Assembly (NCBI GenBank): GCA_030685065.1
Contig: JAUXQH010000024.1
Span: forward strand, 126,501 to 190,500
Length of the DNA stretch: 64,000 nt
Direction of reading: 5' to 3'
From: Pseudomonadota bacterium
Lineage (GTDB): Bacteria; Myxococcota_A; UBA796; SXON01
Shown: one piece after another, positions 1 to 64,000 of the stretch
How positions within the stretch are numbered: the first letter of the stretch is position 1
Layout: every line of letters starts with the position of its first letter
Position numbers and translations under genes: made by a program
Notes under the pieces: model-generated
Told to the model about the DNA's origin: nothing
The model's database searches: none
The model's input: only the letters and a program-made list of their open reading frames with translations

Positions 1-75
1 CGCCACGACACGGGCGGGTCCGTAACGGCGTGTGGAGGCCGGGGCACGTTATGACCGTCGGGCCCCGGAGCCCCC

Positions 76-735
76 ATGCCGATTCTCCTGCTCTCCCGCC
101 CGCGTCCGCTCACCGCCGCCGAGAAGCGGCTCCTCCCGAAGGGCTGCGTGGCGACCGACGGCGCCGAGGGCGTGGTCGCGCGCGCCGACCTCGATTTGCC
201 CCTCGCGGGCCTGCTCGGGTACGCCGTGGCGATGGGGCGCGCCGTGCCGGATGCGTTTTTCGGCGTGCAGGAGGCCGCCGCGGCCCCGGCGGTGGACACG
301 GGCGCCCCGGCTCCGGAGGGGACCGCCGTAGCCTCCTCGGCGATGCCGGACGCGCCGGAAGAGACCATCACCGAGTCGGATCCCTGGAGGCTGGTCGACG
401 GAGGCAAGATCCCCCAGGCCGAGCGCGTCTTCGCGTCCGGAAACGGGCTCGATCCCGTCGGGCGCGATCGCTGCCGCCGCCTGCAGGCCAGCGGCGATCC
501 GGAGGAGGTCGCGCTGGGATGTCGCATCGCGCGGCTCACGAATTGGAAGTCGATCGTCGTGAACCTGCGCCCGCTCCTCAAGCACGCCCACCCCTCGGTG
601 CGACGCGACGCGGCCGAGGCGATCGGCGCGCTCGCGGGCCCCTCCATGGCGCCCACGGTGCGGCTCCTCATCAACGATCCGGACGCCGAGGTCAAGGCGG
701 CGGCGATCGCGGCGCTGGCACGTCTGGGGGGGTGA
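76..735 (+). CDS. HEAT-repeat-containing protein
   Basis: This 219-residue protein has no recognisable enzyme motif. Its last ~50 residues form two HEAT-like helical repeats: alternating small and hydrophobic residues, with the pattern VRRDAAEAIGAL followed by VKAAAIAALARL. Such repeats usually bind proteins. The middle (about residues 75-110) is rich in Ala, Pro and Glu and probably a flexible linker. The N-terminus has no signal peptide, so a cytosolic location is likely. A GGAG sits 5 nt before the ATG and supports this start. It is followed after 35 bp by a secreted beta-helix gene on the same strand. Function unknown. Confidence 0.6.
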   Translation: MPILLLSRPRPLTAAEKRLLPKGCVATDGAEGVVARADLDLPLAGLLGYAVAMGRAVPDAFFGVQEAAAAPAVDTGAPAPEGTAVASSAMPDAPEETITESDPWRLVDGGKIPQAERVFASGNGLDPVGRDRCRRLQASGDPEEVALGCRIARLTNWKSIVVNLRPLLKHAHPSVRRDAAEAIGALAGPSMAPTVRLLINDPDAEVKAAAIAALARLGG

Positions 736-770
736 GGGCGCCGCGAGGGTGGTCGCGGTTAGGGAGCGCC

Positions 771-2051
771 ATGCTCCTCTTGCTGCCCGCCGCCGTGCTC
801 GCCGCCACCCTCCAGGTGGGGCCCGACAAGGCGTATGCCACCCCCTGCGCCGCGGCGCCCGTGGTCCAGGACGGCGACACCGTCGAGATCGACGCCGGAA
901 CGTACGCGGGCGACGCCTGCGCGTGGACCGCCAACGGGCTCACCCTTCGGGGCGTCGGCGGCCTCGCGCACCTCGACGCGGCGGGCGCGGCCGCCCAGGG
1001 CAAGGCGATTTGGGTCATCCAGGGTGACGACACGACCGTCGAGTGGATCGAGTTCTCCGGCGCGAGCGTGCCCGATCACAACGGCGCCGGTATCCGACAG
1101 GAGGGCACCAACCTGACGGTGAGCCACTGCTATTTCCATGACAACGAAAACGGTGTGCTCGCCGGCGACAATCCCGACAGCGACATCGTCGTGACCGACA
1201 GCGAATTCGCCGACAATGGCTACGGCGACGGGCAGTCCCACAACCTCTACATCAACCACGTCCGCAGCTTCACGTTCCGCTTCAGCGACAGCCACCACGC
1301 GTACAAGGGGCACGCGCTCAAGTCGCGGGCGGCGCGCACCTGGGTGCTCTACAGCCGGCTCGCGGACGAGGCGGACGGGCAGGGGAGCTACCAGATCGAC
1401 CTCCCAAACGGCGGCTTCGCCGTGGTGATGGGCAACGTGATCCAACAGGGCCCCGCCGCGGAGAACGGCGGGATGCTCAGCTTTGCCGCGGAGGGGGCGA
1501 CCAACCCCGAGCAGGCGCTCTACGTGGTCAACAACAGCTTTGTCAACGATCGCGGCTCGGGCACGTTCGTGCGGAACGCGTCCGAGGCCGACGCCGTGGT
1601 CGTGAACAACCTGTTCGTGGGCGGTGGCACCGCGCTCGATGGGCCCGGCGCCCCCGTCACCTGCCTGGAGACCGGCGACCCGGGCTTCGTCGCCGCCGCG
1701 GCCGCCGACTACACCCTCGCCGCCGGCTCGCCGGCCATCGACGCTGGCAGCGATCCTGGCACCGCGGACGGCACGTCGCTCTGGCCGGCGTGGCACGTTC
1801 CCGGTGCGGGGGACGCCGAGGCGCGGCCCGTGGTCGGCCCGCTCGATCTCGGTGCGTACGAGTGGGGGGAGTCCGAGCCCGCCGAGGACACCGGCACCGA
1901 CTCCGGCGACGCGGCCGACACGGGGTGCGGTTGCGCGGCCAAGACGGACATCTACCCGACGTTCCCGCTGGTGCTGGTGCTCGTGGCGCTGCGGCGTCGG
2001 CGGAGGAACCCCAGCGCGGCCAAGGCCGGCAGGGATGTGAACGCCCCATAG
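771..2051 (+). CDS. Secreted parallel beta-helix protein with MYXO-CTERM-type tail
   Basis: The 426-residue product starts with a short hydrophobic export signal (MLLLLPAAVLA) and then shows right-handed parallel beta-helix repeats, with many N-x-[IVF] turns such as HNGAGI and NNLFVGG. This fold is typical of polysaccharide-binding or -cleaving surface proteins. No lyase active site was recognised. The C-terminus has a DTG-rich spacer, the motif GCGCA, a hydrophobic segment and five Arg residues, matching the MYXO-CTERM sorting tail of myxobacteria. In that family the tail is removed and the protein is anchored at the cell surface. The last 100 bp overlap the convergent neighbour. The same reading frame is open further upstream, but the ATG at 771 gives the signal peptide. 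Confidence 0.75.
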   Translation: MLLLLPAAVLAATLQVGPDKAYATPCAAAPVVQDGDTVEIDAGTYAGDACAWTANGLTLRGVGGLAHLDAAGAAAQGKAIWVIQGDDTTVEWIEFSGASVPDHNGAGIRQEGTNLTVSHCYFHDNENGVLAGDNPDSDIVVTDSEFADNGYGDGQSHNLYINHVRSFTFRFSDSHHAYKGHALKSRAARTWVLYSRLADEADGQGSYQIDLPNGGFAVVMGNVIQQGPAAENGGMLSFAAEGATNPEQALYVVNNSFVNDRGSGTFVRNASEADAVVVNNLFVGGGTALDGPGAPVTCLETGDPGFVAAAAADYTLAAGSPAIDAGSDPGTADGTSLWPAWHVPGAGDAEARPVVGPLDLGAYEWGESEPAEDTGTDSGDAADTGCGCAAKTDIYPTFPLVLVLVALRRRRRNPSAAKAGRDVNAP

Positions 2052-3349
2052 GGTGCCGTGGGCGCGGAGGCCGCGCATCCGCACCCGGCTGCGACCGGGG
2101 TGACACCCGTGTCGCCCGAGTCGTCGCCGCCCGAGTCGTCCGCGCCGCACGCGCGGTCGGCCCACGCGCCGAACGCGAGCGCGCCGGGATCCGCGCCGGC
2201 GGAGGCCTCGAACGCGCCGACGTCGGGGGCGTCACCGCGGGGGCGGCCGCAGAAGTCGGTCTCGAGCGAGGCCTCGGTGGGCACCGCGGCGTCGACCAGC
2301 TCGCCCTCCGGCGCCGGCCACAGGTCCAGCGCTTCGGCGTCCACGAAGCAGGCCGCCCCGCACGTGACGTTGCCGTCCATCGGGATGCCCTCGATCGCGT
2401 CGGGAAGCGCGGCGCCGCCGTCGCGCTGGAGCCCGGCGTTGTCACGTAGCTCCAGATCGGCGCCAGCCTGCCAACCCGAGGTGGAGAAGGCGGGCCCCCC
2501 CTCGCCGATGGCGGTGTTACCGACGATGTGCACGCCGGAGACGAGGCCGCGTCCCCCGTAGTCATAGCTGACGATGCCGCCTCCGCCGGCGCCGATCACG
2601 ATGTTGTTCCGGACGATCGCCGGACCACCGCCAATCTCGATGGCGCCGGACTCCCCGCCGTACACGAGGTTCTGCTCGACCATGGAGGTGACGCTGCCGT
2701 CGCGGCTGCCGTAGATCTCGATGCCCGGCCCCTTGGTGTTCCGGATGGCGTTGCGTGCCACCGTGCCCCAGGAGTCGAGCTTGATCTCGAGCGCGTACCC
2801 GACGGCGGACGACGTGACGCCGTCGAACACGTTGTCCTCGATGCGTACCTGGGACTGAACGCACGTCCCGTCGTGGCAACCAAAATAGAGGCCGGTGGCC
2901 TGCAGGTCGAGGAAGGCGCAGCCGAGGACGGCGTTTGCGTCGCCGTCGGCGCTGTTGGCGGAGACCGAGATGCCACCCACCTCGGAGAACGTGCAGTCCT
3001 CGACGGTGACACGGCTGCCGGCCTTGATCTTGACCGCGTCGATGTCCGCCTGGGTGGGACCAAACGCCAGGCCCCGGAGCGTGACATCGCTCACGAGCAC
3101 GTCGATGACGTTGCTCGAGGCGCCGGTGTAGACGATGTGGGGCGGCGCGGCGGGGTCCTGCGCGGCGACGACCACCGGCGCTCCCTCGGTGCCGCCGTGG
3201 TCGATGGTGCAGGGGCCGGCGTAGTCGCCCGGTGCGAGGGTCACGGTGTCACCCGGCGCGGCCGCGCGGATCGCGCCGCACCAGTCGTCGCCGGGGGTGA
3301 CTTGGACCGTGGCCGCGTGGAGCGGGGAGATCACGAGGAGGAGGTGCAT
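1952..3349 (-). CDS. Secreted parallel beta-helix protein with MYXO-CTERM-type tail
   Basis: The 465-residue product has a 12-13 residue export signal (MHLLLVISPLHA) and then a pectate-lyase-like parallel beta-helix. The N-terminal part resembles domains with a GDTVTLAPGDY strand. It ends with repeated SGDTGV-type acidic linkers, GCGCA, a hydrophobic stretch and RRRR, so it is a second MYXO-CTERM-type surface protein. It is probably a distant paralogue of its convergent neighbour: same fold and same tail, with the 3' ends overlapping by 100 bp. No clear Shine-Dalgarno sequence precedes the ATG. It faces the MopE-like lipoprotein gene head to head across 98 bp. The substrate is unknown. Confidence 0.75.
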   Translation of the reverse strand: MHLLLVISPLHAATVQVTPGDDWCGAIRAAAPGDTVTLAPGDYAGPCTIDHGGTEGAPVVVAAQDPAAPPHIVYTGASSNVIDVLVSDVTLRGLAFGPTQADIDAVKIKAGSRVTVEDCTFSEVGGISVSANSADGDANAVLGCAFLDLQATGLYFGCHDGTCVQSQVRIEDNVFDGVTSSAVGYALEIKLDSWGTVARNAIRNTKGPGIEIYGSRDGSVTSMVEQNLVYGGESGAIEIGGGPAIVRNNIVIGAGGGGIVSYDYGGRGLVSGVHIVGNTAIGEGGPAFSTSGWQAGADLELRDNAGLQRDGGAALPDAIEGIPMDGNVTCGAACFVDAEALDLWPAPEGELVDAAVPTEASLETDFCGRPRGDAPDVGAFEASAGADPGALAFGAWADRACGADDSGGDDSGDTGVTPVAAGCGCAASAPTAPYGAFTSLPALAALGFLRRRRSATSTSTSGNVG

Positions 3350-3354
3350 GGGGA

Positions 3355-3368
3355 CCCGGCTAACCGGG
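3355..3368. promoter_or_regulatory. Small hairpin in a divergent intergenic region
   Basis: The 98-bp gap between two head-to-head exported-protein genes holds the inverted repeat CCCGG-CTAA-CCGGG just upstream of the leftward start codon. It would lie in the 5' leader of the leftward gene or act as a binding site. No convincing -35/-10 pair is visible. Confidence 0.25.
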
Positions 3369-3447
3369 CGCGCCCCCCCACGATCGGGGTCCAGCGGTGG
3401 CCCGCGCGCGGACCTTCCTGTAGAGTCCGTGTACTCGAAGGTTCCTC

Positions 3448-5121
3448 ATGCGTCACGCGATCTCCCTCGTCGCCCTCCTCGCGCTGTTTCCCGCCTGTGA
3501 CGACGCGAGCAAGGAGGTCGACGACTCCGGAGACACCGATCCGGACGCGAACCTGGACGACGTGGACGGCGACGGCGTCGTCGCGGCCGAGGACTGTGAC
3601 GACGAGGACACGAGCATCGGCGGCCCCACGACGGTCTGGACCGACGCGGATTCGGACGGCTACGGGGATCCCGCTACCAACGTGGCGGCGTGTGACGCCC
3701 CCGTCGGGTCGGTCGCCGAGGGCACCGATTGTGACGACACGGACGCGAGCGTTCACCCCGGCGCCGCCGAGGTGTGCGATGCCCTGGACGTGGACGAGGA
3801 TTGCAACGGCGCCGCGGATGACGCCGACGACGCGGCGACCGGCTCGACCGGCTGGTTCGTGGACGCCGACGCCGATGGCTACGGCGTCGACACCGCGGGG
3901 ATGGTCGCCTGCGATCGGCCGGACGGCTACTCGGCGACCGCGGGCGACTGCGACGATGCCGATGCCGCCTACAACCCCGCGGCGGACGAGTCCGATTGCA
4001 CCGACCCCGCCGACTACAATTGCGACGGCTCGGTCGTCTACGCCGACGCCGACGGCGATGGGTACGCTGCGTGCGCGGAGTGTGACGATGCCGTCGCCGC
4101 CGTGAACCCCAGCGCCGCCGAGATCTGCGACGCGGGCGACGTCGACGAGGACTGCGACGGGCTCGTGGACGACGCCGACGACAGCGTGGCCGGGCAGGTG
4201 ACCTCCTACGTGGACGCGGACGGCGACGGCTTCGGGGACGACGCCTCGCCCGGCGTGGCCGCGTGCGACCTGCCCTCGGGCTCGGCGGCCGTCGTGGGGG
4301 ATTGTGACGACACGCGCTCCGACGTGAACCCCGACGCGATCGAGCGGTGCAACGCGTTCGACGACGACTGTGACGGCATCGTCGCCGAAGGCGGGAGTCT
4401 GGGGAGCGGCAGCGCCTGCGCGGGGCTGAGCTGCCTCGACGTGTTGCTCGGCGAGAGCGAGAGCGCCGACGGGCTGTATTGGCTCGACCCGGATGGAGAC
4501 GGCCTCGACGCCGCCCAACTCTACTGCGACATGACCTCGGCCGACGGGGGTTGGACCCTGATCAGCTGGACCGGGGACAGCACCGTCGCCCCGCTCGGCG
4601 TGCCGTACCCCGGCCTCGCCACGTGCCCCTCCCAAGACTGCGCTCGGGGCTCGGCGGCCGAAACCGACCTCCTCAACGATCTGCTGGAGGTGTCCGCCGA
4701 GATCGGCCTCGGCCACTCCACCACCGCCATCGGCAGCCACCAGGGCCTCGCGGAGTACACGTACGCCGGGTACTACGACTACGGCAGCCTCGCGGGCCTG
4801 TACCTCGATCCGGGGACCGGCACCTCGGTCGCCTGTGACACCGCGGGCTTCGGCACCGGCACCTTCCATGTGGTGTCCGGCCCCACGACGTACGAGGGCA
4901 CCACGACCTACCTGGCCCAGTCCTTCCGGTATTCCACGACGGGTGGCTACAACGACTACAACGAGTCGTCGGCCTATATCTGGAACCTGGGCGCGGACAG
5001 CTACTGTGGCGGCTCGGGGGCCGCCCCGGGGGCATGGCTGGGCAACTGGTCCAGCTCCGAGTCCGAGTACGGCCCCTACCTGGCGGGGACGGCCGGAGCC
5101 CGGGCGGTCTGGCTGCGCTGA
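3448..5121 (+). CDS. MopE-type Ca-binding-repeat lipoprotein with fibrinogen-like C-terminal domain
   Basis: The 557-residue protein starts with a probable lipoprotein signal (cleavage before Cys in FPACDD). Residues ~25-310 hold four metal-binding repeats of the MopE type, each with a DxDGDG-like loop, a CDDxD pair and a DxDCDG motif. From about residue 325 a fibrinogen-related domain follows, with the hallmark YCDM and GGWTLI motifs. That fold usually binds carbohydrates in a calcium-dependent way. I infer a calcium-loaded, outer-membrane-anchored adhesin or glycan-binding protein. The ATG lies 98 bp from the divergent beta-helix gene. Confidence 0.75.
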   Translation: MRHAISLVALLALFPACDDASKEVDDSGDTDPDANLDDVDGDGVVAAEDCDDEDTSIGGPTTVWTDADSDGYGDPATNVAACDAPVGSVAEGTDCDDTDASVHPGAAEVCDALDVDEDCNGAADDADDAATGSTGWFVDADADGYGVDTAGMVACDRPDGYSATAGDCDDADAAYNPAADESDCTDPADYNCDGSVVYADADGDGYAACAECDDAVAAVNPSAAEICDAGDVDEDCDGLVDDADDSVAGQVTSYVDADGDGFGDDASPGVAACDLPSGSAAVVGDCDDTRSDVNPDAIERCNAFDDDCDGIVAEGGSLGSGSACAGLSCLDVLLGESESADGLYWLDPDGDGLDAAQLYCDMTSADGGWTLISWTGDSTVAPLGVPYPGLATCPSQDCARGSAAETDLLNDLLEVSAEIGLGHSTTAIGSHQGLAEYTYAGYYDYGSLAGLYLDPGTGTSVACDTAGFGTGTFHVVSGPTTYEGTTTYLAQSFRYSTTGGYNDYNESSAYIWNLGADSYCGGSGAAPGAWLGNWSSSESEYGPYLAGTAGARAVWLR

Positions 5122-5181
5122 GAGCGTGACCGTCGACGCCTCGCAGGGCTGGTCTCGATGCGGTGACGGAGCTCCGCTCGC

Positions 5182-5236
5182 ACTCAGAATGGGCAAAACT
5201 GACTCATTCTGGTTACGGAGGTGCGGTAATCACTCA
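5182..5236. promoter_or_regulatory. Probable hipBA operator
   Basis: An inverted repeat CAGAATG (5185-5191) and CATTCTG (5205-5211) with centres 20 bp apart lies upstream of the hipB start. ACTCA also occurs three times in one orientation (5182, 5202, 5232). The region is less GC-rich than its surroundings. HipB-type antitoxins bind palindromes in their own promoters, so this is a likely autoregulatory site. Confidence 0.5.
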
Positions 5237-5249
5237 ATTTCGAGGTCTC

Positions 5250-5531
5250 ATGGACGAGCTCTTCCTCGCGCTGACGCCCGCGGACGTGGAGCGGGAGCTG
5301 GCCAGCCGCCTCGGGGATGCGCGCCGTGGCCGAGGGTGGACTCAGGCGGAGCTCGCGAGGCGGAGCGGCCTGTCGCTCGCGACGGTGGCGCGCCTCGAGC
5401 GATCGGGGCAGGGCCAGATCTCCTCCCTGACGCGCCTCTGTGCGGCGCTCGGCCGCCTCGATGATTTCGACGCGATCTTGAAGGCGGGCGCCCCCGCGAG
5501 CCTCGATGAGCTCCGCCGTCGGTCGCGATGA
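5250..5531 (+). CDS. hipB: HipB-like XRE-family antitoxin/repressor
   Basis: The 93-residue protein carries a helix-turn-helix of the Cro/CI (XRE) type at about residues 25-75 (WTQAELARRSGLSLATVARLE, then ISSLTRLCAALG). In HipBA modules this protein neutralises HipA and represses the operon. An ATG at 5250 is chosen because the HTH then begins at the normal distance. An in-frame extension to 5163 would cover the palindromic operator and is unlikely. The TGA overlaps the hipA start by 4 nt (ATGA), so the two are translationally coupled. Confidence 0.8.
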   Translation: MDELFLALTPADVERELASRLGDARRGRGWTQAELARRSGLSLATVARLERSGQGQISSLTRLCAALGRLDDFDAILKAGAPASLDELRRRSR

Positions 5532-6790
5532 GGGAGCTTCGGGTCAAGCTGCAATTCTCGGCCGTCGATCTCCGAGATGTCGGCACCCTGGCCGAGGACG
5601 GGCGCGGGGTCTGGTTCGAGTACGACGAGGCGTTTCGCGTGGCGGGCCTGGAGATCTCGCCGCTCCGCCTGCCGCTGTCGGGCCCGGGCCTCGTGGCGCA
5701 CGCCGTGAAGCCGGGTGTTCCCATCCCGGGGGTGTTCAACGACGCCCGGCCCGAGGGATGGGGCCTCAAGCTGCTCCATCGCTCGTTCCAGGCGACCGGC
5801 CGCGCGGTCTCGTCGGTGTCCCCGCTCGAGGAGCTCGCCTTCCTCGGCGACCGCACCATGGGCGCGCTCGTCTTCGAGCCGAGCACCGGCCCCACCGGCG
5901 CCATCGACGACACGGTCGAGCTCGCGGTGCTCGCCGCGCACGCGCAGCGGGTCTTCGACGACAAGGTGCAGACGGTGCTCCCGCAGCTCGTCCTGGCCGG
6001 CGGGCCCTCCGGCGGCGCGCGCCCGAAGGCGCTGGTCGGGCTGCGTGCCGATGGCGGGGCGGGCGTGCGGTACGGGGAGGGCGAGCTCCCCGAGGGGTGG
6101 GAGGCGTGGCTCGTGAAGTTTCCCACCAGCAGTGACGACGCGGACGTCGGCCGGAGGGAGGTCGCGTGGATGGCGATGGCGCGCGCGGCGGGAATCGACG
6201 TGCCGGTAACCCAGGTTCTCGCCCTCGAAGGCGTCGGGGACGCGTTCGCGGTGCGCCGGTTCGATCGCCCGGGCGGAGGCCGCAGGGTCCACATGCTCTC
6301 GGCGGCGGGAGCGCTCAACGTGGACTTCCGGACCACGAGCGCCGACTACGAGCAGCTGATGCGCGCGACACATGTCGTGTGCGGAGGCGATCAGTCGCAG
6401 GTGCTCGACGTTTTTCGCCTCGCGACGTTCAACGTCGCCGCGGTCAACGAGGACGACCACTTGAAGAACTTCGCATACCTCGTCGGTGCCGACGGTTCCT
6501 GGCGCCTCGCACCAGCCTTCGACCTGACCTACGCGCCGCGCCCCTATGGTGAACGGTGGACCACGGTGGCAGGAGTCGGCCGCGGCGTCACGCGGGAACA
6601 CCTGCTCGCTTTGGCGGGGCAAGTCGGGCTCAAGCCCGCCGCGGCGCGTCGAGCCCTCGACCAGGTTGCCACCGCCACGGCCGACGTGCGGGCCCACCTG
6701 CGGGACGCCGGCTGCTGCGGCCCCGTGTCCCTTGCGGCGGCGGAGGCGGTGGAGGCGGCGACGGCGCGGCTCGGGGGAAGGGCCTCGTAG
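5528..6790 (+). CDS. hipA: HipA-like Ser/Thr kinase toxin
   Basis: The 420-residue length is usual for HipA. Visible family features are the N-subdomain motif FNDARPEGWG, a GGARPKALV loop in the position of the HipA Gly-rich/autophosphorylation region, a lysine in the VKFPTS strand, a following E in RREVAWMAMA, the catalytic-loop motif NEDDHLKNF and the metal-binding Asp in APAFDLTY. HipA kinases phosphorylate translation factors such as glutamyl-tRNA synthetase and induce dormancy. All key kinase residues appear intact, so the toxin should be active. It is the second gene of a two-gene operon with hipB. The specific target is not visible from sequence. Confidence 0.85.
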   Translation: MRELRVKLQFSAVDLRDVGTLAEDGRGVWFEYDEAFRVAGLEISPLRLPLSGPGLVAHAVKPGVPIPGVFNDARPEGWGLKLLHRSFQATGRAVSSVSPLEELAFLGDRTMGALVFEPSTGPTGAIDDTVELAVLAAHAQRVFDDKVQTVLPQLVLAGGPSGGARPKALVGLRADGGAGVRYGEGELPEGWEAWLVKFPTSSDDADVGRREVAWMAMARAAGIDVPVTQVLALEGVGDAFAVRRFDRPGGGRRVHMLSAAGALNVDFRTTSADYEQLMRATHVVCGGDQSQVLDVFRLATFNVAAVNEDDHLKNFAYLVGADGSWRLAPAFDLTYAPRPYGERWTTVAGVGRGVTREHLLALAGQVGLKPAAARRALDQVATATADVRAHLRDAGCCGPVSLAAAEAVEAATARLGGRAS

Positions 6791-6863
6791 CCGCGGGCCC
6801 CTTTCCGTCGTAAGCCACGGTCGGTGTGGTATCGTGAGCGATGAAGGTTTGAGGAGGACTTCG

Positions 6864-6921
6864 GTGTTGGTTCGGCTTTCCCGGAACGCGTGGGTGCCTA
6901 CAACACGGGCCCTTCCCGGAG
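6864..6921 (+). promoter_or_regulatory. Structured leader before the cellulose operon
   Basis: The 137-bp leader contains a long-range pairing GTGTTG (6864-6869) with CAACAC (6901-6906). This encloses a smaller hairpin, GTTC with GAAC (6870-6887). An alternative hairpin, CGGG (6906-6909) with CCCG (6915-6918), touches the GGAG ribosome-binding site (6918-6921). The two structures share nucleotides and could exclude each other. It does not match the c-di-GMP riboswitch consensus that I know. Confidence 0.3.
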
Positions 6922-6927
6922 CAGCCT

Positions 6928-9549
6928 GTGTTGGTCCCCATCGGTGCAGCGGTGCGCCGCCTCGCGCGGAGAGTGTGCCGGGGGCCCGGCGCCCTGGTGG
7001 TGGTGCTCGTCTGCGCGCTGCCGCTGCTACCCCTCGCGCTCGTTCCCGGTGCCGAACGGAATCGCCTCGCGACCTCGCTCCTGATGGTCGGGCTCGGCCT
7101 CTCCGTCCTCCGGTTCGCTCCGCGCTACCGGGTGGCGGCGATGGCGATCGGCGTGCTGGCATCCGTGCGCTACCTCTGGTGGCGCGCCACGGAGACGCTC
7201 TACCTCGACGTTTGGCCCGACGCGGGGCTGTCGCTGCTGCTCCTCGGGACCGAGTTGTTCGGCTTCTTCGTTCTGCTCGGCGGGCTCTTCCAGACCGCTC
7301 TACGAAGGGAACGGCGGCCCATTCCGCTCGGTCGGTGGGGCCCCGAACAGTGGCCCAGCGTGGACGTGATGGTGCCGACCTACAACGAGGGCGTCGACAT
7401 CTTGCGACGCACGCTCTCGGGCGTGACAGCGCTCGCCTATCCCAATCGTCGAATCTATCTGCTCGATGACGGGAAGCGGCCCGAGGTCGCGGCGCTCGCC
7501 GCCGAGATGGGGGTCGCCTATCTCACGCGTCCGGACAATTCGGGCGCGAAGGCGGGGAACCTGAACCATGCGCTCGCGCGTACGTCCGGCGACCTGGTCG
7601 CCGTGTTCGACGCGGACCACGTGCCCGTGCGGACCTTTCTCGACACGACCGTCGGCTTCTTCCTGGCCGATCCGAAGGTGGCGCTGGTCCAGACCCCCCA
7701 CCACTTCTACAACCCCGATCCGTTCGAGCGGAACCTGCGCCACGCCGGCCGGGTGCCGCCCGAGCAGGCATTTTTCTACCATACCGTCCAGAAGGGGAGC
7801 GACTTCTGGAACGCCGCGTTTTTTTGTGGTTCCTGCGCGGTGTTGCGTCGTTCCGCGGTCGTTGCATTGGGTGGAATCGCCCAGGAGACGGTGACGGAGG
7901 ACGCCCACACCGCGATGCGGCTCCACGGCGCTGGCTGGAAATCCGTCTACCTCGACCTTCCGCAGGCCGCGGGCCTCGCGACGGAGCGATTTGCGTGGCA
8001 CGTCGCCCAGCGGATGCGCTGGACACGCGGCATGGTCCAGATCCTCCGCCTCGACAATCCGCTGCTCGCGCGTGGGCTGACCCTCCCGCAGCGCCTCTGC
8101 TATCTCATCGCCGCCGCGCACTTCCTCTACGGCGCGCCGCGCCTCGTGTACCTCATGGCGCCGGCCGCATACCTCCTCTTCGGCCTGCATCCGCTGCTCG
8201 CGAGCGCGTCGGATCTCGTCGTGCTCGCCCTCCCGCACCTCGTGCTGGCGGGCGCGGTGAGCGCGGCGATGAACGGCAACACACGCCACAGCTTCTGGCC
8301 CGAGGTCTACGAGACCGCGATGGCGCCCTGGGCCGCGGCGGTCGCCCTGGTCACGCTCGTGGCGCCGCGACGGGGCAAATTCAATGTGACCCCGAAGGGT
8401 GCGCCTCTCGGCGCCGCCCACCTCGATCGCGGCCGGGTGCTCCCGCTGGTGGTGCTCCTGGGCGTCAGCGTGGCGGGCGCGGTCCTCACGCCCATTCGCC
8501 TGCAGGCGCACCCGGAGACCTGGGCGGACCTCGCCCTCGCGTTCGCGTGGAACGCCTACAACCTGGTCGTGCTGCTGGCGGCGGTGGTCGTGTGCTTCGA
8601 GCCCGCGGAGCGGCGCGCAGCGCCACGCCTCACGACGAAGGCGCGCGTGTTGGCGTTCGACCCGGACGGCGACACCCCGCTCGCCGAGGGGAGGATCCTC
8701 GACCTGGCGGAAGGAGGGGCCCGCATCGTGTTCCCACGGGGCACGGTCCTGCCCGCGGTGCTCGATGTCACGGTCGTGACCGAGGGCGGGACGACGCGTG
8801 TGGATCGGGCCGCCGTGCTCGACGCGCACGCCGCCGACGCACCGGAGGAGGGGGCCCTGGAGGTGGGGCTGCGCTTCCCCGCGCTCGCGCCGCACACCCA
8901 TCAGGCGCTGCTCGAGCGCCTCTACGGGGAGCCCGACACCTGGCTCCACGACCGCTATGTCCCCGATCACCCCGCCCGCGCCGCGCTCGCCGTGCTGATC
9001 GCCCCCTGGCGAGTGCTGCGCGCCTTCTTGTCCGGGCGCCCCGCCCCGCGCGCCGTACGCGCGGAGGCCGTCACCCGAGGCGCCGCGCTCGGGCCCTGGG
9101 CGCCCACGCCGGCCGCGCCCCCCGGGAGCACCCTCATGCCTCTCCTGGCGCTCGCCGCCGGCATCTTCGTGGCCGTCCGGCCCCCGATCTTCGGGCAGGT
9201 TCCGGTCGAGGAGGCGGGCGCCGCGCCGCTGCTCGCGGCCCACCACGAGCTCGATCGCCTCTACACCGAAGCTCGGCTCTCCGTCTGGACCGCGTCGTCG
9301 CCGACGCCGCGGTTCGAGAAGCGGCTCTGGGCCCTCGCCTGGGCGCTCGATGACGGCGGGGTGCCGGGCCTGGCTGCCGCCATTCCCCTGCGCGCGGCCC
9401 ATGCCGGGCTCCTGGCCTCCGCGGCAGCCCTGGCCGCCGGCGAGAGCGCGGCGTCCGTGTCCGCGCAGCTCGACCACGTCGCCGACGACCTGGCGGCGGC
9501 CGAGAGCGGACTGGTGTCCGTCTCCGTCACCGCGCGGAACACCCGATGA
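6928..9549 (+). CDS. bcsA: Cellulose synthase catalytic subunit with PilZ domain
   Basis: The 873-residue protein polymerises UDP-glucose into beta-1,4-glucan and threads it through the inner membrane. N-terminal transmembrane helices precede the GT2 domain. Catalytic motifs are VPTYNE (~147), DDGK (~179), DADH (~228), TED (~322) and QRMRW (~360), i.e. the D, DxD, TED, QxxRW set. More membrane helices follow, then a PilZ domain (~560-670) with R-AAP-R and DLAEGG. The canonical D/NxSxxG serine is Ala here. PilZ binds c-di-GMP and opens the gating loop. A ~200-residue C-terminal extension has another hydrophobic segment. The start is GTG with GGAG 6 nt upstream. The stop overlaps bcsB by 4 nt. 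Confidence 0.93.
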   Translation: MLVPIGAAVRRLARRVCRGPGALVVVLVCALPLLPLALVPGAERNRLATSLLMVGLGLSVLRFAPRYRVAAMAIGVLASVRYLWWRATETLYLDVWPDAGLSLLLLGTELFGFFVLLGGLFQTALRRERRPIPLGRWGPEQWPSVDVMVPTYNEGVDILRRTLSGVTALAYPNRRIYLLDDGKRPEVAALAAEMGVAYLTRPDNSGAKAGNLNHALARTSGDLVAVFDADHVPVRTFLDTTVGFFLADPKVALVQTPHHFYNPDPFERNLRHAGRVPPEQAFFYHTVQKGSDFWNAAFFCGSCAVLRRSAVVALGGIAQETVTEDAHTAMRLHGAGWKSVYLDLPQAAGLATERFAWHVAQRMRWTRGMVQILRLDNPLLARGLTLPQRLCYLIAAAHFLYGAPRLVYLMAPAAYLLFGLHPLLASASDLVVLALPHLVLAGAVSAAMNGNTRHSFWPEVYETAMAPWAAAVALVTLVAPRRGKFNVTPKGAPLGAAHLDRGRVLPLVVLLGVSVAGAVLTPIRLQAHPETWADLALAFAWNAYNLVVLLAAVVVCFEPAERRAAPRLTTKARVLAFDPDGDTPLAEGRILDLAEGGARIVFPRGTVLPAVLDVTVVTEGGTTRVDRAAVLDAHAADAPEEGALEVGLRFPALAPHTHQALLERLYGEPDTWLHDRYVPDHPARAALAVLIAPWRVLRAFLSGRPAPRAVRAEAVTRGAALGPWAPTPAAPPGSTLMPLLALAAGIFVAVRPPIFGQVPVEEAGAAPLLAAHHELDRLYTEARLSVWTASSPTPRFEKRLWALAWALDDGGVPGLAAAIPLRAAHAGLLASAAALAAGESAASVSAQLDHVADDLAAAESGLVSVSVTARNTR

Positions 9550-11648
9550 GGGCGCTCCTGCTGGTCCTCGCGCTTGCGCCGGCGGCCGTCGCGGGCCCCC
9601 GTGCGCCAGCCGCCGCCGCTCGAGCGGGGGCAGCGGTCGGCGCGCCGCTCGTCATCCCCTTCGACACCCTCGGATCCCCGGACGACCGCGTCTTGCGGGG
9701 GATGGAGGCGGTCGAGAGCCTCTCGTTCACCCGCCCGCGGTCCTGGGCGCTGGCTGGCGATCCGGTGGCACGCATCCGCTTCGCGCACGCCCCCGGCTAC
9801 ACCGAGCGCAGCCGGCTCACCGTTCGACTGAACGGCCGCGAGGTAGGCGCGGTCGCGCTCGACGCGGGCAACGAGGCCGGCGGCGTGCTGGTCGTCGCGC
9901 TTCCGGCGGCGCGCCTCGCCGACTACAACACGCTGGCCATCGTCGCGACCCAGCTGACCGCGGGCTGCGAGCGCCCGTTCGACACCGCGCTCTGGACCCG
10001 CATCGCGGGGGACTCGTCGATCGAGCTGCCCGGCGCACCCGCTCCCGTCCTGCCGAAGGTCTCGACGATGCGCGAGCCGCTCTTCGATCCGCTCGGCTAC
10101 GGCGCGCTCCGCGTGACGCCCGTGCTCCCCGGCGCGCTCTCCGTCGGCAGCCTCTCGGCGCTCACGGAGGTGGGGTTGGCGCTCGGCCGGGTGGCGGACT
10201 GGCGGCGCGTCGACGTGCAGGATCCCGTCGCGACGGTGGCCGAGGCCGAGACGGCGGGGCTGCTGCTCGGCACGCTCGCGGAGATTCCGGAGGCCTCGGT
10301 GCTGGTCGACACCAGCGCCCTCTCCGGCGACCAGGGCCTCGTCGCCCTGGTGCGGCATCCCCACGATCCCACGCTCCCGGTGCTCGTCGTGACGGGCCTG
10401 AACGCCGCGGGGGTTCGGAACGCCGCGCGCGCCGTGGCCCGCGCCGATCGCGCGGCATGGATCACCGGCGACGTCGCTGTCGTCGAGCGGATCTCCGATG
10501 CCCCGCCGCCGCGCGCCGCCCGGGTGCCCGGCCCGGTTGGGGACCGCGACAGCGTTCGCCTCTCCGATCTGGGGGTGGCGGATCACACGGTGGACGGGCT
10601 CTACGCGGCCTCGCTCACGGTGCCGCTGCTGCTCGAAGGCGACACGTTCCCGCGTCCCGACGGTGCGGAGGTTCGGGTCCGCTACGCGTATGGCGCGGGC
10701 CTCGATCCTTCGCTCTCCACCCTCGAGGTCCGCTTCAACGACGTGGGGCTCGTGAGCGTCCCGCTCGACCAGCTGGAGGGTTCGCCGGACTCGGTGGTGT
10801 CCGTGAAGGTACCGGCGCGCCTGGTCGGGCCCCACGACACGCTCCAGATCGGATTTCACCTGTTTCCGGCGGTGTTCGACACCTGCGGCGTGACGACGGC
10901 GGATCATCTCTGGGGCACGGTGTTCGCCGACACGGAGGTGCACCTCGCGCGCGATCACGCGGCGCGTCTCCCCGACCTCTCGCTCCTGAAGCAGCGGTGG
11001 TTCCCGTTCAACGCGGAAGCCCCGGGCGAGCGGGTCACCGTGCTGCTCGGCGAGCGCGCGGAGCCCTACGACGTGGCCGCCGCGCTCCAGATCGTCGCGG
11101 ATCTCGCAGCGCGGAGCGTGGCGGAGGATCCCGAGGTCATCCTCCTCGCCGGACGCGACGAGCGCGGGGGCGCCCGCAGCGAGAGCGGGGGGGCATCGGA
11201 AGCGCGTGGGGGCGCGCGAATCCTGCTCGTCCGGGAGGACCAACCTCATCCGGCGTGGCTGACGCTCGAGCCCGGGCGCGGGGGGCCCCGCAGCGGGGGG
11301 CTGGCCACCGTGGAGGCGCTACAGCCCTCCCCCGAGCCCGGGACCGGTGTGCTCGTCCTCCGCGCTCCGGACGGAGCGCGACTGGTCTCCCTCGCCCGGC
11401 AGCTCGGGGACGACGAGGTGCTCGTCCAGCTCCGCGGCAGCCGCGTGGTCGTCCACGAAGACGGCGGCGTCTCCACCGTCGAGAGCGTCGCGACGAAGTG
11501 GGTGGTGCGCGCCACCGGGCTCGCGCGGCTGCGCCTGCTCCTCCAGGAGCATGGCCCGGCGTTTCTCTCCGCGCTTCTGCCCGGGGTCCTCGCGGCGGGG
11601 TTCGCGCTCCGAGCCTGGGCGCGGCGGCGAGGCGGGGTGACGGCGTGA
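9546..11648 (+). CDS. bcsB: Periplasmic cellulose synthase subunit BcsB
   Basis: The 700-residue protein has a signal peptide (ends AVAG) and BcsB-family features: alternating jelly-roll carbohydrate-binding and ferredoxin-like modules, with motifs such as LTVRLNG, a Cys-containing TAGCERPFDTALWT segment and FNDVGLVSVPL. A single C-terminal transmembrane helix (about 675-693) is followed by basic residues and would contact BcsA. BcsB guides the glucan chain across the periplasm. A low-complexity Gly/Arg/Ser loop around residues 535-585 looks like an insertion compared with usual BcsB. The start ATG overlaps the bcsA stop (ATGA), so production is coupled. Confidence 0.88.
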   Translation: MRALLLVLALAPAAVAGPRAPAAAARAGAAVGAPLVIPFDTLGSPDDRVLRGMEAVESLSFTRPRSWALAGDPVARIRFAHAPGYTERSRLTVRLNGREVGAVALDAGNEAGGVLVVALPAARLADYNTLAIVATQLTAGCERPFDTALWTRIAGDSSIELPGAPAPVLPKVSTMREPLFDPLGYGALRVTPVLPGALSVGSLSALTEVGLALGRVADWRRVDVQDPVATVAEAETAGLLLGTLAEIPEASVLVDTSALSGDQGLVALVRHPHDPTLPVLVVTGLNAAGVRNAARAVARADRAAWITGDVAVVERISDAPPPRAARVPGPVGDRDSVRLSDLGVADHTVDGLYAASLTVPLLLEGDTFPRPDGAEVRVRYAYGAGLDPSLSTLEVRFNDVGLVSVPLDQLEGSPDSVVSVKVPARLVGPHDTLQIGFHLFPAVFDTCGVTTADHLWGTVFADTEVHLARDHAARLPDLSLLKQRWFPFNAEAPGERVTVLLGERAEPYDVAAALQIVADLAARSVAEDPEVILLAGRDERGGARSESGGASEARGGARILLVREDQPHPAWLTLEPGRGGPRSGGLATVEALQPSPEPGTGVLVLRAPDGARLVSLARQLGDDEVLVQLRGSRVVVHEDGGVSTVESVATKWVVRATGLARLRLLLQEHGPAFLSALLPGVLAAGFALRAWARRRGGVTA

Positions 11649-11686
11649 GGCGCGCCGGGACCGGAACGTCGCGACCCGGAGGCCGC

Positions 11687-14600
11687 GTGACCCGAGCCGT
11701 CCTGCCCGCGACCGTGCTCCTGGCCGCGCTCTGCACGGCCCCCGCTCGCGGGGGGGAGCCTGTACGCCGCGAGGCGGCGAGCGCCTGCATGGCCGCGTCG
11801 GCGCCGGTGCCCTCCATCCCCGCTGCGGCCAGCCCCGTCCCCGACGCACCATGGGGCCTCGCGGCCCTCACCGCCGCCGAAGACCGTCTCCTCGTCGCCC
11901 GCGCGTTGGCCGCCGACCGTGCCACCCACGAGGAGGCCCTCGACGCGCTGCTCGCCCTCCTCGGCGAGCCCGCGACGGCAGGCCGTGCGCACCTCGCGCT
12001 CTTCGCCCTCGCCCTCGACGCCGACCCGCGCCCCGGCTGGCTCGACGTATACGAGCGGCTCGCGACGGATCGGCGCACCACCGCCTCGGAGGCCACCGCG
12101 ATCCGCCTCCGTGCGGCGGAGGCGCGCACGTGGGTGCCCGCGGCCCACGAGGAGGCGCGGGCCACGCTCGCGGCGGCCGCCGCACGCGGCGCGGAGGCCG
12201 GAACCGACACGCGCGGCGAGCTCCCCGGCGACCGATCCTGGCAGCTCTCGTGGCACCTCGGGCGCGCCCACCTCGTCCTCGGCGAGGTCGAAGCGGCCGC
12301 GCGCCTCTTCGCGACGCGCGCCGGCGACCCTCGGTTCGACGCCGGTGCACGCGTGGCCGCGCTCGGGACTCCCGGCGCGCCGGCCCCGCTCGCGGCGCGG
12401 ATCCACGCGATCGCCGCCGCGGGCTACCCCGACCTCGCCCTCCGCCTTGCGCCTCGCGACGATCCGTCCCGCGTCGATCCCGGCGCCTGGGCCGCCCACG
12501 CCAGGGTGCTGCTCGGCCGGGGACGCCTGCTCGAGGCCCTCGCGGCGGCGGGCGGGTTCACGGACCCCGGGAGCGTCGAGCTCCGCACCCAGCTGTTGCT
12601 CGCGCTCGGGCGCCTCGATGACGCTCGGCGCGCGGCGGAGGGCGTGCCGGCCGCCGAGCGCCGGGTGCGCGCCGTCGCGGTGGCCTCCGAGGACCCCGAC
12701 CTCGCCTGGGCGCTCGCTCCGGACGAGCCGCTCGTCGCGCACGCGCGCGCCGCCGACCGCCTCCGGACGGGGCGCCCCGCGGAGGCTGCCGCGCTCCTCG
12801 CCCCACTGGTCGCCGTGGGCCCCCCCGACCTCGACACGCTCACGGCATACGCGCACGCCGCCCTCGCGGCGGACGACATCGACTCCGCGCTGTCCGTGTG
12901 GCGCGCCGCGGTGACGCGGGCGTCTGGCCCCCCGGAGCGAAGCGTCCTGCTTCGCGGCCTCACCGACACGCTGGCGCGGGCGGCCGAGACGCGGAAGGGG
13001 GGAGGGGACCCTCGAGGGGCGGTCGCGCTCTACCAGGTCGCCGTGCTTGCGCGTCCCGACGCACCTGGCCTTTGGAGTGGGCTCGGAGGCGCGCTTTGGG
13101 GCAGCGCCGCGCTCGAGGGCGCGCAGGCCGCCTACACCCGGGCCGCCTCGCTCGTCCTCGATCAGGCTGGCCCCGCGCATGCCGCGGGCCGGCTGGGCGC
13201 CGAGGGCTACCTCGGCAGCGCCGCGGATCTCGCCCTCGCACGCGGGCGTCCCGCCGAGGCCGCCGCCATCCTCGCGCCGTTCGTGGGATCGAGCCCATCC
13301 CTCGCGGCGCGAGCCGCGCTCGCGGAGGCCGCGGTCCTCGGCGCGCCCGAGCCGCTCGAGCGCCTCGACCTCCTGTTGCGTGCGCACCCGGACGACGCCG
13401 TGCTCGCCGGGGTCGTGGCGCGCGCCCTGGCCGCGGCGGGCCACCTCGAGGCGTCCCTCCGCGCCTGGGAGAGCGCGGTGGAGGCGGACCCGGAGGGCCC
13501 TGCCCCGCGCGTCGGCAAGGCCCTGGCGCTCGCCGCGCTCGGCCGCCTCGACGCTGCCTTCGCGACGCTCGACGAGGCCGGACCCGCCGGCGCCGCCGAC
13601 ATCCGGGTGGCCCGCGCGGCCCTGCACCGCGCGCGAGGCGACACGCTCTGGCTGGTAGACGGTCGGGATTCCGAGGCGCTCGTCGCCTACGGGGACGCGC
13701 TCGCGACGGCTCCGGACGCCTGGGCGTGGACCGCGATCGGCGGGCTCTACCTGTCTCACGGGCAAGCCGCCGCGGCGCTCGCGGCCTTCCGCGCCGCGCG
13801 CGTCCTCGACCCGGAGAACCGGCTCGCGCTCGCGGGCGAGGCCAAGGCGCTGGTCGCGAATGGGGACCTCGGGGGTGCCCGCGCCCTCGTGGCCCGCGCC
13901 TCCGACGCGGGCCTGGTCGCCGAGGTGGAGGCCGCCATCGGCGCCGCCTCGGTCGCGCGGGCCGCCGTACTGCTCGCGCTCGGCGAGGTCGAGGCGGCGC
14001 GTGGCGTGCTCACGCCGCTTCGCGACCACCGGCCCGCCCCGCCGGGGCTCGCCGCGATGCTCGCCGCGGTGGACCTCGCGGCGGGGGATGCCATCGACGC
14101 GTTCGCGGGATCGCGCGCCGCGCTCCGTGCCGACCCCCAGGACGCGCGCGCCGCGAGCGTTCTCGTCGACGCGGCGATCGAGTCCGGCGAGCTCGCCACG
14201 GCCGCGACGCTGCTCGACGGGCTGGCCCAGGGTCCGGGGGGCGCCGACGACCGGTTCGTCGTGGAGCTCGCGAGCGCCCGTATCCTCGCCGCGCGAGGGC
14301 TCCTCGCCCAGGCACGACGGCGGCTCGACCGCTTGTCCTCTTCGCCTCCCGCCGTGGCCCCCGACCGCCTCGCGCTCCTCGGCGGCGCCTGGCTCGCGCT
14401 GGGCGATCCCGCGTCTGCCCGCGTCGCCTATGCGAGTGCACTTGACGTCTCGCCCGACCATGCCAGCAGCATCGAGGGGCTCGCCGCGGTGGCCCTCGCC
14501 GAGGGGCAGCCGCGCGTCGCCCGTACGCTGCTGACGGACGCCTGCGAGCGCACCGGCGACCCCTTCGTGGGCGCTGCGCTCGCGCGTCTCGACGACCACA

Positions 14601-15781
14601 CGGGGGCCCTCCGCAACGTCGCGCTCCGCGAGGCGGTGCGTGGCCGCGGCGCCGCTCCCACGGTCAAGGATCCGTTGCCGGTCCTGGCTGGCCTCCCGAC
14701 CGCGAACCTCCGCGGTGCGTCCATCGGGAGCGTCCCGGCCAGCGGAACGTCCACCGTCCTGCTCACGACGCGCCCCGTCGCCATCGACGCCTCCCTCGGC
14801 GTGCTCGCCCGACCGGGTGCCACGGGTACCAACCGCCTCCTCGCCGATGCCGCCACCGTCTCCCTGGTCGCGCCGGTGGGGTCCTCCGTCCATCTGGACG
14901 CATCCGTGCTCGTGCTCGGCCTCTCGGACGGAGAGCACGATCGCCTGGGCGCGGCCGGGGCGATCGGTGTCGCGACGCTCCCGCAGAGCCGGCTCCGCGT
15001 GCGGGGCGTGCTCGGGATCACGCCGGTCGGGGTCGAAGCCCCTCCGACCCTCACCTGGTTCGCCGCGCTCGGGTGGCGGGCTCGACACGTCGAGGTCGGC
15101 GTCGACACGCTCCGGGCACCGATCACCGACAGCGTCGCGAGCTGGGGAGGGCTGGCGGACGAAGGAGGGGTCTGGGGCCAGGCGCTCACGACGCTCGGGG
15201 GCGCGTGGCTCGGGTGGAACCGCGAGGCGAGCGATCTGGGCGCGCGCGGCCGCATCGGCACCGTATCCGCGCTCGGCGCCGCCCCGACCGGCCGACGGCA
15301 GCTCGACCTCTGGGCCGGGCATCGGCTCGGCGCACCCGACCGGGGCGTGCGCCTCGGCCTCACCGGAACGCTGCTCGCCCACGACACGCAGCTCGACACG
15401 TTCGCGCCGGGCGGTGCCGGTGCCTTCACGCCTCTGGCCTACCGGGCCGGCGGTGGGCGGGTGGACGGCACGTGGCGCCTCGCGGGCGGCGCGCGGCTCT
15501 GCGGAGGCGCCAACCTCGGCGTCCAACACGTCGAAGGGGCCGAGAGCGCGTTCTTCGCCGCCGGCACGTCCCTCGCCGTGGGGGTGAACGCGGGGGGCGC
15601 GGTGCGGCTGGGCCGCCACTGGACAGGCGGGGTTTCCGCGCGCTGGGAGCTCGTCGGGGAGGACTGGTCCGAGCAGACCGGCGCCGCGTGGGTGCGGTGG
15701 ATGGCGGATCCGCTGGCGGATCGCGTTGCGCTTCCGCCGGTGTACGGAGCCGGGGTGACGGGCTTGGGAGGCTGTGGGTGA
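11687..15781 (+). CDS. bcsC: BcsC-like TPR/outer-membrane beta-barrel exporter
   Basis: The ~1364-residue product has a signal peptide, a very long Ala/Leu-rich alpha-solenoid of TPR-like repeats (about residues 40-980), and a C-terminal region (~1005-1364) of alternating strands with Gly and aromatic residues typical of an outer-membrane barrel. This is the BcsC architecture: periplasmic TPR scaffold plus pore for cellulose exit. The barrel sequence is divergent, so the assignment rests mainly on gene order. I chose the GTG at 11687 because GGAGG lies 4 nt upstream. An in-frame GTG at 11645 that overlaps the bcsB stop (GTGA) is a real alternative and would add 14 residues. Confidence 0.8.
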   Translation: MTRAVLPATVLLAALCTAPARGGEPVRREAASACMAASAPVPSIPAAASPVPDAPWGLAALTAAEDRLLVARALAADRATHEEALDALLALLGEPATAGRAHLALFALALDADPRPGWLDVYERLATDRRTTASEATAIRLRAAEARTWVPAAHEEARATLAAAAARGAEAGTDTRGELPGDRSWQLSWHLGRAHLVLGEVEAAARLFATRAGDPRFDAGARVAALGTPGAPAPLAARIHAIAAAGYPDLALRLAPRDDPSRVDPGAWAAHARVLLGRGRLLEALAAAGGFTDPGSVELRTQLLLALGRLDDARRAAEGVPAAERRVRAVAVASEDPDLAWALAPDEPLVAHARAADRLRTGRPAEAAALLAPLVAVGPPDLDTLTAYAHAALAADDIDSALSVWRAAVTRASGPPERSVLLRGLTDTLARAAETRKGGGDPRGAVALYQVAVLARPDAPGLWSGLGGALWGSAALEGAQAAYTRAASLVLDQAGPAHAAGRLGAEGYLGSAADLALARGRPAEAAAILAPFVGSSPSLAARAALAEAAVLGAPEPLERLDLLLRAHPDDAVLAGVVARALAAAGHLEASLRAWESAVEADPEGPAPRVGKALALAALGRLDAAFATLDEAGPAGAADIRVARAALHRARGDTLWLVDGRDSEALVAYGDALATAPDAWAWTAIGGLYLSHGQAAAALAAFRAARVLDPENRLALAGEAKALVANGDLGGARALVARASDAGLVAEVEAAIGAASVARAAVLLALGEVEAARGVLTPLRDHRPAPPGLAAMLAAVDLAAGDAIDAFAGSRAALRADPQDARAASVLVDAAIESGELATAATLLDGLAQGPGGADDRFVVELASARILAARGLLAQARRRLDRLSSSPPAVAPDRLALLGGAWLALGDPASARVAYASALDVSPDHASSIEGLAAVALAEGQPRVARTLLTDACERTGDPFVGAALARLDDHTGALRNVALREAVRGRGAAPTVKDPLPVLAGLPTANLRGASIGSVPASGTSTVLLTTRPVAIDASLGVLARPGATGTNRLLADAATVSLVAPVGSSVHLDASVLVLGLSDGEHDRLGAAGAIGVATLPQSRLRVRGVLGITPVGVEAPPTLTWFAALGWRARHVEVGVDTLRAPITDSVASWGGLADEGGVWGQALTTLGGAWLGWNREASDLGARGRIGTVSALGAAPTGRRQLDLWAGHRLGAPDRGVRLGLTGTLLAHDTQLDTFAPGGAGAFTPLAYRAGGGRVDGTWRLAGGARLCGGANLGVQHVEGAESAFFAAGTSLAVGVNAGGAVRLGRHWTGGVSARWELVGEDWSEQTGAAWVRWMADPLADRVALPPVYGAGVTGLGGCG

Positions 15782-15785
15782 GCGT

Positions 15786-15820
15786 CGGGAGGCGCGGCCG
15801 ACGGGCGGCCGCGCCTCCCG
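15786..15820. terminator. 15-bp perfect hairpin between convergent genes
   Basis: Arms 15786-15800 and 15806-15820 are perfectly complementary (start CGGGAGGCGC) with a 5-nt loop. It lies between the bcsC stop and the stop of the convergent cytochrome gene, so it can serve both directions. There is no clear T-run, as is common for high-GC terminators. Confidence 0.7.
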
Positions 15821-15826
15821 AGAGGA

Positions 15827-16408
15827 CTAGCCGGGCGTCGCGTGGCAGCCGAAGCAGCCGAAGCCTTCCGGGTTGGTCGCGTAGTCGTACACGGTCAGGT
15901 CGAGCATCTCCGCCATCAGGGGCAGGATGTCGTTCTCCATGAACACGCCCCAGGCCGCTTCTTCCTCGTCGGCCGAGGAAGAGTAGGGGAAGGAGGCGTA
16001 GTCCAGAGGAAAGAGCCCGTTCGGCATCTTGTAGTCGATGGCCTCGCTTTCCATGTCGGCGCCGTGGCAGCTCTCGCACTCGAACTTTTCGTAGCTGCCT
16101 CCCGGATAGGCATCGAACAACACCTGCATCTCGGGCATGACGGTGTTCTCCATGTAGGCGATCCGCTGCTCGCGATCCATCTCGATCCAGGCCATGTCGA
16201 CATCGGTGTCGGTGTCGGTGTCGGTGTCCGTGTCCGTGTCCGTATCGGTGTCGGTGTCGGTGTCGGTATCGGTATCGGTATCGGTGTCCGTATCGGTATC
16301 GGTGTCCGAGGGCTCTCCGGTCTCCTCCGCCTTGTCGGTGCCGGTGCAGCCGGCCGAAGCGGTGAGCGCGAGGATCAGAAAAAACGGAGAGAGTAGGCGA
16401 AGAGTCAA
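15827..16408 (-). CDS. Diheme c-type cytochrome lipoprotein with Asp-Thr repeat
   Basis: The 193-residue protein starts with a lipoprotein signal (LTASAGC lipobox), then a (DT)17 dipeptide repeat that forms a long acidic tether, and then a small domain with two CxxCH haem-c motifs (CESCH and CFGCH). The second motif is only five residues from the C-terminus. Haem c is attached in the periplasm, so this is probably a membrane-anchored electron-transfer protein. The start is TTG at 16408, with GGAG 5 nt upstream. The frame stays open to 16636, but that part lacks a start with a ribosome site and would bury the signal peptide. Its redox partner is unknown; no oxidase gene lies nearby. Confidence 0.75.
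   Translation of the reverse strand: MTLRLLSPFFLILALTASAGCTGTDKAEETGEPSDTDTDTDTDTDTDTDTDTDTDTDTDTDTDTDTDTDVDMAWIEMDREQRIAYMENTVMPEMQVLFDAYPGGSYEKFECESCHGADMESEAIDYKMPNGLFPLDYASFPYSSSADEEEAAWGVFMENDILPLMAEMLDLTVYDYATNPEGFGCFGCHATPG
16202..16306. repeat. Hexanucleotide tandem repeat coding (Asp-Thr)17
   Basis: About 17.5 copies of a 6-bp unit (GGTGTC or GGTATC on the + strand, with CCGTGT-type variants) encode Asp-Thr dipeptides on the minus strand. Unit length is a multiple of three, so copy changes keep the frame and alter only the tether length. Confidence 0.9.
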
Positions 16409-16484
16409 GGCGTCTCCAAAAACGGCGTTGCGTGAGCGCCGGCCCTTATAGCACGAGCCCGGGCCGCACCGTTCGGTTTTGCCT

Positions 16485-16988
16485 TCAGCCGTCCACGAGG
16501 GTGACCGCACGCGTCGCCGCGAGCTCGCGGCCACATGCATCGGCGATCCGTGCAGACAGCGTGACCTCGGGGCTGGCGAGCTCTTCGAGGCCCCACGCGT
16601 CCAGCACCACGGTCTCGCCGACGAGGGTGAACACATCGTCGGCGTCGCGGACGAAGTGGCGGGACAGGCCGGCGTATCCGCCGATCACGGTGTCGTCCTC
16701 CGCGCGGAGCTGGAAGTCGACGAGGGGATTGTCCTCGTCCCCGAACAGGGCGATCCCTTGCACGATGCCCGTCACCTCGAGCGCGCCGAGCACCATCAGC
16801 CCGCCCTGCGAACCACGGACGAGGCCAACGTCCTCGCCGTCGCTGACGGGCGCGAAGCTCTGCTCGCCGACGCCGATGGAGATCGTGGCATCGATCTCGG
16901 CGGCCGCGTCGCATGCGCTCGGTGAGGCGGGATCGCAGGCGACGAGCACGGGGACGAGGAGGACGGCGAAGAATCCTGGCGAGCGCAT
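16485..16988 (-). CDS. Lipoprotein of unknown function
   Basis: The 167-residue product has a lipoprotein signal (VPVLVAC at about residues 10-16). The mature part is rich in beta-strand-forming residues and acidic residues, with two further Cys that could form a disulfide. I recognise no domain. The ATG at 16988 places the lipobox correctly; the frame is open upstream without a better start. It is separated from the leftward cytochrome gene by 76 bp and faces a DUF1993 gene head to head. Confidence 0.6.
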   Translation of the reverse strand: MRSPGFFAVLLVPVLVACDPASPSACDAAAEIDATISIGVGEQSFAPVSDGEDVGLVRGSQGGLMVLGALEVTGIVQGIALFGDEDNPLVDFQLRAEDDTVIGGYAGLSRHFVRDADDVFTLVGETVVLDAWGLEELASPEVTLSARIADACGRELAATRAVTLVDG

Positions 16989-17100
16989 GCGGACCCCGAG
17001 TGCCAGCCATTCAAGCACGAATCGTGCCGCTCGGTGACCACCCGCGGCCACCACCGGCCCCTCGAGGACACGTTAGGTCGCGCCCCCAACGGAAGGTCCG

Positions 17101-17613
17101 ATGTCTCTGTACAATGCGTGCGTCCCCCAGCTCGTGAAGATGCTCGGCAACCTGGACAGGTGGCTCGACAAGGCGGTGGAGCACGCGGCGTTGAAGAAGT
17201 TCGACGCGGACACGCTCCTCGTCGCGCGGCTCGCGCCCGACCAGTTCACGCTCGCCCGGCAGGTGATGGCCGCGTGCGACGCCGCCAAGTACGCCGGGGC
17301 CCGCCTCGCCGGCAAGGAGGCGCCCGTACACCCCGACACACAGACCACGATCCCGGAGCTCAAGGAGCGGATCCAGGCGGTGGCCGCGTTCCTCGGCGCC
17401 CTGACCCCCGCGGAGTTCGAGGGTGCGGCCGCGCGCGTCGTGACCCTCTCGTTCGCCCCCGGCATGGTGACGTCCGGCACCGAGTACTTCAACGAGATGG
17501 CCCTCCCGAACTTCTACTTCCACGCGACCACCGCCTACGCGATCCTCCGCCACAACGGCGTCGACATCGGGAAGCGGGACTTCCTCGGCTCGGTCAGCCT
17601 CAGGCCCGCCTGA
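17101..17613 (+). CDS. DUF1993 family protein
   Basis: The 170-residue cytosolic protein matches the DUF1993 pattern as I know it: an N-terminal SLYNACVPQLVKMLGNL segment, a helical core with FTLARQVMAACD, and a C-terminal FYFHATTAYAILRHNGV. The family is a four-helix DinB-like fold. No biochemical role is established for it. The ATG is clear. A gene for a DJ-1/YCII fusion follows 41 bp downstream on the same strand; a link between the two is not evident. Confidence 0.8.
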   Translation: MSLYNACVPQLVKMLGNLDRWLDKAVEHAALKKFDADTLLVARLAPDQFTLARQVMAACDAAKYAGARLAGKEAPVHPDTQTTIPELKERIQAVAAFLGALTPAEFEGAAARVVTLSFAPGMVTSGTEYFNEMALPNFYFHATTAYAILRHNGVDIGKRDFLGSVSLRPA

Positions 17614-17654
17614 CGTTGAGGCCCGCCTGACGTCCACCAGGGGCGCCTCCGATC

Positions 17655-18587
17655 ATGGCCAGCCGCGATAGCGTGCGTTCGGGAGGCCCTCTGACACCCA
17701 CGACTCACGTACTCGCGTGGCCGGGCTGCGCCTGGCACGAGATCACCCCGGCGATCGCGTTTCTGGCGCCCCACCGCACCATCCGCGTGCTGGGCGCGGG
17801 CGGAGCGCCCGTCCGCGTGGCCGAGGGCTACACGCTCGCGCCGGACGGGGACTGGCAGGAGCTCTCGGGGGCCACGGAGGTGCTGCTCCCCGGCGGAGAC
17901 GTGCAGGCCGTATGGGAAGACGCGACGCTGGCGCGTTTGCTCCGCGACCGGGCCGCGTCGGGCGCCCTCGTCGGCGGGGTTTGCAACGGCGCCCTCGTGC
18001 TGGCGCGGGCCGGGGCGCTCGACGGCCGCCGCTGCACCCACACCTCCACGCCCAGGTACGCGCCCAGCCCCACGTGGGACGCCCTGCTCGCGGTGGCCGG
18101 CCCCGCCCTCTCCGGCTCGGTGTGGGTCGACGAGGACGTCGTGGTGGACGGCACGATCGTCACGGCCAAGCCCTGGGCGGCGCTCCGCTTCGCCAAGACC
18201 TTCGCGCGCGCGGCGGGGGCCCTCCCAATCGAACAAGCGGCGGCGAAGGCCCGCTACCTCGCCGGGGTGCGTGACCTGGCCGAGGCCGACCCCTACGAGC
18301 GGTGGGCGGTCGAGCTCGCCCAGATCCCCGGCGCTGTCACCACCACGGAGCAGATCCTCGGGCACGTTCGTTGGCTCGACGCGCTCGAGGCGGACGGTCG
18401 CCTTGCCCTCGCGGGGCCCCTCCCGGACGACGCCGCCGGATTGGTCGTGCTGCGCGTCGCGACGCGCGCCGACGCCGAGGCGCTCGTGAGCACCGACCCG
18501 TTCGTCCGCGGGGGCGTGCGGCGAGCCACGATTCGCCGCTGGCGGTTGAGCTGTTCGGACAACGGGCACCTCGGGCGGATCGTGTGA
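17655..18587 (+). CDS. DJ-1/PfpI-like domain fused to YCII domain
   Basis: Residues ~15-185 form a class-I glutamine-amidotransferase-like (DJ-1/PfpI) fold, with LLPGGD and the nucleophile-elbow Cys in GGVCNGA. Residues ~205-300 form a YCII-type ferredoxin-like domain (LAGPLPDD, GLVVLRVATRADAEALV, DPFVRGGV). Both families handle small reactive molecules, but no substrate can be named. ATG at 17655 has no ribosome site. An in-frame CTG at 17691 has GGGAGG 4 nt upstream and would give a cleaner N-terminus, so the true start is uncertain. The final residues extend beyond the YCII fold. Confidence 0.7.
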   Translation: MASRDSVRSGGPLTPTTHVLAWPGCAWHEITPAIAFLAPHRTIRVLGAGGAPVRVAEGYTLAPDGDWQELSGATEVLLPGGDVQAVWEDATLARLLRDRAASGALVGGVCNGALVLARAGALDGRRCTHTSTPRYAPSPTWDALLAVAGPALSGSVWVDEDVVVDGTIVTAKPWAALRFAKTFARAAGALPIEQAAAKARYLAGVRDLAEADPYERWAVELAQIPGAVTTTEQILGHVRWLDALEADGRLALAGPLPDDAAGLVVLRVATRADAEALVSTDPFVRGGVRRATIRRWRLSCSDNGHLGRIV

Positions 18588-18614
18588 CCCCCGGGTAGCG
18601 CGCGCGGCTGGCCG

Positions 18615-20705
18615 TCAGGACGGGGGGCGGGTTCCGAGCTCTCGCCGAACCCTCTCCATTCCCTCCGCGATCCGCTGCTGAACGTCCTCCGGGGCGAGCA
18701 GGGCGTCGATCTCCGCGTCCGCCGCGCTCCGCGCCGCGAGGTCACCGATGGATCGGCCGAGCCGCTCCAACGCGACGTTGTCCGCGCTCGCCCCCGCGCC
18801 CCGCACGGCCGTGGAGGCGTCGGCAAGCCGGCCGAGGGCGCGGGTCGCGACGGCCACGTCGGCGAGCTCGTGCACCTGCTGGCCGAGCGCCTTCCACCGC
18901 GCCATCAGCTCGTTCAGGCCGGCCCATCCGAGCCCGGGAGCGCGCGAGAGCACCAGCGTACGGATCGCGCGGAGCAGGGCAATCGAGCGCTCGATCTCTC
19001 CATCCTCGGCTTCCCCTCGCAGCGCGCGGTGGCTCAGCCGCTCGCCGACCGCGGTCAACACGGCCTCGGCGCACGCCGCGAGGAGGCCGCGCACGCGTCG
19101 GGAGGACGCGGGGTCTAGCGCGTCCGGCAGGGACCGCGGGAGCGCGTCCACCATCATCATCGGGGCGAGGACCCAGTCGAGGAGCCTCTCGAACGGGACC
19201 AGGTCGGGGGCATCCGAGGTCTCGGCCAGCCGCGCGGCGTACGCGTTCGCGACGTGAGTGAGCATCTCGGCCTCCACCCCGAGCGCGTCGCGGAGGAGGC
19301 CGCACGCCATTTCGCGCGCCTCGCCCTCTGCCGCGCGGGCGCGGCCCGCGGCAAACGCCGCGAGCTCGTGACAAAGCTCGGCCTTCTCTCGCGGTCCCCC
19401 CCGGGTGCGATCCAGGCGCTCGCACCCCGCCGGCGGCGAGGTCGAGAACCGGAACCGGGTGGGAGCCCGCGGCAGCGACCGCTGCGCGAGGACGCGCGCT
19501 GTGTCGAAGGAGTCGAGCCTCCGCGGCGGCCCGTTGGCCAGCGAGAACGCGAGGGCCCCCTGCGCGGTGTCCACGACGATCACGTCTTCGCTGCGGGAAA
19601 CCGCCACGGCGGGGGAGGGGAGATCGATGCCGACGGGCGCCCCTCCTTCGGCGAGCCTCCACACGAGGAGGCGCGGGCCGAGCCCGATCAGGAGGCGGTC
19701 GTCGAGGAAGTAGGTGGTGACGCTGTCCTTCGCGGGGCGGGTCAGACCGACGACGGGCTGCAGCGTCGGCAGGCGCAGGAGCATCGGGAAGGCCATCACG
19801 GTCGCGCGGTCCTCGCTGAGGATCACGGCCCCGCTGAAGCGCCCGGCGCCGAGCTGGCGACCATCGAGCGCGAAGAGGACGAGCCCCTGCCGCGCGCTCC
19901 AGACGAGGAGCCCAGCCGGCAGGATGTGCCCGCGCTCGACGCCCTCCGCCGGGAAATCGACCGGCCGACCGCCATCCGCGAGGCTGCGGACTTCGAGCCG
20001 ATCCGCCGTCGCGACGAGCGCGAAGTCTCCCCAGCAGTCCAAGAGCTTCCCGGTCCAGGTCCAGCGCGTACGTCCGTCCCGGGTGTCGATGACCGCGACG
20101 GTCTCCTCCCCGACGAGGAGCAGCCGACGCGCGTGGGAGGCACCACCGAAGCGAATCGCGCCGTCCCCGGGCGAGGCGATCGACCACGAGGGGCGCAGCG
20201 CGCGATCCGGAGACCAGGCCACGATCTGCCCGGCGGCACGCCCGACGAGCATCCCGGATTCGGGGTCGACGGTGGCCGCGGTGAGCGCGGGGAGGGGCCG
20301 GGGCGGGGCAGGCTCCCCACGCGCCACGTCCGCTCGCAACCGCTCGAGCAGCGCCCGCGAGCGCACCGCGACGATCCCCAACGCCGCCACGTCCAGCTCG
20401 GTGCCGGCGGCGGAGAGCTCCATCAGCCCGCGGGCGACCCGCTCGCGCGTCTCGGTGATGACGACCTGCCCGGTCCTGCTCGCGGCTCGGTGCTGGGAGA
20501 GCCGCACCGACTCCTCCGTGAGGGCGCCGCTCTGACGGGCGATCTCCGCCTGCATGCGCCGGATCTCGGCGTCCTGCTCCGCCAGGGTCGGCGGCGGCGT
20601 GGCCGTGCGCAGGCGGGCTACCCAGCCCCGATGGTCTTCGCCGCAATCGGGGCAGATCTCGGAGACGGGCAGCTCGAAGCCGCAGACGCGGCAGCTCGTC
20701 GACAT
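18615..20705 (-). CDS. Zinc-ribbon, coiled-coil and beta-propeller protein
   Basis: The 696-residue protein begins with a zinc ribbon (two CxxC pairs within residues 5-22). A helical region (~40-140) with coiled-coil character follows, then a beta-propeller-like part (~150-400) with repeated strands such as GQIVAWSPD and DTRDGRTRWTW, which resemble PQQ/WD-type blades. The last ~250 residues are helical and Ala/Arg-rich. No enzyme motif and no signal peptide is seen. It may be a cytosolic scaffold. The ATG at 20705 fits the ribbon starting at residue 5; the frame is open to 21299, but that part is antisense to a methyltransferase gene. Confidence 0.55.
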   Translation of the reverse strand: MSTSCRVCGFELPVSEICPDCGEDHRGWVARLRTATPPPTLAEQDAEIRRMQAEIARQSGALTEESVRLSQHRAASRTGQVVITETRERVARGLMELSAAGTELDVAALGIVAVRSRALLERLRADVARGEPAPPRPLPALTAATVDPESGMLVGRAAGQIVAWSPDRALRPSWSIASPGDGAIRFGGASHARRLLLVGEETVAVIDTRDGRTRWTWTGKLLDCWGDFALVATADRLEVRSLADGGRPVDFPAEGVERGHILPAGLLVWSARQGLVLFALDGRQLGAGRFSGAVILSEDRATVMAFPMLLRLPTLQPVVGLTRPAKDSVTTYFLDDRLLIGLGPRLLVWRLAEGGAPVGIDLPSPAVAVSRSEDVIVVDTAQGALAFSLANGPPRRLDSFDTARVLAQRSLPRAPTRFRFSTSPPAGCERLDRTRGGPREKAELCHELAAFAAGRARAAEGEAREMACGLLRDALGVEAEMLTHVANAYAARLAETSDAPDLVPFERLLDWVLAPMMMVDALPRSLPDALDPASSRRVRGLLAACAEAVLTAVGERLSHRALRGEAEDGEIERSIALLRAIRTLVLSRAPGLGWAGLNELMARWKALGQQVHELADVAVATRALGRLADASTAVRGAGASADNVALERLGRSIGDLAARSAADAEIDALLAPEDVQQRIAEGMERVRRELGTRPPS

Positions 20706-20792
20706 TCGGCCACAACATAACGCTCGGCGGCGTGCCGTCCTGCTGGCGATCGCCGCTGTACGCGCCGCGCGCTGGTGATACACGCTGCGGCC

Positions 20793-21455
20793 ATGGACCA
20801 GGCAGGCACTCGCGTCGTGCACCAGGGCGACGGGGTCGAGTGGCTGCGCCGCGCCCCGCTCCCCCCGGATCACGCGATCGTCACGTCGCTCCCCGACCAC
20901 TCGGAGCTCCCGCGCCTCGGGTTCGCGGGCTGGAAAAGCTGGTTCACCGACGTTTCCGAGCTCGCCTGTCGTCAGGTCGCGGACGACGCGGTCGCGATCT
21001 TCTACCAGACGGACGTGAAACACGACGGTCGGTGGGTGGACAAGGCCTATCTCGCCTCCCGCGGCGCCGAGGCCGCCGGCAGCGAGTGCCTGTGGCACAA
21101 GGTGGTGTGTCGCGCCCCGCCGGGAATCACGACCTTCGGGCGCCCCTCGTATACCCACCTGCTCTGCTTCAGCCGCACGCTGCGGCTCGCGCCGGGCCAG
21201 TCCTCGCCGGACGTGCTGCCCCGCCTCGGCGAGATGCCGTGGGCCCGCGCGATGGGCGCCGAGGCGTGCGAGGCCGTCTGCCAGTTCTTGCTCGCGCATA
21301 CCGCGTGTCGCACCGTCGTGGACCCGTTCTGCGGACTCGGCACGATGCTCGCCGTGGCCAACCGGCGCGGGCTCGACGCGATCGGGGTCGAGCTGTCCCC
21401 CAAGCGCGCGGCCCAGGCGCGGCAGCTGGAGATCCGGCTCCCGCCTCGCTCCTGA
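20793..21455 (+). CDS. DNA-methylase-like SAM-dependent methyltransferase
   Basis: The ~220-residue protein shows the amino-DNA-methyltransferase layout with motif I at the C-terminal side (VVDPFCGLGTMLAVANR, then IGVELSP) and a motif-IV position near the N-terminus reading TSLPD instead of the canonical (D/N/S)PP(Y/F). HLLCFS and LWHKVVCR are further conserved blocks. The altered motif IV suggests a target other than DNA adenine or cytosine. ATG at 20793 is preferred to a GTG at 20775. It faces the zinc-ribbon gene across 87 bp and precedes a symporter gene by 35 bp. Confidence 0.65.
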   Translation: MDQAGTRVVHQGDGVEWLRRAPLPPDHAIVTSLPDHSELPRLGFAGWKSWFTDVSELACRQVADDAVAIFYQTDVKHDGRWVDKAYLASRGAEAAGSECLWHKVVCRAPPGITTFGRPSYTHLLCFSRTLRLAPGQSSPDVLPRLGEMPWARAMGAEACEAVCQFLLAHTACRTVVDPFCGLGTMLAVANRRGLDAIGVELSPKRAAQARQLEIRLPPRS

Positions 21456-21490
21456 GCGTCGCCTCCGGCGAGGAGGTACTATCCGGCCGC

Positions 21491-22789
21491 ATGCCCCTCG
21501 ACGCTCCCGCCCCGCTTCCCCGCGCTCTCCGGTGTGCGCCTCCGCTCTACGTGGCCATCCTCCTCGCGATGCTCCTCGGGCTGGTGGTCGGGCCGATGGT
21601 CGGCAAGGACGGGGCGGTCTTCGGGGAGATGGGCAAGCTCGTCATCGGGCTCATCAAGGCCGTCGCGACGCCACTCCTGTTCTTCGCGGTGGTGAATGCC
21701 ATCCTCAAGACCGAGATCCAGGCCCGTTCAGGGGTCAAGATGCTGGTCATCGCGCTGGTGAATGCCAGCATCGCGCTCGCCATCGGGCTCTCCCTCTCGA
21801 ACCTCCTGCAGCCGGGCCTCCACCTCGGCGCCGCGATGCCGACCGATCCGAAGGCGGCCGAGGCCTACGCAGGGAAGAGCGTGGACTTCCTCAAGACGTT
21901 CATCGGCTACGTCCCGACGAACTTCGTGACCCCCTTCGCGGAGAACGTCATCATCACGGTGGTGGTCCTCGCGTTGCTGATCGGCTTCGGGCTACGCGCT
22001 GCCCGCCGCGAACAAGCCGCCGCGGGGGCAGACGGGTTCCGGGTCATCGAGGACGTCGTGGCCACGTTGCTGCGTACCCTCGAGCTGATCCTCGGCTGGG
22101 TGATCAAGCTCATTCCGTTCGCGGTGTTCGGGGTGGTGGTCAAGACCATCGGCGAGCACGGCTACGCGCCGCTCAAGGGGCTGGCGGCCTATGTCGGCGT
22201 GGGGCTGCTCGGACTGTTCCTCCACGCCGCGGTCACGTACCAGGCGTGGCTCGTGCTTCGTGTCGGGATGCCGCTCCGTCGGTTCTGGCGGGAGGCGCGG
22301 GAGCCGATCGTCTACGCGATGGGAACGAACAGCAGCCTCGCGACCTTGCCCGTCACCCTGCGCGCGCTGGACCGCCTCGGCGTCTCGCGGGGCGCGTCCG
22401 CGCTCGGCGCCTGTGTGGGAACCAACCTGAACAACGATGGCATCGTCCTGTACGAAGGCATGGCCGTGCTCTTCGTGGCCCAGGCGAGCGGCATCCAGCT
22501 CGATCTGGGTCAGCAGGTCCTGGCGGCGGTGACGTGCATGGTGGCAGCGATGGGGGTCGCGGGCGTGCCGGAGGCGGGGTTCATCTCGCTTGCGCTCGTG
22601 GTCAACACGGTCGGCCTCCCAATCGAGGTGTTGCCGCTCCTCCTCACGGTCGATTGGGTGATCGCGCGGGCCCGCTCGGTGGTGAACGTCCTCTCCGACA
22701 TGGTGCTCTCCATCGTGCTGGACGAGCCCGCGCTTCACGACGACCCCGCGGTGGACCTGGTCGGGCAGCGCGCACCTGGGAGCGGGTAG
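21491..22789 (+). CDS. Dicarboxylate/amino acid:cation symporter
   Basis: The 432-residue inner-membrane protein belongs to the DAACS (GltP/DctA) family. It shows eight transmembrane segments and the two diagnostic motifs: a Ser-rich re-entrant loop (NSSLATLPVTL) and NLNNDGIVLYEG in TM7. The usual second Met/Thr residues of the NMDGT motif differ (NNDGI). That residue pair affects cation and substrate binding, so substrate choice (glutamate, aspartate or C4-dicarboxylate) cannot be called. It uses Na+ or H+ gradients. The ATG at 21491 begins just before the first membrane segment. Confidence 0.85.
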   Translation: MPLDAPAPLPRALRCAPPLYVAILLAMLLGLVVGPMVGKDGAVFGEMGKLVIGLIKAVATPLLFFAVVNAILKTEIQARSGVKMLVIALVNASIALAIGLSLSNLLQPGLHLGAAMPTDPKAAEAYAGKSVDFLKTFIGYVPTNFVTPFAENVIITVVVLALLIGFGLRAARREQAAAGADGFRVIEDVVATLLRTLELILGWVIKLIPFAVFGVVVKTIGEHGYAPLKGLAAYVGVGLLGLFLHAAVTYQAWLVLRVGMPLRRFWREAREPIVYAMGTNSSLATLPVTLRALDRLGVSRGASALGACVGTNLNNDGIVLYEGMAVLFVAQASGIQLDLGQQVLAAVTCMVAAMGVAGVPEAGFISLALVVNTVGLPIEVLPLLLTVDWVIARARSVVNVLSDMVLSIVLDEPALHDDPAVDLVGQRAPGSG

Positions 22790-22816
22790 CCAGAGCGCCC
22801 GGGCGACGGTGTGTCC

Positions 22817-24664
22817 CTACCGTAGCTCCGGCCCTCCGGGCGGGCCCCGCCACAGGTAGAGCCCGCCCGCGGTAGGCGCCTGGGGCTCCCATTGATCGAC
22901 CAACACGAACTGGGCCGCGAGCAGCTCGGGGGCAAGCCCGGACTCGGGGCGGACTGGCGAAGTCGGGTCGGACGACGGCACGAACTCGAGGATGAGCAGG
23001 TTTCGGGGCCACACGCCGTGGGGGAGCCCCAGCCGCCTGCCGTAGCGCACCCGGATGCCCGCGAGGCCGCTCTGCGGGGGGAAGGTGCCCGCCCAACGGC
23101 CGAGGTCGTCGAACGCCCATTGCACCTCGATGTGCGCCGGGTCGAACCCCGGCGCCTCGGTGGCGAGCGTGGTCCATCCGCTGCTCGCGCCGATCGCGGC
23201 CGCCTCGAGCGCCACGTCGCGCACGCTCCCGTCGGGCGGGATCGGGTAGCGCGCGATCAGCGCGAAACGCACCGCCGAAGAGCGCAGGGAGCTCCTCATC
23301 CGCATCAGCGCCTCGCTGTCGTTTCCGGCCTGCTCGACCTGTGGAATCTGGCCGAGGTGCTCGAGCCACGAGGACGCACCACCGAGGGCGGGCACCGCTG
23401 CCACCACCCACCACGACGTTTGGTGGAGGAGCGCGAGCCCCAGGATGGCTCCTTGCAGCACGCGGGTGAGGCGTCCGAGCCCGAGCGTGGCAAGGGCCGC
23501 GGGCGCGGCGAGCAACCCGAAGCCGGGGAGCAGGTATCGGCCGACCCGATAGGGAAGCCACGCGAGGACGAACATCCCGGTGAGCAGCGCCAACACGGAG
23601 ACGTAGACGACGGGAATCCGCGGCGATTTGAGCTGCCGCGCCGCCCCCACCGCAGCCAGCACGAGGATGGGGGTCTGCACCATCGTCAGCAGGGTGGCGG
23701 GGTAGAACCACCAGACCGCTGAGATGGGGAATTGCTCGCCGTCGTAGACTCCGGCCATGTTCCCGTCGAAGAACTTGCGTAGGATGGGGAGCGCGGCCAC
23801 GTACCAGGGCCCTGCGACGATCGACACACCCATGGCGGCCAGCAGCAGCGCGAGCAGGCGCCGCCGGGGCTCGGGGGCCCGAAATCGAGGGTGCAGGGCC
23901 GCGCAGAGGCTCAGGACGAGCGCCGCCCCGGCGTACGGCAACGCATCGCCGGCGTGCTCCCATTTGCCCGACATCGCGACGCCCGTGAGCAGCAGGATGG
24001 CCCCGCCGGTGATGGAGAGCGCGACGCGTAGCGCCAGGGGGCGCGCGAGCCCGCCCAGCGCCAGCGCCGCGCCCCCACCGACCGGCGCGAACAGGAAGAA
24101 CGCCGCCGACCACTTGACGAGGAGGGCGATCCCCGTGGTCGCTCCCACGAGGAGCCCGAGCGCCGGACGCGTGAAGCGGCGGGACGCCACCAGGCAGGCA
24201 ACGACGGCCGGTATCCACCAGAACAGCGCGTTCTCCGTGGTGAAGGCCCCCCGCATCGCCGTGTCCGAGTACACCACCGTCGCGAGCGCCACCGCGGTCA
24301 CCCCAGCGAGCCGGTCGGACGCCTGGCGCACGGAGAGGTAGAGCGCCGCGGCGCCCAGGGCCAGGAAGGGCCACAGGGCCATCGCGGCGATCCGGGCGTC
24401 CACCTGCCCCAGGAGCCGCCCGTGGAGCCCGGCCAGCATCGTCACCACCGGCGGGTGTGGATCCTCGACAGCGCAGCGCAGGGCATCCGTGGTGGCCCGC
24501 GTGAAGCACGCGACGATGCGCAGCAGGCTGAGGGAGTCCGCCCCGGCGGGTGTCTGGTCCTGGGACAACCAGATCAGCTGAGCGACCACCACGAAGGCCG
24601 CGACAGCGCCTGCCAGGAGAACATCGCCGCGACCCAGCGGGGTGGGAGAAGGCGTGTCCAGCAT
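22817..24664 (-). CDS. GT-C family membrane glycosyltransferase (GT39/ArnT-like)
   Basis: The 615-residue protein has a first transmembrane segment at ~15-34, and then a periplasmic loop with the acidic motif VEDPHPPVVTML, which is the place of the catalytic Asp in GT-C enzymes that use lipid-linked sugars. About ten to twelve hydrophobic segments follow (to ~410), then a soluble C-terminal domain of ~200 residues. Such enzymes transfer sugars from polyprenyl phosphate to lipids or proteins in the periplasm. The acceptor is unknown. It converges with the symporter gene (27-bp gap). Confidence 0.75.
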   Translation of the reverse strand: MLDTPSPTPLGRGDVLLAGAVAAFVVVAQLIWLSQDQTPAGADSLSLLRIVACFTRATTDALRCAVEDPHPPVVTMLAGLHGRLLGQVDARIAAMALWPFLALGAAALYLSVRQASDRLAGVTAVALATVVYSDTAMRGAFTTENALFWWIPAVVACLVASRRFTRPALGLLVGATTGIALLVKWSAAFFLFAPVGGGAALALGGLARPLALRVALSITGGAILLLTGVAMSGKWEHAGDALPYAGAALVLSLCAALHPRFRAPEPRRRLLALLLAAMGVSIVAGPWYVAALPILRKFFDGNMAGVYDGEQFPISAVWWFYPATLLTMVQTPILVLAAVGAARQLKSPRIPVVYVSVLALLTGMFVLAWLPYRVGRYLLPGFGLLAAPAALATLGLGRLTRVLQGAILGLALLHQTSWWVVAAVPALGGASSWLEHLGQIPQVEQAGNDSEALMRMRSSLRSSAVRFALIARYPIPPDGSVRDVALEAAAIGASSGWTTLATEAPGFDPAHIEVQWAFDDLGRWAGTFPPQSGLAGIRVRYGRRLGLPHGVWPRNLLILEFVPSSDPTSPVRPESGLAPELLAAQFVLVDQWEPQAPTAGGLYLWRGPPGGPELR

Positions 24665-24703
24665 CGCGACGCGCTGTATCCGGTCAGCGCTCCGCAGGGG
24701 GAA

Positions 24704-25135
24704 CTACTCGAAGCTGTACACGAGCGGCTCGGACGCGCCGGCGAGGTTCACGCTGATGGTGCCCGCGCCCTCCCCGTAGGACGTGTGCCACGCCTCCTTC
24801 AGCGGGGTGAGGTCGAGCTCCAGCGTCTCGTTCAGCAAGGCCTCGCAGCCGTCCACCAGGCCGCCGTGCCAGAGCTCGAGGCTCGCCTGGACGGGCGCGC
24901 TCTCGGCGAAGGTGCCATCTGGCCAGCACACCACGAACGCGTGCTCCTCGCAGCCACCCCCGTACTCGACCTGCACCGAGAGCGTGTCGCCTTCGATGAA
25001 GGCGGCGGCAGCGGCGGTGTCGACGGCCACGATCTCGAAGTCGTGGCCGTCGGCCGTGCGGCAGTCGGAGAAGGGCTCGGGCTCGCAGCCGGCGAGGGCG
25101 AGCGCGAGGGCGAAGAAGGGGAGGGTTCGGGTCAT
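24704..25135 (-). CDS. Small lipoprotein of unknown function
   Basis: The 143-residue protein has a classic lipoprotein signal (MTRTLPFFALALALAGC). The mature part has five Cys and is acidic. No family was recognised. ATG at 25135 is preferred; another ATG three codons upstream (25144) is possible. The open frame continues far upstream but overlaps other genes. It lies between the GT-C enzyme and an FKBP lipoprotein, all leftward and closely spaced (39 and 47 bp), possibly one transcript. Confidence 0.65.
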   Translation of the reverse strand: MTRTLPFFALALALAGCEPEPFSDCRTADGHDFEIVAVDTAAAAAFIEGDTLSVQVEYGGGCEEHAFVVCWPDGTFAESAPVQASLELWHGGLVDGCEALLNETLELDLTPLKEAWHTSYGEGAGTISVNLAGASEPLVYSFE

Positions 25136-25182
25136 GCGATGCATCCTCGGCCTGGAGGCTTGCAAGTCGGGTGCCAGCGGCT

Positions 25183-25683
25183 CTACTTCCCGACGATCCG
25201 AACGAGCTCGACCTCGAACACCAGCGTGGCCCCACCCGGGATCATCCCGCCGGCGCCGCCTGCCCCGTAGCCGAGGCCCGGCGGGATCTCGAGCCGCCGC
25301 TGCTCGCCGACCTTCATCGTCGCCACGCCCTCGTCCCACCCCTTGATGACCTGCCCGCCGCCGACCTTGAACTGGAGCGGCGTGCCCCGATCGAGGCTGG
25401 AGTCGAACTTCTTGCCGTCCGCGAGCCACCCGGTGTAGTGCACCGCCACGGTGTCTCCGCGGGTGGGGGTCGGGCCGGTGCCCTCGCGGAGCACCCAGTA
25501 CTTCAGGCCGCTCGGGGTGGTGACGACCGGGATCCCGTCGATGGGGGCCTGCGCGTCGGAGCGCGTGACGGTCATCGGGGCGGGGCCGTAGGCCGCGGAG
25601 GAGGCCGCGGGGCGGGTTCCAGGGCCGCCGATGGTGGTGGCGCTCGGGGAGCAGGCGAGCAGGAAGGCCAGCAGAATTTGCAT
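25183..25683 (-). CDS. FKBP-type peptidyl-prolyl isomerase lipoprotein
   Basis: The 166-residue protein has an unusually short lipoprotein signal (MQILLAFLLAC) and a Pro/Ala/Ser linker, then an FKBP domain (~65-165) with VHYTGWLADGKKFDSS, IKGWDEGVATMKVGE and YGAGG-IPGGATLVFEVEL. These are the family's active-site and binding residues. It should catalyse proline cis-trans isomerisation of periplasmic proteins. No ribosome site is visible before the ATG. It faces the next gene across 34 bp. Confidence 0.88.
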   Translation of the reverse strand: MQILLAFLLACSPSATTIGGPGTRPAASSAAYGPAPMTVTRSDAQAPIDGIPVVTTPSGLKYWVLREGTGPTPTRGDTVAVHYTGWLADGKKFDSSLDRGTPLQFKVGGGQVIKGWDEGVATMKVGEQRRLEIPPGLGYGAGGAGGMIPGGATLVFEVELVRIVGK

Positions 25684-25717
25684 GGGGCGGGGCTATCCGC
25701 GGAGCGGAGGGCGAGCC

Positions 25718-26593
25718 ATGGGATACGTCCGTGGGATGTTCGTCCTGATGTTGTTCGTGGCCTGTGTCGGGGACAAAGCGCCGGACTCGCTCGGGGGTGA
25801 CACTTCTGGGGACACGTCGCCCGACACCGCGGCGGACGGTGGCGTTTGGGAGCCCGTGATCCCGGCGTGTGACCTCGTCGCGCCATTGCCGGTCGCAGCG
25901 GGCGCGATCCCGACGTTGTACAAGCTCTATGGGCCCGATCCCATCCACATGGCGAGCCTCGCCGGGTACATCGACACGTACGCGGATGACCTTGGTTGTC
26001 CCATTCGTACGGAGGATGTCGACGCGGGCACCGTGGTCTACGAGGGAAGTTGCTCGAGCGACGAGCTCACCTTCGAAGGGCGGTGGACCTCCTTCCGCGA
26101 GGTCGGTTCGGACGGTGGGGGGCGGGATGCCGAGCTGGCGGAGGGGGTTCGCTTCGTCGAGAACTACCTTGCGGGTTTTGTTGTCACTGCTGACGGGTCC
26201 GTGAGCTCGCAGGGCACCGCGGAGGGCTGGTCGGTCGAGCGGGATTACGCGCTCGACCTTCAGTTGGATGATCCGTGGGTCGACGGGACGTGGTATGCGC
26301 GATCGTCCGAGTCCGGCACGTACGCGGGTGAGAACACCATCCACGAGATGTACGTCGACGCGATCCCCGACGTCGGCGACGCCGGCGACTACTGCCTCAC
26401 CCTCGACTCACGTCCCGTGCCCGACTGTGAGCTGGAGCCGTGGGGCGGTTGGGTCCTACAGGGGGCCTCGGTCGTCGTGGTCACGTTCGACCCGGACGTA
26501 GCGTGTGACGGATGCGCCGATGTGACGATCGACGGAGCGGACGCGGGCGAGGTGTGCGGATCGTTGTACGGCGCGACGTATATCCGCGACTGA
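25718..26593 (+). CDS. Lipoprotein of unknown function
   Basis: The 291-residue protein has a lipoprotein-type signal (MLFVAC at residues 10-15) and a Gly/Asp/Thr/Ser spacer (GGDTSGDTSPD), a common tether in surface lipoproteins of this group. The mature domain is beta-rich with seven to nine Cys and many acidic residues. I recognise no family. A GGAGG ribosome site precedes the ATG. It converges with the exonuclease gene. Confidence 0.6.
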   Translation: MGYVRGMFVLMLFVACVGDKAPDSLGGDTSGDTSPDTAADGGVWEPVIPACDLVAPLPVAAGAIPTLYKLYGPDPIHMASLAGYIDTYADDLGCPIRTEDVDAGTVVYEGSCSSDELTFEGRWTSFREVGSDGGGRDAELAEGVRFVENYLAGFVVTADGSVSSQGTAEGWSVERDYALDLQLDDPWVDGTWYARSSESGTYAGENTIHEMYVDAIPDVGDAGDYCLTLDSRPVPDCELEPWGGWVLQGASVVVVTFDPDVACDGCADVTIDGADAGEVCGSLYGATYIRD

Positions 26594-26605
26594 AGTCCGC
26601 TCGGG

Positions 26606-26622
26606 GCCTCGTCAGACGAGGC
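26606..26622. terminator. Hairpin between convergent genes
   Basis: A perfect 7-bp stem GCCTCGT/ACGAGGC with a 3-nt loop sits between two convergent genes, and overlaps the leftward stop codon. It fits a compact bidirectional terminator. Confidence 0.45.
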
Positions 26623-27394
26623 TGATCCGATCCATCCGAAACACCCGATCCTCCCCCCGCAGATGACAGAACGCCTCCACCCGGGAGCCGAGCACCCGCT
26701 GCACCGTGATCGCCCGCCGCGTCGCCTGGGCGTCCGAGCTGCGGTAATCGATGGTGATGGGCTCGTGGCGGAGCGCGGCGGCCAGGAGCGCGTCGAGCAC
26801 GACCTTGAGCTCCTCGGTGTTGGGGCGGCGACACAGGCGCTCGGCGTCCTCGACCGTCAGGCGCCGCTCGGGGTCGGCGCGATCGAGCAGCTGCCACGCC
26901 ATCTCCCAGGTGGCCTCGGCGTCGTCGAGGGCGCGATGCGCGCGGCCACGCCCGATGCCCAGGTGTTCGCACACGGCGGAGAGCCGGTGGCTCGGGAGCG
27001 CCAAGACGCGGCGGGAGAGCCCGAGCGTGTCAATCACCGGGACCTCGGGCGCGGTGAGCCCCGCCCGCGCGCACTCCATGTCGAGAAACGCGAGGTCGAA
27101 CCGTGCGTTGTGCGCCACCAGGATCGCGCCGCCCAAGAGGCGCGACAACGTGGGCGCCACCTCGACGAACCGCGGTTGGCCGCTCAGCATCTCGTCCGTG
27201 ATGCCGTGGATCTCGGTCGCGCCGACCGGGCGCTCGGGATGGAGGAGCGTCGACCAGGCCTGGGGCACGTGCCCGTAGCGCCCGCGCACGACCGCCACCT
27301 CGATCGCGCGGTCGCCACGATCCGGCGACAGGCCGGTGGTCTCGAAGTCGACCGCGGCGAGCTCCGCGTCCCAGAGGCTCGAGGATTCGGTCAA
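26612..27394 (-). CDS. DnaQ-like 3'-5' exonuclease fused to WYL-like domain
   Basis: The 260-residue product has a DEDDh exonuclease domain (~8-170) with VDFETTG (two acidic metal ligands), HNARFD, and HRALDDA (His and Asp of motif III). It would remove nucleotides from 3' ends. Residues ~190-260 look like a WYL-type SH3-like domain (ITIDYRSSDAQATRRAI, VEAFCHLRGEDRVFRMDRI). WYL domains sense nucleic-acid or nucleotide ligands. The start is TTG (GGAAGAG upstream), whose bases overlap the TGA stop of the upstream gene (TTGA, 27391-27394). Confidence 0.75.
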   Translation of the reverse strand: MTESSSLWDAELAAVDFETTGLSPDRGDRAIEVAVVRGRYGHVPQAWSTLLHPERPVGATEIHGITDEMLSGQPRFVEVAPTLSRLLGGAILVAHNARFDLAFLDMECARAGLTAPEVPVIDTLGLSRRVLALPSHRLSAVCEHLGIGRGRAHRALDDAEATWEMAWQLLDRADPERRLTVEDAERLCRRPNTEELKVVLDALLAAALRHEPITIDYRSSDAQATRRAITVQRVLGSRVEAFCHLRGEDRVFRMDRISLV

Positions 27395-30333
27395 CGTCCG
27401 GGCTCTTCCTCGGCGGGATCGACCGGAGGGAGCAGCCAAGGAGGCAGTCCGGGCGCGGTCCAACCGGAGCCGTCGACATCGACGTAGATGGGGTTGGTGA
27501 GGGCGTAGGGAAGGACGGGCCCCGAGCGCGGGATGGGGATCGCCGGCGAGAGCAGCGAGCCGACGGACGGCACGTCGGAGAGGGCCTCGGTGACCACGTC
27601 CTGGAGCTGCACCGGCGCCATCTCGACCGGCGTGAAGAGGGGGGCGAGGTCCCCGTCGCCCAGGGCGATGACGACGAACCACGAGTCGACCGTCACGTCG
27701 ACCGTGAGGTCCTGTACCAACTTGTAGATGTCCGGATCGAGCCCCTCCCACTCGTGGATGAGCGTGCCGTTCTGGTAGAGCTCGACGCGATCGACGGGGA
27801 TCCAGCTCGGCGCCTGCACCTCGATGTGCAGATCGACCGTGCCGTCGGTGTCGACGATCTCGTCCCCGACGATGGCCGTTTCGTTCGCCGTGAACCGGAT
27901 GAACGGACCGTAGCTCGCGACGACGTGGCCGGCGCGCACGGCGTCCGCCATCGCCTGTTCGTCCAGCAGGGCGGGCTCGTCCGTCTCCGCGACGACGTAA
28001 TTCCGGGGGCACCCGGCCTCGACCGAGAAGCTGCCGTGGGTGTCGCTGTTGCCGAGCGCCGTGTACCGCTTGCCGGTGTTGAGCAGCGAGAACCAATCGT
28101 CGACCTGGCCCTCGTGGCCGTAGCCGAGACGGTAGATGCCGTCCGACAGGTCCTCCTGCTCCTGCCCGCTGCGCGCCACCATGTCGTAGGAGGAGAGCGC
28201 CTCGCCGTCCGCGTAGCGATCCAACTCGGGTTGGGTGGGAGTGCGCACGATCTCGAAGCGCTTGCCGTTGAGCAGCTCGAGGGCCTCGAACGTGTCCTCG
28301 AACTCGTCCACCCGGAGGAGGGGATTCACGATGGAGAGCGTGGGCGTCGCGATCGTGCCGGTGTACGGATCGTAGCCGAATTGGTCGAAGTACCCGAGGA
28401 TGCCGTCACGCGGGTGGGCCACGAAGCGCACGGGCTCGTACCCGGAGGCGGTGCCGAGCTCGTCGAGCGTGTCGAGGATCTCCCCGGCGGTCATGCCGGT
28501 CCAATCGAAGGCGCCGCCCTGGTCCGCGAGCGTGTCCGCCACGAAGGGGAAGCCGAGGAAGTGCCCGACCTCGAGCGTGGTGGTCTCGAGGCCCACCGCG
28601 GTCTTGAGCCAGGGTTCGAGGCCGAGATCCTCCACGGTGGGCGCGTAGTCGGTCAGGGCGTCGTGATCGGTCGACGTGAAGAACTCGACCCCCTCGGCGG
28701 CCATGGTGATCACGCGATCCGACAGCGACGTGCCCGAGTCGAAGCTGTTGACGGAGTGGACGTGGAAGTCGGCGCTGACGTACCCGCTGGTGTCGACCGA
28801 GCGCACCACCTGGAGGCGCAGGCGGGACACGCCGGTGTCGGTCACGGTGAAGGGCTCGGAGGTGCCGAGCTCGTACTCGAGGCCGCGCGAGGCGATCGCG
28901 GTGTAGGTGCCCGGGGGGAGGATCACGTCGGCGCGACCGTCGCGGGTGAAGACCACCTCGGAGGGCGCCCCCGCGATGTAGGGGTCCCCGAGGTCGGGGT
29001 TCAGGGTGCTCTCTCCGAAGAAGCTGATCTTCGAAGGGGCGGCGCGGCCGAGCTCGTCGACCACCTCGACGCTCACCTGGCCCGCGCGCGGTGAGGCGAC
29101 CACCAGGTTGACCGTACCTCCCTCGGTGACGGTGACGGGGATGCGGACGCCGTCCGGCCGGCCGCGGCCATGGACCACCAGCTCGTAGTCGCCCGGGGGG
29201 AGCCGCCCGCCGAACGAGCCGTCGATCTGCGTGTCGTCGCCTACGTCCGAGAGCCATTGGTTGTAGGGCTGCTCGGCGCCCGCCTGGTAGGCGAGCACGG
29301 ACAGCCCGGAGAGCGCGATGCCGGTGCCCTCTTCGAGGACGTAGCCGCGCACCTCGCCGTAGGGCTGGCCCTTGGCCTCGAGCAGCACGTCGAGCACGCT
29401 GCCGACATCCCCCTTGCCGATCGCGAGGTAGCGCTCGTAGCTGTAGGCGGTGCCGGCCGGGAACCGGTCGTTCTCCCCCGCGACGCCCGCGATGCCGGCG
29501 CCGAACGCCGCGGTCTGGGAGGAGGTGAAGAGGGGGACGTACAGGTCGCCGGTGGCGGCGGCGATGCCGTAGCTCACGCCGTCGGCCACGCCGGCCACGA
29601 ACTCGAACTGGAAGGGGTCCTGGAACGTGTTGACGCCGGCGTTCCGCACCTCGTCGACCGCGCGATCCTCGTCGAAGCCCATGCCCGGGGCGAACACGTC
29701 GACCGAGCCGCCCTGCAGGTAGAAGTCGCCGAAGGCCACCCCGGACGAGATCGCGAGCTCGAGCACGTCGAGGCCGGCTTCCGAGCCCGGGAGCAGCGTG
29801 CCCTCGATCGTCTCGTCGGAGCCGAAGGTCGCGGTGGTGCGGATCTTGAGCGCGCCAGCGCCGGGCTCGAGGATGTAGTCGGTCGTGATCCGGAACTCGG
29901 GCTGCCCGACGACGGCCCAGAGCGGGTCGAGCATGGTCAGGAAGGGCTCGGCCGCGGCGTCGGTGCGGATGATCGCGGCGTTGCCGTCCGCGCCGTCGTT
30001 GACGATGGACACCTCGGGGGCCTCGTCGACCGCGCCGAGGTTCATGTTGACCGTCGAGAACATCTCGGCGAGGCGATCGTTCCCGTGCCCGCCGGCGTAC
30101 TTCGGGTGCGGCCGCTGCAGGTCCGCGTCGGCGATCGTGCCACCGTACGGGCTCGGCCCGAGCGAGTAGCGCGCGCGCAGCACGGTGAAGCGCACCCGGT
30201 CGTTCTCCAGCAGGTAGTCCCCTGGACGCGCCATGGCCTTCGGGCCGCCGATCCCGTCTTCCAGGGTTTCGATCGGCGTCGCGCGCGACCAGGAGGGGCT
30301 CTCGGAGCAGGCGAGGAGGAGAAGGAGGTGCAT
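27391..30333 (-). CDS. PHP-domain (CehA/McbA-type) metallohydrolase lipoprotein
   Basis: The 980-residue protein has a very short lipoprotein signal (MHLLLLLAC). Residues ~20-300 resemble a galactose-mutarotase-like beta-sandwich. Carboxypeptidase-regulatory-like beta-sandwich repeats follow (~310-500), and a PHP-type phosphoesterase domain (~520-860) has SADFHVHS, STDHD, VAHPRD and NSDTH as metal ligands. The C-terminus is Pro-rich. CehA/McbA-like enzymes hydrolyse esters or phosphoesters of external compounds. Its start codon is 30 bp from a divergent porin gene, and its stop overlaps the exonuclease start. Confidence 0.8.
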   Translation of the reverse strand: MHLLLLLACSESPSWSRATPIETLEDGIGGPKAMARPGDYLLENDRVRFTVLRARYSLGPSPYGGTIADADLQRPHPKYAGGHGNDRLAEMFSTVNMNLGAVDEAPEVSIVNDGADGNAAIIRTDAAAEPFLTMLDPLWAVVGQPEFRITTDYILEPGAGALKIRTTATFGSDETIEGTLLPGSEAGLDVLELAISSGVAFGDFYLQGGSVDVFAPGMGFDEDRAVDEVRNAGVNTFQDPFQFEFVAGVADGVSYGIAAATGDLYVPLFTSSQTAAFGAGIAGVAGENDRFPAGTAYSYERYLAIGKGDVGSVLDVLLEAKGQPYGEVRGYVLEEGTGIALSGLSVLAYQAGAEQPYNQWLSDVGDDTQIDGSFGGRLPPGDYELVVHGRGRPDGVRIPVTVTEGGTVNLVVASPRAGQVSVEVVDELGRAAPSKISFFGESTLNPDLGDPYIAGAPSEVVFTRDGRADVILPPGTYTAIASRGLEYELGTSEPFTVTDTGVSRLRLQVVRSVDTSGYVSADFHVHSVNSFDSGTSLSDRVITMAAEGVEFFTSTDHDALTDYAPTVEDLGLEPWLKTAVGLETTTLEVGHFLGFPFVADTLADQGGAFDWTGMTAGEILDTLDELGTASGYEPVRFVAHPRDGILGYFDQFGYDPYTGTIATPTLSIVNPLLRVDEFEDTFEALELLNGKRFEIVRTPTQPELDRYADGEALSSYDMVARSGQEQEDLSDGIYRLGYGHEGQVDDWFSLLNTGKRYTALGNSDTHGSFSVEAGCPRNYVVAETDEPALLDEQAMADAVRAGHVVASYGPFIRFTANETAIVGDEIVDTDGTVDLHIEVQAPSWIPVDRVELYQNGTLIHEWEGLDPDIYKLVQDLTVDVTVDSWFVVIALGDGDLAPLFTPVEMAPVQLQDVVTEALSDVPSVGSLLSPAIPIPRSGPVLPYALTNPIYVDVDGSGWTAPGLPPWLLPPVDPAEEEPGR

Positions 30334-30335
30334 GG

Positions 30336-30352
30336 CCGGTGTAGGATACCGG
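30336..30352. promoter_or_regulatory. Palindrome in a 30-bp divergent intergenic gap
   Basis: CCGGT (30336-30340) and ACCGG (30348-30352) flank 7 bp containing a -10-like TAGGAT. The whole gap between two divergent start codons is 30 bp, and neither gene shows a Shine-Dalgarno sequence. Promoters must overlap the coding regions or the messages may be nearly leaderless. Confidence 0.35.
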
Positions 30353-30363
30353 TCTCCACCCGG

Positions 30364-31599
30364 ATGTCCATGCTGCTCGCCCTCGCCGCCCTGGCCCTTG
30401 CTCCTTCTTCTGCCCTCGCGGGCACCGAGATCGTGGAGGACGCGCCGGACACGGTCGTCGAGGAGCCACCCCCCGCGGACATGGAACGGAGCGGGAAGAA
30501 GCGGGGCGGCGGGCGCCGGGGCGGTCAGGGCGAGCGCCCTCCCGAGGGGGGCCCGCACGGGGAGGGGCGGCACGGGCCCGGTGGCGAAGGCGGTCGGCCC
30601 GACCACCTGTGGGCGCACATCCGCCCCGTCGGCCTCGCGCAGGTGTGGGTGACGGCCTGGGACATGGACGAGGACGCCGTCGCGGACGCCTCCGGCTACG
30701 GGGACCCCGAGGACGACGTGGGCTTCAAGCTCAAGCGCTTTCGCCTCGGCCTCGCGGGGGAGGAGAAGGGGCTGGACTGGGCCCTCGTGGTCGGACTGAC
30801 CGCCCCGTACGACGGGTTCGATGAGGAGGATGGGAGCATCGAGATCGTGGATGCGCACGTCGGCTACCGCTGGAAGGGCCTCGGGGTCAAGGTCGGGCGC
30901 GACGAGGTGCCCTTCTCTCGCGACCGCATGATCTCCTCCGGCGAGCAGACCTTCACCGAGCGCGGCATGATCGCGGAGCACATCGCGCCGGGCCGCGACC
31001 TCGGCGCCAGCGTGTGGGGCGAGCGTTGGGGCGCGAAGGTGACGCTCGGCGTCTTCAACAGCGGCGGCGACATCTTCGGGGACGACAACCTGGGGAAGAC
31101 CTTCCTCGGCCGCGTCGAGTACAGCCGCGGGGACGCTGACGTCTACGAGACCTGGGGCGGCTCCCGGAAGCTCTCGTACGGGCTCGGCGTCGGCGGCTTC
31201 ATGACGGACGATGTGTCCACCGCCACCCAGGCCGTGGGCGCGGACCTCATCCTCCGCGTCGCGGGCCTCACGGTGCTCGTCGACGCCGCGCTCGCGGATG
31301 TGTCGCCCACCAACTCCGACCTCGCGGTGCCGGGCGTGTGGGCGCAGACGACGCGGCGCGGCCTCACCGGGCAGATCGGGTACGGCCTCGGCGCGTTCGA
31401 GCCCGCGGTCAAGGTGAGCCTGTACGAAGACTCGTCGGTGGGTGGATACACGACGCTGCTCGGCGGCGTGGTGTGGCACGGCGGCATGGACGATCGGGGG
31501 CGCGATCGCGTGCGCATCGGCGCCGGCTACGTGCTCCGCATGGAGGAGAGCGCCATCGCGAACGACTCCGTTCGCCTCTGGGCCCAGGTTCGCCCGTGA
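30364..31599 (+). CDS. Phosphate-selective porin O/P-like outer-membrane protein
   Basis: The 411-residue protein has a signal peptide (cleaved near ALAG). A Lys/Arg/Gly-rich disordered stretch follows (~38-80), and then a beta-barrel (~85-411) with alternating hydrophobic strands and a C-terminal ...RLWAQVRP. The FKLKRFRLGLAGEEKGLDW and VKVGRDEVPFSRD segments match the OprO/OprP porin family pattern. Selectivity is not certain. The divergent PHP-type hydrolase 30 bp away suggests a hydrolyse-and-import pair. A second in-frame ATG lies two codons downstream. Confidence 0.7.
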   Translation: MSMLLALAALALAPSSALAGTEIVEDAPDTVVEEPPPADMERSGKKRGGGRRGGQGERPPEGGPHGEGRHGPGGEGGRPDHLWAHIRPVGLAQVWVTAWDMDEDAVADASGYGDPEDDVGFKLKRFRLGLAGEEKGLDWALVVGLTAPYDGFDEEDGSIEIVDAHVGYRWKGLGVKVGRDEVPFSRDRMISSGEQTFTERGMIAEHIAPGRDLGASVWGERWGAKVTLGVFNSGGDIFGDDNLGKTFLGRVEYSRGDADVYETWGGSRKLSYGLGVGGFMTDDVSTATQAVGADLILRVAGLTVLVDAALADVSPTNSDLAVPGVWAQTTRRGLTGQIGYGLGAFEPAVKVSLYEDSSVGGYTTLLGGVVWHGGMDDRGRDRVRIGAGYVLRMEESAIANDSVRLWAQVRP

Positions 31600-31612
31600 A
31601 CGGGCGGCGGCC

Positions 31613-31939
31613 ATGAGGATCCGCGGCATCCAGGAGCTTCCCGAACCCACGTTCCGGACGGTCGACGATGCCTGGGTGAGCCTCGATTCGGTGGTCGAGC
31701 GGGTCTGCGCTGCGCTGCGGGGGGACGTGAGCCCGGTGGTGGCCAAGTGCACGATCCAGCTCGCGCGCCACGCCGCGGAGCAGCTCGATCGGGTGGAGAT
31801 CGGCCCGCTCGCGACCGACGTGTGCTTCGCGTTGCGGGGCGAGCGCATCGTCGTGACGCCCATCGTCGTGCAGGCGATCTTGATGGCGTACGCGGGAGAG
31901 GTCGCGACGCTCGAGGTCGTGCAGGTCGAGGAGGGGTAG
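31613..31939 (+). CDS. Small protein of unknown function
   Basis: This 108-residue protein has no signal peptide and mixed alpha/beta character (RTVDDAWVSLDSVVERVCAAL, then VVVQAILMAYAGEVATLEVV). It has three Cys. It begins 13 bp after the porin gene on the same strand and may be cotranscribed. No family was recognised. The ATG at 31613 is the first that avoids overlap with the porin. Confidence 0.5.
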   Translation: MRIRGIQELPEPTFRTVDDAWVSLDSVVERVCAALRGDVSPVVAKCTIQLARHAAEQLDRVEIGPLATDVCFALRGERIVVTPIVVQAILMAYAGEVATLEVVQVEEG

Positions 31940-31945
31940 CCGGTT

Positions 31946-31963
31946 CTCGCGACCGACCGCGAG
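31946..31963. terminator. Hairpin filling a convergent gap
   Basis: A perfect 6-bp stem CTCGCG/CGCGAG with a 6-nt loop ends exactly at the kinase stop codon. It lies within the 24-bp gap between convergent genes, so it may end both transcripts. Confidence 0.4.
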
Positions 31964-33796
31964 CTACGGCGTGACCGCCACGGTCTTCGGGGCCGCGTAC
32001 GAGCCTTCCTTGAGCGTCGCGTCGCCCTTGGCGGCCGAGATGAAGTAGGCGACGCCCCCCGCCATGGCGTCCGTGGCCTTGACCGATGTCGCGTAGGTGC
32101 CGCCCGTGCCCTTCATCGGCTTCTCGTCGAACGCGCCGCCGGCGGCCGGCCGGTAGTAGAGCTTGACGGTCCACCCGGCGTCGGGGAGCGTGACGGCGAA
32201 GGGGATCACGTCCCCCACCTTGGCGCCGCCGGGCGTCGCGTGGGAGAGGCTCGGCTTCCTGGTGGGGGCGGGCTCGGTCACGGTGGGCGTGACGGCCTCG
32301 GGCGGGGTGACGGCGGTCCCGTTCAGAGGGGCGACCCCCTGGGGCGTGCCCTGCTTCGGCTTTCCATCGGCCGGCCGTTGGGCGTCCGGGTTCGTGCCGT
32401 TCACGGGCGCGCCACCTGGGGGCACGGGGAGCACGGGATCGGCGCCCTGGACCGCGAGCCCGGGCACCACCTGGTCCGGCGCGACCGGCGCGACGGGCTG
32501 GACCGGCGTGACGACGGCGGCCGGCTTGGGCTCCGTGGTCAGGTCGGTCAGGGGCGGCGTGATCGGGGCTGTCTCGGCATCCGGCGTCGTGAAGATCAGG
32601 TAGCCGACGCCCGCGACGGTCAGGGCGAGGGCGACGAGCATCGCGCCGGTCGCGAGGACCCAGGGGATGGCCGAGCGGGGCGCCTCGCTGGAGAAGGTGT
32701 CCCCCGCGAGCGCCGGGCGGGGCGGCCCCTCGGGGGGGGGCCTGGGCGCGACGGGCCGCGCGTCGACCCTGGGCGCGGCGGCGGGCTCGTCTGTCGCCGG
32801 GGAGGGGCTTCCAGCGTCGGCAGCGTCGCTCAGCTCGCCCACGTCCGGCACCATCGTGCCGAGGGCGTCGTGCTCGCCCGTGATGACCTCGGACGCGAAC
32901 TGCTGCATCGTGTCCATCGGCTTGCCAGGGCGCTCGAGCGTGTGCCCCACGAGGGGCACGGTGATCTCGGGATCCTCCGGGAGCATCGACACCAGGGCGC
33001 GCAGGGACTCGGCCATGGCGCGGGCGGAGAGGTAGCGATCCTCTCGGCGGTAGCGCGTGGCGCGCTTGATGACCTCGGCGAGCTCCTCCGGCACGTCCGC
33101 GAGCATCCCGGGCTCGGTCTCGGCCATGAAGAGCTCGGGCGGGGTCTCCCCGCGCAGGAGCGACCAGAGCGTCGCGCCGACCGAGTACACGTCCGCCCGC
33201 ACATCCACCTGCTTGGCGTTGGTCTTCTGCTCGGGGGCCATGAAGCCCCACGTGCCCATGACCGCCCCGGTCCGCGTCAGGCCGTCGTCATTCTCCGTCT
33301 GCACCTGGGCGATGCCGAAGTCGGTCACCCGGATCTCTCCGGTGCGGGTGAGGAGGATGTTGTGCGGCTTGATGTCCCGGTGGATGACGCCGGCGTCGTG
33401 CGCGGCCTGGAGGCTCTCGCAGATCTGGATCGTCGCGTCCGCCGCCATGCGCGGGGGGAGGGGGCCGAAGTCGCGAACGCGGTCGAGCAGGGAGCCGCCC
33501 TCGATCAGCTCCATCACGATGTATACGCGATCGCCGTCCTCCCCCGTGTCGAAGATCCGCACGACGCGGCTCTCCTCGAGGTTGGCCATGGTCTGGGCCT
33601 CGGCCAGGAAGCGCTTGCGGAGCGAAGGCCGGAGCGCGAGCGAGGGGGAGAGCACCTTGACCGCGCGCGGGCGCTGGAGCCGAAGGTCGAAGGCACGGTA
33701 GACCGTGGCCATTCCGCCCTCGCCGATCACGTCGAGCAGCCGATAGCGGCCCTCGACCAGGCTCTCGGGCATCGGGTTCGCGGGCACGGTCGACAT
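31964..33796 (-). CDS. Transmembrane Hanks-type Ser/Thr protein kinase
   Basis: The 610-residue protein has an N-terminal kinase domain (~18-285) with all key motifs: GEGGMATVYRA (25-35), AVKVL (Lys47), Glu in EAQTM (~66), HRDIKPHN (139-146), DFG (159-161) and APEQ (187-190). A Pro/Ala-rich juxtamembrane linker leads to one transmembrane helix (~376-401). The extracytoplasmic part has a Pro/Val/Thr-rich stalk and a small beta-sandwich-like domain (~520-610) that could sense the envelope. The active-site set is intact, so it should phosphorylate Ser/Thr. ATG at 33796 is preferred over one six codons earlier. Confidence 0.9.
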   Translation of the reverse strand: MSTVPANPMPESLVEGRYRLLDVIGEGGMATVYRAFDLRLQRPRAVKVLSPSLALRPSLRKRFLAEAQTMANLEESRVVRIFDTGEDGDRVYIVMELIEGGSLLDRVRDFGPLPPRMAADATIQICESLQAAHDAGVIHRDIKPHNILLTRTGEIRVTDFGIAQVQTENDDGLTRTGAVMGTWGFMAPEQKTNAKQVDVRADVYSVGATLWSLLRGETPPELFMAETEPGMLADVPEELAEVIKRATRYRREDRYLSARAMAESLRALVSMLPEDPEITVPLVGHTLERPGKPMDTMQQFASEVITGEHDALGTMVPDVGELSDAADAGSPSPATDEPAAAPRVDARPVAPRPPPEGPPRPALAGDTFSSEAPRSAIPWVLATGAMLVALALTVAGVGYLIFTTPDAETAPITPPLTDLTTEPKPAAVVTPVQPVAPVAPDQVVPGLAVQGADPVLPVPPGGAPVNGTNPDAQRPADGKPKQGTPQGVAPLNGTAVTPPEAVTPTVTEPAPTRKPSLSHATPGGAKVGDVIPFAVTLPDAGWTVKLYYRPAAGGAFDEKPMKGTGGTYATSVKATDAMAGGVAYFISAAKGDATLKEGSYAAPKTVAVTP

Positions 33797-33852
33797 CGAG
33801 GCCCTTCCTACCACGGTTCGGAAGACGCCGTTCGGCCTTACGCACGGAGACT

Positions 33853-34341
33853 TCAGGGTCTCGCGAGGAGACGCTGCGTCAGGTCATCGAGCCTCATGGC
33901 GAAGAGCCGCGCGCGCTCCGGGCCGAACGTGCTCGGGCCCAGCCCGGCGACGCGCTCGTCGTACTGGGCGATGAGGGGGGCGAGCTCGGCGATGTCGAGG
34001 ATCACCAGCACCCTGTCCGCGATCTTGCGCGCGAAGCGCACCTGGTGATCGTCCACGTGCTCGCCGAACGCGGACTGGCGCGGCACGACGATCGGCACCT
34101 TGCCGTGGGACAACGCCTGCATGATGGAGGCGGGCCCGCCGTGGGTGATGACGATCCGAGCCTCCTGCATGGAGGACTGGATGCGCGCGTAGGGCATCAT
34201 CGCCTCGGCGCTGCAGCGGGTGGGGACGTACGTCGAGTAGCCGCTCTGGATGCGCACCGGCTCGTCCCCCGGGAGCGCGTCGAGGGCCCGGAGGAGGCGA
34301 TCGAACGGATCTTCATGCGTACCGACGGTGCAGAAGATCAT
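33853..34341 (-). CDS. Alg13/PssE-like glycosyltransferase subunit (GT28 C-terminal type)
   Basis: The 162-residue protein begins MIFCTVGTHEDPFDRLL, the hallmark of small GT28 C-terminal-domain proteins (Alg13, EpsE/PssE). THGGPASIMQAL and IVVPR complete the sugar-nucleotide-binding fold. It works as a heterodimer with an Alg14/PssD membrane partner. That partner is encoded immediately upstream: its TAG directly abuts this ATG (0 bp). The pair would add the second sugar of an exopolysaccharide repeat unit on undecaprenyl diphosphate at the inner membrane. Confidence 0.85.
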   Translation of the reverse strand: MIFCTVGTHEDPFDRLLRALDALPGDEPVRIQSGYSTYVPTRCSAEAMMPYARIQSSMQEARIVITHGGPASIMQALSHGKVPIVVPRQSAFGEHVDDHQVRFARKIADRVLVILDIAELAPLIAQYDERVAGLGPSTFGPERARLFAMRLDDLTQRLLARP

Positions 34342-34806
34342 CTACAGCACCGCGCCGAGGTTTTCGGCCTCTGGGTAGAAGGCGCGCTGGTCCTCCCACT
34401 GGATCACCATCTTGTCGAGCACCGGCGCGACGAGCCGGGCCGAGAGGGTGGGGGAGTCGATCCGGTCGTACACCTCGATGTAGACGGTCTTGCAGCCGAA
34501 CACGACCTTGCCGATCCAGAAGAACGGCACCGCGAGCCCCGCCCCGTTGGACACGATGAGCTCGGGGCGCTCCTTCGCGAGGATCCGCAGCGCGAGCAGG
34601 CCGTTACGCAGCGTGTTGCGCACGCTCCGGTTGGTCGGGTGGTGCCCGAAGTACACGCGCTCCCCCTCGAGGAGGGAGGTCGCGTCCGGCTTGTCGAACG
34701 TGACCCAGAAGCGCTCGTGCTGCGTCCACCAGGCGTCCAGGCAGTGCAGCTGGGCAAGGTGCCCGCCGGACGAGCACACGATGCACACACGGTAGGGTCG
34801 CGACAT
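34342..34806 (-). CDS. Alg14/PssD-like glycosyltransferase membrane partner
   Basis: The 154-residue protein starts with VCIVCSSGGHLAQLHCLDAW, the Alg14/PssD pattern (SSGGHL). ELIVSNGAGLAVPFFW and KTVYIEVYDRIDSPTLSARL follow and also fit the family. Alg14-type proteins bind the membrane and recruit the catalytic Alg13-type partner, which is the next gene. It faces a flippase gene head to head across 40 bp. Confidence 0.85.
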   Translation of the reverse strand: MSRPYRVCIVCSSGGHLAQLHCLDAWWTQHERFWVTFDKPDATSLLEGERVYFGHHPTNRSVRNTLRNGLLALRILAKERPELIVSNGAGLAVPFFWIGKVVFGCKTVYIEVYDRIDSPTLSARLVAPVLDKMVIQWEDQRAFYPEAENLGAVL

Positions 34807-34846
34807 CGCGGTCCCTATAGCAGGACGGGCGGGCTAAGACACCGGC

Positions 34847-36349
34847 GTGAGCCAGGACGTCAAAGCCATCGCCCGGGGCACCGGCCTGCTCTTGCCGGCC
34901 ACGCTGGCCGGGAACCTGCTTCTCCTCCTGCTCGACCAGTACGTCAACGGCGTCCTGGGGACCGCCGACTACGGGCTCTTCGGCGCCATCAAGCGCGTCC
35001 TGCAGCTCGTCGGGTTCGTCGTGCTGCTCGGGATGGAGAACGCGGTCATTCGTTTCGTCGCGACGGCGGCAACACCGGAGGCCGCGCGCGGCGCCGTTCG
35101 CCACGCCTTGCTGGGAACGCTCGCGGCTTCGGGTGTCGCGGCGGCGGTCCTCGTCGCGATCGCGGGGCCGTTCGCCGCCTGGGTCGACCCGGCGCCGGCC
35201 ACCGCCGAGGCCCTCCGCATCGGGGCTCTCTCGCTGCCGTTCGCGGCCGTGCGCATGGTGGCCGTGAGCGCGAGCCAGGGGTGGAGGGTCGTGACCCACC
35301 GCGCGCTCGTGATGTTTCTCGCCTGGCCCCTCGCGCAATTCGTCGGGATCGCGGCCCTCGCCCACTGGCTGGGATTCGGCATTCGCGGCGTTATGATCGC
35401 GTACGTGGGGGCGATGGCCATCGGGGCGGCGCTCGCGGTGGGCTTCCTGTGGCGCCTCCGCGCGGACGTGTTGCGTCCGCGTCTGCCCGCGGCAGCCGCC
35501 GGCGTGGGCTTCGTCGCCTTGATGGGGTTCGCCTGGCCCATGTGGATCCAGGGCGTCGTGATGGGGCTCTACACGTGGCTCGACCAGGTGCTGCTCGCGA
35601 GCCTGCGGAGCACGACGGAGGCCGGCATCTACGGGCCCGTCGCCACGCTGGCGCCCCTGTTCGGCGTCGGTCTGGGCGCGCTGAACGGCATGTTCGCGCC
35701 GATCATCGCGGAGCGGCGCCTCGCGGGCGACATGGCCGGGCTGCAGGGCCTCTACCGCACGGTCACGCGCTGGGCCGTCGCGTTGGCCATGCCGCCGCTC
35801 GTCGTGTGCGCCGTGCTCCCCGGAGCCGTGCTGAGCCTCTGGCCGAACGGCTCGAAAGAGGCGATCGACGCCCTGCGGATCACGTGCGCCGCGCAGCTCC
35901 TGTGTACGGGCGTCGGGAGCGTGAACTACCTGCTCATCATGGCCGGCCACCAACGCGCGACCTTGCTCAACGGCATCCCCGCGGTGCTGCTCAACCTCGG
36001 GCTCTCCTTCGCGCTCATCCCCGTCCTCGGCGTCACCGGGGCCGCGATCGCCAACGCTGTCGCGACGATGGCGGCGAACGGCATCGGCCTCTGGCAGGTG
36101 CACGCGGCGCTCGGGATCCACCCGTTCGACCGAGCGTTTCTCCGGCCGTTGATCGCCGCGATTCCGTGCGCGGCGACAGCGTGGCTGGCTGGGCAGTGGG
36201 TGTCGGCGCCGCCCCTGGTGACCGTCGCGATCGCGGGCACCGCCGCGGGCGTCGTGTTCCTGGCGGCGCTCCGCGCCCTGGGCCTCGACGCGGACGATCG
36301 GCTCGTTCTCGACGCGATCGTGGCGAAGGTTCGGCGGAAGGCGGCGTGA
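34847..36349 (+). CDS. Wzx-like polysaccharide flippase (MOP superfamily)
   Basis: The 500-residue protein has 12-14 hydrophobic segments with the MOP/PST layout (N-terminal TGLLLPATLAGNLLLLLLDQY, a central AGIYGPVATLAPLFGVGLGALNGMFAPI). This family flips lipid-linked oligosaccharides to the periplasm. The start is GTG at 34847 without a strong ribosome site. It lies within the glycosyltransferase cluster, consistent with export of an exopolysaccharide repeat unit. MviN or teichuronic-type exporters of the same superfamily are the alternatives. Confidence 0.8.
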   Translation: MSQDVKAIARGTGLLLPATLAGNLLLLLLDQYVNGVLGTADYGLFGAIKRVLQLVGFVVLLGMENAVIRFVATAATPEAARGAVRHALLGTLAASGVAAAVLVAIAGPFAAWVDPAPATAEALRIGALSLPFAAVRMVAVSASQGWRVVTHRALVMFLAWPLAQFVGIAALAHWLGFGIRGVMIAYVGAMAIGAALAVGFLWRLRADVLRPRLPAAAAGVGFVALMGFAWPMWIQGVVMGLYTWLDQVLLASLRSTTEAGIYGPVATLAPLFGVGLGALNGMFAPIIAERRLAGDMAGLQGLYRTVTRWAVALAMPPLVVCAVLPGAVLSLWPNGSKEAIDALRITCAAQLLCTGVGSVNYLLIMAGHQRATLLNGIPAVLLNLGLSFALIPVLGVTGAAIANAVATMAANGIGLWQVHAALGIHPFDRAFLRPLIAAIPCAATAWLAGQWVSAPPLVTVAIAGTAAGVVFLAALRALGLDADDRLVLDAIVAKVRRKAA

Positions 36350-36367
36350 TCGCCGCATAGTCGTCGA

Positions 36368-36380
36368 GCCTGCTTCAGGC
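36368..36380. terminator. Short hairpin after the flippase gene
   Basis: GCCTG-CTT-CAGGC lies 18 bp after the flippase stop in the 110-bp gap before the next gene. There is no T-run, so terminator function is weakly supported. Confidence 0.25.
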
Positions 36381-36459
36381 CGCAGAGGAGGCTTTTCGCG
36401 ATCGTTTCGGCGCAAGCGAGTGCTGGACGTGTCACGATACGTCCACTCCGGAGTTCGTG

Positions 36460-37917
36460 ATGTTCCTGCTCCTCGTGTCCGCGGCCACCGCCACCGACAT
36501 GACGTTCGCCTGCCCCTCGGTGACCGCACCGCCGAACGCACGGCCGTACTACGACACGGCTCCCATGGGCGTCGCCCGGACGGCGTGGGACGAGGTCTAC
36601 GCGTGGTTCGACGCGAGCTGCGTCGTGAGCTGCACGTCGGAGTGGATGGACGCGACCTGCGAGTCCGCGAGCTGCGTGACCGCCGCCGGCGCCACGCTCG
36701 TCTGGGAGCAGCAGTACCGGGAAGAGGGCGGCGGCCACGAAACCTACACCGAGACGACCACGCGGACGCTCGACGTCATCCCGCCCGCTTCGGCGGGCCT
36801 CGCGTGGACCTCGGCGACGATCGAGTGGTGGGAGGAGAGCTCGAGCTCCTCGTTCGAATATGGGTCCCAGGACTCGGCCACGCTCTCGTGGACCGGCTCG
36901 CTCCAGGCGGACTGGCCCGCGGACGGGTGGTTCGAGGCCGGGAGGCGCACGAGCGGCTATTCGTACTCGTCCTACTCGGTGGAGACGAGCAACTGGGACT
37001 GGTCCTCAGACGGTTGTGACTGGGCCGTTCAGGACTACTGGAACATCGACAGCGGCACGGCGATCGACGTCACCGTGAACGCCGACCCGCTCGTCGAGGT
37101 CATCTCCTCCTACGAATACTGGGACCACGCCGCGTGCGACTCCGAGGCCTTCGGGACGTGGCGCGGCTACACCGACGGCGTCCTCTACGGCAACGTCGAC
37201 GAGACGACCTGGGAGCGCAGCGGCGACGCCGACGGCGACGGCTTCTCCACCGACGACTGCGACGACACCGACGCCGCCGTGAACCCGTGCGCCGCCGACG
37301 TGGCGCGCGACGGGGTCGACTCCAACTGTGACGGCAGCGAGGACGCCGACGGCGACGGCGACGTGAGCCTCGCCGAGGGAGGGGACGACTGCGACGACGC
37401 CGATGCGACGATCCACGTCGGGGCGACCGAGGTGATCGGCGACGGCATCGACCAGGACTGCGACGGCGCGGACTTCACCGATGCGGACGTGGACGGCGAT
37501 GGCGCCGACTCTCTCGCGGCGGGGGGCGATGATTGCGACGACACCGATCCCACCGTCTTCGTCGGGGCCGCGGAGGTCGCGTACGACGGGATCGATCAGG
37601 ACTGTGACGGCGCGGATCTGAGCGACGTGGACGCGGATGGCGCCGATGCGCCGGCGGCGGGCGGGGACGACTGCGACGACGAGGACGCCAGCGTGTTCGT
37701 CGGCGCCGCCGAGGTCGAGTGTGACGGCCTGGACCAGGACTGTGACGGCGAGGACCTCTGCCCGCCGCCCGGCACGGAGCCGGAGGAGGTCGAGGAGGAG
37801 GAGGCCGACGACGAGGACCACGAGGGCGGTTGCGGCGGGCGCGCTGCGGGCCTCCTGTTCCCCGGCCTGGCGCTCCTCGGCGTGTCCCGTAGGCGGAGCG
37901 TTCGCGATGCACGTTAG
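36460..37917 (+). CDS. MopE-type Ca-binding-repeat surface protein with MYXO-CTERM-like tail
   Basis: The 485-residue protein has a short export signal (MFLLLVSAATAT). A Ser/Trp/Tyr-rich beta domain (~15-255) with paired Cys comes next. Residues ~260-440 hold four or five repeats of DxDGD...DDCDD...DGIDQDCDGAD, the MopE metal-binding motif. An acidic Glu-rich linker leads to GGCGG, a hydrophobic stretch and SRRRS, a MYXO-CTERM-like anchor. GGAG 6 nt before the ATG at 36460 supports this start (a GTG one codon earlier is also open). The next gene, a glycoside hydrolase, follows after 9 bp. Confidence 0.75.
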   Translation: MFLLLVSAATATDMTFACPSVTAPPNARPYYDTAPMGVARTAWDEVYAWFDASCVVSCTSEWMDATCESASCVTAAGATLVWEQQYREEGGGHETYTETTTRTLDVIPPASAGLAWTSATIEWWEESSSSSFEYGSQDSATLSWTGSLQADWPADGWFEAGRRTSGYSYSSYSVETSNWDWSSDGCDWAVQDYWNIDSGTAIDVTVNADPLVEVISSYEYWDHAACDSEAFGTWRGYTDGVLYGNVDETTWERSGDADGDGFSTDDCDDTDAAVNPCAADVARDGVDSNCDGSEDADGDGDVSLAEGGDDCDDADATIHVGATEVIGDGIDQDCDGADFTDADVDGDGADSLAAGGDDCDDTDPTVFVGAAEVAYDGIDQDCDGADLSDVDADGADAPAAGGDDCDDEDASVFVGAAEVECDGLDQDCDGEDLCPPPGTEPEEVEEEEADDEDHEGGCGGRAAGLLFPGLALLGVSRRRSVRDAR

Positions 37918-37926
37918 GGCGGCTCG

Positions 37927-40686
37927 ATGGTGATCCCGCTCCGCCGTCTGCTCGTCGCCGCGCTGCTCCTCACCGCGGGGCGGGCCCACGCGGGGGAGGG
38001 TGTCGGCCGGAGCGGGGGGGGCGTTGCGGGGGGCTCCCCCCCGCCCCAAGAACCCACGTACAAGGTCATCGATCTGGCCGCGCTGCGAAACCATGACCTG
38101 TTCGACGGCTCGAAGTCGCCGCTCTTCCGCCTCCGGGACGTCGCCCCCTGGGCCCCGCCGGTGCCGCTCGCCTTCGACCCGAAGGGGGCGCCCGACGTCG
38201 TGTTGCTGAAGAGCGCGGACGCGAAGGACGCGCCGCTCGAGGTCAAGGTTCCCGTCGGGGGGGCGGCGCGCACGCTCTACCTCCTCACCGCCGGGCAGGG
38301 CCCCCTCGGCGTGCGTGACATCGCTGCCGACGGCGAGGTGCACTACGCGGACGGCCGCACCCAGCCGCTGAAGTGGATGGTGGGCGAGCAGGCGTGGCCC
38401 GCCTGGGCAGGCGCGACCGGTCGCAACGCGGAGCCCATCGCCATCGGGTGGAACCCCGGCGGAGACCTGCTCACGGCCTCCCTCGTCACGGTCGACGTGT
38501 CCTGGCCCGACGCTCCCATCGCGTTCATCACGGTGAAGTCGCGCCCGGGCCCGCTGTCGTTCGCGCTCCTGGCGGTCACGACGTCCGATGCGTCGCCGGT
38601 CACCGTCGGCCCCATCGCCGACCGCGCCCCGATGGACGGGTACGAGTTTCGCGTGCCCGCCGTCCTGGCGGCGCCGTTGCCCATCGATCCCGCGCTCGCC
38701 GTCACCGGCCCGGCCGACCGCGCGATCGTCGTCTCGGACGGGCACCTCGCCTACGGGGACGCTTCGCGCCTCGGGCAGGAGCGGGCGCGCTTCTGGGGCA
38801 TCAACCTCGTCGGGACCGGCGCGTTGCCCGACCTCGACGTCGCCGAGATCTACGCCGCGAGCCTGGCGCGGGCGGGCTTCAACATGGTGCGCCCCCACCA
38901 CATGGACGGGGACGGCGAGGGCACGCTCGTCAACCCGAAGCGCGGCGAGCCCGGCGAACCGCTCGCGCTGCCCGAGGCGCTCGACCGGATGGACCGCTTC
39001 CACGCGGCGCTCAAGGCCGCGGGCGTGTACGTCTACCTCGAGACGTGGACCCTCCGGAGCTTCCGCCCCGAGGAGGGGGTGCCGTCGCCACGCGGGCTCG
39101 TGGTCGGGAACAAGTACGCGCCCTTCTTCTGGAAGGAGTACGCCGACGCGAAGAAGGCCTGGGTGCGGGCGCTCTACGACCGGGTGAACCCCTACACGGG
39201 GCTCCGCTATGCCGACGATCCCGCCGTGGCGCTGTTCGAGATCGCCAACGAGGACAGCCTGCTGGTGGCGTGGAGCAGCGGCGCCCTGGAGCGGCTCCCC
39301 GGCGACCATCGGCGCCGCCTGGACGAGCTCTGGAACACCTGGCTCCGCAGGCGCTACGCGAACGACGCCGGCATCAACGCGGCGTGGAAGGGCCCCATCC
39401 GCGCGGGGCTCCAGATGGGCGAGACGATCTCGCTCGACTCGGTCGCGCGGGAGCCCGCGTCCCGCGGCCGTACGGAGCTGTTTCCCCCGGCGCGGGCGGC
39501 CGACCTGGTGCGGTTCTACGGCGAGCTCGAGGCCGCGCACCACGCGGACATGGCCCGCTTTCTGCGGGACGAGCTCGGGTTCCGGGCGCCCATCGTGTGC
39601 AACACGTCGTTTGGGGTGCCGCTGGCCGATGCCCAGCTCGCGGCGTGTGACGTGGTGGATCTGCACGTCTACTGGGACCCCATCGCCGAGCAGAACGTGT
39701 ACTTCGATCACGCGATGATCGAGCGGCCGCTACACGGGCGAGTCCTGGAGAAGCTCTCGTGGTGCCAGGAGGGGAAGCCCTGCACGATGAGCGAGCTGAA
39801 CCACAGCTGGCCCAACCGGTACGGCCACGAGGCCCCGCTCGTCTGGTCCTCGCTCGCGGCGCGGCAGGATCTCGACGCGGTCCTCTGGTTCGCCTACTCC
39901 CACGGGAGCTTCGAGCCCGCGCCCGACGGCCCGGGCGGCGCCCTCGATCTCGCCGGGCGCTTCTCGTCGTGGGTGCAGATGCCGACGGCCTCGGCGCTCT
40001 TCCGGAGCGGGGCGGTGGCGCCCCCCTCCCGGCGGTTCGTGCGGTGGTGGAGCCCGAGCGGGCTGTTACGCGACCTCGCGGAGCCCTCCAGCTTGTGGCT
40101 TGATCCGCAGGTCTCGTGGCAGAGCGCGCTCGACAACGTGCTCCGCACCTCCTTCGCGGCGATGCCGCCCACCCTTTTGCCCGCGCCCGGCCCAAGCTGG
40201 AGCCCCGTGCGTTGGTGGCCCGAGGAGGGCCGTTGGGTGGTGGATACTCCCCGCTTCCAGGCCGTCGTCGGGCGTACGACCACGCCCATCCTGCAGCCGG
40301 GCGCCGAGCCGGACCCTCACGCGCTTCGCGTGGCCCTCTCGTCGTTCGCGGCCGTGTCGCTCGCTTCGCTCGATGGTGCCCCGCTCGGCGCCGGGGCCGA
40401 GGGATGCCGGCGGGCCTTGCTGACGCTCGCGGGCCGCACCGAGCGCGACGGCACGCTCCGCAGCACCGGGGGCCCCGGTTCCCTCGTCTACGGCAAGGGC
40501 CCCGCGCGCCTGGAGCGGCTGGCGGGGTTCGTCGACGTGAAGTGGGCGGGGCGCCCGGAGGCGTGGAGCCTCGACCCGGTGGGAGCGCCAGTGGGGCGGA
40601 TCGCGCTGCGGCGCCTCGGCGGCGGGTGGTGGCGCCTGGAGACCGACGCGATCAGCTCGCCTTGGGTTGAGCTTCGATCTCGCTGA
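37927..40686 (+). CDS. Secreted clan-A glycoside hydrolase-like protein
   Basis: The 919-residue protein has a signal peptide (ends RAHA) and an N-terminal beta domain (~45-270), then a TIM-barrel-like domain (~275-700) and a C-terminal beta part. In the barrel, FEIANEDS gives a probable acid/base Glu442 (the N-E pair of GH5/GH-A) and TMSELNHSW a probable nucleophile Glu623. FNMVRPHHMD and DVVDLHVYWDP are typical barrel strands. It probably cleaves a beta-linked glycan. The neighbouring polymer genes suggest a role in self-polymer trimming, but the substrate is open. Its last 35 bp overlap the convergent polymerase-like gene. Confidence 0.75.
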   Translation: MVIPLRRLLVAALLLTAGRAHAGEGVGRSGGGVAGGSPPPQEPTYKVIDLAALRNHDLFDGSKSPLFRLRDVAPWAPPVPLAFDPKGAPDVVLLKSADAKDAPLEVKVPVGGAARTLYLLTAGQGPLGVRDIAADGEVHYADGRTQPLKWMVGEQAWPAWAGATGRNAEPIAIGWNPGGDLLTASLVTVDVSWPDAPIAFITVKSRPGPLSFALLAVTTSDASPVTVGPIADRAPMDGYEFRVPAVLAAPLPIDPALAVTGPADRAIVVSDGHLAYGDASRLGQERARFWGINLVGTGALPDLDVAEIYAASLARAGFNMVRPHHMDGDGEGTLVNPKRGEPGEPLALPEALDRMDRFHAALKAAGVYVYLETWTLRSFRPEEGVPSPRGLVVGNKYAPFFWKEYADAKKAWVRALYDRVNPYTGLRYADDPAVALFEIANEDSLLVAWSSGALERLPGDHRRRLDELWNTWLRRRYANDAGINAAWKGPIRAGLQMGETISLDSVAREPASRGRTELFPPARAADLVRFYGELEAAHHADMARFLRDELGFRAPIVCNTSFGVPLADAQLAACDVVDLHVYWDPIAEQNVYFDHAMIERPLHGRVLEKLSWCQEGKPCTMSELNHSWPNRYGHEAPLVWSSLAARQDLDAVLWFAYSHGSFEPAPDGPGGALDLAGRFSSWVQMPTASALFRSGAVAPPSRRFVRWWSPSGLLRDLAEPSSLWLDPQVSWQSALDNVLRTSFAAMPPTLLPAPGPSWSPVRWWPEEGRWVVDTPRFQAVVGRTTTPILQPGAEPDPHALRVALSSFAAVSLASLDGAPLGAGAEGCRRALLTLAGRTERDGTLRSTGGPGSLVYGKGPARLERLAGFVDVKWAGRPEAWSLDPVGAPVGRIALRRLGGGWWRLETDAISSPWVELRSR
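38016..38051. repeat. GC-rich intragenic repeat, short copy
   Basis: The 17-bp core GGGGGGCGTTGCGGGGG (38016-38032) and the 3' end CCCCCCGCCCCAAGA (38037-38051) both recur at 51343-51493. Here they are joined directly and translate as a Gly/Pro linker (GGGVAGGSPPP) just after the signal peptide. Together they look like an internally deleted copy of one repeat. Confidence 0.6.
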
Positions 40687-42130
40687 CCGTGGCGCTGAGC
40701 TCGAGGACCGCCTCGGGCTCGGCCTCGAGCTCCTCCTCGAACCCGGCTTCCGTGATGAGCCCGGCGCGCGCGGCGTGGAGGTTGTTGAACTCGACCAGCG
40801 AGAGGATGGCCCACTGGTAGATGGCCACCTCGTAATATTCGAGGATGTTGTCGGTCAGGTTGAGGAGCGCGTACGTGACGGTCATCGTGACGTACACGTG
40901 GGAGATGTAGGTGAGGCGGTTGTCGAGGCGCCGCTGGATCATGCGGAAGCCCTGCCAGAACATGACCCCGAGCACCCAGAGGAACGCCAGGAAGCCGACG
41001 ATGCCGGTCTCGTAGAGGACGCGGAGGTAGCCGTTGTGGGGCGCCGCCTCGACGCCGAAGATCTCGACCCCCAGCATGACGGAGCTGCCGGCGCCGAAGC
41101 CGAACCAGGGGCGATCCCAGAAGCGACGGATGATCTCGTCCCAAAAGTAGAGACGCCAGCCGACGCTGGAGTTCAGATCATAGACGTTGTCGCTGCCGAG
41201 CACGTCGCCCACGCTGGTGAAGCGCTCGAGGATGCCGCCGCCGAACCCGAGGAGCACGACCCCGCCGACCGCGGCCGCCGCGAAGATGTAGGCCCGCTTC
41301 CCATACACCCAGGACAGGTACAGGAAGCAGAGCCCCATCGCGAGCCAGGAGATGCGGGTGTAGGTGGAGATCTCCAGCGCGACGAGCAGGACGATGTAGA
41401 GGAGTCGCAACGCCCGGTTTTTCACGCGCGGATCGAGAAACTCCGCGTACGCGAGGCAGAACAGGAACGTCAGGTACATGCTGAAGTGGGCGGGGTGGAA
41501 GAAGCTCGAATTGACGCGGTTGTACCCCTCGGTCACGTCGTTGCCCGTGCCGGTGATCCACTGGAAGAAGCCGTACACGATGGGGATGACGCTCGACGCG
41601 TACATCGCGGAGATCACCTGCCTCACCATCTTCCTGTCGATCATGTCGCTGATGATCAGGTAGGTGAAAAAGGGCGCGGCGAGGCGGGTCACGAAGCGAA
41701 CGGCCCAGCGGAAGTCGGGCGCCCAGAACATCGAGATCGCGAAGAGCCCGAGGAACACGCCGTAGGGGAGGGTGAGGGAGCGCCCCTTGAACGGGTTCTT
41801 CCAGAGCACGAGGAAGTAGACGATGCCGATGCCCGTCGCGAGGACGTTGGCGAGGCCGCCGAGGTCGAAGTTGAGGCCCTCGGTCCCCATGCGCTCGCCG
41901 CCCGCGATGAAATTGCGGAGGGAGATCAGCATCAGGAAGCCGAGGATGAACGCGCGCGGGTTGGCCAGGAAGAGCCCGGCTCCCACGCCGACGATCGCGA
42001 GCGCGACCATGTAGTTCACGCCGCCGAACCCGAGGGCGAGCGCGAGCGGGACAGCCGCGGCCGCGGGCAGGATCAGCTGACGAACGGGATCCGAGCCGAA
42101 GTCGGCGAAAGGAGAGCTCTTCACATCCAT
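40652..42130 (-). CDS. O-antigen ligase/Wzy polymerase-like membrane protein
   Basis: The 492-residue protein has about ten to twelve transmembrane segments and a long periplasmic loop. It carries the Wzy_C/ligase pattern (SVGWRLYFWDEIIRRFWDRPWFGFGAGS, followed by APHNGYLRVLYETGIVG). This family polymerises lipid-linked repeat units or ligates them to an acceptor. The C-terminal tail is acidic and cytosolic. Near the flippase and glycosyltransferases it most likely acts as the polymerase. The ATG is clear; it is 65 bp from a divergent GT4 gene. Confidence 0.8.
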   Translation of the reverse strand: MDVKSSPFADFGSDPVRQLILPAAAAVPLALALGFGGVNYMVALAIVGVGAGLFLANPRAFILGFLMLISLRNFIAGGERMGTEGLNFDLGGLANVLATGIGIVYFLVLWKNPFKGRSLTLPYGVFLGLFAISMFWAPDFRWAVRFVTRLAAPFFTYLIISDMIDRKMVRQVISAMYASSVIPIVYGFFQWITGTGNDVTEGYNRVNSSFFHPAHFSMYLTFLFCLAYAEFLDPRVKNRALRLLYIVLLVALEISTYTRISWLAMGLCFLYLSWVYGKRAYIFAAAAVGGVVLLGFGGGILERFTSVGDVLGSDNVYDLNSSVGWRLYFWDEIIRRFWDRPWFGFGAGSSVMLGVEIFGVEAAPHNGYLRVLYETGIVGFLAFLWVLGVMFWQGFRMIQRRLDNRLTYISHVYVTMTVTYALLNLTDNILEYYEVAIYQWAILSLVEFNNLHAARAGLITEAGFEEELEAEPEAVLELSATVSEIEAQPKAS

Positions 42131-42195
42131 CCGTCGGGCGAACGCACGCGGCAGCTTACCCGGATGGGGGTGCGGCGGTTAGTCGCCGAGGCACG

Positions 42196-43392
42196 ATGAC
42201 CGGGGACCCTCACAGCATCTCTCGGGATGCGCCGTCCGCGCCCGCCGGGCGGCCGCCCTCCGGACGACCGCTGCGCATCCTGCAGGTGGCCCGTGTGTTC
42301 TGGCCGAACATCGGCGGGATCGAGCGCCACGTCCAGTGGTTGTCCGAGCAGCTGGTGCGCCGCGGGCACGTGTGCGATGTCGTCACGCTGAACCGCTCGT
42401 TCGAGGATGGCTCCTCCTATCCCGCGTATGACGAGCACAACGGCGTGCACATCTGGCGCGTCCCGTTCGTGGGGAGCACGCGCTACCCCATCGCGCCGCG
42501 GGTGGCTCGGTTCGCCTCTCGCTACGATGTCGTGCACGTGCACGCGGTCGACTTCATGGCCGACTGGATGGTCGCGACGAAGCGGTGGCACGGCCGGCCT
42601 GTGGTGCTCTCCACGCACGGGGGTTTTTTCCACACGGCCTTCGCCCCGACGCTCAAGAAGCTCTGGTTCCAGACCGCCACGCGGGCGATGCTCTCGGGCG
42701 TCGACCGCCTGCTCTACACCTCGGATCAGGACGAGGAGCTGTTCCGCGTGATCACGAGCAAGGGCGTGATCCTTCGGAACGCGGTGGACCTCTCGCCGTG
42801 GGAGGGGCTGGGGCGGCCGGTGGAGGGCGCGTGGGTCACGATCGGGCGTGTCGATTCGCACAAGGGCCTGTCCAACCTCGTCAAGACGCTCGCCGCCGTG
42901 CGGGACCGTGATCCGCGTCCGTTCCGCGCGGAGGTGCTCGGGCCGGAGGTCGTCCCAGGCCTCGTCGCCGGGCTGGAGCGCGAGCGGGACGCGTTGGGGC
43001 TCCAGGATCGCCTCGTGTTCCGCGGCAAGGTGACGCAGGAGGAGCTGGTCGCCGCGGTGGACCGCGCGGATCTCGGCCTGTTCCCTTCGGAGTACGAGTC
43101 GTTCGGCATCTCGGTGGTCGAGGCCATGGGCGCCGGCCTGGTGCCGGTGCTCAACGACATCCGCGCGTTCCGATACTTCATCGACGAGGGGCGGAACGGG
43201 TACATCACGCGCTACGCCGATCCGTCGGCCGCGGCCGCCACGATCCTGCGAGCGCGGGACCTCTCCGCACAGGACGGTGCGCGGCGGGCCGCGGTGGGCG
43301 CTGCGGCGCGCGCGAAGGCGCAGACCTATGCGTGGGAGCACGTCGTGGGGGATGTCGAGGATGTGTATCGGGGCGTGATCGCCGGGCGGTGA
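42196..43392 (+). CDS. GT4 family glycosyltransferase
   Basis: The 398-residue protein has two Rossmann-like domains. The N-terminal has VFWPNIGGIERHVQWL and VVHVHA; the C-terminal has TIGRVDSHKGLSNLV and the EX7E motif in PSEYESFGISVVEAM. This is a retaining GT-B enzyme that adds a sugar (often mannose, glucose or a related sugar) from a nucleotide donor to a lipid-linked intermediate in the cytosol. A ~25-residue Pro/Ser-rich leader before the first strand may be unstructured. It is part of the polysaccharide region. Confidence 0.85.
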   Translation: MTGDPHSISRDAPSAPAGRPPSGRPLRILQVARVFWPNIGGIERHVQWLSEQLVRRGHVCDVVTLNRSFEDGSSYPAYDEHNGVHIWRVPFVGSTRYPIAPRVARFASRYDVVHVHAVDFMADWMVATKRWHGRPVVLSTHGGFFHTAFAPTLKKLWFQTATRAMLSGVDRLLYTSDQDEELFRVITSKGVILRNAVDLSPWEGLGRPVEGAWVTIGRVDSHKGLSNLVKTLAAVRDRDPRPFRAEVLGPEVVPGLVAGLERERDALGLQDRLVFRGKVTQEELVAAVDRADLGLFPSEYESFGISVVEAMGAGLVPVLNDIRAFRYFIDEGRNGYITRYADPSAAAATILRARDLSAQDGARRAAVGAAARAKAQTYAWEHVVGDVEDVYRGVIAGR

Positions 43393-43452
43393 CGGCGGGT
43401 GCCCGCCGCGGCGGGTCGGGCCGAGCTACCTGGGCGGGCGAGAGGGATCCCG

Positions 43453-43671
43453 ATGCTGCTCGTCCTCGCCCTCCTCGCCGCCTGCGCCGACGGGGCGCTC
43501 GAATGCCGGGTGGTGCAGGACACCTGCAGCTGCGCGGCGCCGCTCGCCTGCCTGTCGCGCCGGGAGGCCGACGCGCTCCCGGCCTGCGACATGGAATGCC
43601 CGGCCGACAGCGCCAGCGACACCGCCGTCCCGACTTGCATGGAGGACGACGGGAGCTGCGGCTTCCGGTAG
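43453..43671 (+). CDS. Small Cys-rich lipoprotein
   Basis: The 72-residue protein has a short lipoprotein signal (MLLVLALLAAC) and a mature part of ~60 residues with eight Cys (CxCAAPLACL, CDMEC). This suggests several disulfide bonds in the periplasm or on the surface. No family was recognised. A GAGAGGGA precedes the ATG. The stop is directly followed by the left repeat of the integrated island, so it is the last gene before it. Confidence 0.6.
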   Translation: MLLVLALLAACADGALECRVVQDTCSCAAPLACLSRREADALPACDMECPADSASDTAVPTCMEDDGSCGFR

Positions 43672-43699
43672 GGGGTCAGACCCCATTACTTATCACTTG
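43672..43699. repeat. Left 28-bp island-edge repeat
   Basis: It contains the palindrome GGGGTCAGACCCC and then ATTACTTATCACTTG. It matches 47898-47925 at 25 of 28 positions; all three differences are transitions. It begins one base after the stop of the preceding gene. Confidence 0.75.
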
Positions 43700-43765
43700 T
43701 TGTCAAGCGCGCCCGGCCCATCCGTTCAGAAGCTACCTTAGAAGGCCATTTCTCCGAAGGATGCG

Positions 43766-43815
43766 GGGACACCGACCGGGGGATTCCGGGCCGTTTCCGG
43801 GCCGGTCGGTGTCCC
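43766..43815. repeat. 14-bp perfect inverted repeat
   Basis: GGGACACCGACCGG (43766-43779) is the exact reverse complement of 43802-43815, with a 22-nt loop. It lies 15 bp beyond the stop of the leftward 127-residue gene. It may be a transcription terminator or part of an element end. No T-run follows in the leftward direction. Confidence 0.6.
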
Positions 43816-43830
43816 TTCTGTGCCCTACGG

Positions 43831-44214
43831 TCAAACCGTCACTTTTGACCAGTCTACCGGACCCTCGCCAGCCGGGCTCGAGGACGCCTTGCGCCGCCGG
43901 CCTCGAGCCGGCTCGACCCAGGTCGGGGTTCGGACGAGCGCGGAGTACCAGCTGCGCGCGGCGGTCGCGTCCGCGAAGAAGGGGCGCGAGCCGTCGCGGG
44001 TGCGGCGGCGGTGCGCGCGGATGGTCGAGTCGTCCACGCCGATGGCGCGCGCGACCTCCACCCACGTGGCGATCGGGCCGGGCGCCGTTTCGAGCGCTAG
44101 GTGTCGAGGACTCGGCGCGAGCACCGCAACCTCAACCTCGGGCTCGCGGTCGGGGAACTCGAACCCCTCGTAGTCGTCCTCGGTGACGGCTTCGTCGAGC
44201 GGGATGTAGCTCAC
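43831..44214 (-). CDS. Small HTH-like island protein
   Basis: The 127-residue protein has an acidic N-terminus (DEAVTEDDYEGFEFPDREPEVEVEV-like) and a middle segment (~55-95) with helix-turn-helix character: TWVEVARAIGVDDSTIRAHRRR. A basic C-terminus (GRRRKASS) follows. DNA binding is likely, perhaps as a regulator or excisionase-type factor of the island. The start is GTG with a strong AAGGAG 6 nt upstream. No exact family was recognised. Confidence 0.55.
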   Translation of the reverse strand: MSYIPLDEAVTEDDYEGFEFPDREPEVEVAVLAPSPRHLALETAPGPIATWVEVARAIGVDDSTIRAHRRRTRDGSRPFFADATAARSWYSALVRTPTWVEPARGRRRKASSSPAGEGPVDWSKVTV

Positions 44215-44334
44215 GTAGGGCTCCTTTCTTGGAAGATGGGCGACAGGACGGCGACCGAGATCGCCCCGCCCTCCCCCACGAAGGAGGGAGAGCAATGCGA
44301 GGCCCCGGATCGTCCTGTCAGGCGCTTCCTGCTG

Positions 44335-44370
44335 GCGCCGAGCTACGGCGCAGAGGCAGGTTATGCCTCT
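44335..44370. promoter_or_regulatory. Pair of hairpins between two island genes
   Basis: GCGCC/GGCGC (44335-44351) is followed by AGAGGCA-GGTTA-TGCCTCT (44352-44370, a perfect 7-bp stem). They lie in the 193-bp gap between two leftward island genes and may form a terminator or regulatory structure. Confidence 0.4.
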
Positions 44371-44407
44371 ACGCGGCGGGGGCGACAGCGTGCTCGGCAG
44401 GGGCGGA

Positions 44408-45352
44408 TCACTTCGCGCCGAGGCGCCCCATACCGTCGATCCACTCCTCGACCTCGGCCCACGCGGCCAGCGCGACCGCCTCGGCCTCGTCGGGCTCGAG
44501 TTCGGGATCGGCGGCCAGGTCCGGTACGAGGACGAGGAGGGCGGGCTCGGGCTCCTCGCCCTCGGGCTCAAGCTCGAGGAGCGCGGCAACCCCGCGCTGG
44601 ATCGCCTGGAGGCGGGCAGACGCTCCCGGCTTCTCCTCGTCGGCCTCGTCCTCGTCCTCGTCGGGCAGGGGCTCACAGCGGGTGAAGTCGAGCAGCCGCA
44701 GGCGGGGGCGGGGGCGGGGGGCAGCGGGCTCGGGAAGCGCGAGGGCGAGCACGAGCGGCGGGGGGGCGAGCGCGGCGCGGATCGCGGCGGCGACGTCAGG
44801 TACGTCGAGCGCATCCCAGCCCGCGCGGCGCCAGGCTCCAAGCCCCCAGATCCCGACGCAACCGCCCGAACCCCCGACCACGGCCGAGGCGGGGCGCTGC
44901 GGGGGCTGCAGGAGCACGCGCACCGGCACGCCGGGGAGGAGGGCCTCGGCGCGCACGAGCGCGCGGGTCGTCGCCTCCGAGAGGTGCTCGGGTGCCGCGA
45001 CGTGGATGATCACGCGCGGCGGATCGTCTTTGACGACGGCGGCGATCGCCGCGGTGGCAGAGGCTTCCGCGCGCGACCGAACGCCCTCGTCATCAGCACG
45101 ACCGGTCGCCCAGAAGACGTCCGAACCGGTGCGGTGGTGGGTCACCTCGAGCGCCGCTCCGTCGAAGCACAGGACGTGCGGGGGCGCGGGGGGAACGTCG
45201 TGAGTGGCCGCGCGGATGGCGTTCACGATCGCGTTGTGAAACCAGGATTCAGCACGGACTTCAATGGCGAGCGTCGCGACGGCGGGGCCGGTCGACTTGG
45301 GCGCGCGGATCTTCAGCTTCTTCGCCTTCGGCGGGATCTTCTTGATGGACAC
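44408..45352 (-). CDS. Uncharacterised island protein with acidic C-terminus
   Basis: The 314-residue protein has a basic N-terminus (KKIPPKAKKLKIRAPK). The core (~25-200) has alternating strands and helices, including VLCFDGAALEVTHHRTG, DPPRVIIHVAAPEHLSEA and a Gly-rich GGSGGCVGIWGLG. The C-terminal third is highly acidic (PDEDEDEADEEK). No signal peptide and no known family were recognised. The start is GTG with GAGGTG 7 nt upstream. It is the longest unknown gene in the island and a good candidate for cargo. Confidence 0.55.
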   Translation of the reverse strand: MSIKKIPPKAKKLKIRAPKSTGPAVATLAIEVRAESWFHNAIVNAIRAATHDVPPAPPHVLCFDGAALEVTHHRTGSDVFWATGRADDEGVRSRAEASATAAIAAVVKDDPPRVIIHVAAPEHLSEATTRALVRAEALLPGVPVRVLLQPPQRPASAVVGGSGGCVGIWGLGAWRRAGWDALDVPDVAAAIRAALAPPPLVLALALPEPAAPRPRPRLRLLDFTRCEPLPDEDEDEADEEKPGASARLQAIQRGVAALLELEPEGEEPEPALLVLVPDLAADPELEPDEAEAVALAAWAEVEEWIDGMGRLGAK

Positions 45353-45715
45353 GGGACACCTCGGAGGTGCCCCCGCATGAAGACGACGTAGACCCGCTAG
45401 GAACACCCCAGAGGCGCACGTCGCCCCCACCCCGATTTCGGGTTGCGGAGGCGGAAGTGCGACCGATCCGAGGCGCCGCGCGGAGAGGCCCCAAAAGAGG
45501 GGCGTCCAGCGGCAGGTGGTTCGACAGCCCGACGGAGATAGCTGAACCCGGACTCGTTGTCAGCTTTTCTTTTGGATGATGTCGCCGAGCGCCGCGTGCA
45601 CCGTGGGTGTCGGCCGCGTTGCCCGCGTCCCGGTGCGAGGGGGCGACTGTGGCAGCCCCCTCGGGTGGAGGGGTGCCCGGTTGCTCCCACTCGCTCGGCT
45701 AGCTCAGGACTCCGA
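45353..45715. other. Gene-poor 363-bp stretch in the island
   Basis: No coding frame here has a credible start and protein. It holds a local A/T-rich patch (near 45575) and GC-rich inverted segments such as GGCCCC-AAAA-GAGGGGC (45490-45505). It would include the promoter of the leftward 314-residue gene, but no clear -35/-10 is visible. A TAGCTCAGG near 45703 resembles a tRNA D-arm without the rest of a tRNA. Confidence 0.4.
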
Positions 45716-46027
45716 CTACCGCTTGGGTCGGGGGGGCCGGTAGGGCGTCAACCCGAGACTGCGCTGTTCCATCCACCGAAAACCGCCCCTCGTCTCCAAG
45801 TCGATGCGCAACATGGTGAAGGCATTAAGCATCGCATCCATGGAATCCCACCCGGCGACCTCGAGCGAGTAATTGATGGGCTCTCCAATGCGAAATGTGG
45901 ATGCCCAACGGGGCCCCACCGGCACAGGAACCTCGATGGTCACCTCCACATCGACCTCCTCGGAGGGGGGAGCCCGGTACCGGTAAATTCGCTGAACGGC
46001 TACGATTCTTCCGTCAGAATTGCTCAT
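45716..46027 (-). CDS. Small protein, possible immunity partner
   Basis: The 103-residue protein is beta-rich (VDVEVTIEVPVPV, then IGEPINYSLEVAGWDSMDAMLNAF). It begins 6 bp after the stop of a Cys-rich short gene, and both are in locally lower-GC DNA. That order (toxin fragment, then small downstream protein) resembles polymorphic toxin/immunity cassettes. The function is inferred only from arrangement and composition. Confidence 0.5.
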   Translation of the reverse strand: MSNSDGRIVAVQRIYRYRAPPSEEVDVEVTIEVPVPVGPRWASTFRIGEPINYSLEVAGWDSMDAMLNAFTMLRIDLETRGGFRWMEQRSLGLTPYRPPRPKR

Positions 46028-46033
46028 TCGTCC

Positions 46034-46285
46034 TCATTCAGGGAGCGGAGTCGTTCCGGCGAGACAGGCTGTGAGAATCGCCATGCACCGTGCATTACAG
46101 CGAATCCACTCGTAACTCCAATACGATTCGGAGTCACAGTTCCTGATGCACTGCTGGTAGGGCGGGTCGCACTGGTCATGCCTATCAACGTACACTTCCG
46201 CCAACTTGGCGAGTCCCCATCCGACCCCGACAGCTGCAGCTACAATTGGTCCGGCACCAAGCCCAATCCCCTCGCGAAGCTCCAC
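46034..46285 (-). CDS. Cys-rich C-terminal toxin-like fragment
   Basis: The 83-residue frame starts at GTG 46285. It begins with a hydrophobic Gly/Ala-rich segment (GLGAGPIVAAAVGVGWGLAKLA) and then a Cys-rich region (QCDPPYQQCIRNCDSE, CNARCMAILTACLAG) with six Cys. This resembles the C-terminal end of Rhs or other polymorphic toxins, separated from its N-terminal part. The frame stays open to the right, but third-position composition suggests that the DNA right of ~46286 belongs to the other strand. It may be an orphan module or a remnant. Confidence 0.4.
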   Translation of the reverse strand: MELREGIGLGAGPIVAAAVGVGWGLAKLAEVYVDRHDQCDPPYQQCIRNCDSESYWSYEWIRCNARCMAILTACLAGTTPLPE

Positions 46286-46297
46286 CGCATCCGTGGC

Positions 46298-46453
46298 GTG
46301 CACGCGCACCCGGCCGTGCTCGTGTCCGTGGAGCGCATGACCGAGGCCGAGGCCGAGGGCTGGTACCGCCTCATCCAGAACATGGAGGAGGACGCGCGGT
46401 CGGCGGGGGCCCGTGAAGGTGCGCGCCAGCCGTGGAAGTGGGGCGGGTTCTAG
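46298..46453 (+). pseudogene. Remnant of a + strand gene at a mosaic junction
   Basis: From GTG 46298 (or ATG 46337) to TAG 46453, nearly every third codon position is G or C, which fits host-type coding. The peptide has an amphipathic helix (EAEAEGWYRLIQNMEEDAR) and ends PWKWGGF. No ribosome site precedes the GTG. It looks like the 3' end of a truncated gene. It overlaps the end of the integrase gene by 4 nt on the opposite strand. Confidence 0.3.
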
Positions 46454-47748
46454 CGGATCGGGACGACGTTTCCCGTGTCCACGGCCTCGGGCTTCATGTC
46501 GATGGGTGCGACGAGCCCAACGGCCGCAACGAGGGCAGCGTCCGATGGTCGGGCATAGTGCTGCCCCCGCGTGTCGATCGCCGCGTGCCCGACGAGGTAG
46601 TCGATGGTGCGGTCGGACACGCGGTGGACGGGCGCCCCGTCCACTTCCACGGTGATCCCCTGAAGCTCGGACATGTACGCGGCGCGGAACGCGTGGTTCG
46701 GGCGTGCCTTCCGACGGTGGAGCGGACGGGCCACGTTCGGGCGCACCTCGCCAGCCTTCTCGGCGGCGGCCCACAGTTCGTTGATGACGTTCGTGTCGGG
46801 CTCGACGTGGCCGCTCGCCGTGGTGTCCGTCGCGAAGAGGTAGTCGTCGGGGCTCTTGCACGCGGCGATGCGCGTCTGCCACGCGTCGACGAGCGAGCGG
46901 GGGATGGGCACCGTCCGCATCTCCGCCTCCTCCGCGGCCGACTTACCGACCTCGACCGTAAGGGTAGCCCGCACCGGATCCACGGCCCGACGACGGATTC
47001 CGGTGACCTGAAAGACGCGGAGGCCCGTCAGGCGCTCCCCGGCGAGCACGTCGCCGAGGTCTTCGGACACGTCGTAGGCCCGCCGGATGACGGCGTCGCA
47101 CTCGGCCCACGTCGGCGCCGTCGGCGCGCCCTTCTGCCGGGGAACGGGCGGGATCACGAGTTCCCGGTCGACGAGCGGAGGGATGCCCGGGTAGGTGACG
47201 GGCTGCGACGCGCAGTAGCTCCAGATCGAGAAGAGGTGCCCCGAGAGGTGGTACCGCCAGAGGGGCCCACACGCGCCGGGCTTCCGGCCCTTCGTGCCGC
47301 TCCCGGCAGCCTCGTCCTCGGCGATCCACTTGTTCCGCAGCTCGGTGAACAGGTTCACGTCGAGCACGGAGACGGGGATCACGTCCTCGTCCGCGATGCG
47401 GCGGACCTTTCGGACCGTCCCCATGATGCGGGCGATCGCGCTCTTGTACCGACTGCGGGTGCTCTTCTTCCGGTCGCGTGACGACTGCCAGGCGAGCCAG
47501 TTCAGGGCCGCGCGCTCGAGGTTCGCCGCCGTGGTGACGACCCGCGCGGCGGGCTCGTACACGTCGCCGGACTCGAGGGTTCGGCGGAGCTTGCCGACGA
47601 GCGCGTCTCGGGCGCTCTTGTCGGTGACGACCTGGGAGCGGGCCTTGCGGACGCGCAGCCCGTCCTCGACCACGTCCTCACGCCACCGGATCTTGTACTT
47701 GCCGCCGTCGAGGGGGGTGATGCTGAGGCTGATGTTGTTGCGAGCCAC
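46450..47748 (-). CDS. int: Tyrosine-type site-specific recombinase (integrase)
   Basis: The 432-residue protein has an N-terminal SAM-like core-binding region and a catalytic domain with the tyrosine-recombinase residues: Arg in TGLRVFQVTGI (~243), HAFR (His and second Arg, ~350), VGH (~386) and the Tyr in QHYARP (~395). These residues cut and rejoin DNA at attachment sites. All appear intact. It lies near the right repeat, and attachment sites are normally next to int. The N-terminal segment (KYKIRWREDVVEDG) is the arm-type-binding part seen in phage-like integrases. Confidence 0.88.
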   Translation of the reverse strand: MARNNISLSITPLDGGKYKIRWREDVVEDGLRVRKARSQVVTDKSARDALVGKLRRTLESGDVYEPAARVVTTAANLERAALNWLAWQSSRDRKKSTRSRYKSAIARIMGTVRKVRRIADEDVIPVSVLDVNLFTELRNKWIAEDEAAGSGTKGRKPGACGPLWRYHLSGHLFSIWSYCASQPVTYPGIPPLVDRELVIPPVPRQKGAPTAPTWAECDAVIRRAYDVSEDLGDVLAGERLTGLRVFQVTGIRRRAVDPVRATLTVEVGKSAAEEAEMRTVPIPRSLVDAWQTRIAACKSPDDYLFATDTTASGHVEPDTNVINELWAAAEKAGEVRPNVARPLHRRKARPNHAFRAAYMSELQGITVEVDGAPVHRVSDRTIDYLVGHAAIDTRGQHYARPSDAALVAAVGLVAPIDMKPEAVDTGNVVPIR

Positions 47749-47897
47749 GAGGGCCTCCCGTGCCCCTTGTGTGTCCTCTAAGTGCAGACCGAAGTGGAGG
47801 GGCTCCCTACGATACCGCTCCCATCGACCTTTTCGACGGGTACAGCTAAGGTATCCCTACTACACTTGCGACAGGCCAAGCAGGTGAATCCGCGGGT

Positions 47898-47925
47898 GGG
47901 GTCAGACCCCATCATTTATCATTTG
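47898..47925. repeat. Right 28-bp island-edge repeat
   Basis: GGGGTCAGACCCC followed by ATCATTTATCATTTG. It matches the left repeat at 25 of 28 positions in direct orientation. It lies 150 bp beyond the integrase start, within a 340-bp stretch (47749-48088) without any credible gene. Confidence 0.75.
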
Positions 47926-47970
47926 GCGCCCATCCAAATTCTCGGCGTTGTCCCGTGGGCCAGCCGCGCC

Positions 47971-48055
47971 AAGTGGTAAGTCGTAAGGTCAGACCCCCAT
48001 CATGAATAGTCGGCGTTTGCTCGTTCCAGGTGATAAGTCGTAAGGTCAGACCCCC
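47971..48055. repeat. Tandem pair of inverted-orientation repeat copies
   Basis: Two 28-bp units (47971-47998 and 48028-48055) agree at 26 of 28 positions. They contain GTAAGTCGTAAGGTCAGACC-type sequence, the reverse of the island-edge repeats (which contain ACTTATCACTT after the palindrome). So four members of one family cluster here, in REP-like fashion. Confidence 0.65.
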
Positions 48056-48088
48056 TCCGGGGGCACCGCCCGCGGGGTAGGAGGCCGC

Positions 48089-48745
48089 ATGCTCCTCGCC
48101 CTCGTGCTCCCCGCCGCCGCCGCGGGCATCCCGGCTTCGCTCACCGCCTACGATCAGGCCGTTACCAGCGTCACCCTCGCCCTGACCTCCGCGCTCCCCC
48201 GCCTCGCGGCGTGCAAGGCCGTGCCCGGCGAGAAGCTGGTGTTCAAGGTCAATCTCGCCGGTGTTCCGGTGGTCACGACCGTCGCGCTCACCGGCACGGC
48301 CTCCGCGACCGTGTCCGCGCCCTGCCACGAGAAGGTGGTGGCGGACGTGTTCACCCGCTCCCGGCCCTCCGTCGGGCTCGAGGCCGCCGTCGTCGTGGAC
48401 GTGTTCGGCGGCACCCCGCGTCTCGACGGAGACGTCGCGTTGTTCGGTTCGCTCGGGCGCGAGGCCATCGAGAGCGGCGTGCGCACGCGCATGGATCGGG
48501 TGGCCCAATGCTACGTCAACGCCCTCGAGGCCGCGCCCGGGATCAAGGGCGATGTCGTCGTGAGCATGACCGTGCTACCGACCGGCCAGGTGCTCTCCGC
48601 CGACCTGAAGCGCACGACGTTGTGGAGCCCGCCGACCGAGGCGTGCGTCCTCAAGGAGATGCTGGGCGTCGTGTTCGCAGCGCCCGACGGCGGCGCGCTC
48701 GTGCGGGTGACCTACCCGTTCACCTTCAAGCCGCCCGAGCCCTGA
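48089..48745 (+). CDS. AgmX/PglI C-terminal-domain protein
   Basis: The 218-residue protein has a short export signal (MLLALVLPAAAA). A central domain and a C-terminal AgmX/PglI-type domain (~125-215) follow, with RMDRVAQCYVNALEAAPGIKG and GDVVVSMTVLPTGQVL, then a conserved Cys (EACVLKEML) and PFTF. The domain is abundant in myxobacteria and is related to TonB C-termini. It occurs in gliding-motility and other envelope proteins. Two Cys in the domain likely form a disulfide. Role here unknown. It is the first gene after the island. Confidence 0.75.
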   Translation: MLLALVLPAAAAGIPASLTAYDQAVTSVTLALTSALPRLAACKAVPGEKLVFKVNLAGVPVVTTVALTGTASATVSAPCHEKVVADVFTRSRPSVGLEAAVVVDVFGGTPRLDGDVALFGSLGREAIESGVRTRMDRVAQCYVNALEAAPGIKGDVVVSMTVLPTGQVLSADLKRTTLWSPPTEACVLKEMLGVVFAAPDGGALVRVTYPFTFKPPEP

Positions 48746-48782
48746 GCCCCGAGCCCTGAGCCCCGAACCCGAGCCTCGAACC
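48737..48782. repeat. Short tandem repeat between convergent genes
   Basis: The 14-bp unit GAGCCCTGAGCCCC occurs twice without change (48737-48764) and then decays (GAACCCGAGCCTCGAACC). The first unit includes the stop codon of the AgmX-like gene. It fills the gap to the convergent cupin gene. Confidence 0.7.
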
Positions 48783-48784
48783 GC

Positions 48785-49270
48785 CTACCGGTGCCCGGGC
48801 GCGTCGATCCAATGCCGATCGGGCCGCTCGGCCGTATGCCACGCCTCGAACGCCGGATCGTCGGGATAGCACGCGCGATCGCCCGCGCGGCGCTCGCCGA
48901 TGATGAGCATCGTGGCCTCGTCCGGCCCGCGGTTCACGAGGCAGTGCGCGATGCCCGTGCCCGCCGGAAACGAGACGAAGTCGCCCGCGGCGAGGGGGTG
49001 CTCCTCGGGCGCGGCGCCGGGCGCGATCACCCGGAGGTGCGGCGTTCCAGTGAGCACATAGACCGCCTCTTCCTCGTCCGAGTGGGCGTGCGTGAAGCTC
49101 GAACGCCGGCCAGGAAGGAGCCGCTCGTGCCAGACCCCGAGCCGCACCGAGCCGGCCGCGGTGCCGAGGTCTCGGCCAATCGAGAGCTTCTCCGCCGCGA
49201 AGGGCGGGGGATACGCCGCCTCCGTGGCGGGGACGCCGGCGGTCGTGACGATGTAGGACGGACGCGTCAC
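48785..49270 (-). CDS. Cupin-domain protein
   Basis: The 161-residue protein has a cupin barrel with both motifs: motif 1 FTHAHSDEEEAVYVLTG (G-x5-HxH-x3-4-E-like) and motif 2 PAGTGIAHCLVNRG. The metal ligands His, His/Asp, Glu and His are present. Such proteins bind a metal and act as epimerases, dioxygenases or regulators; no substrate is evident. The start is GTG and overlaps the upstream gene's TGA by 4 nt, so the two are coupled. Confidence 0.75.
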   Translation of the reverse strand: MTRPSYIVTTAGVPATEAAYPPPFAAEKLSIGRDLGTAAGSVRLGVWHERLLPGRRSSFTHAHSDEEEAVYVLTGTPHLRVIAPGAAPEEHPLAAGDFVSFPAGTGIAHCLVNRGPDEATMLIIGERRAGDRACYPDDPAFEAWHTAERPDRHWIDAPGHR

Positions 49271-49974
49271 TCCTTCACGCTCTTCGCGACGATGCGCTTC
49301 AGCCACCGCATGCCGCGGACCTCCTCGCTGTTGACGGTCTCCACGTCCACACCCAACGCCCTCGCGGTCGCGTCGGGTGAGCACGGCTTGCCCCCGAACA
49401 GGCCGTGGCGCGAGGCCAGCACGGCGCGCTCGCCGGGCTCGAGCTGGAAGAAGGCCTCTTCGAGCTGATCCCAGGTCACGCCGGTGTCCGGGCCGAACAA
49501 GGCGCCGAGCACGGCCGGTCGCGCCGGCTCGGGCACGGCCAGCCCGGCGTCCATGCCGCCGGGGCCGAACGTCAGCTTCGAGTCCGGCTCGTCCAGTGAT
49601 TCTCCCTCGTTGGCGCTGAAGTAGTCGACCGGCAGCGTGTTGGAGCGCGCCTCCTCCAGGGCCTCGGCGATGTTGACGGCCACGACGCAAGCGGCGTCAC
49701 GCACGGTCTCGACCTCGTCCTCCCAGACCAGGTCGTGCGAGAGGACCACCACCTGCTCGCCCTCGTTCACGTCGATCGCCCAGGCGTCTCCGTTGACGGC
49801 GCTGCCGATGATCCAGAGGCCTTGCGACGCGGAGTCGTGCCACTCTTCGCCACGGCTCTCCGCGACCATGTCCCCGAACGTAGGTAGGAACTCGATCGGA
49901 CCCACGACCGCGCCGAGGTTGCGCTTCAGGTGGGCGAGCACCGCGGGGGAGAACGGGGGGGAGGACTCGGGCAA
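49267..49974 (-). CDS. SUKH/SMI1-like domain fused to sigma-70 region-4-like domain
   Basis: The ~235-residue protein has an N-terminal domain (~5-110) that resembles SMI1/KNR4 (SUKH) proteins: LGAVVGPIEFLPTFGDMV, then QGLWIIGSAVNGDAWAIDV. The C-terminal ~65 residues resemble sigma-70 region 4: FFQLEPGERAVLASRHGLFGG, then ATARALGVDVETVNSEEVRGM. An acidic linker joins them. A TTG at 49974 with GGAG upstream is chosen; an ATG at 50058 would add 28 low-quality residues. It shares an operon with the cupin. Role unknown. Confidence 0.5.
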   Translation of the reverse strand: MPESSPPFSPAVLAHLKRNLGAVVGPIEFLPTFGDMVAESRGEEWHDSASQGLWIIGSAVNGDAWAIDVNEGEQVVVLSHDLVWEDEVETVRDAACVVAVNIAEALEEARSNTLPVDYFSANEGESLDEPDSKLTFGPGGMDAGLAVPEPARPAVLGALFGPDTGVTWDQLEEAFFQLEPGERAVLASRHGLFGGKPCSPDATARALGVDVETVNSEEVRGMRWLKRIVAKSVKE

Positions 49975-50105
49975 GGACGGCTCCGGGAGACGGCGGGATT
50001 TAGCACGGCGAGGGGCGGTGTCCGAGGGGTTTCCCGAGCGCGTCGGCAGTCTCGGCAACGCTGGGATCGGGGGTGAGGTTAGGAGGCGGACCTCCGGGAG
50101 CCTCC

Positions 50106-50849
50106 ATGTCCGTCGCCATCATCACCGGCGCCTCCAGCGGCATCGGCGCCTCGCTCGCGCGCGAGCTGGGCCGTCGCAAGTGGAAGGTGGGCGTGATCGC
50201 CCGTCGCGCGGACCTGCTCGATGCGATCGTGGCCGAAGTACGCGCGGCGGGTGGGGAGGCTTCGGCGGCCACCGCCGACGTGACGGACCGCGCGGCGCTC
50301 GACGGCGCGGTCCTCGCGCTCGAGGCGGTCCTCGGCCCGTGCGATCTCATGGTCGCCAACGCCGGCAGCGGCCAGCCCGTTCCCATGCACAAGCTGCCCG
50401 TCGACTCGATCCTCGCGACCATGCGGCTGAACTTCGACGGTGCCCTCTTCAGCGCCGCATCGGTCCTCCCCGGCATGCTCGAGCGCAAGCGCGGTCACGT
50501 CGCGGTGGTGTCGAGCGTGGCCGCGAACCGCGGGCTGCCGGGCAACGGCGGCTACAGCGCGAGCAAGGCCGCGGTCAGTACGCTCTGGGAGACCATGCGC
50601 GTCGATTTGCAGGGGCACGGCGTCCGGTGCACGACCATCCACCCCGGCTTCGTCGCGACGCCGCTCACGTCGAAGAACCGCTTCAAGATGCCGTTCCTCC
50701 TCACCGCCGACCAGGCCGCGTGCATCGTGGCGGACGGGTTGGAGCGCGGCGCCAAGGACATCACGTTTCCCTGGCAGATGCGGTGGGTCACCACGCTGAT
50801 GCGTTGGCTGCCCATCTGGGCGTGGGATCGGATGGCGCCGAAGCGGTGA
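50106..50849 (+). CDS. Short-chain dehydrogenase/reductase
   Basis: The 247-residue SDR enzyme has TGASSGIG (7-14) for NAD(P) binding, NAGSG, the catalytic Ser in VVSSVAA, and YSASK (~149-153). ARR after the second strand suggests NADPH preference. The C-terminal PFLLTADQAACIVADGLERG fits the common SDR subgroup of acyl or sugar reductases. The substrate is unknown. ATG at 50106 has GGGAG upstream. It is divergent from the SUKH-like gene. Confidence 0.85.
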   Translation: MSVAIITGASSGIGASLARELGRRKWKVGVIARRADLLDAIVAEVRAAGGEASAATADVTDRAALDGAVLALEAVLGPCDLMVANAGSGQPVPMHKLPVDSILATMRLNFDGALFSAASVLPGMLERKRGHVAVVSSVAANRGLPGNGGYSASKAAVSTLWETMRVDLQGHGVRCTTIHPGFVATPLTSKNRFKMPFLLTADQAACIVADGLERGAKDITFPWQMRWVTTLMRWLPIWAWDRMAPKR

Positions 50850-50869
50850 GGTTGGGTGGGGCGCGCGCC

Positions 50870-51181
50870 CTACGTCATGTAGAGCAGCGTCGGCGCGTCG
50901 ATCGCGAAGGCGGCGACGAGCAGCCCGAGCCCGCACGCCCAGCCGAGCAGGCTCGCGCCGAGCCAACGCCAGCGCCTTAGGACGATGAACGCGACGTGCA
51001 CCGGCAGCTGCGCCACGAGCGCGAACATCGTGACCAGGGCGAGGATCACCTCGATGGAGACCAGCGGGCTGGTCGTGTACGCAGCGGAGTGGAGCCCGAC
51101 CCGGTGAACCGCGGCCGTGCCGCACAAAAGAGCGGCGAGCACGGCCGGGAAGGTGGCGGGGAGGCTTCGGAGGAACGTCAC
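50870..51181 (-). CDS. Small membrane protein
   Basis: The 103-residue protein has three hydrophobic helices (~5-25, 40-62, 70-92) and few polar residues. No family was recognised. The start is GTG and overlaps the TGA of the upstream methyltransferase gene by 4 nt (GTGA), so the two are probably translated together. It may modify or carry the methyltransferase's product, but this is only context. Confidence 0.55.
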   Translation of the reverse strand: MTFLRSLPATFPAVLAALLCGTAAVHRVGLHSAAYTTSPLVSIEVILALVTMFALVAQLPVHVAFIVLRRWRWLGASLLGWACGLGLLVAAFAIDAPTLLYMT

Positions 51182-52344
51182 CCGGGCTTCATGGCCACGA
51201 ACGAACAGCTCCCCCCGATCCCGAGCAGGCTCCCGAGCCGATCCGGCGCCGAGAGCGCCTGGGCCAGGGGCACCACCGTGCGGGCGTAGAGCTTCGTGAA
51301 CCGGCTGGTGGGAGGAGGGCCGGACGTCGCTCCGGATGCTCCGGGGGGCGTTGCGGGGGACGCCGCAGGCGTCGCGGAGTCGGCGTGCGCGAGACTCGCA
51401 GCGCCCGCCCCGGCAAGGGGCGGAGCCGACGCAGCCCGCCCCCGGAGGCGGCCGGCAAGGCCGCCGTGAGGGGGCTGGCCCCCCGCCCCAAGATCTCCAC
51501 GACGATTCTTCATCCGACCGAGCCACGGCAGCATCCGATGGTCATGGAGGGGCTGAATCCACACGTTGAAGGAACGCAGGTCAAGCACTTGGAATCCCGC
51601 GCCTTCCAGCCGGGTGCGCATCTGTCGTCGCGTCGGCATGCGCTCGTGAAAGTGGCCCACGCTGGCCTGGCGAGCGGCGTAGTCGCCCGGGTCCCGCGAG
51701 CGCTGGAATCCGTCGAAGCTGCCGTCGATGTCCCGGACGGGCATGTGCACCACGAGGCGGCCGCCGGGCGCGAGGACGCGGAACGCCTCGGTGAGCGCGC
51801 GATCGAGGTGGGTGAGGTGCTCGAACACGTCGAACGCGACGACGGCGGCGAACGCGCCGTCCGCGAAGGGCAGAACCTCGGCGTCCCCGAGCACCCAGAT
51901 GGTGTCGCTGCCGCGGGCGCGCGCGGCGGCGTTCTGGGCCGCCACCCAGACCGGCGAGATGTCGAGGCCGGTGCCGACGATCCCGCGGGTGCGCTCAAGC
52001 CAGGGGAGCAGGCCCGAGCGGTGGCCGCCGATCTCGAGGACGCGGTCCCCGCGCTTGAGCGGCAGGGCTTCGAGCAGCCCCTTCTGGTGCACGAGCATCA
52101 GGTTGTGGGGGTGGTCGAAGTCGCTCATCGCCCCCAGGCGCTGGTCGTAGATGTCGGCCTGGAGGGACTTGTTCGGGTCGTCCGGTGCGTCGCCGGGCGC
52201 GCCGCCGCCACGCGGGCGCAGATCCCAGCCGCCGAGGGCCTCGGGGTACACGGTGCCGGCCGGGCCGGCGAGCCCGCCATGGACCGCGGTGAGCGGGCGT
52301 TTGTCGACGGGATCGGCGAGGTGCTTCGGGGGGATGGAGCTCAT
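51178..52344 (-). CDS. Class I SAM-dependent methyltransferase with Trm112-like start
   Basis: The 388-residue protein begins with a Trm112-like segment (KHLADPVDKRPLTAVHGGL). The Rossmann core has motif I VLEIGGHRSGLLPWL and FDVFEHLTHLDRAL, as in small-molecule methyltransferases. A ~60-residue Gly/Ala/Pro-rich insert (~295-350) is encoded by the long copy of a GC-rich repeat. Then a C-terminal KLYARTVVPLAQAL segment resumes. The target may be a polysaccharide sugar, given the neighbours. Its start overlaps the upstream AlkP gene stop (ATGA). Confidence 0.75.
   Translation of the reverse strand: MSSIPPKHLADPVDKRPLTAVHGGLAGPAGTVYPEALGGWDLRPRGGGAPGDAPDDPNKSLQADIYDQRLGAMSDFDHPHNLMLVHQKGLLEALPLKRGDRVLEIGGHRSGLLPWLERTRGIVGTGLDISPVWVAAQNAAARARGSDTIWVLGDAEVLPFADGAFAAVVAFDVFEHLTHLDRALTEAFRVLAPGGRLVVHMPVRDIDGSFDGFQRSRDPGDYAARQASVGHFHERMPTRRQMRTRLEGAGFQVLDLRSFNVWIQPLHDHRMLPWLGRMKNRRGDLGAGGQPPHGGLAGRLRGRAASAPPLAGAGAASLAHADSATPAASPATPPGASGATSGPPPTSRFTKLYARTVVPLAQALSAPDRLGSLLGIGGSCSFVAMKPG
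51343..51493. repeat. GC-rich intragenic repeat, long copy
   Basis: Ends match the short copy at 38016-38051: the 17-bp GGGGGGCGTTGCGGGGG (51343-51359) and CCCCCCGCCCCAAGA (51479-51493). Between them are nested palindromes such as GACGCC-GCA-GGCGTC and CGCCCC-GGCAA-GGGGCG. The ~151-bp unit is in frame in the methyltransferase and gives a low-complexity linker. Confidence 0.65.
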
Positions 52345-54008
52345 TGGAGGTAGCCGAGCCCCCGGAGCCGCTCTTCGATGGCGCGATCGGTCGCGGCGTC
52401 CCGCGTCGGGCCGGACGCCCCGGCGAAGATTCGCGCCTCGGTCCACAAGGTGCGCAGCTGAGCCGCGAGGACCTCGTGGAGCACGCGCCCGTCGATGTCG
52501 TCGGGGATGGCGGCGCCCATCGTCGCGAAGAGGGTGGGAAGGATGTCGACGATGTTCGCGTCCGCGATGGTGGTGCCCGGCGCGAAGTCGGGGCCCCAGC
52601 CGAGAAACAACCCGTCCGGCTCGTGGTTGCCGCTCGCGAAACCGCTCTTCTCGAAGACCTCGCTCGGCACGTCTCCCTCGGAGTAGTAGAACCACACCGA
52701 GTCGTCGTGCGTGGCGATGAGGAGATCCGCCGCGCCGTGCACCTCGGGGCCCTGATAGAGGACGTCCCGACGGTCCACCCGCGTGATGATGCGCTTGCCC
52801 TCGGGATCCCGCATGGCGAGCAGGCGCTGGCGCACCTCCTCGACGACGCGATCGTAGTCCGCGGGGTCCACCGAGCCGCGCGGCTCCCGGCCCTTGAGGT
52901 TGATGCGCACCGAGTTCGTGCCGTGGCAGAACGCCTGGGTGTTCTCCCAGTCGATGTCCGTCGCGAAGCGAGACAGCTCATCGCCCATGCGGAGCGCCCG
53001 ATCGCCGCCGAACCGCTTGGCGAGATCGAGCAGCTTACGGGTGTCGACACCGGCGCGGCCGAGCAGTCCGCGGACCTTGTGGAGGCGGTTGCGGGTGTCC
53101 CGGCCGCCCTCGCGAAACTTCAGGAAGCCCTCCTGTGCGAGCCAGGTGTTCAGGAACACCTTGTAGCGACAGGGCCCGAACCCATGGTCCGAGATGAAGA
53201 TGACGTTCGAATCCGCGGGCTTACGCTCCATCATCTCGGCGATGCGGGTGTCGAGGATGCGGTAGATGTCGAGGATGGCCGACTCGTACTTCGTCGCGAG
53301 GGCGGCGTCGTAATACGGGTGGTTCGGATCGAAGATGTGCCAGAGACAATGCTGCATCCGGTCCATCTCGACCCAGACGGTGCAGAACACGTCCCACGGC
53401 TCCTGCTCCATCAGCGTACGCACGAGCTTGCCGCGCCCCTCCAGCATGGCGCGCAGCCGCGCCAGGAAAGGGAGGATGTCGGCTTCGGATTCCGTGAGGT
53501 GAGTGTCGATCACGTAGTCGGGCACGAGCTTGTCGAGCTCGGCCTTGTACGACGCGGGCCAGGTGAAGCCGGGCACGTCCTTCGACGGGGTGAGCATGTC
53601 GCCGACCGCGATCCCGTTGATCGGGCGGGCCGGGTAGGTGAGCGGCAGGTTGACCGTGGCCACCCGCGCGCCGCGCTCCGACAACAGCTCGAAGAACGTG
53701 CGCGATTGGATACGCGTCGAGTCGATCGGGCGGTAGAGGTAGCTGCCGGGCACCGGTTCGGTCCAGTCGTAGATGCCGTGCTTGCCGGGGCCTTTTCCTG
53801 TCTGGTAGGCGGTCCACGCGGTGGCGGTCATCGGCGGGACGACCGACCACAACGGGCCGGACGCGCCCTGGTCGCGGAGCTTCCCGAGAGTCGGCATGAC
53901 GCCGCGCTCGATGAAGCCGTCCAGGAGCTTCCACGTGGCGCCGTCGAGGCCGATGACGACGGCCTTGCGGCGCACTGCCTTGGCAGAGATACTTGCCTTC
54001 GCGGTCAT
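52341..54008 (-). CDS. AlkP-superfamily phosphodiesterase-like hydrolase
   Basis: The 555-residue protein has the nucleotide-pyrophosphatase/phosphodiesterase fold: VVIGLDGATWKLL (first Asp metal ligand), a TATAWTAY nucleophile Thr region, and SDHGFGP (Asp-His ligands). No signal peptide is visible, so it may act in the cytosol, or be exported by another route. It probably cleaves phosphodiesters or sulfates. It starts the leftward operon with the methyltransferase and faces the Wzc-like gene (68-bp gap). ATG at 54008 has GGAGGGGG upstream. Confidence 0.78.
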   Translation of the reverse strand: MTAKASISAKAVRRKAVVIGLDGATWKLLDGFIERGVMPTLGKLRDQGASGPLWSVVPPMTATAWTAYQTGKGPGKHGIYDWTEPVPGSYLYRPIDSTRIQSRTFFELLSERGARVATVNLPLTYPARPINGIAVGDMLTPSKDVPGFTWPASYKAELDKLVPDYVIDTHLTESEADILPFLARLRAMLEGRGKLVRTLMEQEPWDVFCTVWVEMDRMQHCLWHIFDPNHPYYDAALATKYESAILDIYRILDTRIAEMMERKPADSNVIFISDHGFGPCRYKVFLNTWLAQEGFLKFREGGRDTRNRLHKVRGLLGRAGVDTRKLLDLAKRFGGDRALRMGDELSRFATDIDWENTQAFCHGTNSVRINLKGREPRGSVDPADYDRVVEEVRQRLLAMRDPEGKRIITRVDRRDVLYQGPEVHGAADLLIATHDDSVWFYYSEGDVPSEVFEKSGFASGNHEPDGLFLGWGPDFAPGTTIADANIVDILPTLFATMGAAIPDDIDGRVLHEVLAAQLRTLWTEARIFAGASGPTRDAATDRAIEERLRGLGYLQ

Positions 54009-54076
54009 CCCGTCCCCCTCCAACACCGGGTACGTTGTAGCCCGGCCGCCGAAGGGGTGGCCACGCAGGAGAGTGA

Positions 54077-56272
54077 TTGGCAGCACCCCAGGGACCCAGT
54101 GGTCCGAACCGTCCCCACCGGCCGCGTCGGCAGCTCCGGGACGATGACGACACCTCGCTCTCGGAGATCCTGCACCTGCGGGACTACTGGCGCACCGTAC
54201 GGAAGCGTTTGTGGACGCTCATCACCGCGTTCTCCTTGATCGTCGGGAGTGTCACGGTGGTCACGCTCCTGACGCCGCAGGTGTTCGAGTCGACCGCCTC
54301 GCTCCAGATCGACTCTCAGCCGCAAGCGAACACGAGCCTCTCCGCCTACGGACAGACCGGCCAGGGGCAATACCTGCTCGAGCAGGAATACTTCAGTACG
54401 CAGCACAAGAAGCTGAGGAGCCGCGTGCAGGCGCGCGCGGTCGCCGAGCGGCTCGATCTCGCCAACAACCCAGTCTACGCGGAGCTCGAGCCGGACGAGC
54501 TGGTGCAGACGCTGCTCAACCAGGTGGACATCGCGCCCATCAAGGGCACGCGCCTGGTGTGGATCTACGTGCGGGCGAACGATCGTGAATTCGCCGCGCT
54601 CCTCTGCCAGACCTGGGCGGAAGTGTTCGTCCAGCGCAACATGGACGAGATCAACCAGGGCGTCCAGGGCGGCCTGGGCTGGCTCTCCGGCGCGGTGACC
54701 AAGGCCGAGGAGGAGTTCCGCCAGGCCGAGCAGGCGCTGCTCGATTTCCGTAGGAAAAACAACAAGATCGCCCTGTCTTCCCAGGAAGAGGGAAACCTGC
54801 TCGTTCAGCAGCTCGAAGAGCTGTCGCGCAAGCGCGCCCTGGCCGAGGCCGAGCGCGCCGCCCGCGAGGCCGAGTACGACGGGCTCGCGGCGTCGGCTCG
54901 CACGCAGAAGGATCTTCGGCGGATCTCCCTGCTCGTCGAGAGCCCCCTGATGTCCGGGCTGCGCGAGCAGCTCACGACGCTTCAGGCCGATCGGGAGGCG
55001 CTGATGACGCGGTACCTGCCCGACGCGCCCGTGCCCCTCGTGCTCCAGAACAAGGAGCGCCTGGTGGACGTCGAGCTGCAGATCCGCTCCGAGGTGGACG
55101 CCGAGCTCGGCCGCCGCCGCGCGATGCTCGCCCAGGCCCAGAGCACGGAGGAGGGGCTTCAGCGCTCGATCGAGTCGCTCACCAAGAGCGCGCTCGAGGA
55201 AAACGGTGAAGAGGCCAACTACAACCTGCTCCGTCGCCAGGTGGACTCGCGCGCGATCATCTACAAGCACCTGGTCGAGAAGAGCCAGGAGATGGACGTG
55301 ACCTCCTCCCTCAAGGAGAACAACGTCCGCATCATCGATCCCGGCGAGGCCGGAGAGAAGCCGGTGGAGCCGAACTACGTCCGCAACATCGGCGTGGCCA
55401 TCCTCGGTGGCCTCCTGGTCGGCGTGTCGATGGCGCTGTTCTTCGACTACATGGACACGACGATCAAGACCCGAGAAGAGGTCGAGGCGCTCGGATTGCC
55501 GTTCCTCGGCATCATCCCGAGCGTGCCCGGCCTGGAGGGCGAGGGCTGGGAAGTGGCGCGGCAGCGCTACCTGTACGCGCTGAACTACCCCAAGAGCGCC
55601 TTCGCGGAATTCTGTCGAAACATCCGAACGACCGTGAACTTCAGCGCGCGGGAGGACGGCCTGCCGCCCCGCCGCCTCCTCATCACCTCCGCCGGCCCGC
55701 GCGAGGGGAAGACCACCTCGAGCATCAACCTCGCGATCACCTTCGCGAGCAACGGCCGGCGTGTCTGCCTCGTGGACGCCGATCTGCGGCGCCCGAGCCT
55801 GCACCACGCGTTCGGCCTCCCCAACGAGGAGGGCTTCTCCACCCTCATCGGGGGGACCTCCTCCGTGGCCGCCGTGTCGCAGCCGACGCCCCAGGAGGGG
55901 CTGTTCATCATTCCTTCGGGCCCCCGGCCGCCGAACCCCGCGGAGATGCTCGGCTCGCAGGCGTGCAAGGACGCGCTCGATCGGCTCAACGAGGCGTTCG
56001 ACCTGGTCATCATCGACTCGCCGCCCGTCGTCGCCGTGACCGACGCGGTAGTGCTCGCGAACGACGTCGACGGTGTGATCCTCGTGGTGAAGAGCTTCAA
56101 GGTCGCGCGGGACCTCGTGCTCCAGGCCAAGCGCCAGCTGGTCGACGTCGAGGCGCGCCTCATCGGCGTCATCCTCAACAACTTCGATATTCAGCGTAAA
56201 AGCTACGGGTATTACTACTACTATTCGTATTACGGGTCCGATCGCGAGGACGTTGGCAAGGGACGTACGTGA
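54077..56272 (+). CDS. wzc: Wzc-type polysaccharide co-polymerase/BY tyrosine autokinase
   Basis: The 731-residue inner-membrane protein has TM1 (~45-65), a long periplasmic coiled-coil domain (~200-400), TM2 (~433-458), and a cytosolic BY-kinase domain with Walker A SAGPREGKTTS (~538), Walker A' VCLVDADLRRP (~565) and Walker B DLVIIDSPP (~642). The tail has eight Tyr between 710 and 719 (YGYYYYYSYY). Such kinases control polymer length and export by autophosphorylating the tail. The start is TTG with AGGAG upstream. Its TGA overlaps the next gene's GTG. Confidence 0.9.
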   Translation: MAAPQGPSGPNRPHRPRRQLRDDDDTSLSEILHLRDYWRTVRKRLWTLITAFSLIVGSVTVVTLLTPQVFESTASLQIDSQPQANTSLSAYGQTGQGQYLLEQEYFSTQHKKLRSRVQARAVAERLDLANNPVYAELEPDELVQTLLNQVDIAPIKGTRLVWIYVRANDREFAALLCQTWAEVFVQRNMDEINQGVQGGLGWLSGAVTKAEEEFRQAEQALLDFRRKNNKIALSSQEEGNLLVQQLEELSRKRALAEAERAAREAEYDGLAASARTQKDLRRISLLVESPLMSGLREQLTTLQADREALMTRYLPDAPVPLVLQNKERLVDVELQIRSEVDAELGRRRAMLAQAQSTEEGLQRSIESLTKSALEENGEEANYNLLRRQVDSRAIIYKHLVEKSQEMDVTSSLKENNVRIIDPGEAGEKPVEPNYVRNIGVAILGGLLVGVSMALFFDYMDTTIKTREEVEALGLPFLGIIPSVPGLEGEGWEVARQRYLYALNYPKSAFAEFCRNIRTTVNFSAREDGLPPRRLLITSAGPREGKTTSSINLAITFASNGRRVCLVDADLRRPSLHHAFGLPNEEGFSTLIGGTSSVAAVSQPTPQEGLFIIPSGPRPPNPAEMLGSQACKDALDRLNEAFDLVIIDSPPVVAVTDAVVLANDVDGVILVVKSFKVARDLVLQAKRQLVDVEARLIGVILNNFDIQRKSYGYYYYYSYYGSDREDVGKGRT

Positions 56273-58836
56273 AGGACGCCGTCGTCCCGGGGGAGCGTCT
56301 GGAGCGAGCCGTCGCCCTCGGGATGCTCCTCGCGGTGTGTGCGGGGGCGGCGCTCGAGGGCGGCGTGGTGCCGATGTACGGGGGGGTCGTCTACGCGGTC
56401 GCCGTCGCGATCGGTTTGGCGTGGATCGCCCTCCGGGGAGGGGAGCCGCTTCCCCGGATCGCGAAGCTCGGCGTGGCGCTGTTCGCGCTGGTGATGCTCT
56501 ACCAGGCGCTCCCGGTGCCCGAGGCGGTGAGGGAGCTGGTGGCGCCCGGGCAGGCCACATGGATCGATCGGGTGGCGCCGGAGTACGCCCCCGAGCTCGA
56601 TCCGTGGCTCGGCGCCGTCGCCACCTATGATGTGCTCGCCGCCGTGGGCGCCGCGGGGGAGTGGTCCTACGATCTGCTCGCGGGCTCGGTCGCGACAACG
56701 TCGCGGGCGGGCGCCATCGACCCGACGGCGTGGCGCTGGTCGCTCGGGCAGCTCCTGGCCCTCGGCGTGGTCTGGCTCGTCGGTGCCGGCCTGGGCCGCA
56801 GCCCGGTCGCGAGCCGGATCGTGCTCGTCGGCCTGCTCGTGTTCTGCGTCGGGGAGGCCGTGTTCGGCCTCGCGAACCGCAACGGTCCGAGCACCGGCAT
56901 CGGCGTGAAGCAGTACTACATGGGCTCGGCGACCGGCACGTTCATCAACCGCGGGCACTTCGCCGCGCTCCTGGTGCTCGGCGTCGGCGCGGCCTGGGGG
57001 CTCGCGGCGGGGTTGTTTCCACTCCTGCCCGAAGAGGTGCGCAAGCACATGGCGCGGAAGCGCCGCTCCAGCCAGCCGCCCTCGGTGTTCGAGGCGAGCG
57101 GAGACCGCATCCCGCGCCTCGCGCTCCTCGGCTTCCTCGTGGCCGTGCTGCTCGTGGCGATCGTCGCGTCGCAAGCCCGCGGCCCGGTGCTCGGGCTCGC
57201 CGTGGCCGGGCTGTTGGTCGGCGGCGGGATGGCGTGGCGTCGCAAGGAGACGTTTCACCTCGGCATCGCCCTCGCCGTGCCCGTCGCCGGCGGCGTCCTC
57301 GCGCTCCTGGCGTTCGGGATCGGCGGCGCGTTCGGGCGCTTCCGCGGCCTGCTCTCCGGGGATGACGCGAGCGTCCACGCGCGGCTCGATGTCTGGCGGG
57401 ACTCGATCCCGGCCTTCTTCGACGCGCCGGTGTTCGGCGCGGGGCTGGGAGGCTGGCAGCTCGCCCACGCGCTCCACGAGCGCGCCGATCACCTCTACAC
57501 GTTCACCAACGCGCACAACGAACTCGTCGAGATCCTCGTCGAGGTGGGCGTCGTCGGGGCGCTCGCCTACGCGCTCGTCGGGTTCGCCCTGGTGCGCGGG
57601 CTTTTCCGCGCGCTCCGCGACGTGCCGCACGACGAGGGCACCGCCGCGGGGGTGGGCGCCCTCGTGGGCGTGCTCGCGGTGTTGGTGCAGTCCCTCGGGG
57701 ACTTTCCGCTCCACATTCCCGGCGTCGCGCTCCCTTGGGCCCTGATGGCGGGGCTCGCCCAAGGCTCGCTGACCACGCCCGCGAAGGCCGGCGCGAAGGG
57801 GCCGGTGCTCCTCGTCGGCCTCGCCGCCATCGGGCTCTGCGGGGCGGCCGCCATGGCGGACGCCGGGTTCGACGGCGCGCGCGACGACCGCCTCGCCGAG
57901 CGCGGCAGGCTGTGGCACGAGCGGGATCGGAGCGCCGCGACCGTGGCCTCCATCCGCGCCTGGCGTGACACGGCGCGCGCGGCCGTGGATCGGGCTCCGT
58001 TCGACCCGTGGTCGCACGCGGCGATGGCCGAGGCCGAGGCGATCCTCGCGCGAGAGGCCTGGCGGCTGAACGGGGCGCGGCCCGTGGGCGAGTCGCCCGA
58101 AGATCACGCCTTCCAGGCCGACCTCGCGTTGACCCGCGCGCGGACGCTCCGCCCGCGGGATCCTCGCCTGGCGATCACCTTGGCGCGGACGTTGGTGATC
58201 CTCGCGCAACGTTCGTCCACACCCGACGCCTATGAGGCGCGCGTCGTGGAGCTGCTCGCGGACGCCGTCACGCGGGACGCCTGGCGCTCCGACGAGGCCT
58301 TCGATGTCGCGGATCGCCTCTCGGACGACGCGCTCGCGCAAATCGCGGGCCCCGCCGTCCGTTCCACCTCTGCAGGGGCCCGCGCACGAGCCCGCGTCTC
58401 GTATGCTCACGGCAAGGCCCTGGAGCGCCGCGGCCGTGGCGATGCGGCCGCGGCCGCTCATACCGAAGCCATCGAGGCAGACGGCACGTTCGGGCCCGCC
58501 CTCTTCGCCGCGGGCGTACTGGCCCGAAACCGGGGCGACACCGCCACGGGCGACGAGCTCCTCAGGCGCTTCCTCACGGCCGCCGAGCGCGGCACGGGCA
58601 TGGAGGGTTGGGCGCTCGTGCTCCTCGGTGACCTCGACATGGCGGAGGCGCGCCTGCGGCGGGCGGTCAAGGAGTCCCCGACGAACCGGTGGGCGTGGGA
58701 GGGGCTCGCGGAGGTTGCCAAGCGCCAGGCAAACGCGGAGGACGAGCGCGCCGCCCTCAAGAAGATCCTCGCCCTCGATCCCTCGCATCGCGCGGCGAAG
58801 GGGCGCATGGTGGTGCTGGATGCGGCGAAGCCGTAG
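56269..58836 (+). CDS. O-antigen ligase-like membrane protein fused to TPR domain
   Basis: The 855-residue protein has ten or more transmembrane segments (~15-500) with a ligase/polymerase-type periplasmic loop (HARLDVWRDSIPAFFDAPVFGAGLGGWQL and FTNAHNELVEILVEVGVVG, the family HN-E motif). The last ~300 residues are a soluble TPR-like alpha-solenoid. This fusion recurs in exopolysaccharide clusters of Myxococcota. It would polymerise or ligate the repeat unit with Wzc. The start is GTG, overlapping the wzc stop by 4 nt. Confidence 0.8.
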   Translation: MKDAVVPGERLERAVALGMLLAVCAGAALEGGVVPMYGGVVYAVAVAIGLAWIALRGGEPLPRIAKLGVALFALVMLYQALPVPEAVRELVAPGQATWIDRVAPEYAPELDPWLGAVATYDVLAAVGAAGEWSYDLLAGSVATTSRAGAIDPTAWRWSLGQLLALGVVWLVGAGLGRSPVASRIVLVGLLVFCVGEAVFGLANRNGPSTGIGVKQYYMGSATGTFINRGHFAALLVLGVGAAWGLAAGLFPLLPEEVRKHMARKRRSSQPPSVFEASGDRIPRLALLGFLVAVLLVAIVASQARGPVLGLAVAGLLVGGGMAWRRKETFHLGIALAVPVAGGVLALLAFGIGGAFGRFRGLLSGDDASVHARLDVWRDSIPAFFDAPVFGAGLGGWQLAHALHERADHLYTFTNAHNELVEILVEVGVVGALAYALVGFALVRGLFRALRDVPHDEGTAAGVGALVGVLAVLVQSLGDFPLHIPGVALPWALMAGLAQGSLTTPAKAGAKGPVLLVGLAAIGLCGAAAMADAGFDGARDDRLAERGRLWHERDRSAATVASIRAWRDTARAAVDRAPFDPWSHAAMAEAEAILAREAWRLNGARPVGESPEDHAFQADLALTRARTLRPRDPRLAITLARTLVILAQRSSTPDAYEARVVELLADAVTRDAWRSDEAFDVADRLSDDALAQIAGPAVRSTSAGARARARVSYAHGKALERRGRGDAAAAAHTEAIEADGTFGPALFAAGVLARNRGDTATGDELLRRFLTAAERGTGMEGWALVLLGDLDMAEARLRRAVKESPTNRWAWEGLAEVAKRQANAEDERAALKKILALDPSHRAAKGRMVVLDAAKP

Positions 58837-58913
58837 GCCGCGGCGCGTCCTGTTCGGTTGCCACGTCTGGAATCCGGGGTGACACCCGGATAGACGGCGG
58901 GCCGGAGACGCCC

Positions 58914-60245
58914 ATGGCTCGCATTCATTCTGGTCTGTTCCGCAAGGCGCTGGTGGTCGAGCATCCCGACGCCGTGCTGGACGAGCTTCTCCTCGCGGAC
59001 GGGCTGCTGGTCGACCGGGCCTCCGACGTTCCCGACGAGGCCGGGTTGATCCGGATGTTGAACGAGGGGCGGCACCAGGTGCTCTTCAAGCGGAGCCGCG
59101 TCCCGGTCACGCGCGCGGTGCTCGAGGCGTGCCCCGAGCTCTACGCGGTGCAGCTCTGCTGCATCGGGGACGACAGCGTGGACAAGCGGGCGTGCGCCGA
59201 CAACGGCGTGCTGGTGTTCAACGACCCGGTGAGCAACGGGCGCAGCGTGGTCGAGCTCGCGATCGCGCACCTCATCGCCCTCTCGCGGCGCCTCTACGAG
59301 ACGGTCGACCACACCCGCGCCGGCGGCTTCGACAAGTCGCAGGCGGAGCGCTTCGAGATCCACGGGCGCGTGCTCGGCATCCTCGGGCTCGGCAACATCG
59401 GGCGCCAGGTGGCCCGCGCCGCCGAGGCGCTCGGGATGAAGATCCTCTTCCACGACACGCGCGAGGTGGCGCGCGAGATCGGGCTGGAGATGGGCTGGGA
59501 GGAGGTCAAGTCGATCGACGCCCTCTTCCGCCGCTCCGATTGCGTGAGCGTGCACGTGAGCGCGGAGGACACGCGCAGCCAGAGCAACCGCGGCCTCCTG
59601 ACCCGAGAGCACTTCTCCCAGCTCGCGGCCGACCGCCCGGGCCTCTCGCCCCGGCTCTTCCTCAACCTCGCGCGGGGCTTCCTCTACGATCCGGAGGACC
59701 TTCTCGTCGCCATCGAAGCGGGCAACGTCGGCCGCGCCGCGGTGGACGTGTACCCCGAGGAGCCGCGCGGCAGCGCCCCCTGGTCGAACCCCTACGCCGC
59801 GCAGCCGCGGGTCGCCACGACGCCCCACCTCGGCGCCGCCACCCTCGACGCCCAGCCCCGCATCGCGCGTCGTGTCGCGCAGACGTTCAGGTCCTTCAAT
59901 CGCCACGGCGCCCTGCGGGACTGCGTCTACCGGCCGCGCCTGCTCCTGGGCCTGAGCGAGATCGATCCTGGCAGCACGCTGCTCGCCGTGGTGCACTCCA
60001 CCCGGCGCGGCTCCCGCAAGGCCCTGCAGGACGCGATCTTCGAGGCCGGCGCGTCCAACCTCTCCACCGTTCACCAGGACTTCGAGGACTACGGCATGGC
60101 CTTCGATCTCTCCGTGATCGACCGCCCCCTCGACGACGATCAGCTCCGCTACGTGCTCTCGCATGCCGCTGACCTCACGGGGGAGGCGGGCTCGATCCGC
60201 AGCATCCGCCAGGTCACCCTGCTCGACGAGGGCATGGGCGGGTGA
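58914..60245 (+). CDS. SerA-like D-3-phosphoglycerate dehydrogenase/2-hydroxyacid dehydrogenase
   Basis: The 443-residue protein has a D-2-hydroxyacid dehydrogenase fold: nucleotide-binding GLGNIG, an SVHVSAEDTRSQSNRGLL segment and TPHLGAATLDAQ (catalytic His). A C-terminal ACT-like domain follows (SEIDPGSTLLAVVHSTRR). Usually this oxidises 3-phosphoglycerate for serine synthesis, but the substrate is not certain. The ATG at 58914 fits. The TGA overlaps the next gene's GTG (GTGA). Confidence 0.85.
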   Translation: MARIHSGLFRKALVVEHPDAVLDELLLADGLLVDRASDVPDEAGLIRMLNEGRHQVLFKRSRVPVTRAVLEACPELYAVQLCCIGDDSVDKRACADNGVLVFNDPVSNGRSVVELAIAHLIALSRRLYETVDHTRAGGFDKSQAERFEIHGRVLGILGLGNIGRQVARAAEALGMKILFHDTREVAREIGLEMGWEEVKSIDALFRRSDCVSVHVSAEDTRSQSNRGLLTREHFSQLAADRPGLSPRLFLNLARGFLYDPEDLLVAIEAGNVGRAAVDVYPEEPRGSAPWSNPYAAQPRVATTPHLGAATLDAQPRIARRVAQTFRSFNRHGALRDCVYRPRLLLGLSEIDPGSTLLAVVHSTRRGSRKALQDAIFEAGASNLSTVHQDFEDYGMAFDLSVIDRPLDDDQLRYVLSHAADLTGEAGSIRSIRQVTLLDEGMGG

Positions 60246-61303
60246 GCAATCCGAGAGACGCCGCGTTCGACGCCGAGATCGAGGCCGCGATCCTTCGCGC
60301 CTTGTTGACCGAGTGGCGTGCCATCAACTACACCCACTTCCATTCCGGGCTGGCGGCGCCGCGCTTCGAGCTCATCGAGCACGAGCGGCATCTCGGTGAG
60401 TGGCGTCGCATCCACCGGACCATCGGCTTCGCGCGCACCTTCGTCCGGACCCACTCCTGGGGCGTGGTGTGCGAGGTGCTCAAGCACGAGATGGCCCACC
60501 AGTACGTGGACGAGGTGCTCCACATCCTCGACGAGACCGCGCACGGCCCCGCGTTCCGAAAGGTGTGCGAGCGCCTCGCCATCGACGGGAGCGCTTCGGG
60601 CCTTCCCACCGCCGCGGTCGATCCGGAGCAGGACAAGGCGCTGCGGCGCATCACGCGGCTGCTGGCGCTCGCGGAGAGCCCGAACGCGAACGAGGCCCAG
60701 TCGGCCATGAACGCGGCGCGGAAGCTGATGCTCCGCTACAACATCGACACCTTGCCCACGGGGCACACCTTCCGCCAGCTCGGGGTTCCCACCGGGCGAC
60801 TGCAGGAGGCGGACCGTTGGCTCGCGACCGTGCTCGGGCAGCACTTCTTCGTCACCGGGATCTGGGTCCCGTCGTTCGACGCGAACACGGGAAAGACCGG
60901 CCGCGTGCTCGAAATCTCGGGCACCGCGGCCAATCTCGAGCTCGCCACGTATGTCCACGGCTTCCTGAAGGAGACGGCGGAGCGGCTCTGGAAGGCGCAC
61001 AAGCGGGAAACCGGCATCCCGGGTGACCGGGAGCGGCAGCGCTTCGTGTCGGGGGTGATGCGCGGCTTTCACGAAAAGCTGGCCGAGGGCGCCAAGGAGA
61101 GCCGCGAGGAGGGCCTGGTCTGGGTGGGGGATCCCAAGCTCCAGGCCTACTACCAGAAGCGCCATCCGCGGGTGCGCCAGATCCGCTACGGCGGGAACGC
61201 GCGAACCGAGGCGTGGGAGCACGGGCGCGCGGCCGGCCGCGAGATCGTGCTCCACAAGCCGGTCACCGGGGACACGGGTGGGAGCGGGCGGCTCCTGAAG
61301 TAG
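60242..61303 (+). CDS. SprT-like metallopeptidase fused to DUF2786
   Basis: The 353-residue cytosolic protein has an N-terminal zincin-like domain with HEMAH (82-86) and a downstream HGP that may supply the third zinc ligand, as in SprT-like proteases. A DUF2786 domain follows (~130-175; RRITRLLALAESPNANEAQSA), and then a C-terminal domain. The HExxH makes a protease likely; SprT/SPRTN family members cleave DNA-bound proteins. The start is GTG, coupled to the dehydrogenase gene by a 4-nt overlap. The functional link is unclear. Confidence 0.75.
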   Translation: MSNPRDAAFDAEIEAAILRALLTEWRAINYTHFHSGLAAPRFELIEHERHLGEWRRIHRTIGFARTFVRTHSWGVVCEVLKHEMAHQYVDEVLHILDETAHGPAFRKVCERLAIDGSASGLPTAAVDPEQDKALRRITRLLALAESPNANEAQSAMNAARKLMLRYNIDTLPTGHTFRQLGVPTGRLQEADRWLATVLGQHFFVTGIWVPSFDANTGKTGRVLEISGTAANLELATYVHGFLKETAERLWKAHKRETGIPGDRERQRFVSGVMRGFHEKLAEGAKESREEGLVWVGDPKLQAYYQKRHPRVRQIRYGGNARTEAWEHGRAAGREIVLHKPVTGDTGGSGRLLK

Positions 61304-61311
61304 GGCCGCCC
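61286..61311. terminator. Hairpin around the stop of the SprT-like gene
   Basis: GGGCGGC (61286-61292) pairs with GCCGCCC (61305-61311) across a 12-nt loop containing the stop codon. It lies at a convergent gene boundary, so it may end transcripts from the left. Confidence 0.45.
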
Positions 61312-61318
61312 CGCTTCT

Positions 61319-61651
61319 CTACGAGACCTTGATGAGCTCGACCTCGAACAGCAGCGTGGCGTTCGGGGGGATGAGGCCGGGGTACCCGCGGCTGCCGTAG
61401 GCGAGGTGCCCCGGGATCGTCAACTTGCGCGTGCCGCCGACCTTCATGCCGGCAACGCCCTGGTCCCAACCCTGGATCACCATGCCGGCGCCCAGCTTGA
61501 AGGGGAACGTCTCGTTGCGGTCACGCGACGAATCGAACTTCTTCCCGTCCTCGAGGGTGCCGACGTAGTGCACGTGCACGGTCTTGCCCTTGGTGGCCTC
61601 GGTGCCGGTACCGACGACCACGTCTTCCATCTTCAGCTCAGTGACGCTCAT
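61319..61651 (-). CDS. Cytosolic FKBP-type peptidyl-prolyl isomerase
   Basis: The 110-residue protein is a single FKBP domain with VHVHYVGTLEDGKKFDSS, VIQGWDQGVAGMKVGG, and YGSRGYPGLIPPNATLLFEVEL. It has no signal peptide and should isomerise prolyl bonds in the cytosol. It is a paralogue of the FKBP lipoprotein earlier in the window, with the active-site residues kept in both. The ATG is clear. Confidence 0.92.
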   Translation of the reverse strand: MSVTELKMEDVVVGTGTEATKGKTVHVHYVGTLEDGKKFDSSRDRNETFPFKLGAGMVIQGWDQGVAGMKVGGTRKLTIPGHLAYGSRGYPGLIPPNATLLFEVELIKVS

Positions 61652-61700
61652 GCGGGAACTCCGGTGGGGGTAAGGGATGCACCCGTCTGGACGGGCGCTC

Positions 61701-61858
61701 AGAGCGTGACCGCCATTCTGGACCGAGCGGGCGAAACGGCTGCTGAGGGGCGGCTGCGCGGCTGACGAGGGAGCAGGTCGAGACCTGTGACCGAGGAAGA
61801 CGCGTGGCCGCGCCCAGCAGACGTGAGCGCGCGACGGGAAGAATGACGGTCACGCTCT
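61701..61858. repeat. Intergenic element with 19-bp terminal inverted repeats
   Basis: Arms 61701-61719 (AGAGCGTGACCGCCATTCT) and 61840-61858 are complementary at 18 of 19 positions. The interior holds smaller palindromes (AGGTC-GA-GACCT, and CTGCTG/CAGCAG). The right arm ends inside the stop codon of the NYN gene. It could be a MITE-like element, a long terminator, or a structured RNA. Confidence 0.55.
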
Positions 61859-63903
61859 CAGCTCGCGGCGGGCTCGGTGGCACCGGCGGGGCGGCGGCCA
61901 CGACGACCTCCGCGGCGGCGGCGCTTGTGCTCGGCTTCGGGCGAGTCGTCCCCCGCGGCGGGAGCGTCGTCACCGCCCTCGACCTCCGGCTCCTCGGCAG
62001 CGGCGGCGGGCGCCTCGACCACGATCTCGGCGGACTTTTTCGGGGCGCGGGGCTTGCGGGGGCGCTTCGCCTCGGCGGGCGCCCCGGACTCGGCGGGGGC
62101 CTCGAGAGACACGCCGGCGTCGAGGGCCGCCCCCGTGGCGGGCTCCTGCTCGTCGCGGGGCTCGACCGGGGCGGGCTCGACATCGGCGGGCCTGGCCGCG
62201 GACGTGGGTGCGACCAGCGCCAACGCGGCGGGGTGCACCTCGGGCCATCCGAGCTCGGCGGCGGGCTCGCCACCCTCCCGGCGGCCGCGGCCGCTCCTGC
62301 GGCCTGCGCGCCCCTCGTCCCGACGGTCGCCCCTGCGGTCGTCCCGGGGCTCATCACGGCGCGCCGGACGGCCATCGTTGACGCGGGCCTCGGCACCACG
62401 CGACTCGCCGTTCGTCGGCGCGGCTTCCTCAACGGCACGATCGGCGCCGCGCTCTTGGGAGCGCTGGGGAGCACGCTCAAGGGCTCCTTCACGTTCCCGC
62501 TTGGGGGCCTCGCTCACGCGGTCCCGCCCACGCCGGGGGCCGGCATCCGCCTGCTCGCGGACCCGCTTGGTCGCGGGCTCGGCGGGCGCGGCTTCGCCCT
62601 CGCCGTTGGTGAGGGGCGCTTCCCCGTCCTTGCCGACGAACAGCTCGGTCAACACGGCGTCGTCCGGGTTCTCGCCGCGGGCCACGAGGGCGCGCAGGCC
62701 GGCGGCGTGCAGATCGTCGACGAGCTGGGTAGCGGACTCGGGCGCGATGAACGCGGCCGTGGTCGCGCGGGCGGCCTCGCCGTTCGGGTGGATCAAGAGG
62801 CCGGCGCGCAGCAGCGCGTGTGCCACGGCCTTGACCGTGCGGGGGGCGATGTCGGGCGCCTCCTGCTTGCAGCGGCGCAGGAGGTCACCGAGCACGAACT
62901 GGATGGCGCAGGTGCGGTTCCGGCGGGCGCGTTCCGCGCAGGTGGCCACGAACTGCTCGATGATGATGCGGCGCTCCCGGGGCTCGCCGATCTCCAGGCC
63001 GGCTTCGGCGAGCATGCCCTGCAGGCGGCGCGCGTCGGGCCCGAGGGTCCGGGGGGCGGGGCGCGCGTGGGCGGGCTCCTCGTGGGTGCTCTGCGGCAGG
63101 TCGACCCGGACGCCGCCCGCTCGGTCATCCTTCGAGAGGGCCACGAGGCCCTTCTGCGCGGCGGTCTCGAGGAAGCGGGCGAACGTGCGCATGCCGAGGT
63201 CGACCTCGGAGAAGGTCGGCTCCTTGCGCTTCATCGACGCCTTCAGGACGCTCGCGTGCACCGGCGCCGGCTCGTCGCGCTGGTGGTTCTCCAAGGTCTC
63301 CACGAGGAGCTCGAACGCTTCGTCGATCGTCAGGCCCTCTTCCTCTTCTGAGTCTTCGGCGGCGGCGGCGGCCACGGCGGCGGGAGTGCTCGGAGGGGTG
63401 ACGGGCGCCGGCTTGGGCGGGCGGAGCGGCTCGAGGCGCGACTCGTTCCGGAGCGTGTCGTAGAAGAAGAACTCGTCACACGTCTCCGCGATCAGGCGGC
63501 TCGTGGAGCCGCGCGTGCCGCAGCCGATGACGCGCTTGTTCAGCTCCTTGAGCCGCATGACCAGCGGCGTGAAGTCGCTGTCGCCCGAGAGGATCACGAA
63601 CGTGTCGACGAAGCTGCGGGTGAAGGCGAGCTCCATCGCGTCGACCGCGAGCGCGATGTCCGCGCGGTTCTTCGACTGCATGCCGTGGCTGGTGAGCTCA
63701 ACCATCGTGATGCCTTCATGCACCAGATCGAGCTTGAACCGGTTCCACCGACCCCAGTCGGCGTAGGAGCGCGCAACGGAGATGCGGCCCTTGTCCTTCA
63801 GCCTGCGCATGACGATGCGCGTGTCGAAGCGGCCGAGGCCTTCCTTCTCGCAGCCGGTGGCGATGTTCTCGAAGTCGATCAGGACGGCTAGATTGCGTTC
63901 CAA
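61858..63903 (-). CDS. NYN-domain RNA-binding protein with OST-HTH/LOTUS-like domains
   Basis: The 681-residue protein has an N-terminal NYN nuclease-like domain (1-155) with VLIDFENI, NRADIALAVDAMEL and LSGDSDFTPLV, which carry the acidic metal ligands. Two winged-helix (OST-HTH/LOTUS-like) domains (~190-275 and ~300-395) can bind RNA. Residues ~430-681 are Arg/Glu/Ala-rich and disordered, ending with KRRRRGGRRGRRP. A role in RNA processing or decay is likely. The ATG and 98 bp upstream are in the window; no neighbour is known on that side. Confidence 0.85.
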   Translation of the reverse strand: MERNLAVLIDFENIATGCEKEGLGRFDTRIVMRRLKDKGRISVARSYADWGRWNRFKLDLVHEGITMVELTSHGMQSKNRADIALAVDAMELAFTRSFVDTFVILSGDSDFTPLVMRLKELNKRVIGCGTRGSTSRLIAETCDEFFFYDTLRNESRLEPLRPPKPAPVTPPSTPAAVAAAAAEDSEEEEGLTIDEAFELLVETLENHQRDEPAPVHASVLKASMKRKEPTFSEVDLGMRTFARFLETAAQKGLVALSKDDRAGGVRVDLPQSTHEEPAHARPAPRTLGPDARRLQGMLAEAGLEIGEPRERRIIIEQFVATCAERARRNRTCAIQFVLGDLLRRCKQEAPDIAPRTVKAVAHALLRAGLLIHPNGEAARATTAAFIAPESATQLVDDLHAAGLRALVARGENPDDAVLTELFVGKDGEAPLTNGEGEAAPAEPATKRVREQADAGPRRGRDRVSEAPKREREGALERAPQRSQERGADRAVEEAAPTNGESRGAEARVNDGRPARRDEPRDDRRGDRRDEGRAGRRSGRGRREGGEPAAELGWPEVHPAALALVAPTSAARPADVEPAPVEPRDEQEPATGAALDAGVSLEAPAESGAPAEAKRPRKPRAPKKSAEIVVEAPAAAAEEPEVEGGDDAPAAGDDSPEAEHKRRRRGGRRGRRPAGATEPAAS

Positions 63904-64000
63904 GGAGGATCCAGTGCGGGGCAGGGGCCTAACGCGACCGCGCGCAGGGCGCGTGGTCTGGCCTACGAAAGCCGGCTGGGTTCGTGTAGATCGCTGCGCG

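Follow-up and report, generated by a model that had tools for sequence, protein, structure and literature searches.

The window analysed here, a stretch of 64,000 nucleotides (C52:126501-190500), belongs to a source genome of 8.09 Mb that is distributed over 175 contigs and is 92% complete and 5.8% contaminated. Analysis of this window reveals a short island inserted into an array of repeat units, with a tyrosine integrase gene near one end and a gene for a helix-turn-helix (HTH) protein near the other (Table 1). G+C content of the island is 69.2%, compared with 71.5% for the window. No conventional target is visible around it: 0 tRNAs are present across the window, and Rfam returned 0 matches at E up to 1 within 40000-52000. 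An earlier note on this DNA described the island as splitting a polysaccharide region. This is true in a loose sense only, as a glycosyltransferase and the gene at 48089 are neighbours in the congener G002 but are separated there by about 0.8 kb of other DNA.

Table 1. Features of the island and of the array that it interrupts (window positions; rc, reverse complement).
Feature	Position	Strand	Remarks
Unit hit by the island within its first six bases (43699-43694, minus strand)	43672..43699	-	repeat-unit pattern
att core, distal (HTH) end, CACTTG (rc CAAGTG)	43694..43699	-	matches unit position of CAGGTG at C172:22579-22584
Integrated island	43700..47868	.	4,169 bp; the 6-bp core leaves its ends ambiguous; flanks rejoin to an array of 57-bp period
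HTH protein, 127 aa, distal end	43831..44214 (GTG start 44214)	-	common to the sister island
Orphan ORF, 314 aa	44408..45352	-	strand uncertain: opposite strand also open
DUF6968 protein, 103 aa	45716..46027	-	41.2 bits, cut-off 27
Cys-rich reading frame	46034..46246	-	ends 6 bp before the DUF6968 start; own start uncertain
Tyrosine integrase, 432 aa, intact	46450..47748	-	PF00589 21.9 bits (below cut-off 27.1); phrog_1 integrase E 8e-13
att core, integrase end, CACTTG (rc CAAGTG)	47863..47868	-	matches position of CAGGTG at C172:1528-1533
Spacer of 29 bp between units of the split array, directly to the right of the island	47869..47897	-	restores start-to-start spacing of 57
Next intact array unit (second 28-mer of the earlier note)	47898..47925	-	unit pattern
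Oppositely oriented unit, split array	47970..47997	+	unit pattern
Second oppositely oriented unit, split array, 57 bp further	48027..48054	+	unit pattern

Gene content and the sister island

The integrase is intact, in agreement with the earlier note. Residues R244, K269, H352, R355, H388 and Y398 are invariant in an alignment of six rows, and we take them to be the catalytic R..K..HxxR..H..Y set of the enzyme. The earlier note had also pointed to the 314- and 127-residue reading frames as the best place for a new system. Both frames exist, but neither bears out this expectation. The longer one is an orphan, for which family searches gave nothing over cut-off, a search of 63 genomes of the order found the frame itself and one weak stretch of 61 residues (E 1e-4), and the AlphaFold model has a mean pLDDT of 39. 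The 127-residue gene is a terminal gene that the island has in common with its sister. A defence system was considered as cargo and rejected, the five proteins of the island giving two matches against PADLOC, both at E 0.034.

The sister island is located on contig C172 of the same genome, where a second integrase (C172:1655-2950), 75% identical to that of the window, is also present beside repeat units. This island is 21,051 bp long with a G+C content of 67.3%, and breaks a different array at the same unit base as the window island. Comparison of the two islands by blastn gives matches near the termini only, namely 77% over 1,207 columns in the integrase region and, at the other end, 125 columns at 76% which correspond to the small HTH gene. 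The integrase and HTH genes occupy the same ends in both islands while the middles differ, and these common terminal genes support the island ends independently. Ten proteins of the C172 island were examined, and one of them is similar to family A DNA polymerase (phrog_17 at E 2e-9; below cut-off in Pfam). Therefore, the C172 island may be phage-derived; six peptide patterns of this protein found no match in viral contigs.

The two HTH proteins share 52% identity over 84 residues. A model of the HTH protein (pLDDT 69) has a confident helical core at about residues 51-100, and a fold search with it gave no significant match, all E values being over 0.5. The C172 copy matches phrog_6947, a recombination directionality factor (RDF) family, at E 0.028, and the window copy has no such match at 0.1. 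An HTH relative adjoins an integrase end at another locus, L164. Our guess is that the HTH protein is excisionase-like (RDF) and controls the direction of recombination.

Junctions and the dispersed repeat

The junctions of the two islands can be superimposed. On the integrase side they read CCTGTCG-CAAGTG-TAGTA in the window and CCTGTCG-CAGGTG-TAGTA in C172, and on the distal side GACAA-CAAGTG-ATAAGT and GACAA-CAGGTG-ATAAGT, respectively. The variable base of the core agrees within each island (A/A in the window, G/G in C172). When the flanks are joined at the core, the units come to be spaced by exactly 57 bp in both islands (2/2), as in 19 intact unit pairs. The restored window array consists of unit(-), 57 bp, unit(-), unit(+), 57 bp, unit(+), an arrangement shared with the array on contig C135. 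Its restored spacer matches the spacer consensus weakly, at 14 of 29 positions (intact units 16-25; C172 20), a score that 201 of 20,000 random 29-mers reach. No relative with an exact empty site for the window array was found. In G002 the flanking genes are kept at 75-88% DNA identity and the locus has neither array nor island; the contig of another congener, G001, ends at this locus.

The repeat units extend well beyond the window. In the window, GGTCAGACCC is present in 4 copies against 0.32 expected, and 0/100 shuffles reach this number. In the genome, GGTCAGACCCC has 41 exact occurrences, whose alignment gives units of the form CARGTGATAAGTCGTAAGGTCAGACCCC, and a looser unit pattern finds 48 units at 21 fetched places including the window array. 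Start-to-start spacing is 57 bp in 19 pairs, counted at 17 places without the two islands, and some arrays have oppositely oriented partner units. The suggestion of the earlier note that the repeats are part of a wider family and may be hot spots was thus close to what we find, a dispersed family linked to a RAYT-type gene. A unit pattern of 21 bases, allowing 3 mismatches at most, matches 3 of 58 genomes, with 46 matches in the source genome, 9 in G001 and 1 in a third genome. BLAST with an 82-nt consensus (E up to 10) gives 36 places in the source genome, 45 in G001 and 6 in G002, with best E values of 4e-30, 1e-8 and 0.05, respectively, and these matches indicate that G001 holds diverged relatives of the repeat.

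Searched with PF01797 at an E limit of 0.001, the source genome gives a single match, at C23 (30.1 bits, cut-off 23), although further RAYT genes may exist, as PF01797 missed a RAYT-type gene in the genome G012 described below. The C23 protein is of RAYT type by its match to NF047646 (64.9 bits, E 7e-18, below the cut-off of 80). Inverted units flank its gene, two upstream and three downstream, the last one incomplete, and a group II intron-type reverse transcriptase (RT) gene abuts the array beside it. Inspection of the 48 units by eye revealed no classical GT(A/G)G head, and the units are therefore termed REP-like. According to PMC2817692, a GT(A/G)G head before the palindrome is a feature of REPs, and the abstract of that paper puts their copies at usually over 100, as against 48 units counted at 21 places here.

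Integrase relatives and their targets

A family-wide integrase search (22 genomes, E up to 1e-10) gave 11 matches in 7 genomes. The 25 integrase relatives in named genomes are from records titled as deltaproteobacterial, myxococcal, pseudomonadotal or 'proteobacterium' MAGs, with one under Klebsiella pneumoniae, and the source genome is accordingly taken to be of deltaproteobacterial affinity. Phage and plasmid records contain no relative at 1e-5, and viral contigs contain five loci with 24-33% identity. The attP 16-mer is found in 34 stretches of viral contigs, which are probably chance matches, judging from the size of the collection.

G012 belongs to another genus. Its contig C228 carries a complete integrase of 59-61% identity, the start of which is 114 bp away from the palindrome GGTGACGGACGTC, and a RAYT-type gene is located on the other side of this palindrome (NF047646, 34 bits, below cut-off). 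In total, four integrase starts of G012 (C228, C113, C332, C338) are located at a distance of 112-114 bp from a GACGGACGTC palindrome; those of C113, C332 and C338 were found through the palindrome search at contig ends, comprise 22-25 codons, and are neither an unbiased sample nor part of the tree. The palindrome also occurs in G012 without an integrase and differs in sequence from the repeat of the source genome. Its 13-mer has 21 exact matches in 18 regions, which by eye comprise 9 repeats without integrase, the 4 integrase starts, 1 ambiguous case and 4 coding-like regions. More widely, TGACGGACGTCCGTC with at most one mismatch occurs in 19 of 22 family genomes with 1-36 strand matches each versus 0-4 for the reversed pattern, most sites being counted twice as the pattern is palindromic. 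Distal ends were located for none of the four G012 integrase islands, and a candidate at C228:32847 was rejected as coding DNA. Contig C160 of G012 holds an island end with an HTH gene and a terminal CTTGACAA motif, but the 102 bp that flank it on the outside contain no such palindrome. As a candidate for the opposite end of one of the G012 islands it was not borne out by an integrase, none on the contig being convincing (best tblastn E 0.47).

Upstream DNA was read for 24 of the 25 genome loci, of which 11 were callable and 13 had no visible junction in the stretch read. The callable loci are G012:C228, G017:C138 and G015 (L147, L150, L148) together with eight diverged ones. In G015, a palindrome-like stretch is present upstream of an incomplete integrase. 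The integrase of G017:C138 (38%) abuts a TGACGGACGTCCGTC-type palindrome but falls outside the supported clade, which consists of the window, C172, G012:C228 and G015 integrases (100/100 support). This tree has 15 rows, representing 12 of the 25 genome loci, one of the five viral loci and our two copies; one row is 43% filled, one branch is very long, and support is low for half of the inner branches. Unlike the window island, relatives at about 30-40% identity follow gene 3' ends or a tRNA. The diverged integrases are located after ftsZ (L149), acyl-CoA dehydrogenase (L151), radical SAM (L152), ychF (L153, L154) and MBOAT genes (L156, L157), all confirmed by Pfam over cut-off, and in one case after tRNA-Met (L155); no att core was located at these eight loci.

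The repeat as a probable attachment site

Our analysis suggests, with a probability of roughly 0.85, that the element is a mobile island with site-specific integration, the attB of its tyrosine integrase being a dispersed, RAYT-linked repeat. A circular form with the attP ...GACAA-CARGTG-TAGTA... would recombine with the first six bases of a unit (...CARGTG-ATAAGT...), and integration would split the array and leave CARGTG at both junctions. The integrase would catalyse this event, and the element may still be able to excise. The RAYT transposase would disperse the repeat and hence provide dozens of landing sites in each host. As two islands are inserted at the same base, the assignment of the target in the source genome is strong; its generality is limited, resting on one further genus (G012) and a biased count.

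The earlier note had proposed that the 28-bp repeats themselves could be attL and attR. They are indeed 89% identical (25/28) and in the same orientation, with the integrase close by. However, the core consists of 6 bp at the start of the unit, and the right 28-mer is simply the next unit, 29 bp off the island. The 28-mer unit occurs 48 times at the 21 places read, against two islands found, and the sister island shares the sequence around CARGTG at its integrase-side junction, a point 29 bp inward of the right 28-mer. Moreover, excision at the 28-mers would take out a normal array spacer. We consider such a role of the 28-mers highly improbable, and while an integrase-driven island is supported, its ends are the CACTTG cores. 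It is scarcely more probable that the repeats arrived in or beside the islands after insertion, or that homologous recombination between repeats brought the islands. The literature reports that RAYT/TnpAREP may mobilise REPs (PMC8266576) and that REPs are present at recombination junctions, those of lambda bio being mentioned (PMC1525189), but neither course would readily give one identical break point in two islands in different arrays together with exact restoration of 57 bp.

A broader specificity, with recognition by the integrase of any intergenic DNA that is palindromic or forms hairpins and not of the RAYT-linked repeat as such, is unlikely but deserves more weight. The palindrome at the G012 targets is a different one, GACGGACGTC, and the group II intron-type RT gene also abuts the array beside the RAYT-type gene. 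Against this, the two insertions in the source genome hit one and the same base, share the core and lie outside the GGTCAGACC palindrome. Some group II introns insert at hairpins, and the intron-type RT gene marks another element at this repeat, but such introns are RNA-based and unrelated to the island.

With the RAYT-linked repeat as attB, the island belongs to a familiar class of mobile elements, while its attachment site is unusual and well resolved. As a rule, an island with a tyrosine integrase has a single attB, most often a tRNA or the end of a gene. Like such islands and prophages (phrog_1 / PF00589), the present element has an integrase beside the att site, short core repeats and variable cargo; unlike them, it would have as attB a repeat dispersed in dozens of copies. 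The units resemble REP/REPIN sequences with their RAYTs in being dispersed in inverted pairs that bracket a RAYT-type gene, but differ in showing no head motif, in their 57-bp tandem spacing, in a count of 48 units and in a RAYT score below the NCBI cut-off. Insertion of IS elements into REPs is already established: IS1397, ISKpn1, IS621, ISPa11, ISPpu9 and ISPpu10 are mobile DNA specifically inserted into REPs according to passages of PMC1525189. These elements use IS transposases and not tyrosine integrases with islands; the same passages liken the IS110 type to site-specific recombinases and name no tyrosine integrase. Among the titles, abstract openings and passages searched (PMC8266576, PMC3390384, PMC1525189, PMC2817692), no tyrosine integrase with REPs as attB was found.

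It is an even question whether these integrases form a lineage specialised on RAYT-linked repeats, in which one domesticated transposase scatters dozens of harmless attB sites over the chromosome, islands of widely unequal size insert there, and recognition shifts along with the repeat family of the host from one genus to the next. G012 adds less weight to this reading than its four integrase starts might suggest, three of them being short fragments outside the tree. If attB is supplied by a mobile repeat, the number of landing sites of the island would be set by another element. The dependence of islands on RAYT repeats, and the manner in which integrases change their target, thereby become testable, and the window integrase is a candidate multi-site integrase.

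Cargo of the window island and of its sister

The DUF6968 gene of the window island directly follows a Cys-rich frame in an arrangement resembling a two-gene unit, and it is possible that the two constitute a putative pair of the toxin-immunity type, as one option. One protein encoded on the sister island, on contig C172, resembles family A DNA polymerase in a divergent form. Among nine other proteins of this island tested against Pfam, eight gave no match and one gave a weak HTH match. The C172 island is possibly a phage or satellite.

Features within and around the islands
Feature	Position	Remarks
Cys-rich frame/DUF6968 gene	window 45716-46246	
Inverted repeat GACACCGACCGG...CCGGTCGGTGTC	window 43768-43813	beyond HTH gene, just within distal island end
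C172 sister island, 21 kb	L085:1534-20000 + L086:1-2584 (G000:C172)	
Reverse-transcriptase gene, group II intron type	L041:3766-5611 (G000:C23:27765-29610)	PF00078

Integrase copies and relatives

The presence of several recent copies of one integrase element in G012, a genome of another genus, is suggested because three of its contigs (C113, C332 and C338; loci L133, L141 and L142) end just inside near-identical integrase starts. The integrase relative in locus L151 (CAMAWH010000064.1) has its match at the same place as in G004:C64, which the genome search assigns to the window's own family; the Klebsiella pneumoniae title of this record is probably wrong.

Reverse transcriptase at the RAYT array

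The RAYT array is directly adjoined by a group II intron-type reverse-transcriptase gene. Because its last unit, AAGTCGTAAGG, breaks off into an apparent intron 3' end, the repeat unit may here be the target of an intron too.

Follow-up and report, generated by a model that had tools for sequence, protein, structure and literature searches.

A genus-restricted protein carrying a degenerate primary-type sigma-70 region 4 and a putative SUKH-like domain

The fusion gene and its surroundings

The window, which is the whole 64,000-nucleotide stretch of contig JAUXQH010000024.1 analysed here, contains on its reverse strand a small gene whose product consists of two distinct halves (the fusion gene and the fusion protein, respectively, hereafter). 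In the original prediction, the halves were a SUKH-like domain and a sigma-factor region-4-like domain, and the gene, taken to be cotranscribed with a cupin gene, was suggested as one that could encode a transcription regulator with a peptide or toxin sensor. The features in and around the gene are as follows.

48092-48745, forward strand: gene with an AgmX/PglI C-terminal domain; convergent; a conserved neighbour in the three species
48788-49270, reverse strand: Cupin_2 gene (E 1.8e-12); its start, a GTG, overlaps the fusion gene's stop; among the three genomes, found in the window's genome only
49267-49974, reverse strand: fusion gene, 235 aa, TTG start; orthologues in two congeneric genomes
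49279-49479, reverse strand: sigma-70 region 4-like domain (residues 194-260), composed of a highly conserved region 4.1 (194-225) and a degenerate HTH (226-247)
49480-49614, reverse strand: conserved linker (residues 149-193), 82% invariant among the three species
49615-49959, reverse strand: N-terminal domain (residues 34-148 of the 263-aa frame), SUKH-like at a sub-threshold level, with the predicted order a-b-a-b-b-b-a
50106-50849, forward strand: short-chain dehydrogenase (SDR) gene; divergent; a conserved neighbour in the three species
51181-54086, reverse strand: overlapping pair of a methyltransferase gene and a type I phosphodiesterase-like gene; kept beside the SDR gene in the relatives

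The open frame on the reverse strand that stops at 49267 reaches up to 50058 (the 263-aa frame). The TTG at 49974 is likely to be the start of the gene, since it lines up with the GTG starts of both orthologues and the translation upstream of it is not conserved between the window's sequence and these two; GGAG is located 6 nt upstream of this TTG. The orthologues, 76-80% identical, come from the two remaining genomes of the genus (G035, L006; G036, L005). Among the three species the gene has a dN/dS of about 0.2 and a GC3 of 93-97%, and the ORF at 49267-49974 is, as judged by this comparison, a real gene under purifying selection. Upstream of it, all three species share an unchanged GTGCTAA motif (about 50005-50015, reverse strand) within a leader that otherwise aligns poorly; the motif is possibly part of a promoter. 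A scan for consensus promoters found nothing, which is weakly informative at such a GC content.

In the genomes searched, the other fusions of this kind were the two congeneric orthologues. No orthologue was found beyond the genus in the 71 genomes searched in the class or in the 379 genomes sampled from the phylum, and by these searches the fusion gene is known from three related genomes only, all belonging to one genus. Searches for distant relatives did not deepen the alignment: that of genome contigs gave two loci, that of viral contigs gave none, and that of plasmids gave nothing credibly related to the N-terminal half. When the profile of the N-terminal half was run against the phylum, the matches outside the genus were all chance-looking. 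The SDR loci in other genera of the class were also found to be devoid of the fusion gene. The distribution is narrow, and the general impact is accordingly modest.

The overlap between the start of the cupin gene and the stop codon of the fusion gene suggests that the two are co-transcribed in the window's species. Nevertheless, this real cupin gene is absent from the congeneric genomes G035 and G036. Because it is present in one of the three species, it cannot be an obligatory partner of the fusion protein; either the window's species gained it or the other two lost it. The predicted cotranscription is plausible for this one species; a conserved partnership is not upheld. None of the immediate neighbours (the SDR, AgmX-like, methyltransferase and phosphodiesterase genes, and the cupin gene in one species) was recognised as a toxin gene. 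At 46450-47748 on the reverse strand, a few hundred bases away from the convergent neighbour, lies a gene whose product resembles tyrosine recombinases (Phage_integrase PF00589, E 1.7e-4, under the curated cut-off); a mobile element in the window's species is possible there.

Homology of the two halves

The C-terminal half is firmly identified as a primary-type (group 1/2) sigma-70 region 4, by both homology and fold. When single sequences were used, the matches were marginal, yet nearly all of them were sigma factors: Pfam PF04545 matched all three orthologous sequences, with E 0.018 for the window's protein (below the curated cut-off) and E 0.003 for the consensus of the three, and the NCBIfam sigma families matched the window's protein with E 0.009-0.2. 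The profile built from the three sequences found RpoS region 4 (1.7e-5) and RpoD region 4 (1tty; 5e-5) in the PDB, and the full-length profile, when run on the phylum, picked up true group 1/2 sigma factors through the C-terminal half. An hhalign-type profile-profile comparison of the sigma-4 half with RpoD gave P 0.0004. The predicted structure is confident only in the C-terminal part (pLDDT 72-91 for residues 181-260), and Foldseek superposed the predicted domain on isolated sigma-4 structures with TMt mostly 0.6-0.79 and rmsd 1.3-2.2 Å. It was also found that the loop between regions 4.1 and 4.2, RxGLFGGKP, has a form that is typically seen in primary-type sigma factors and is missing from the ECF-type sigma domains in the same genome (e.g., L103, L104 and L107). 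The PHROGs search gave a weak sigma match and nothing more, and the PADLOC search gave nothing. Sigma region 2 is absent from the fusion protein: there was no Pfam or NCBIfam match to it, and the N-terminal half is too short and is unrelated. The fusion protein is therefore not a complete sigma factor.

For the N-terminal half, the only Pfam family matched was SMI1_KNR4 (SUKH-1, PF09346), at 13.1-14.6 bits where the curated cut-off is 25.4. E was 0.05 when the three-sequence consensus was used (profile positions 20-111) and 0.16 for the window's sequence alone (positions 47-111), in the same register, while neither orthologue was matched singly. A comparison by hhalign with the SUKH domains of the same class was weak (P 0.001-0.002, probability 13-18%); none of 100 column-shuffled decoys did as well, and the best alignments were partial and differed between SUKH subsets. 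This profile signal is weaker than that of the sigma-4 half against RpoD, but a signal of this size can be obtained from three near-identical sequences. A local SUKH HMM scored the N-terminal half no higher than shuffled sequences, and the SUKH_6 and SUKH_5 models had no match in the window's genome. AlphaFold modelled this half with a mean pLDDT of about 50-55, too low for a fold to be assigned, and the Foldseek matches include no SUKH structure. OAA-type lectins (PDB, E 0.3) and MHC folds (E 0.5 or worse) also came up, and both were rejected as chance matches. Taken as a whole, we consider homology to SUKH somewhat more probable than not. Thus, of the two predicted domains, the sigma-4 half was borne out by the profile searches and the fold, while the SUKH half stays below the cut-off as the best weak guess. 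A distinct SUKH-1-type subfamily (LPxxLRxFLxRxNGAxLFRGALRLRS) was separately seen to recur across genera of the class (L034, L035, L036, L037, L038, L047 and L051).

Residues and constraint within the sigma-4 domain

The residues of the domain were compared with those of RpoD (L100) of the same genome in E. coli sigma70 numbering, in which we take the -35 contacts to be R554, R584, E585, R588 and Q589. In the three species, the equivalent of R554 is G or T, that of R584 is V, P or A, that of R588 is N or A, and that of Q589 is S or A, whereas that of E585 is E or D. The basic residues equivalent to R562, R596 and R/K599 are kept, and some DNA affinity of the fusion protein is possible on this ground. 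Since all three species have lost the main -35 contact residues and conservation is lowest in the HTH, reading of the -35 element by the fusion protein appears unlikely; the originally predicted -35 recognition is weakened to that extent.

A clear contrast is also seen between the parts of the domain. Region 4.1 is 88% invariant among the three species, with dN/dS 0.04-0.11, and is the most conserved segment of the protein, while the HTH is 27% invariant, with dN/dS 0.22-0.50; this contrast is drawn from three sequences with few substitutions. The N-terminal domain is 74% invariant. In sigma factors, region 4.2 is normally the strongly conserved part. A true sigma factor of the group 2-like type, encoded in these genomes, shows 99% identity from end to end. 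Because region 4.1 is constrained and the HTH is variable, as against a uniformly conserved true sigma factor, the part of the domain that contacts protein is apparently held by selection more than the part that reads the -35 element, as far as three sequences indicate.

Interpretation and comparison with known systems

Our preferred reading, to which we give a rough probability of 0.42, is that the fusion protein is a genus-restricted cytosolic regulator that arose from a captured primary-type sigma region 4 and acts as a sigma-4 mimic without -35 reading. The C-terminal domain would retain the sigma-4 fold, above all region 4.1, minus the -35-reading residues. Its target would be the beta-flap tip, where sigma-4 sits on RNA polymerase, or else a sigma-4-binding protein, and by docking there it would compete with or modify the housekeeping sigma factor, as T4 gp33 does. 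The N-terminal domain, which is probably SUKH-like and protein-binding, would supply the partner or the signal. The data show a real, conserved gene, the fold and ancestry of sigma-4, the lost DNA-contact residues and the constraint on region 4.1, whereas binding to RNA polymerase, the lack of -35 reading, the SUKH identity and the regulatory role belong to the interpretation. A polymerase-directed regulator with a protein- or peptide-binding N-terminal domain is possible, which keeps a part of the predicted sensor-regulator, while the promoter-recognising role predicted with it is weakened by the loss of the -35 residues. A more specific version, in which a chromosomal sigma-4 mimic with a SUKH ligand-binding domain occupies the beta-flap on binding a protein or peptide and reprograms transcription without DNA reading, is doubtful.

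Three other explanations were weighed against this reading. The protein may be a sequence-specific transcription factor that uses its sigma-4-derived HTH on a non-canonical site and its N-terminal half as a sensor; a conceivable site, put forward with equal reserve, is the intergenic region common to the SDR gene and the fusion gene. The HTH fold and some basic residues are indeed left, and the SDR gene is divergent in all three species, a layout common for local regulators; however, no part is less conserved than the recognition helix (27% invariant), and the canonical base-contact residues are gone, so that we judge this explanation unlikely. It is slightly less likely again that the sigma-4 domain is a relic with a purely structural or dimerising role, the job of the protein, such as immunity, coming from the N-terminal domain. 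High invariance of that domain (74%) and of the linker (82%) agrees with such a division, as does the role of most SUKH proteins, which provide immunity in toxin systems (PMC3482391), but none of the immediate neighbours was recognised as a toxin gene, and the constraint on region 4.1, the strongest in the protein, is beyond expectation for a passive relic. A regulator that recognises -35 elements through its sigma-4 domain and works with the cotranscribed cupin is very improbable: real as the sigma-4 homology and the overlap of the two genes are, the -35-contact residues are lost, sigma region 2 is absent, and the cupin gene is missing from both relatives.

If the preferred reading is true, this chromosomal gene, with region 4.1 retained and the residues for promoter reading gone, would offer a straightforward and testable example of how a sigma domain can become a different type of transcription regulator. 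Under the doubtful, more specific version, the protein would be a cellular counterpart of phage gp33 tied to an immunity-type sensor. In the original prediction, the pair was said not to have been seen described; no paper on a SUKH-sigma fusion was found in a literature search whose scope excluded most subscription journals. To our knowledge, sigma region 4 is uncommon outside sigma factors, and the clearest example that we know of, gp33, is from a phage.

Among known systems, region 4 of group 1/2 sigma-70 factors (RpoD and RpoS) has the fold, the sequence profile and the RxGLxGG loop in common with the fusion protein; in contrast, the latter has no regions 1-3, has lost key -35 contacts, and does not conserve the recognition helix. 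ECF sigma factors keep sigma-2, and the extra domain of ECF41 is a C-terminal extension, whereas the fusion protein has no sigma-2, carries its extra domain at the N-terminus, and has a primary-type region 4 loop. The likeness lies in a single polypeptide that combines sigma domain 4 with an additional regulatory domain, as is described for the ECF41-type factors (PMC3426412). With SUKH-1 (SMI1/KNR4), the N-terminal half shares its sole Pfam match, in a consistent register, and a motif resembling the family (GDxWAIDxxxGxxVVxxSHD); however, the match is under the curated threshold, the first helix of the family is apparently missing, and the low-confidence models do not confirm the fold. The closest working analogue appears to be T4 gp33, a late-transcription co-activator described as mimicking sigma-4 on the beta-flap without recognising any DNA sequence (PMC2988020). 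Both are sigma-4-like modules without sigma region 2, and the lack of DNA sequence recognition would also be common to them, as we infer for the fusion protein. The fusion protein differs in that it is chromosomal and bacterial, with clear sequence homology to primary sigma factors and an extra N-terminal domain, and while beta-flap binding has been described for gp33, it is proposed for the fusion protein from its sequence and fold.
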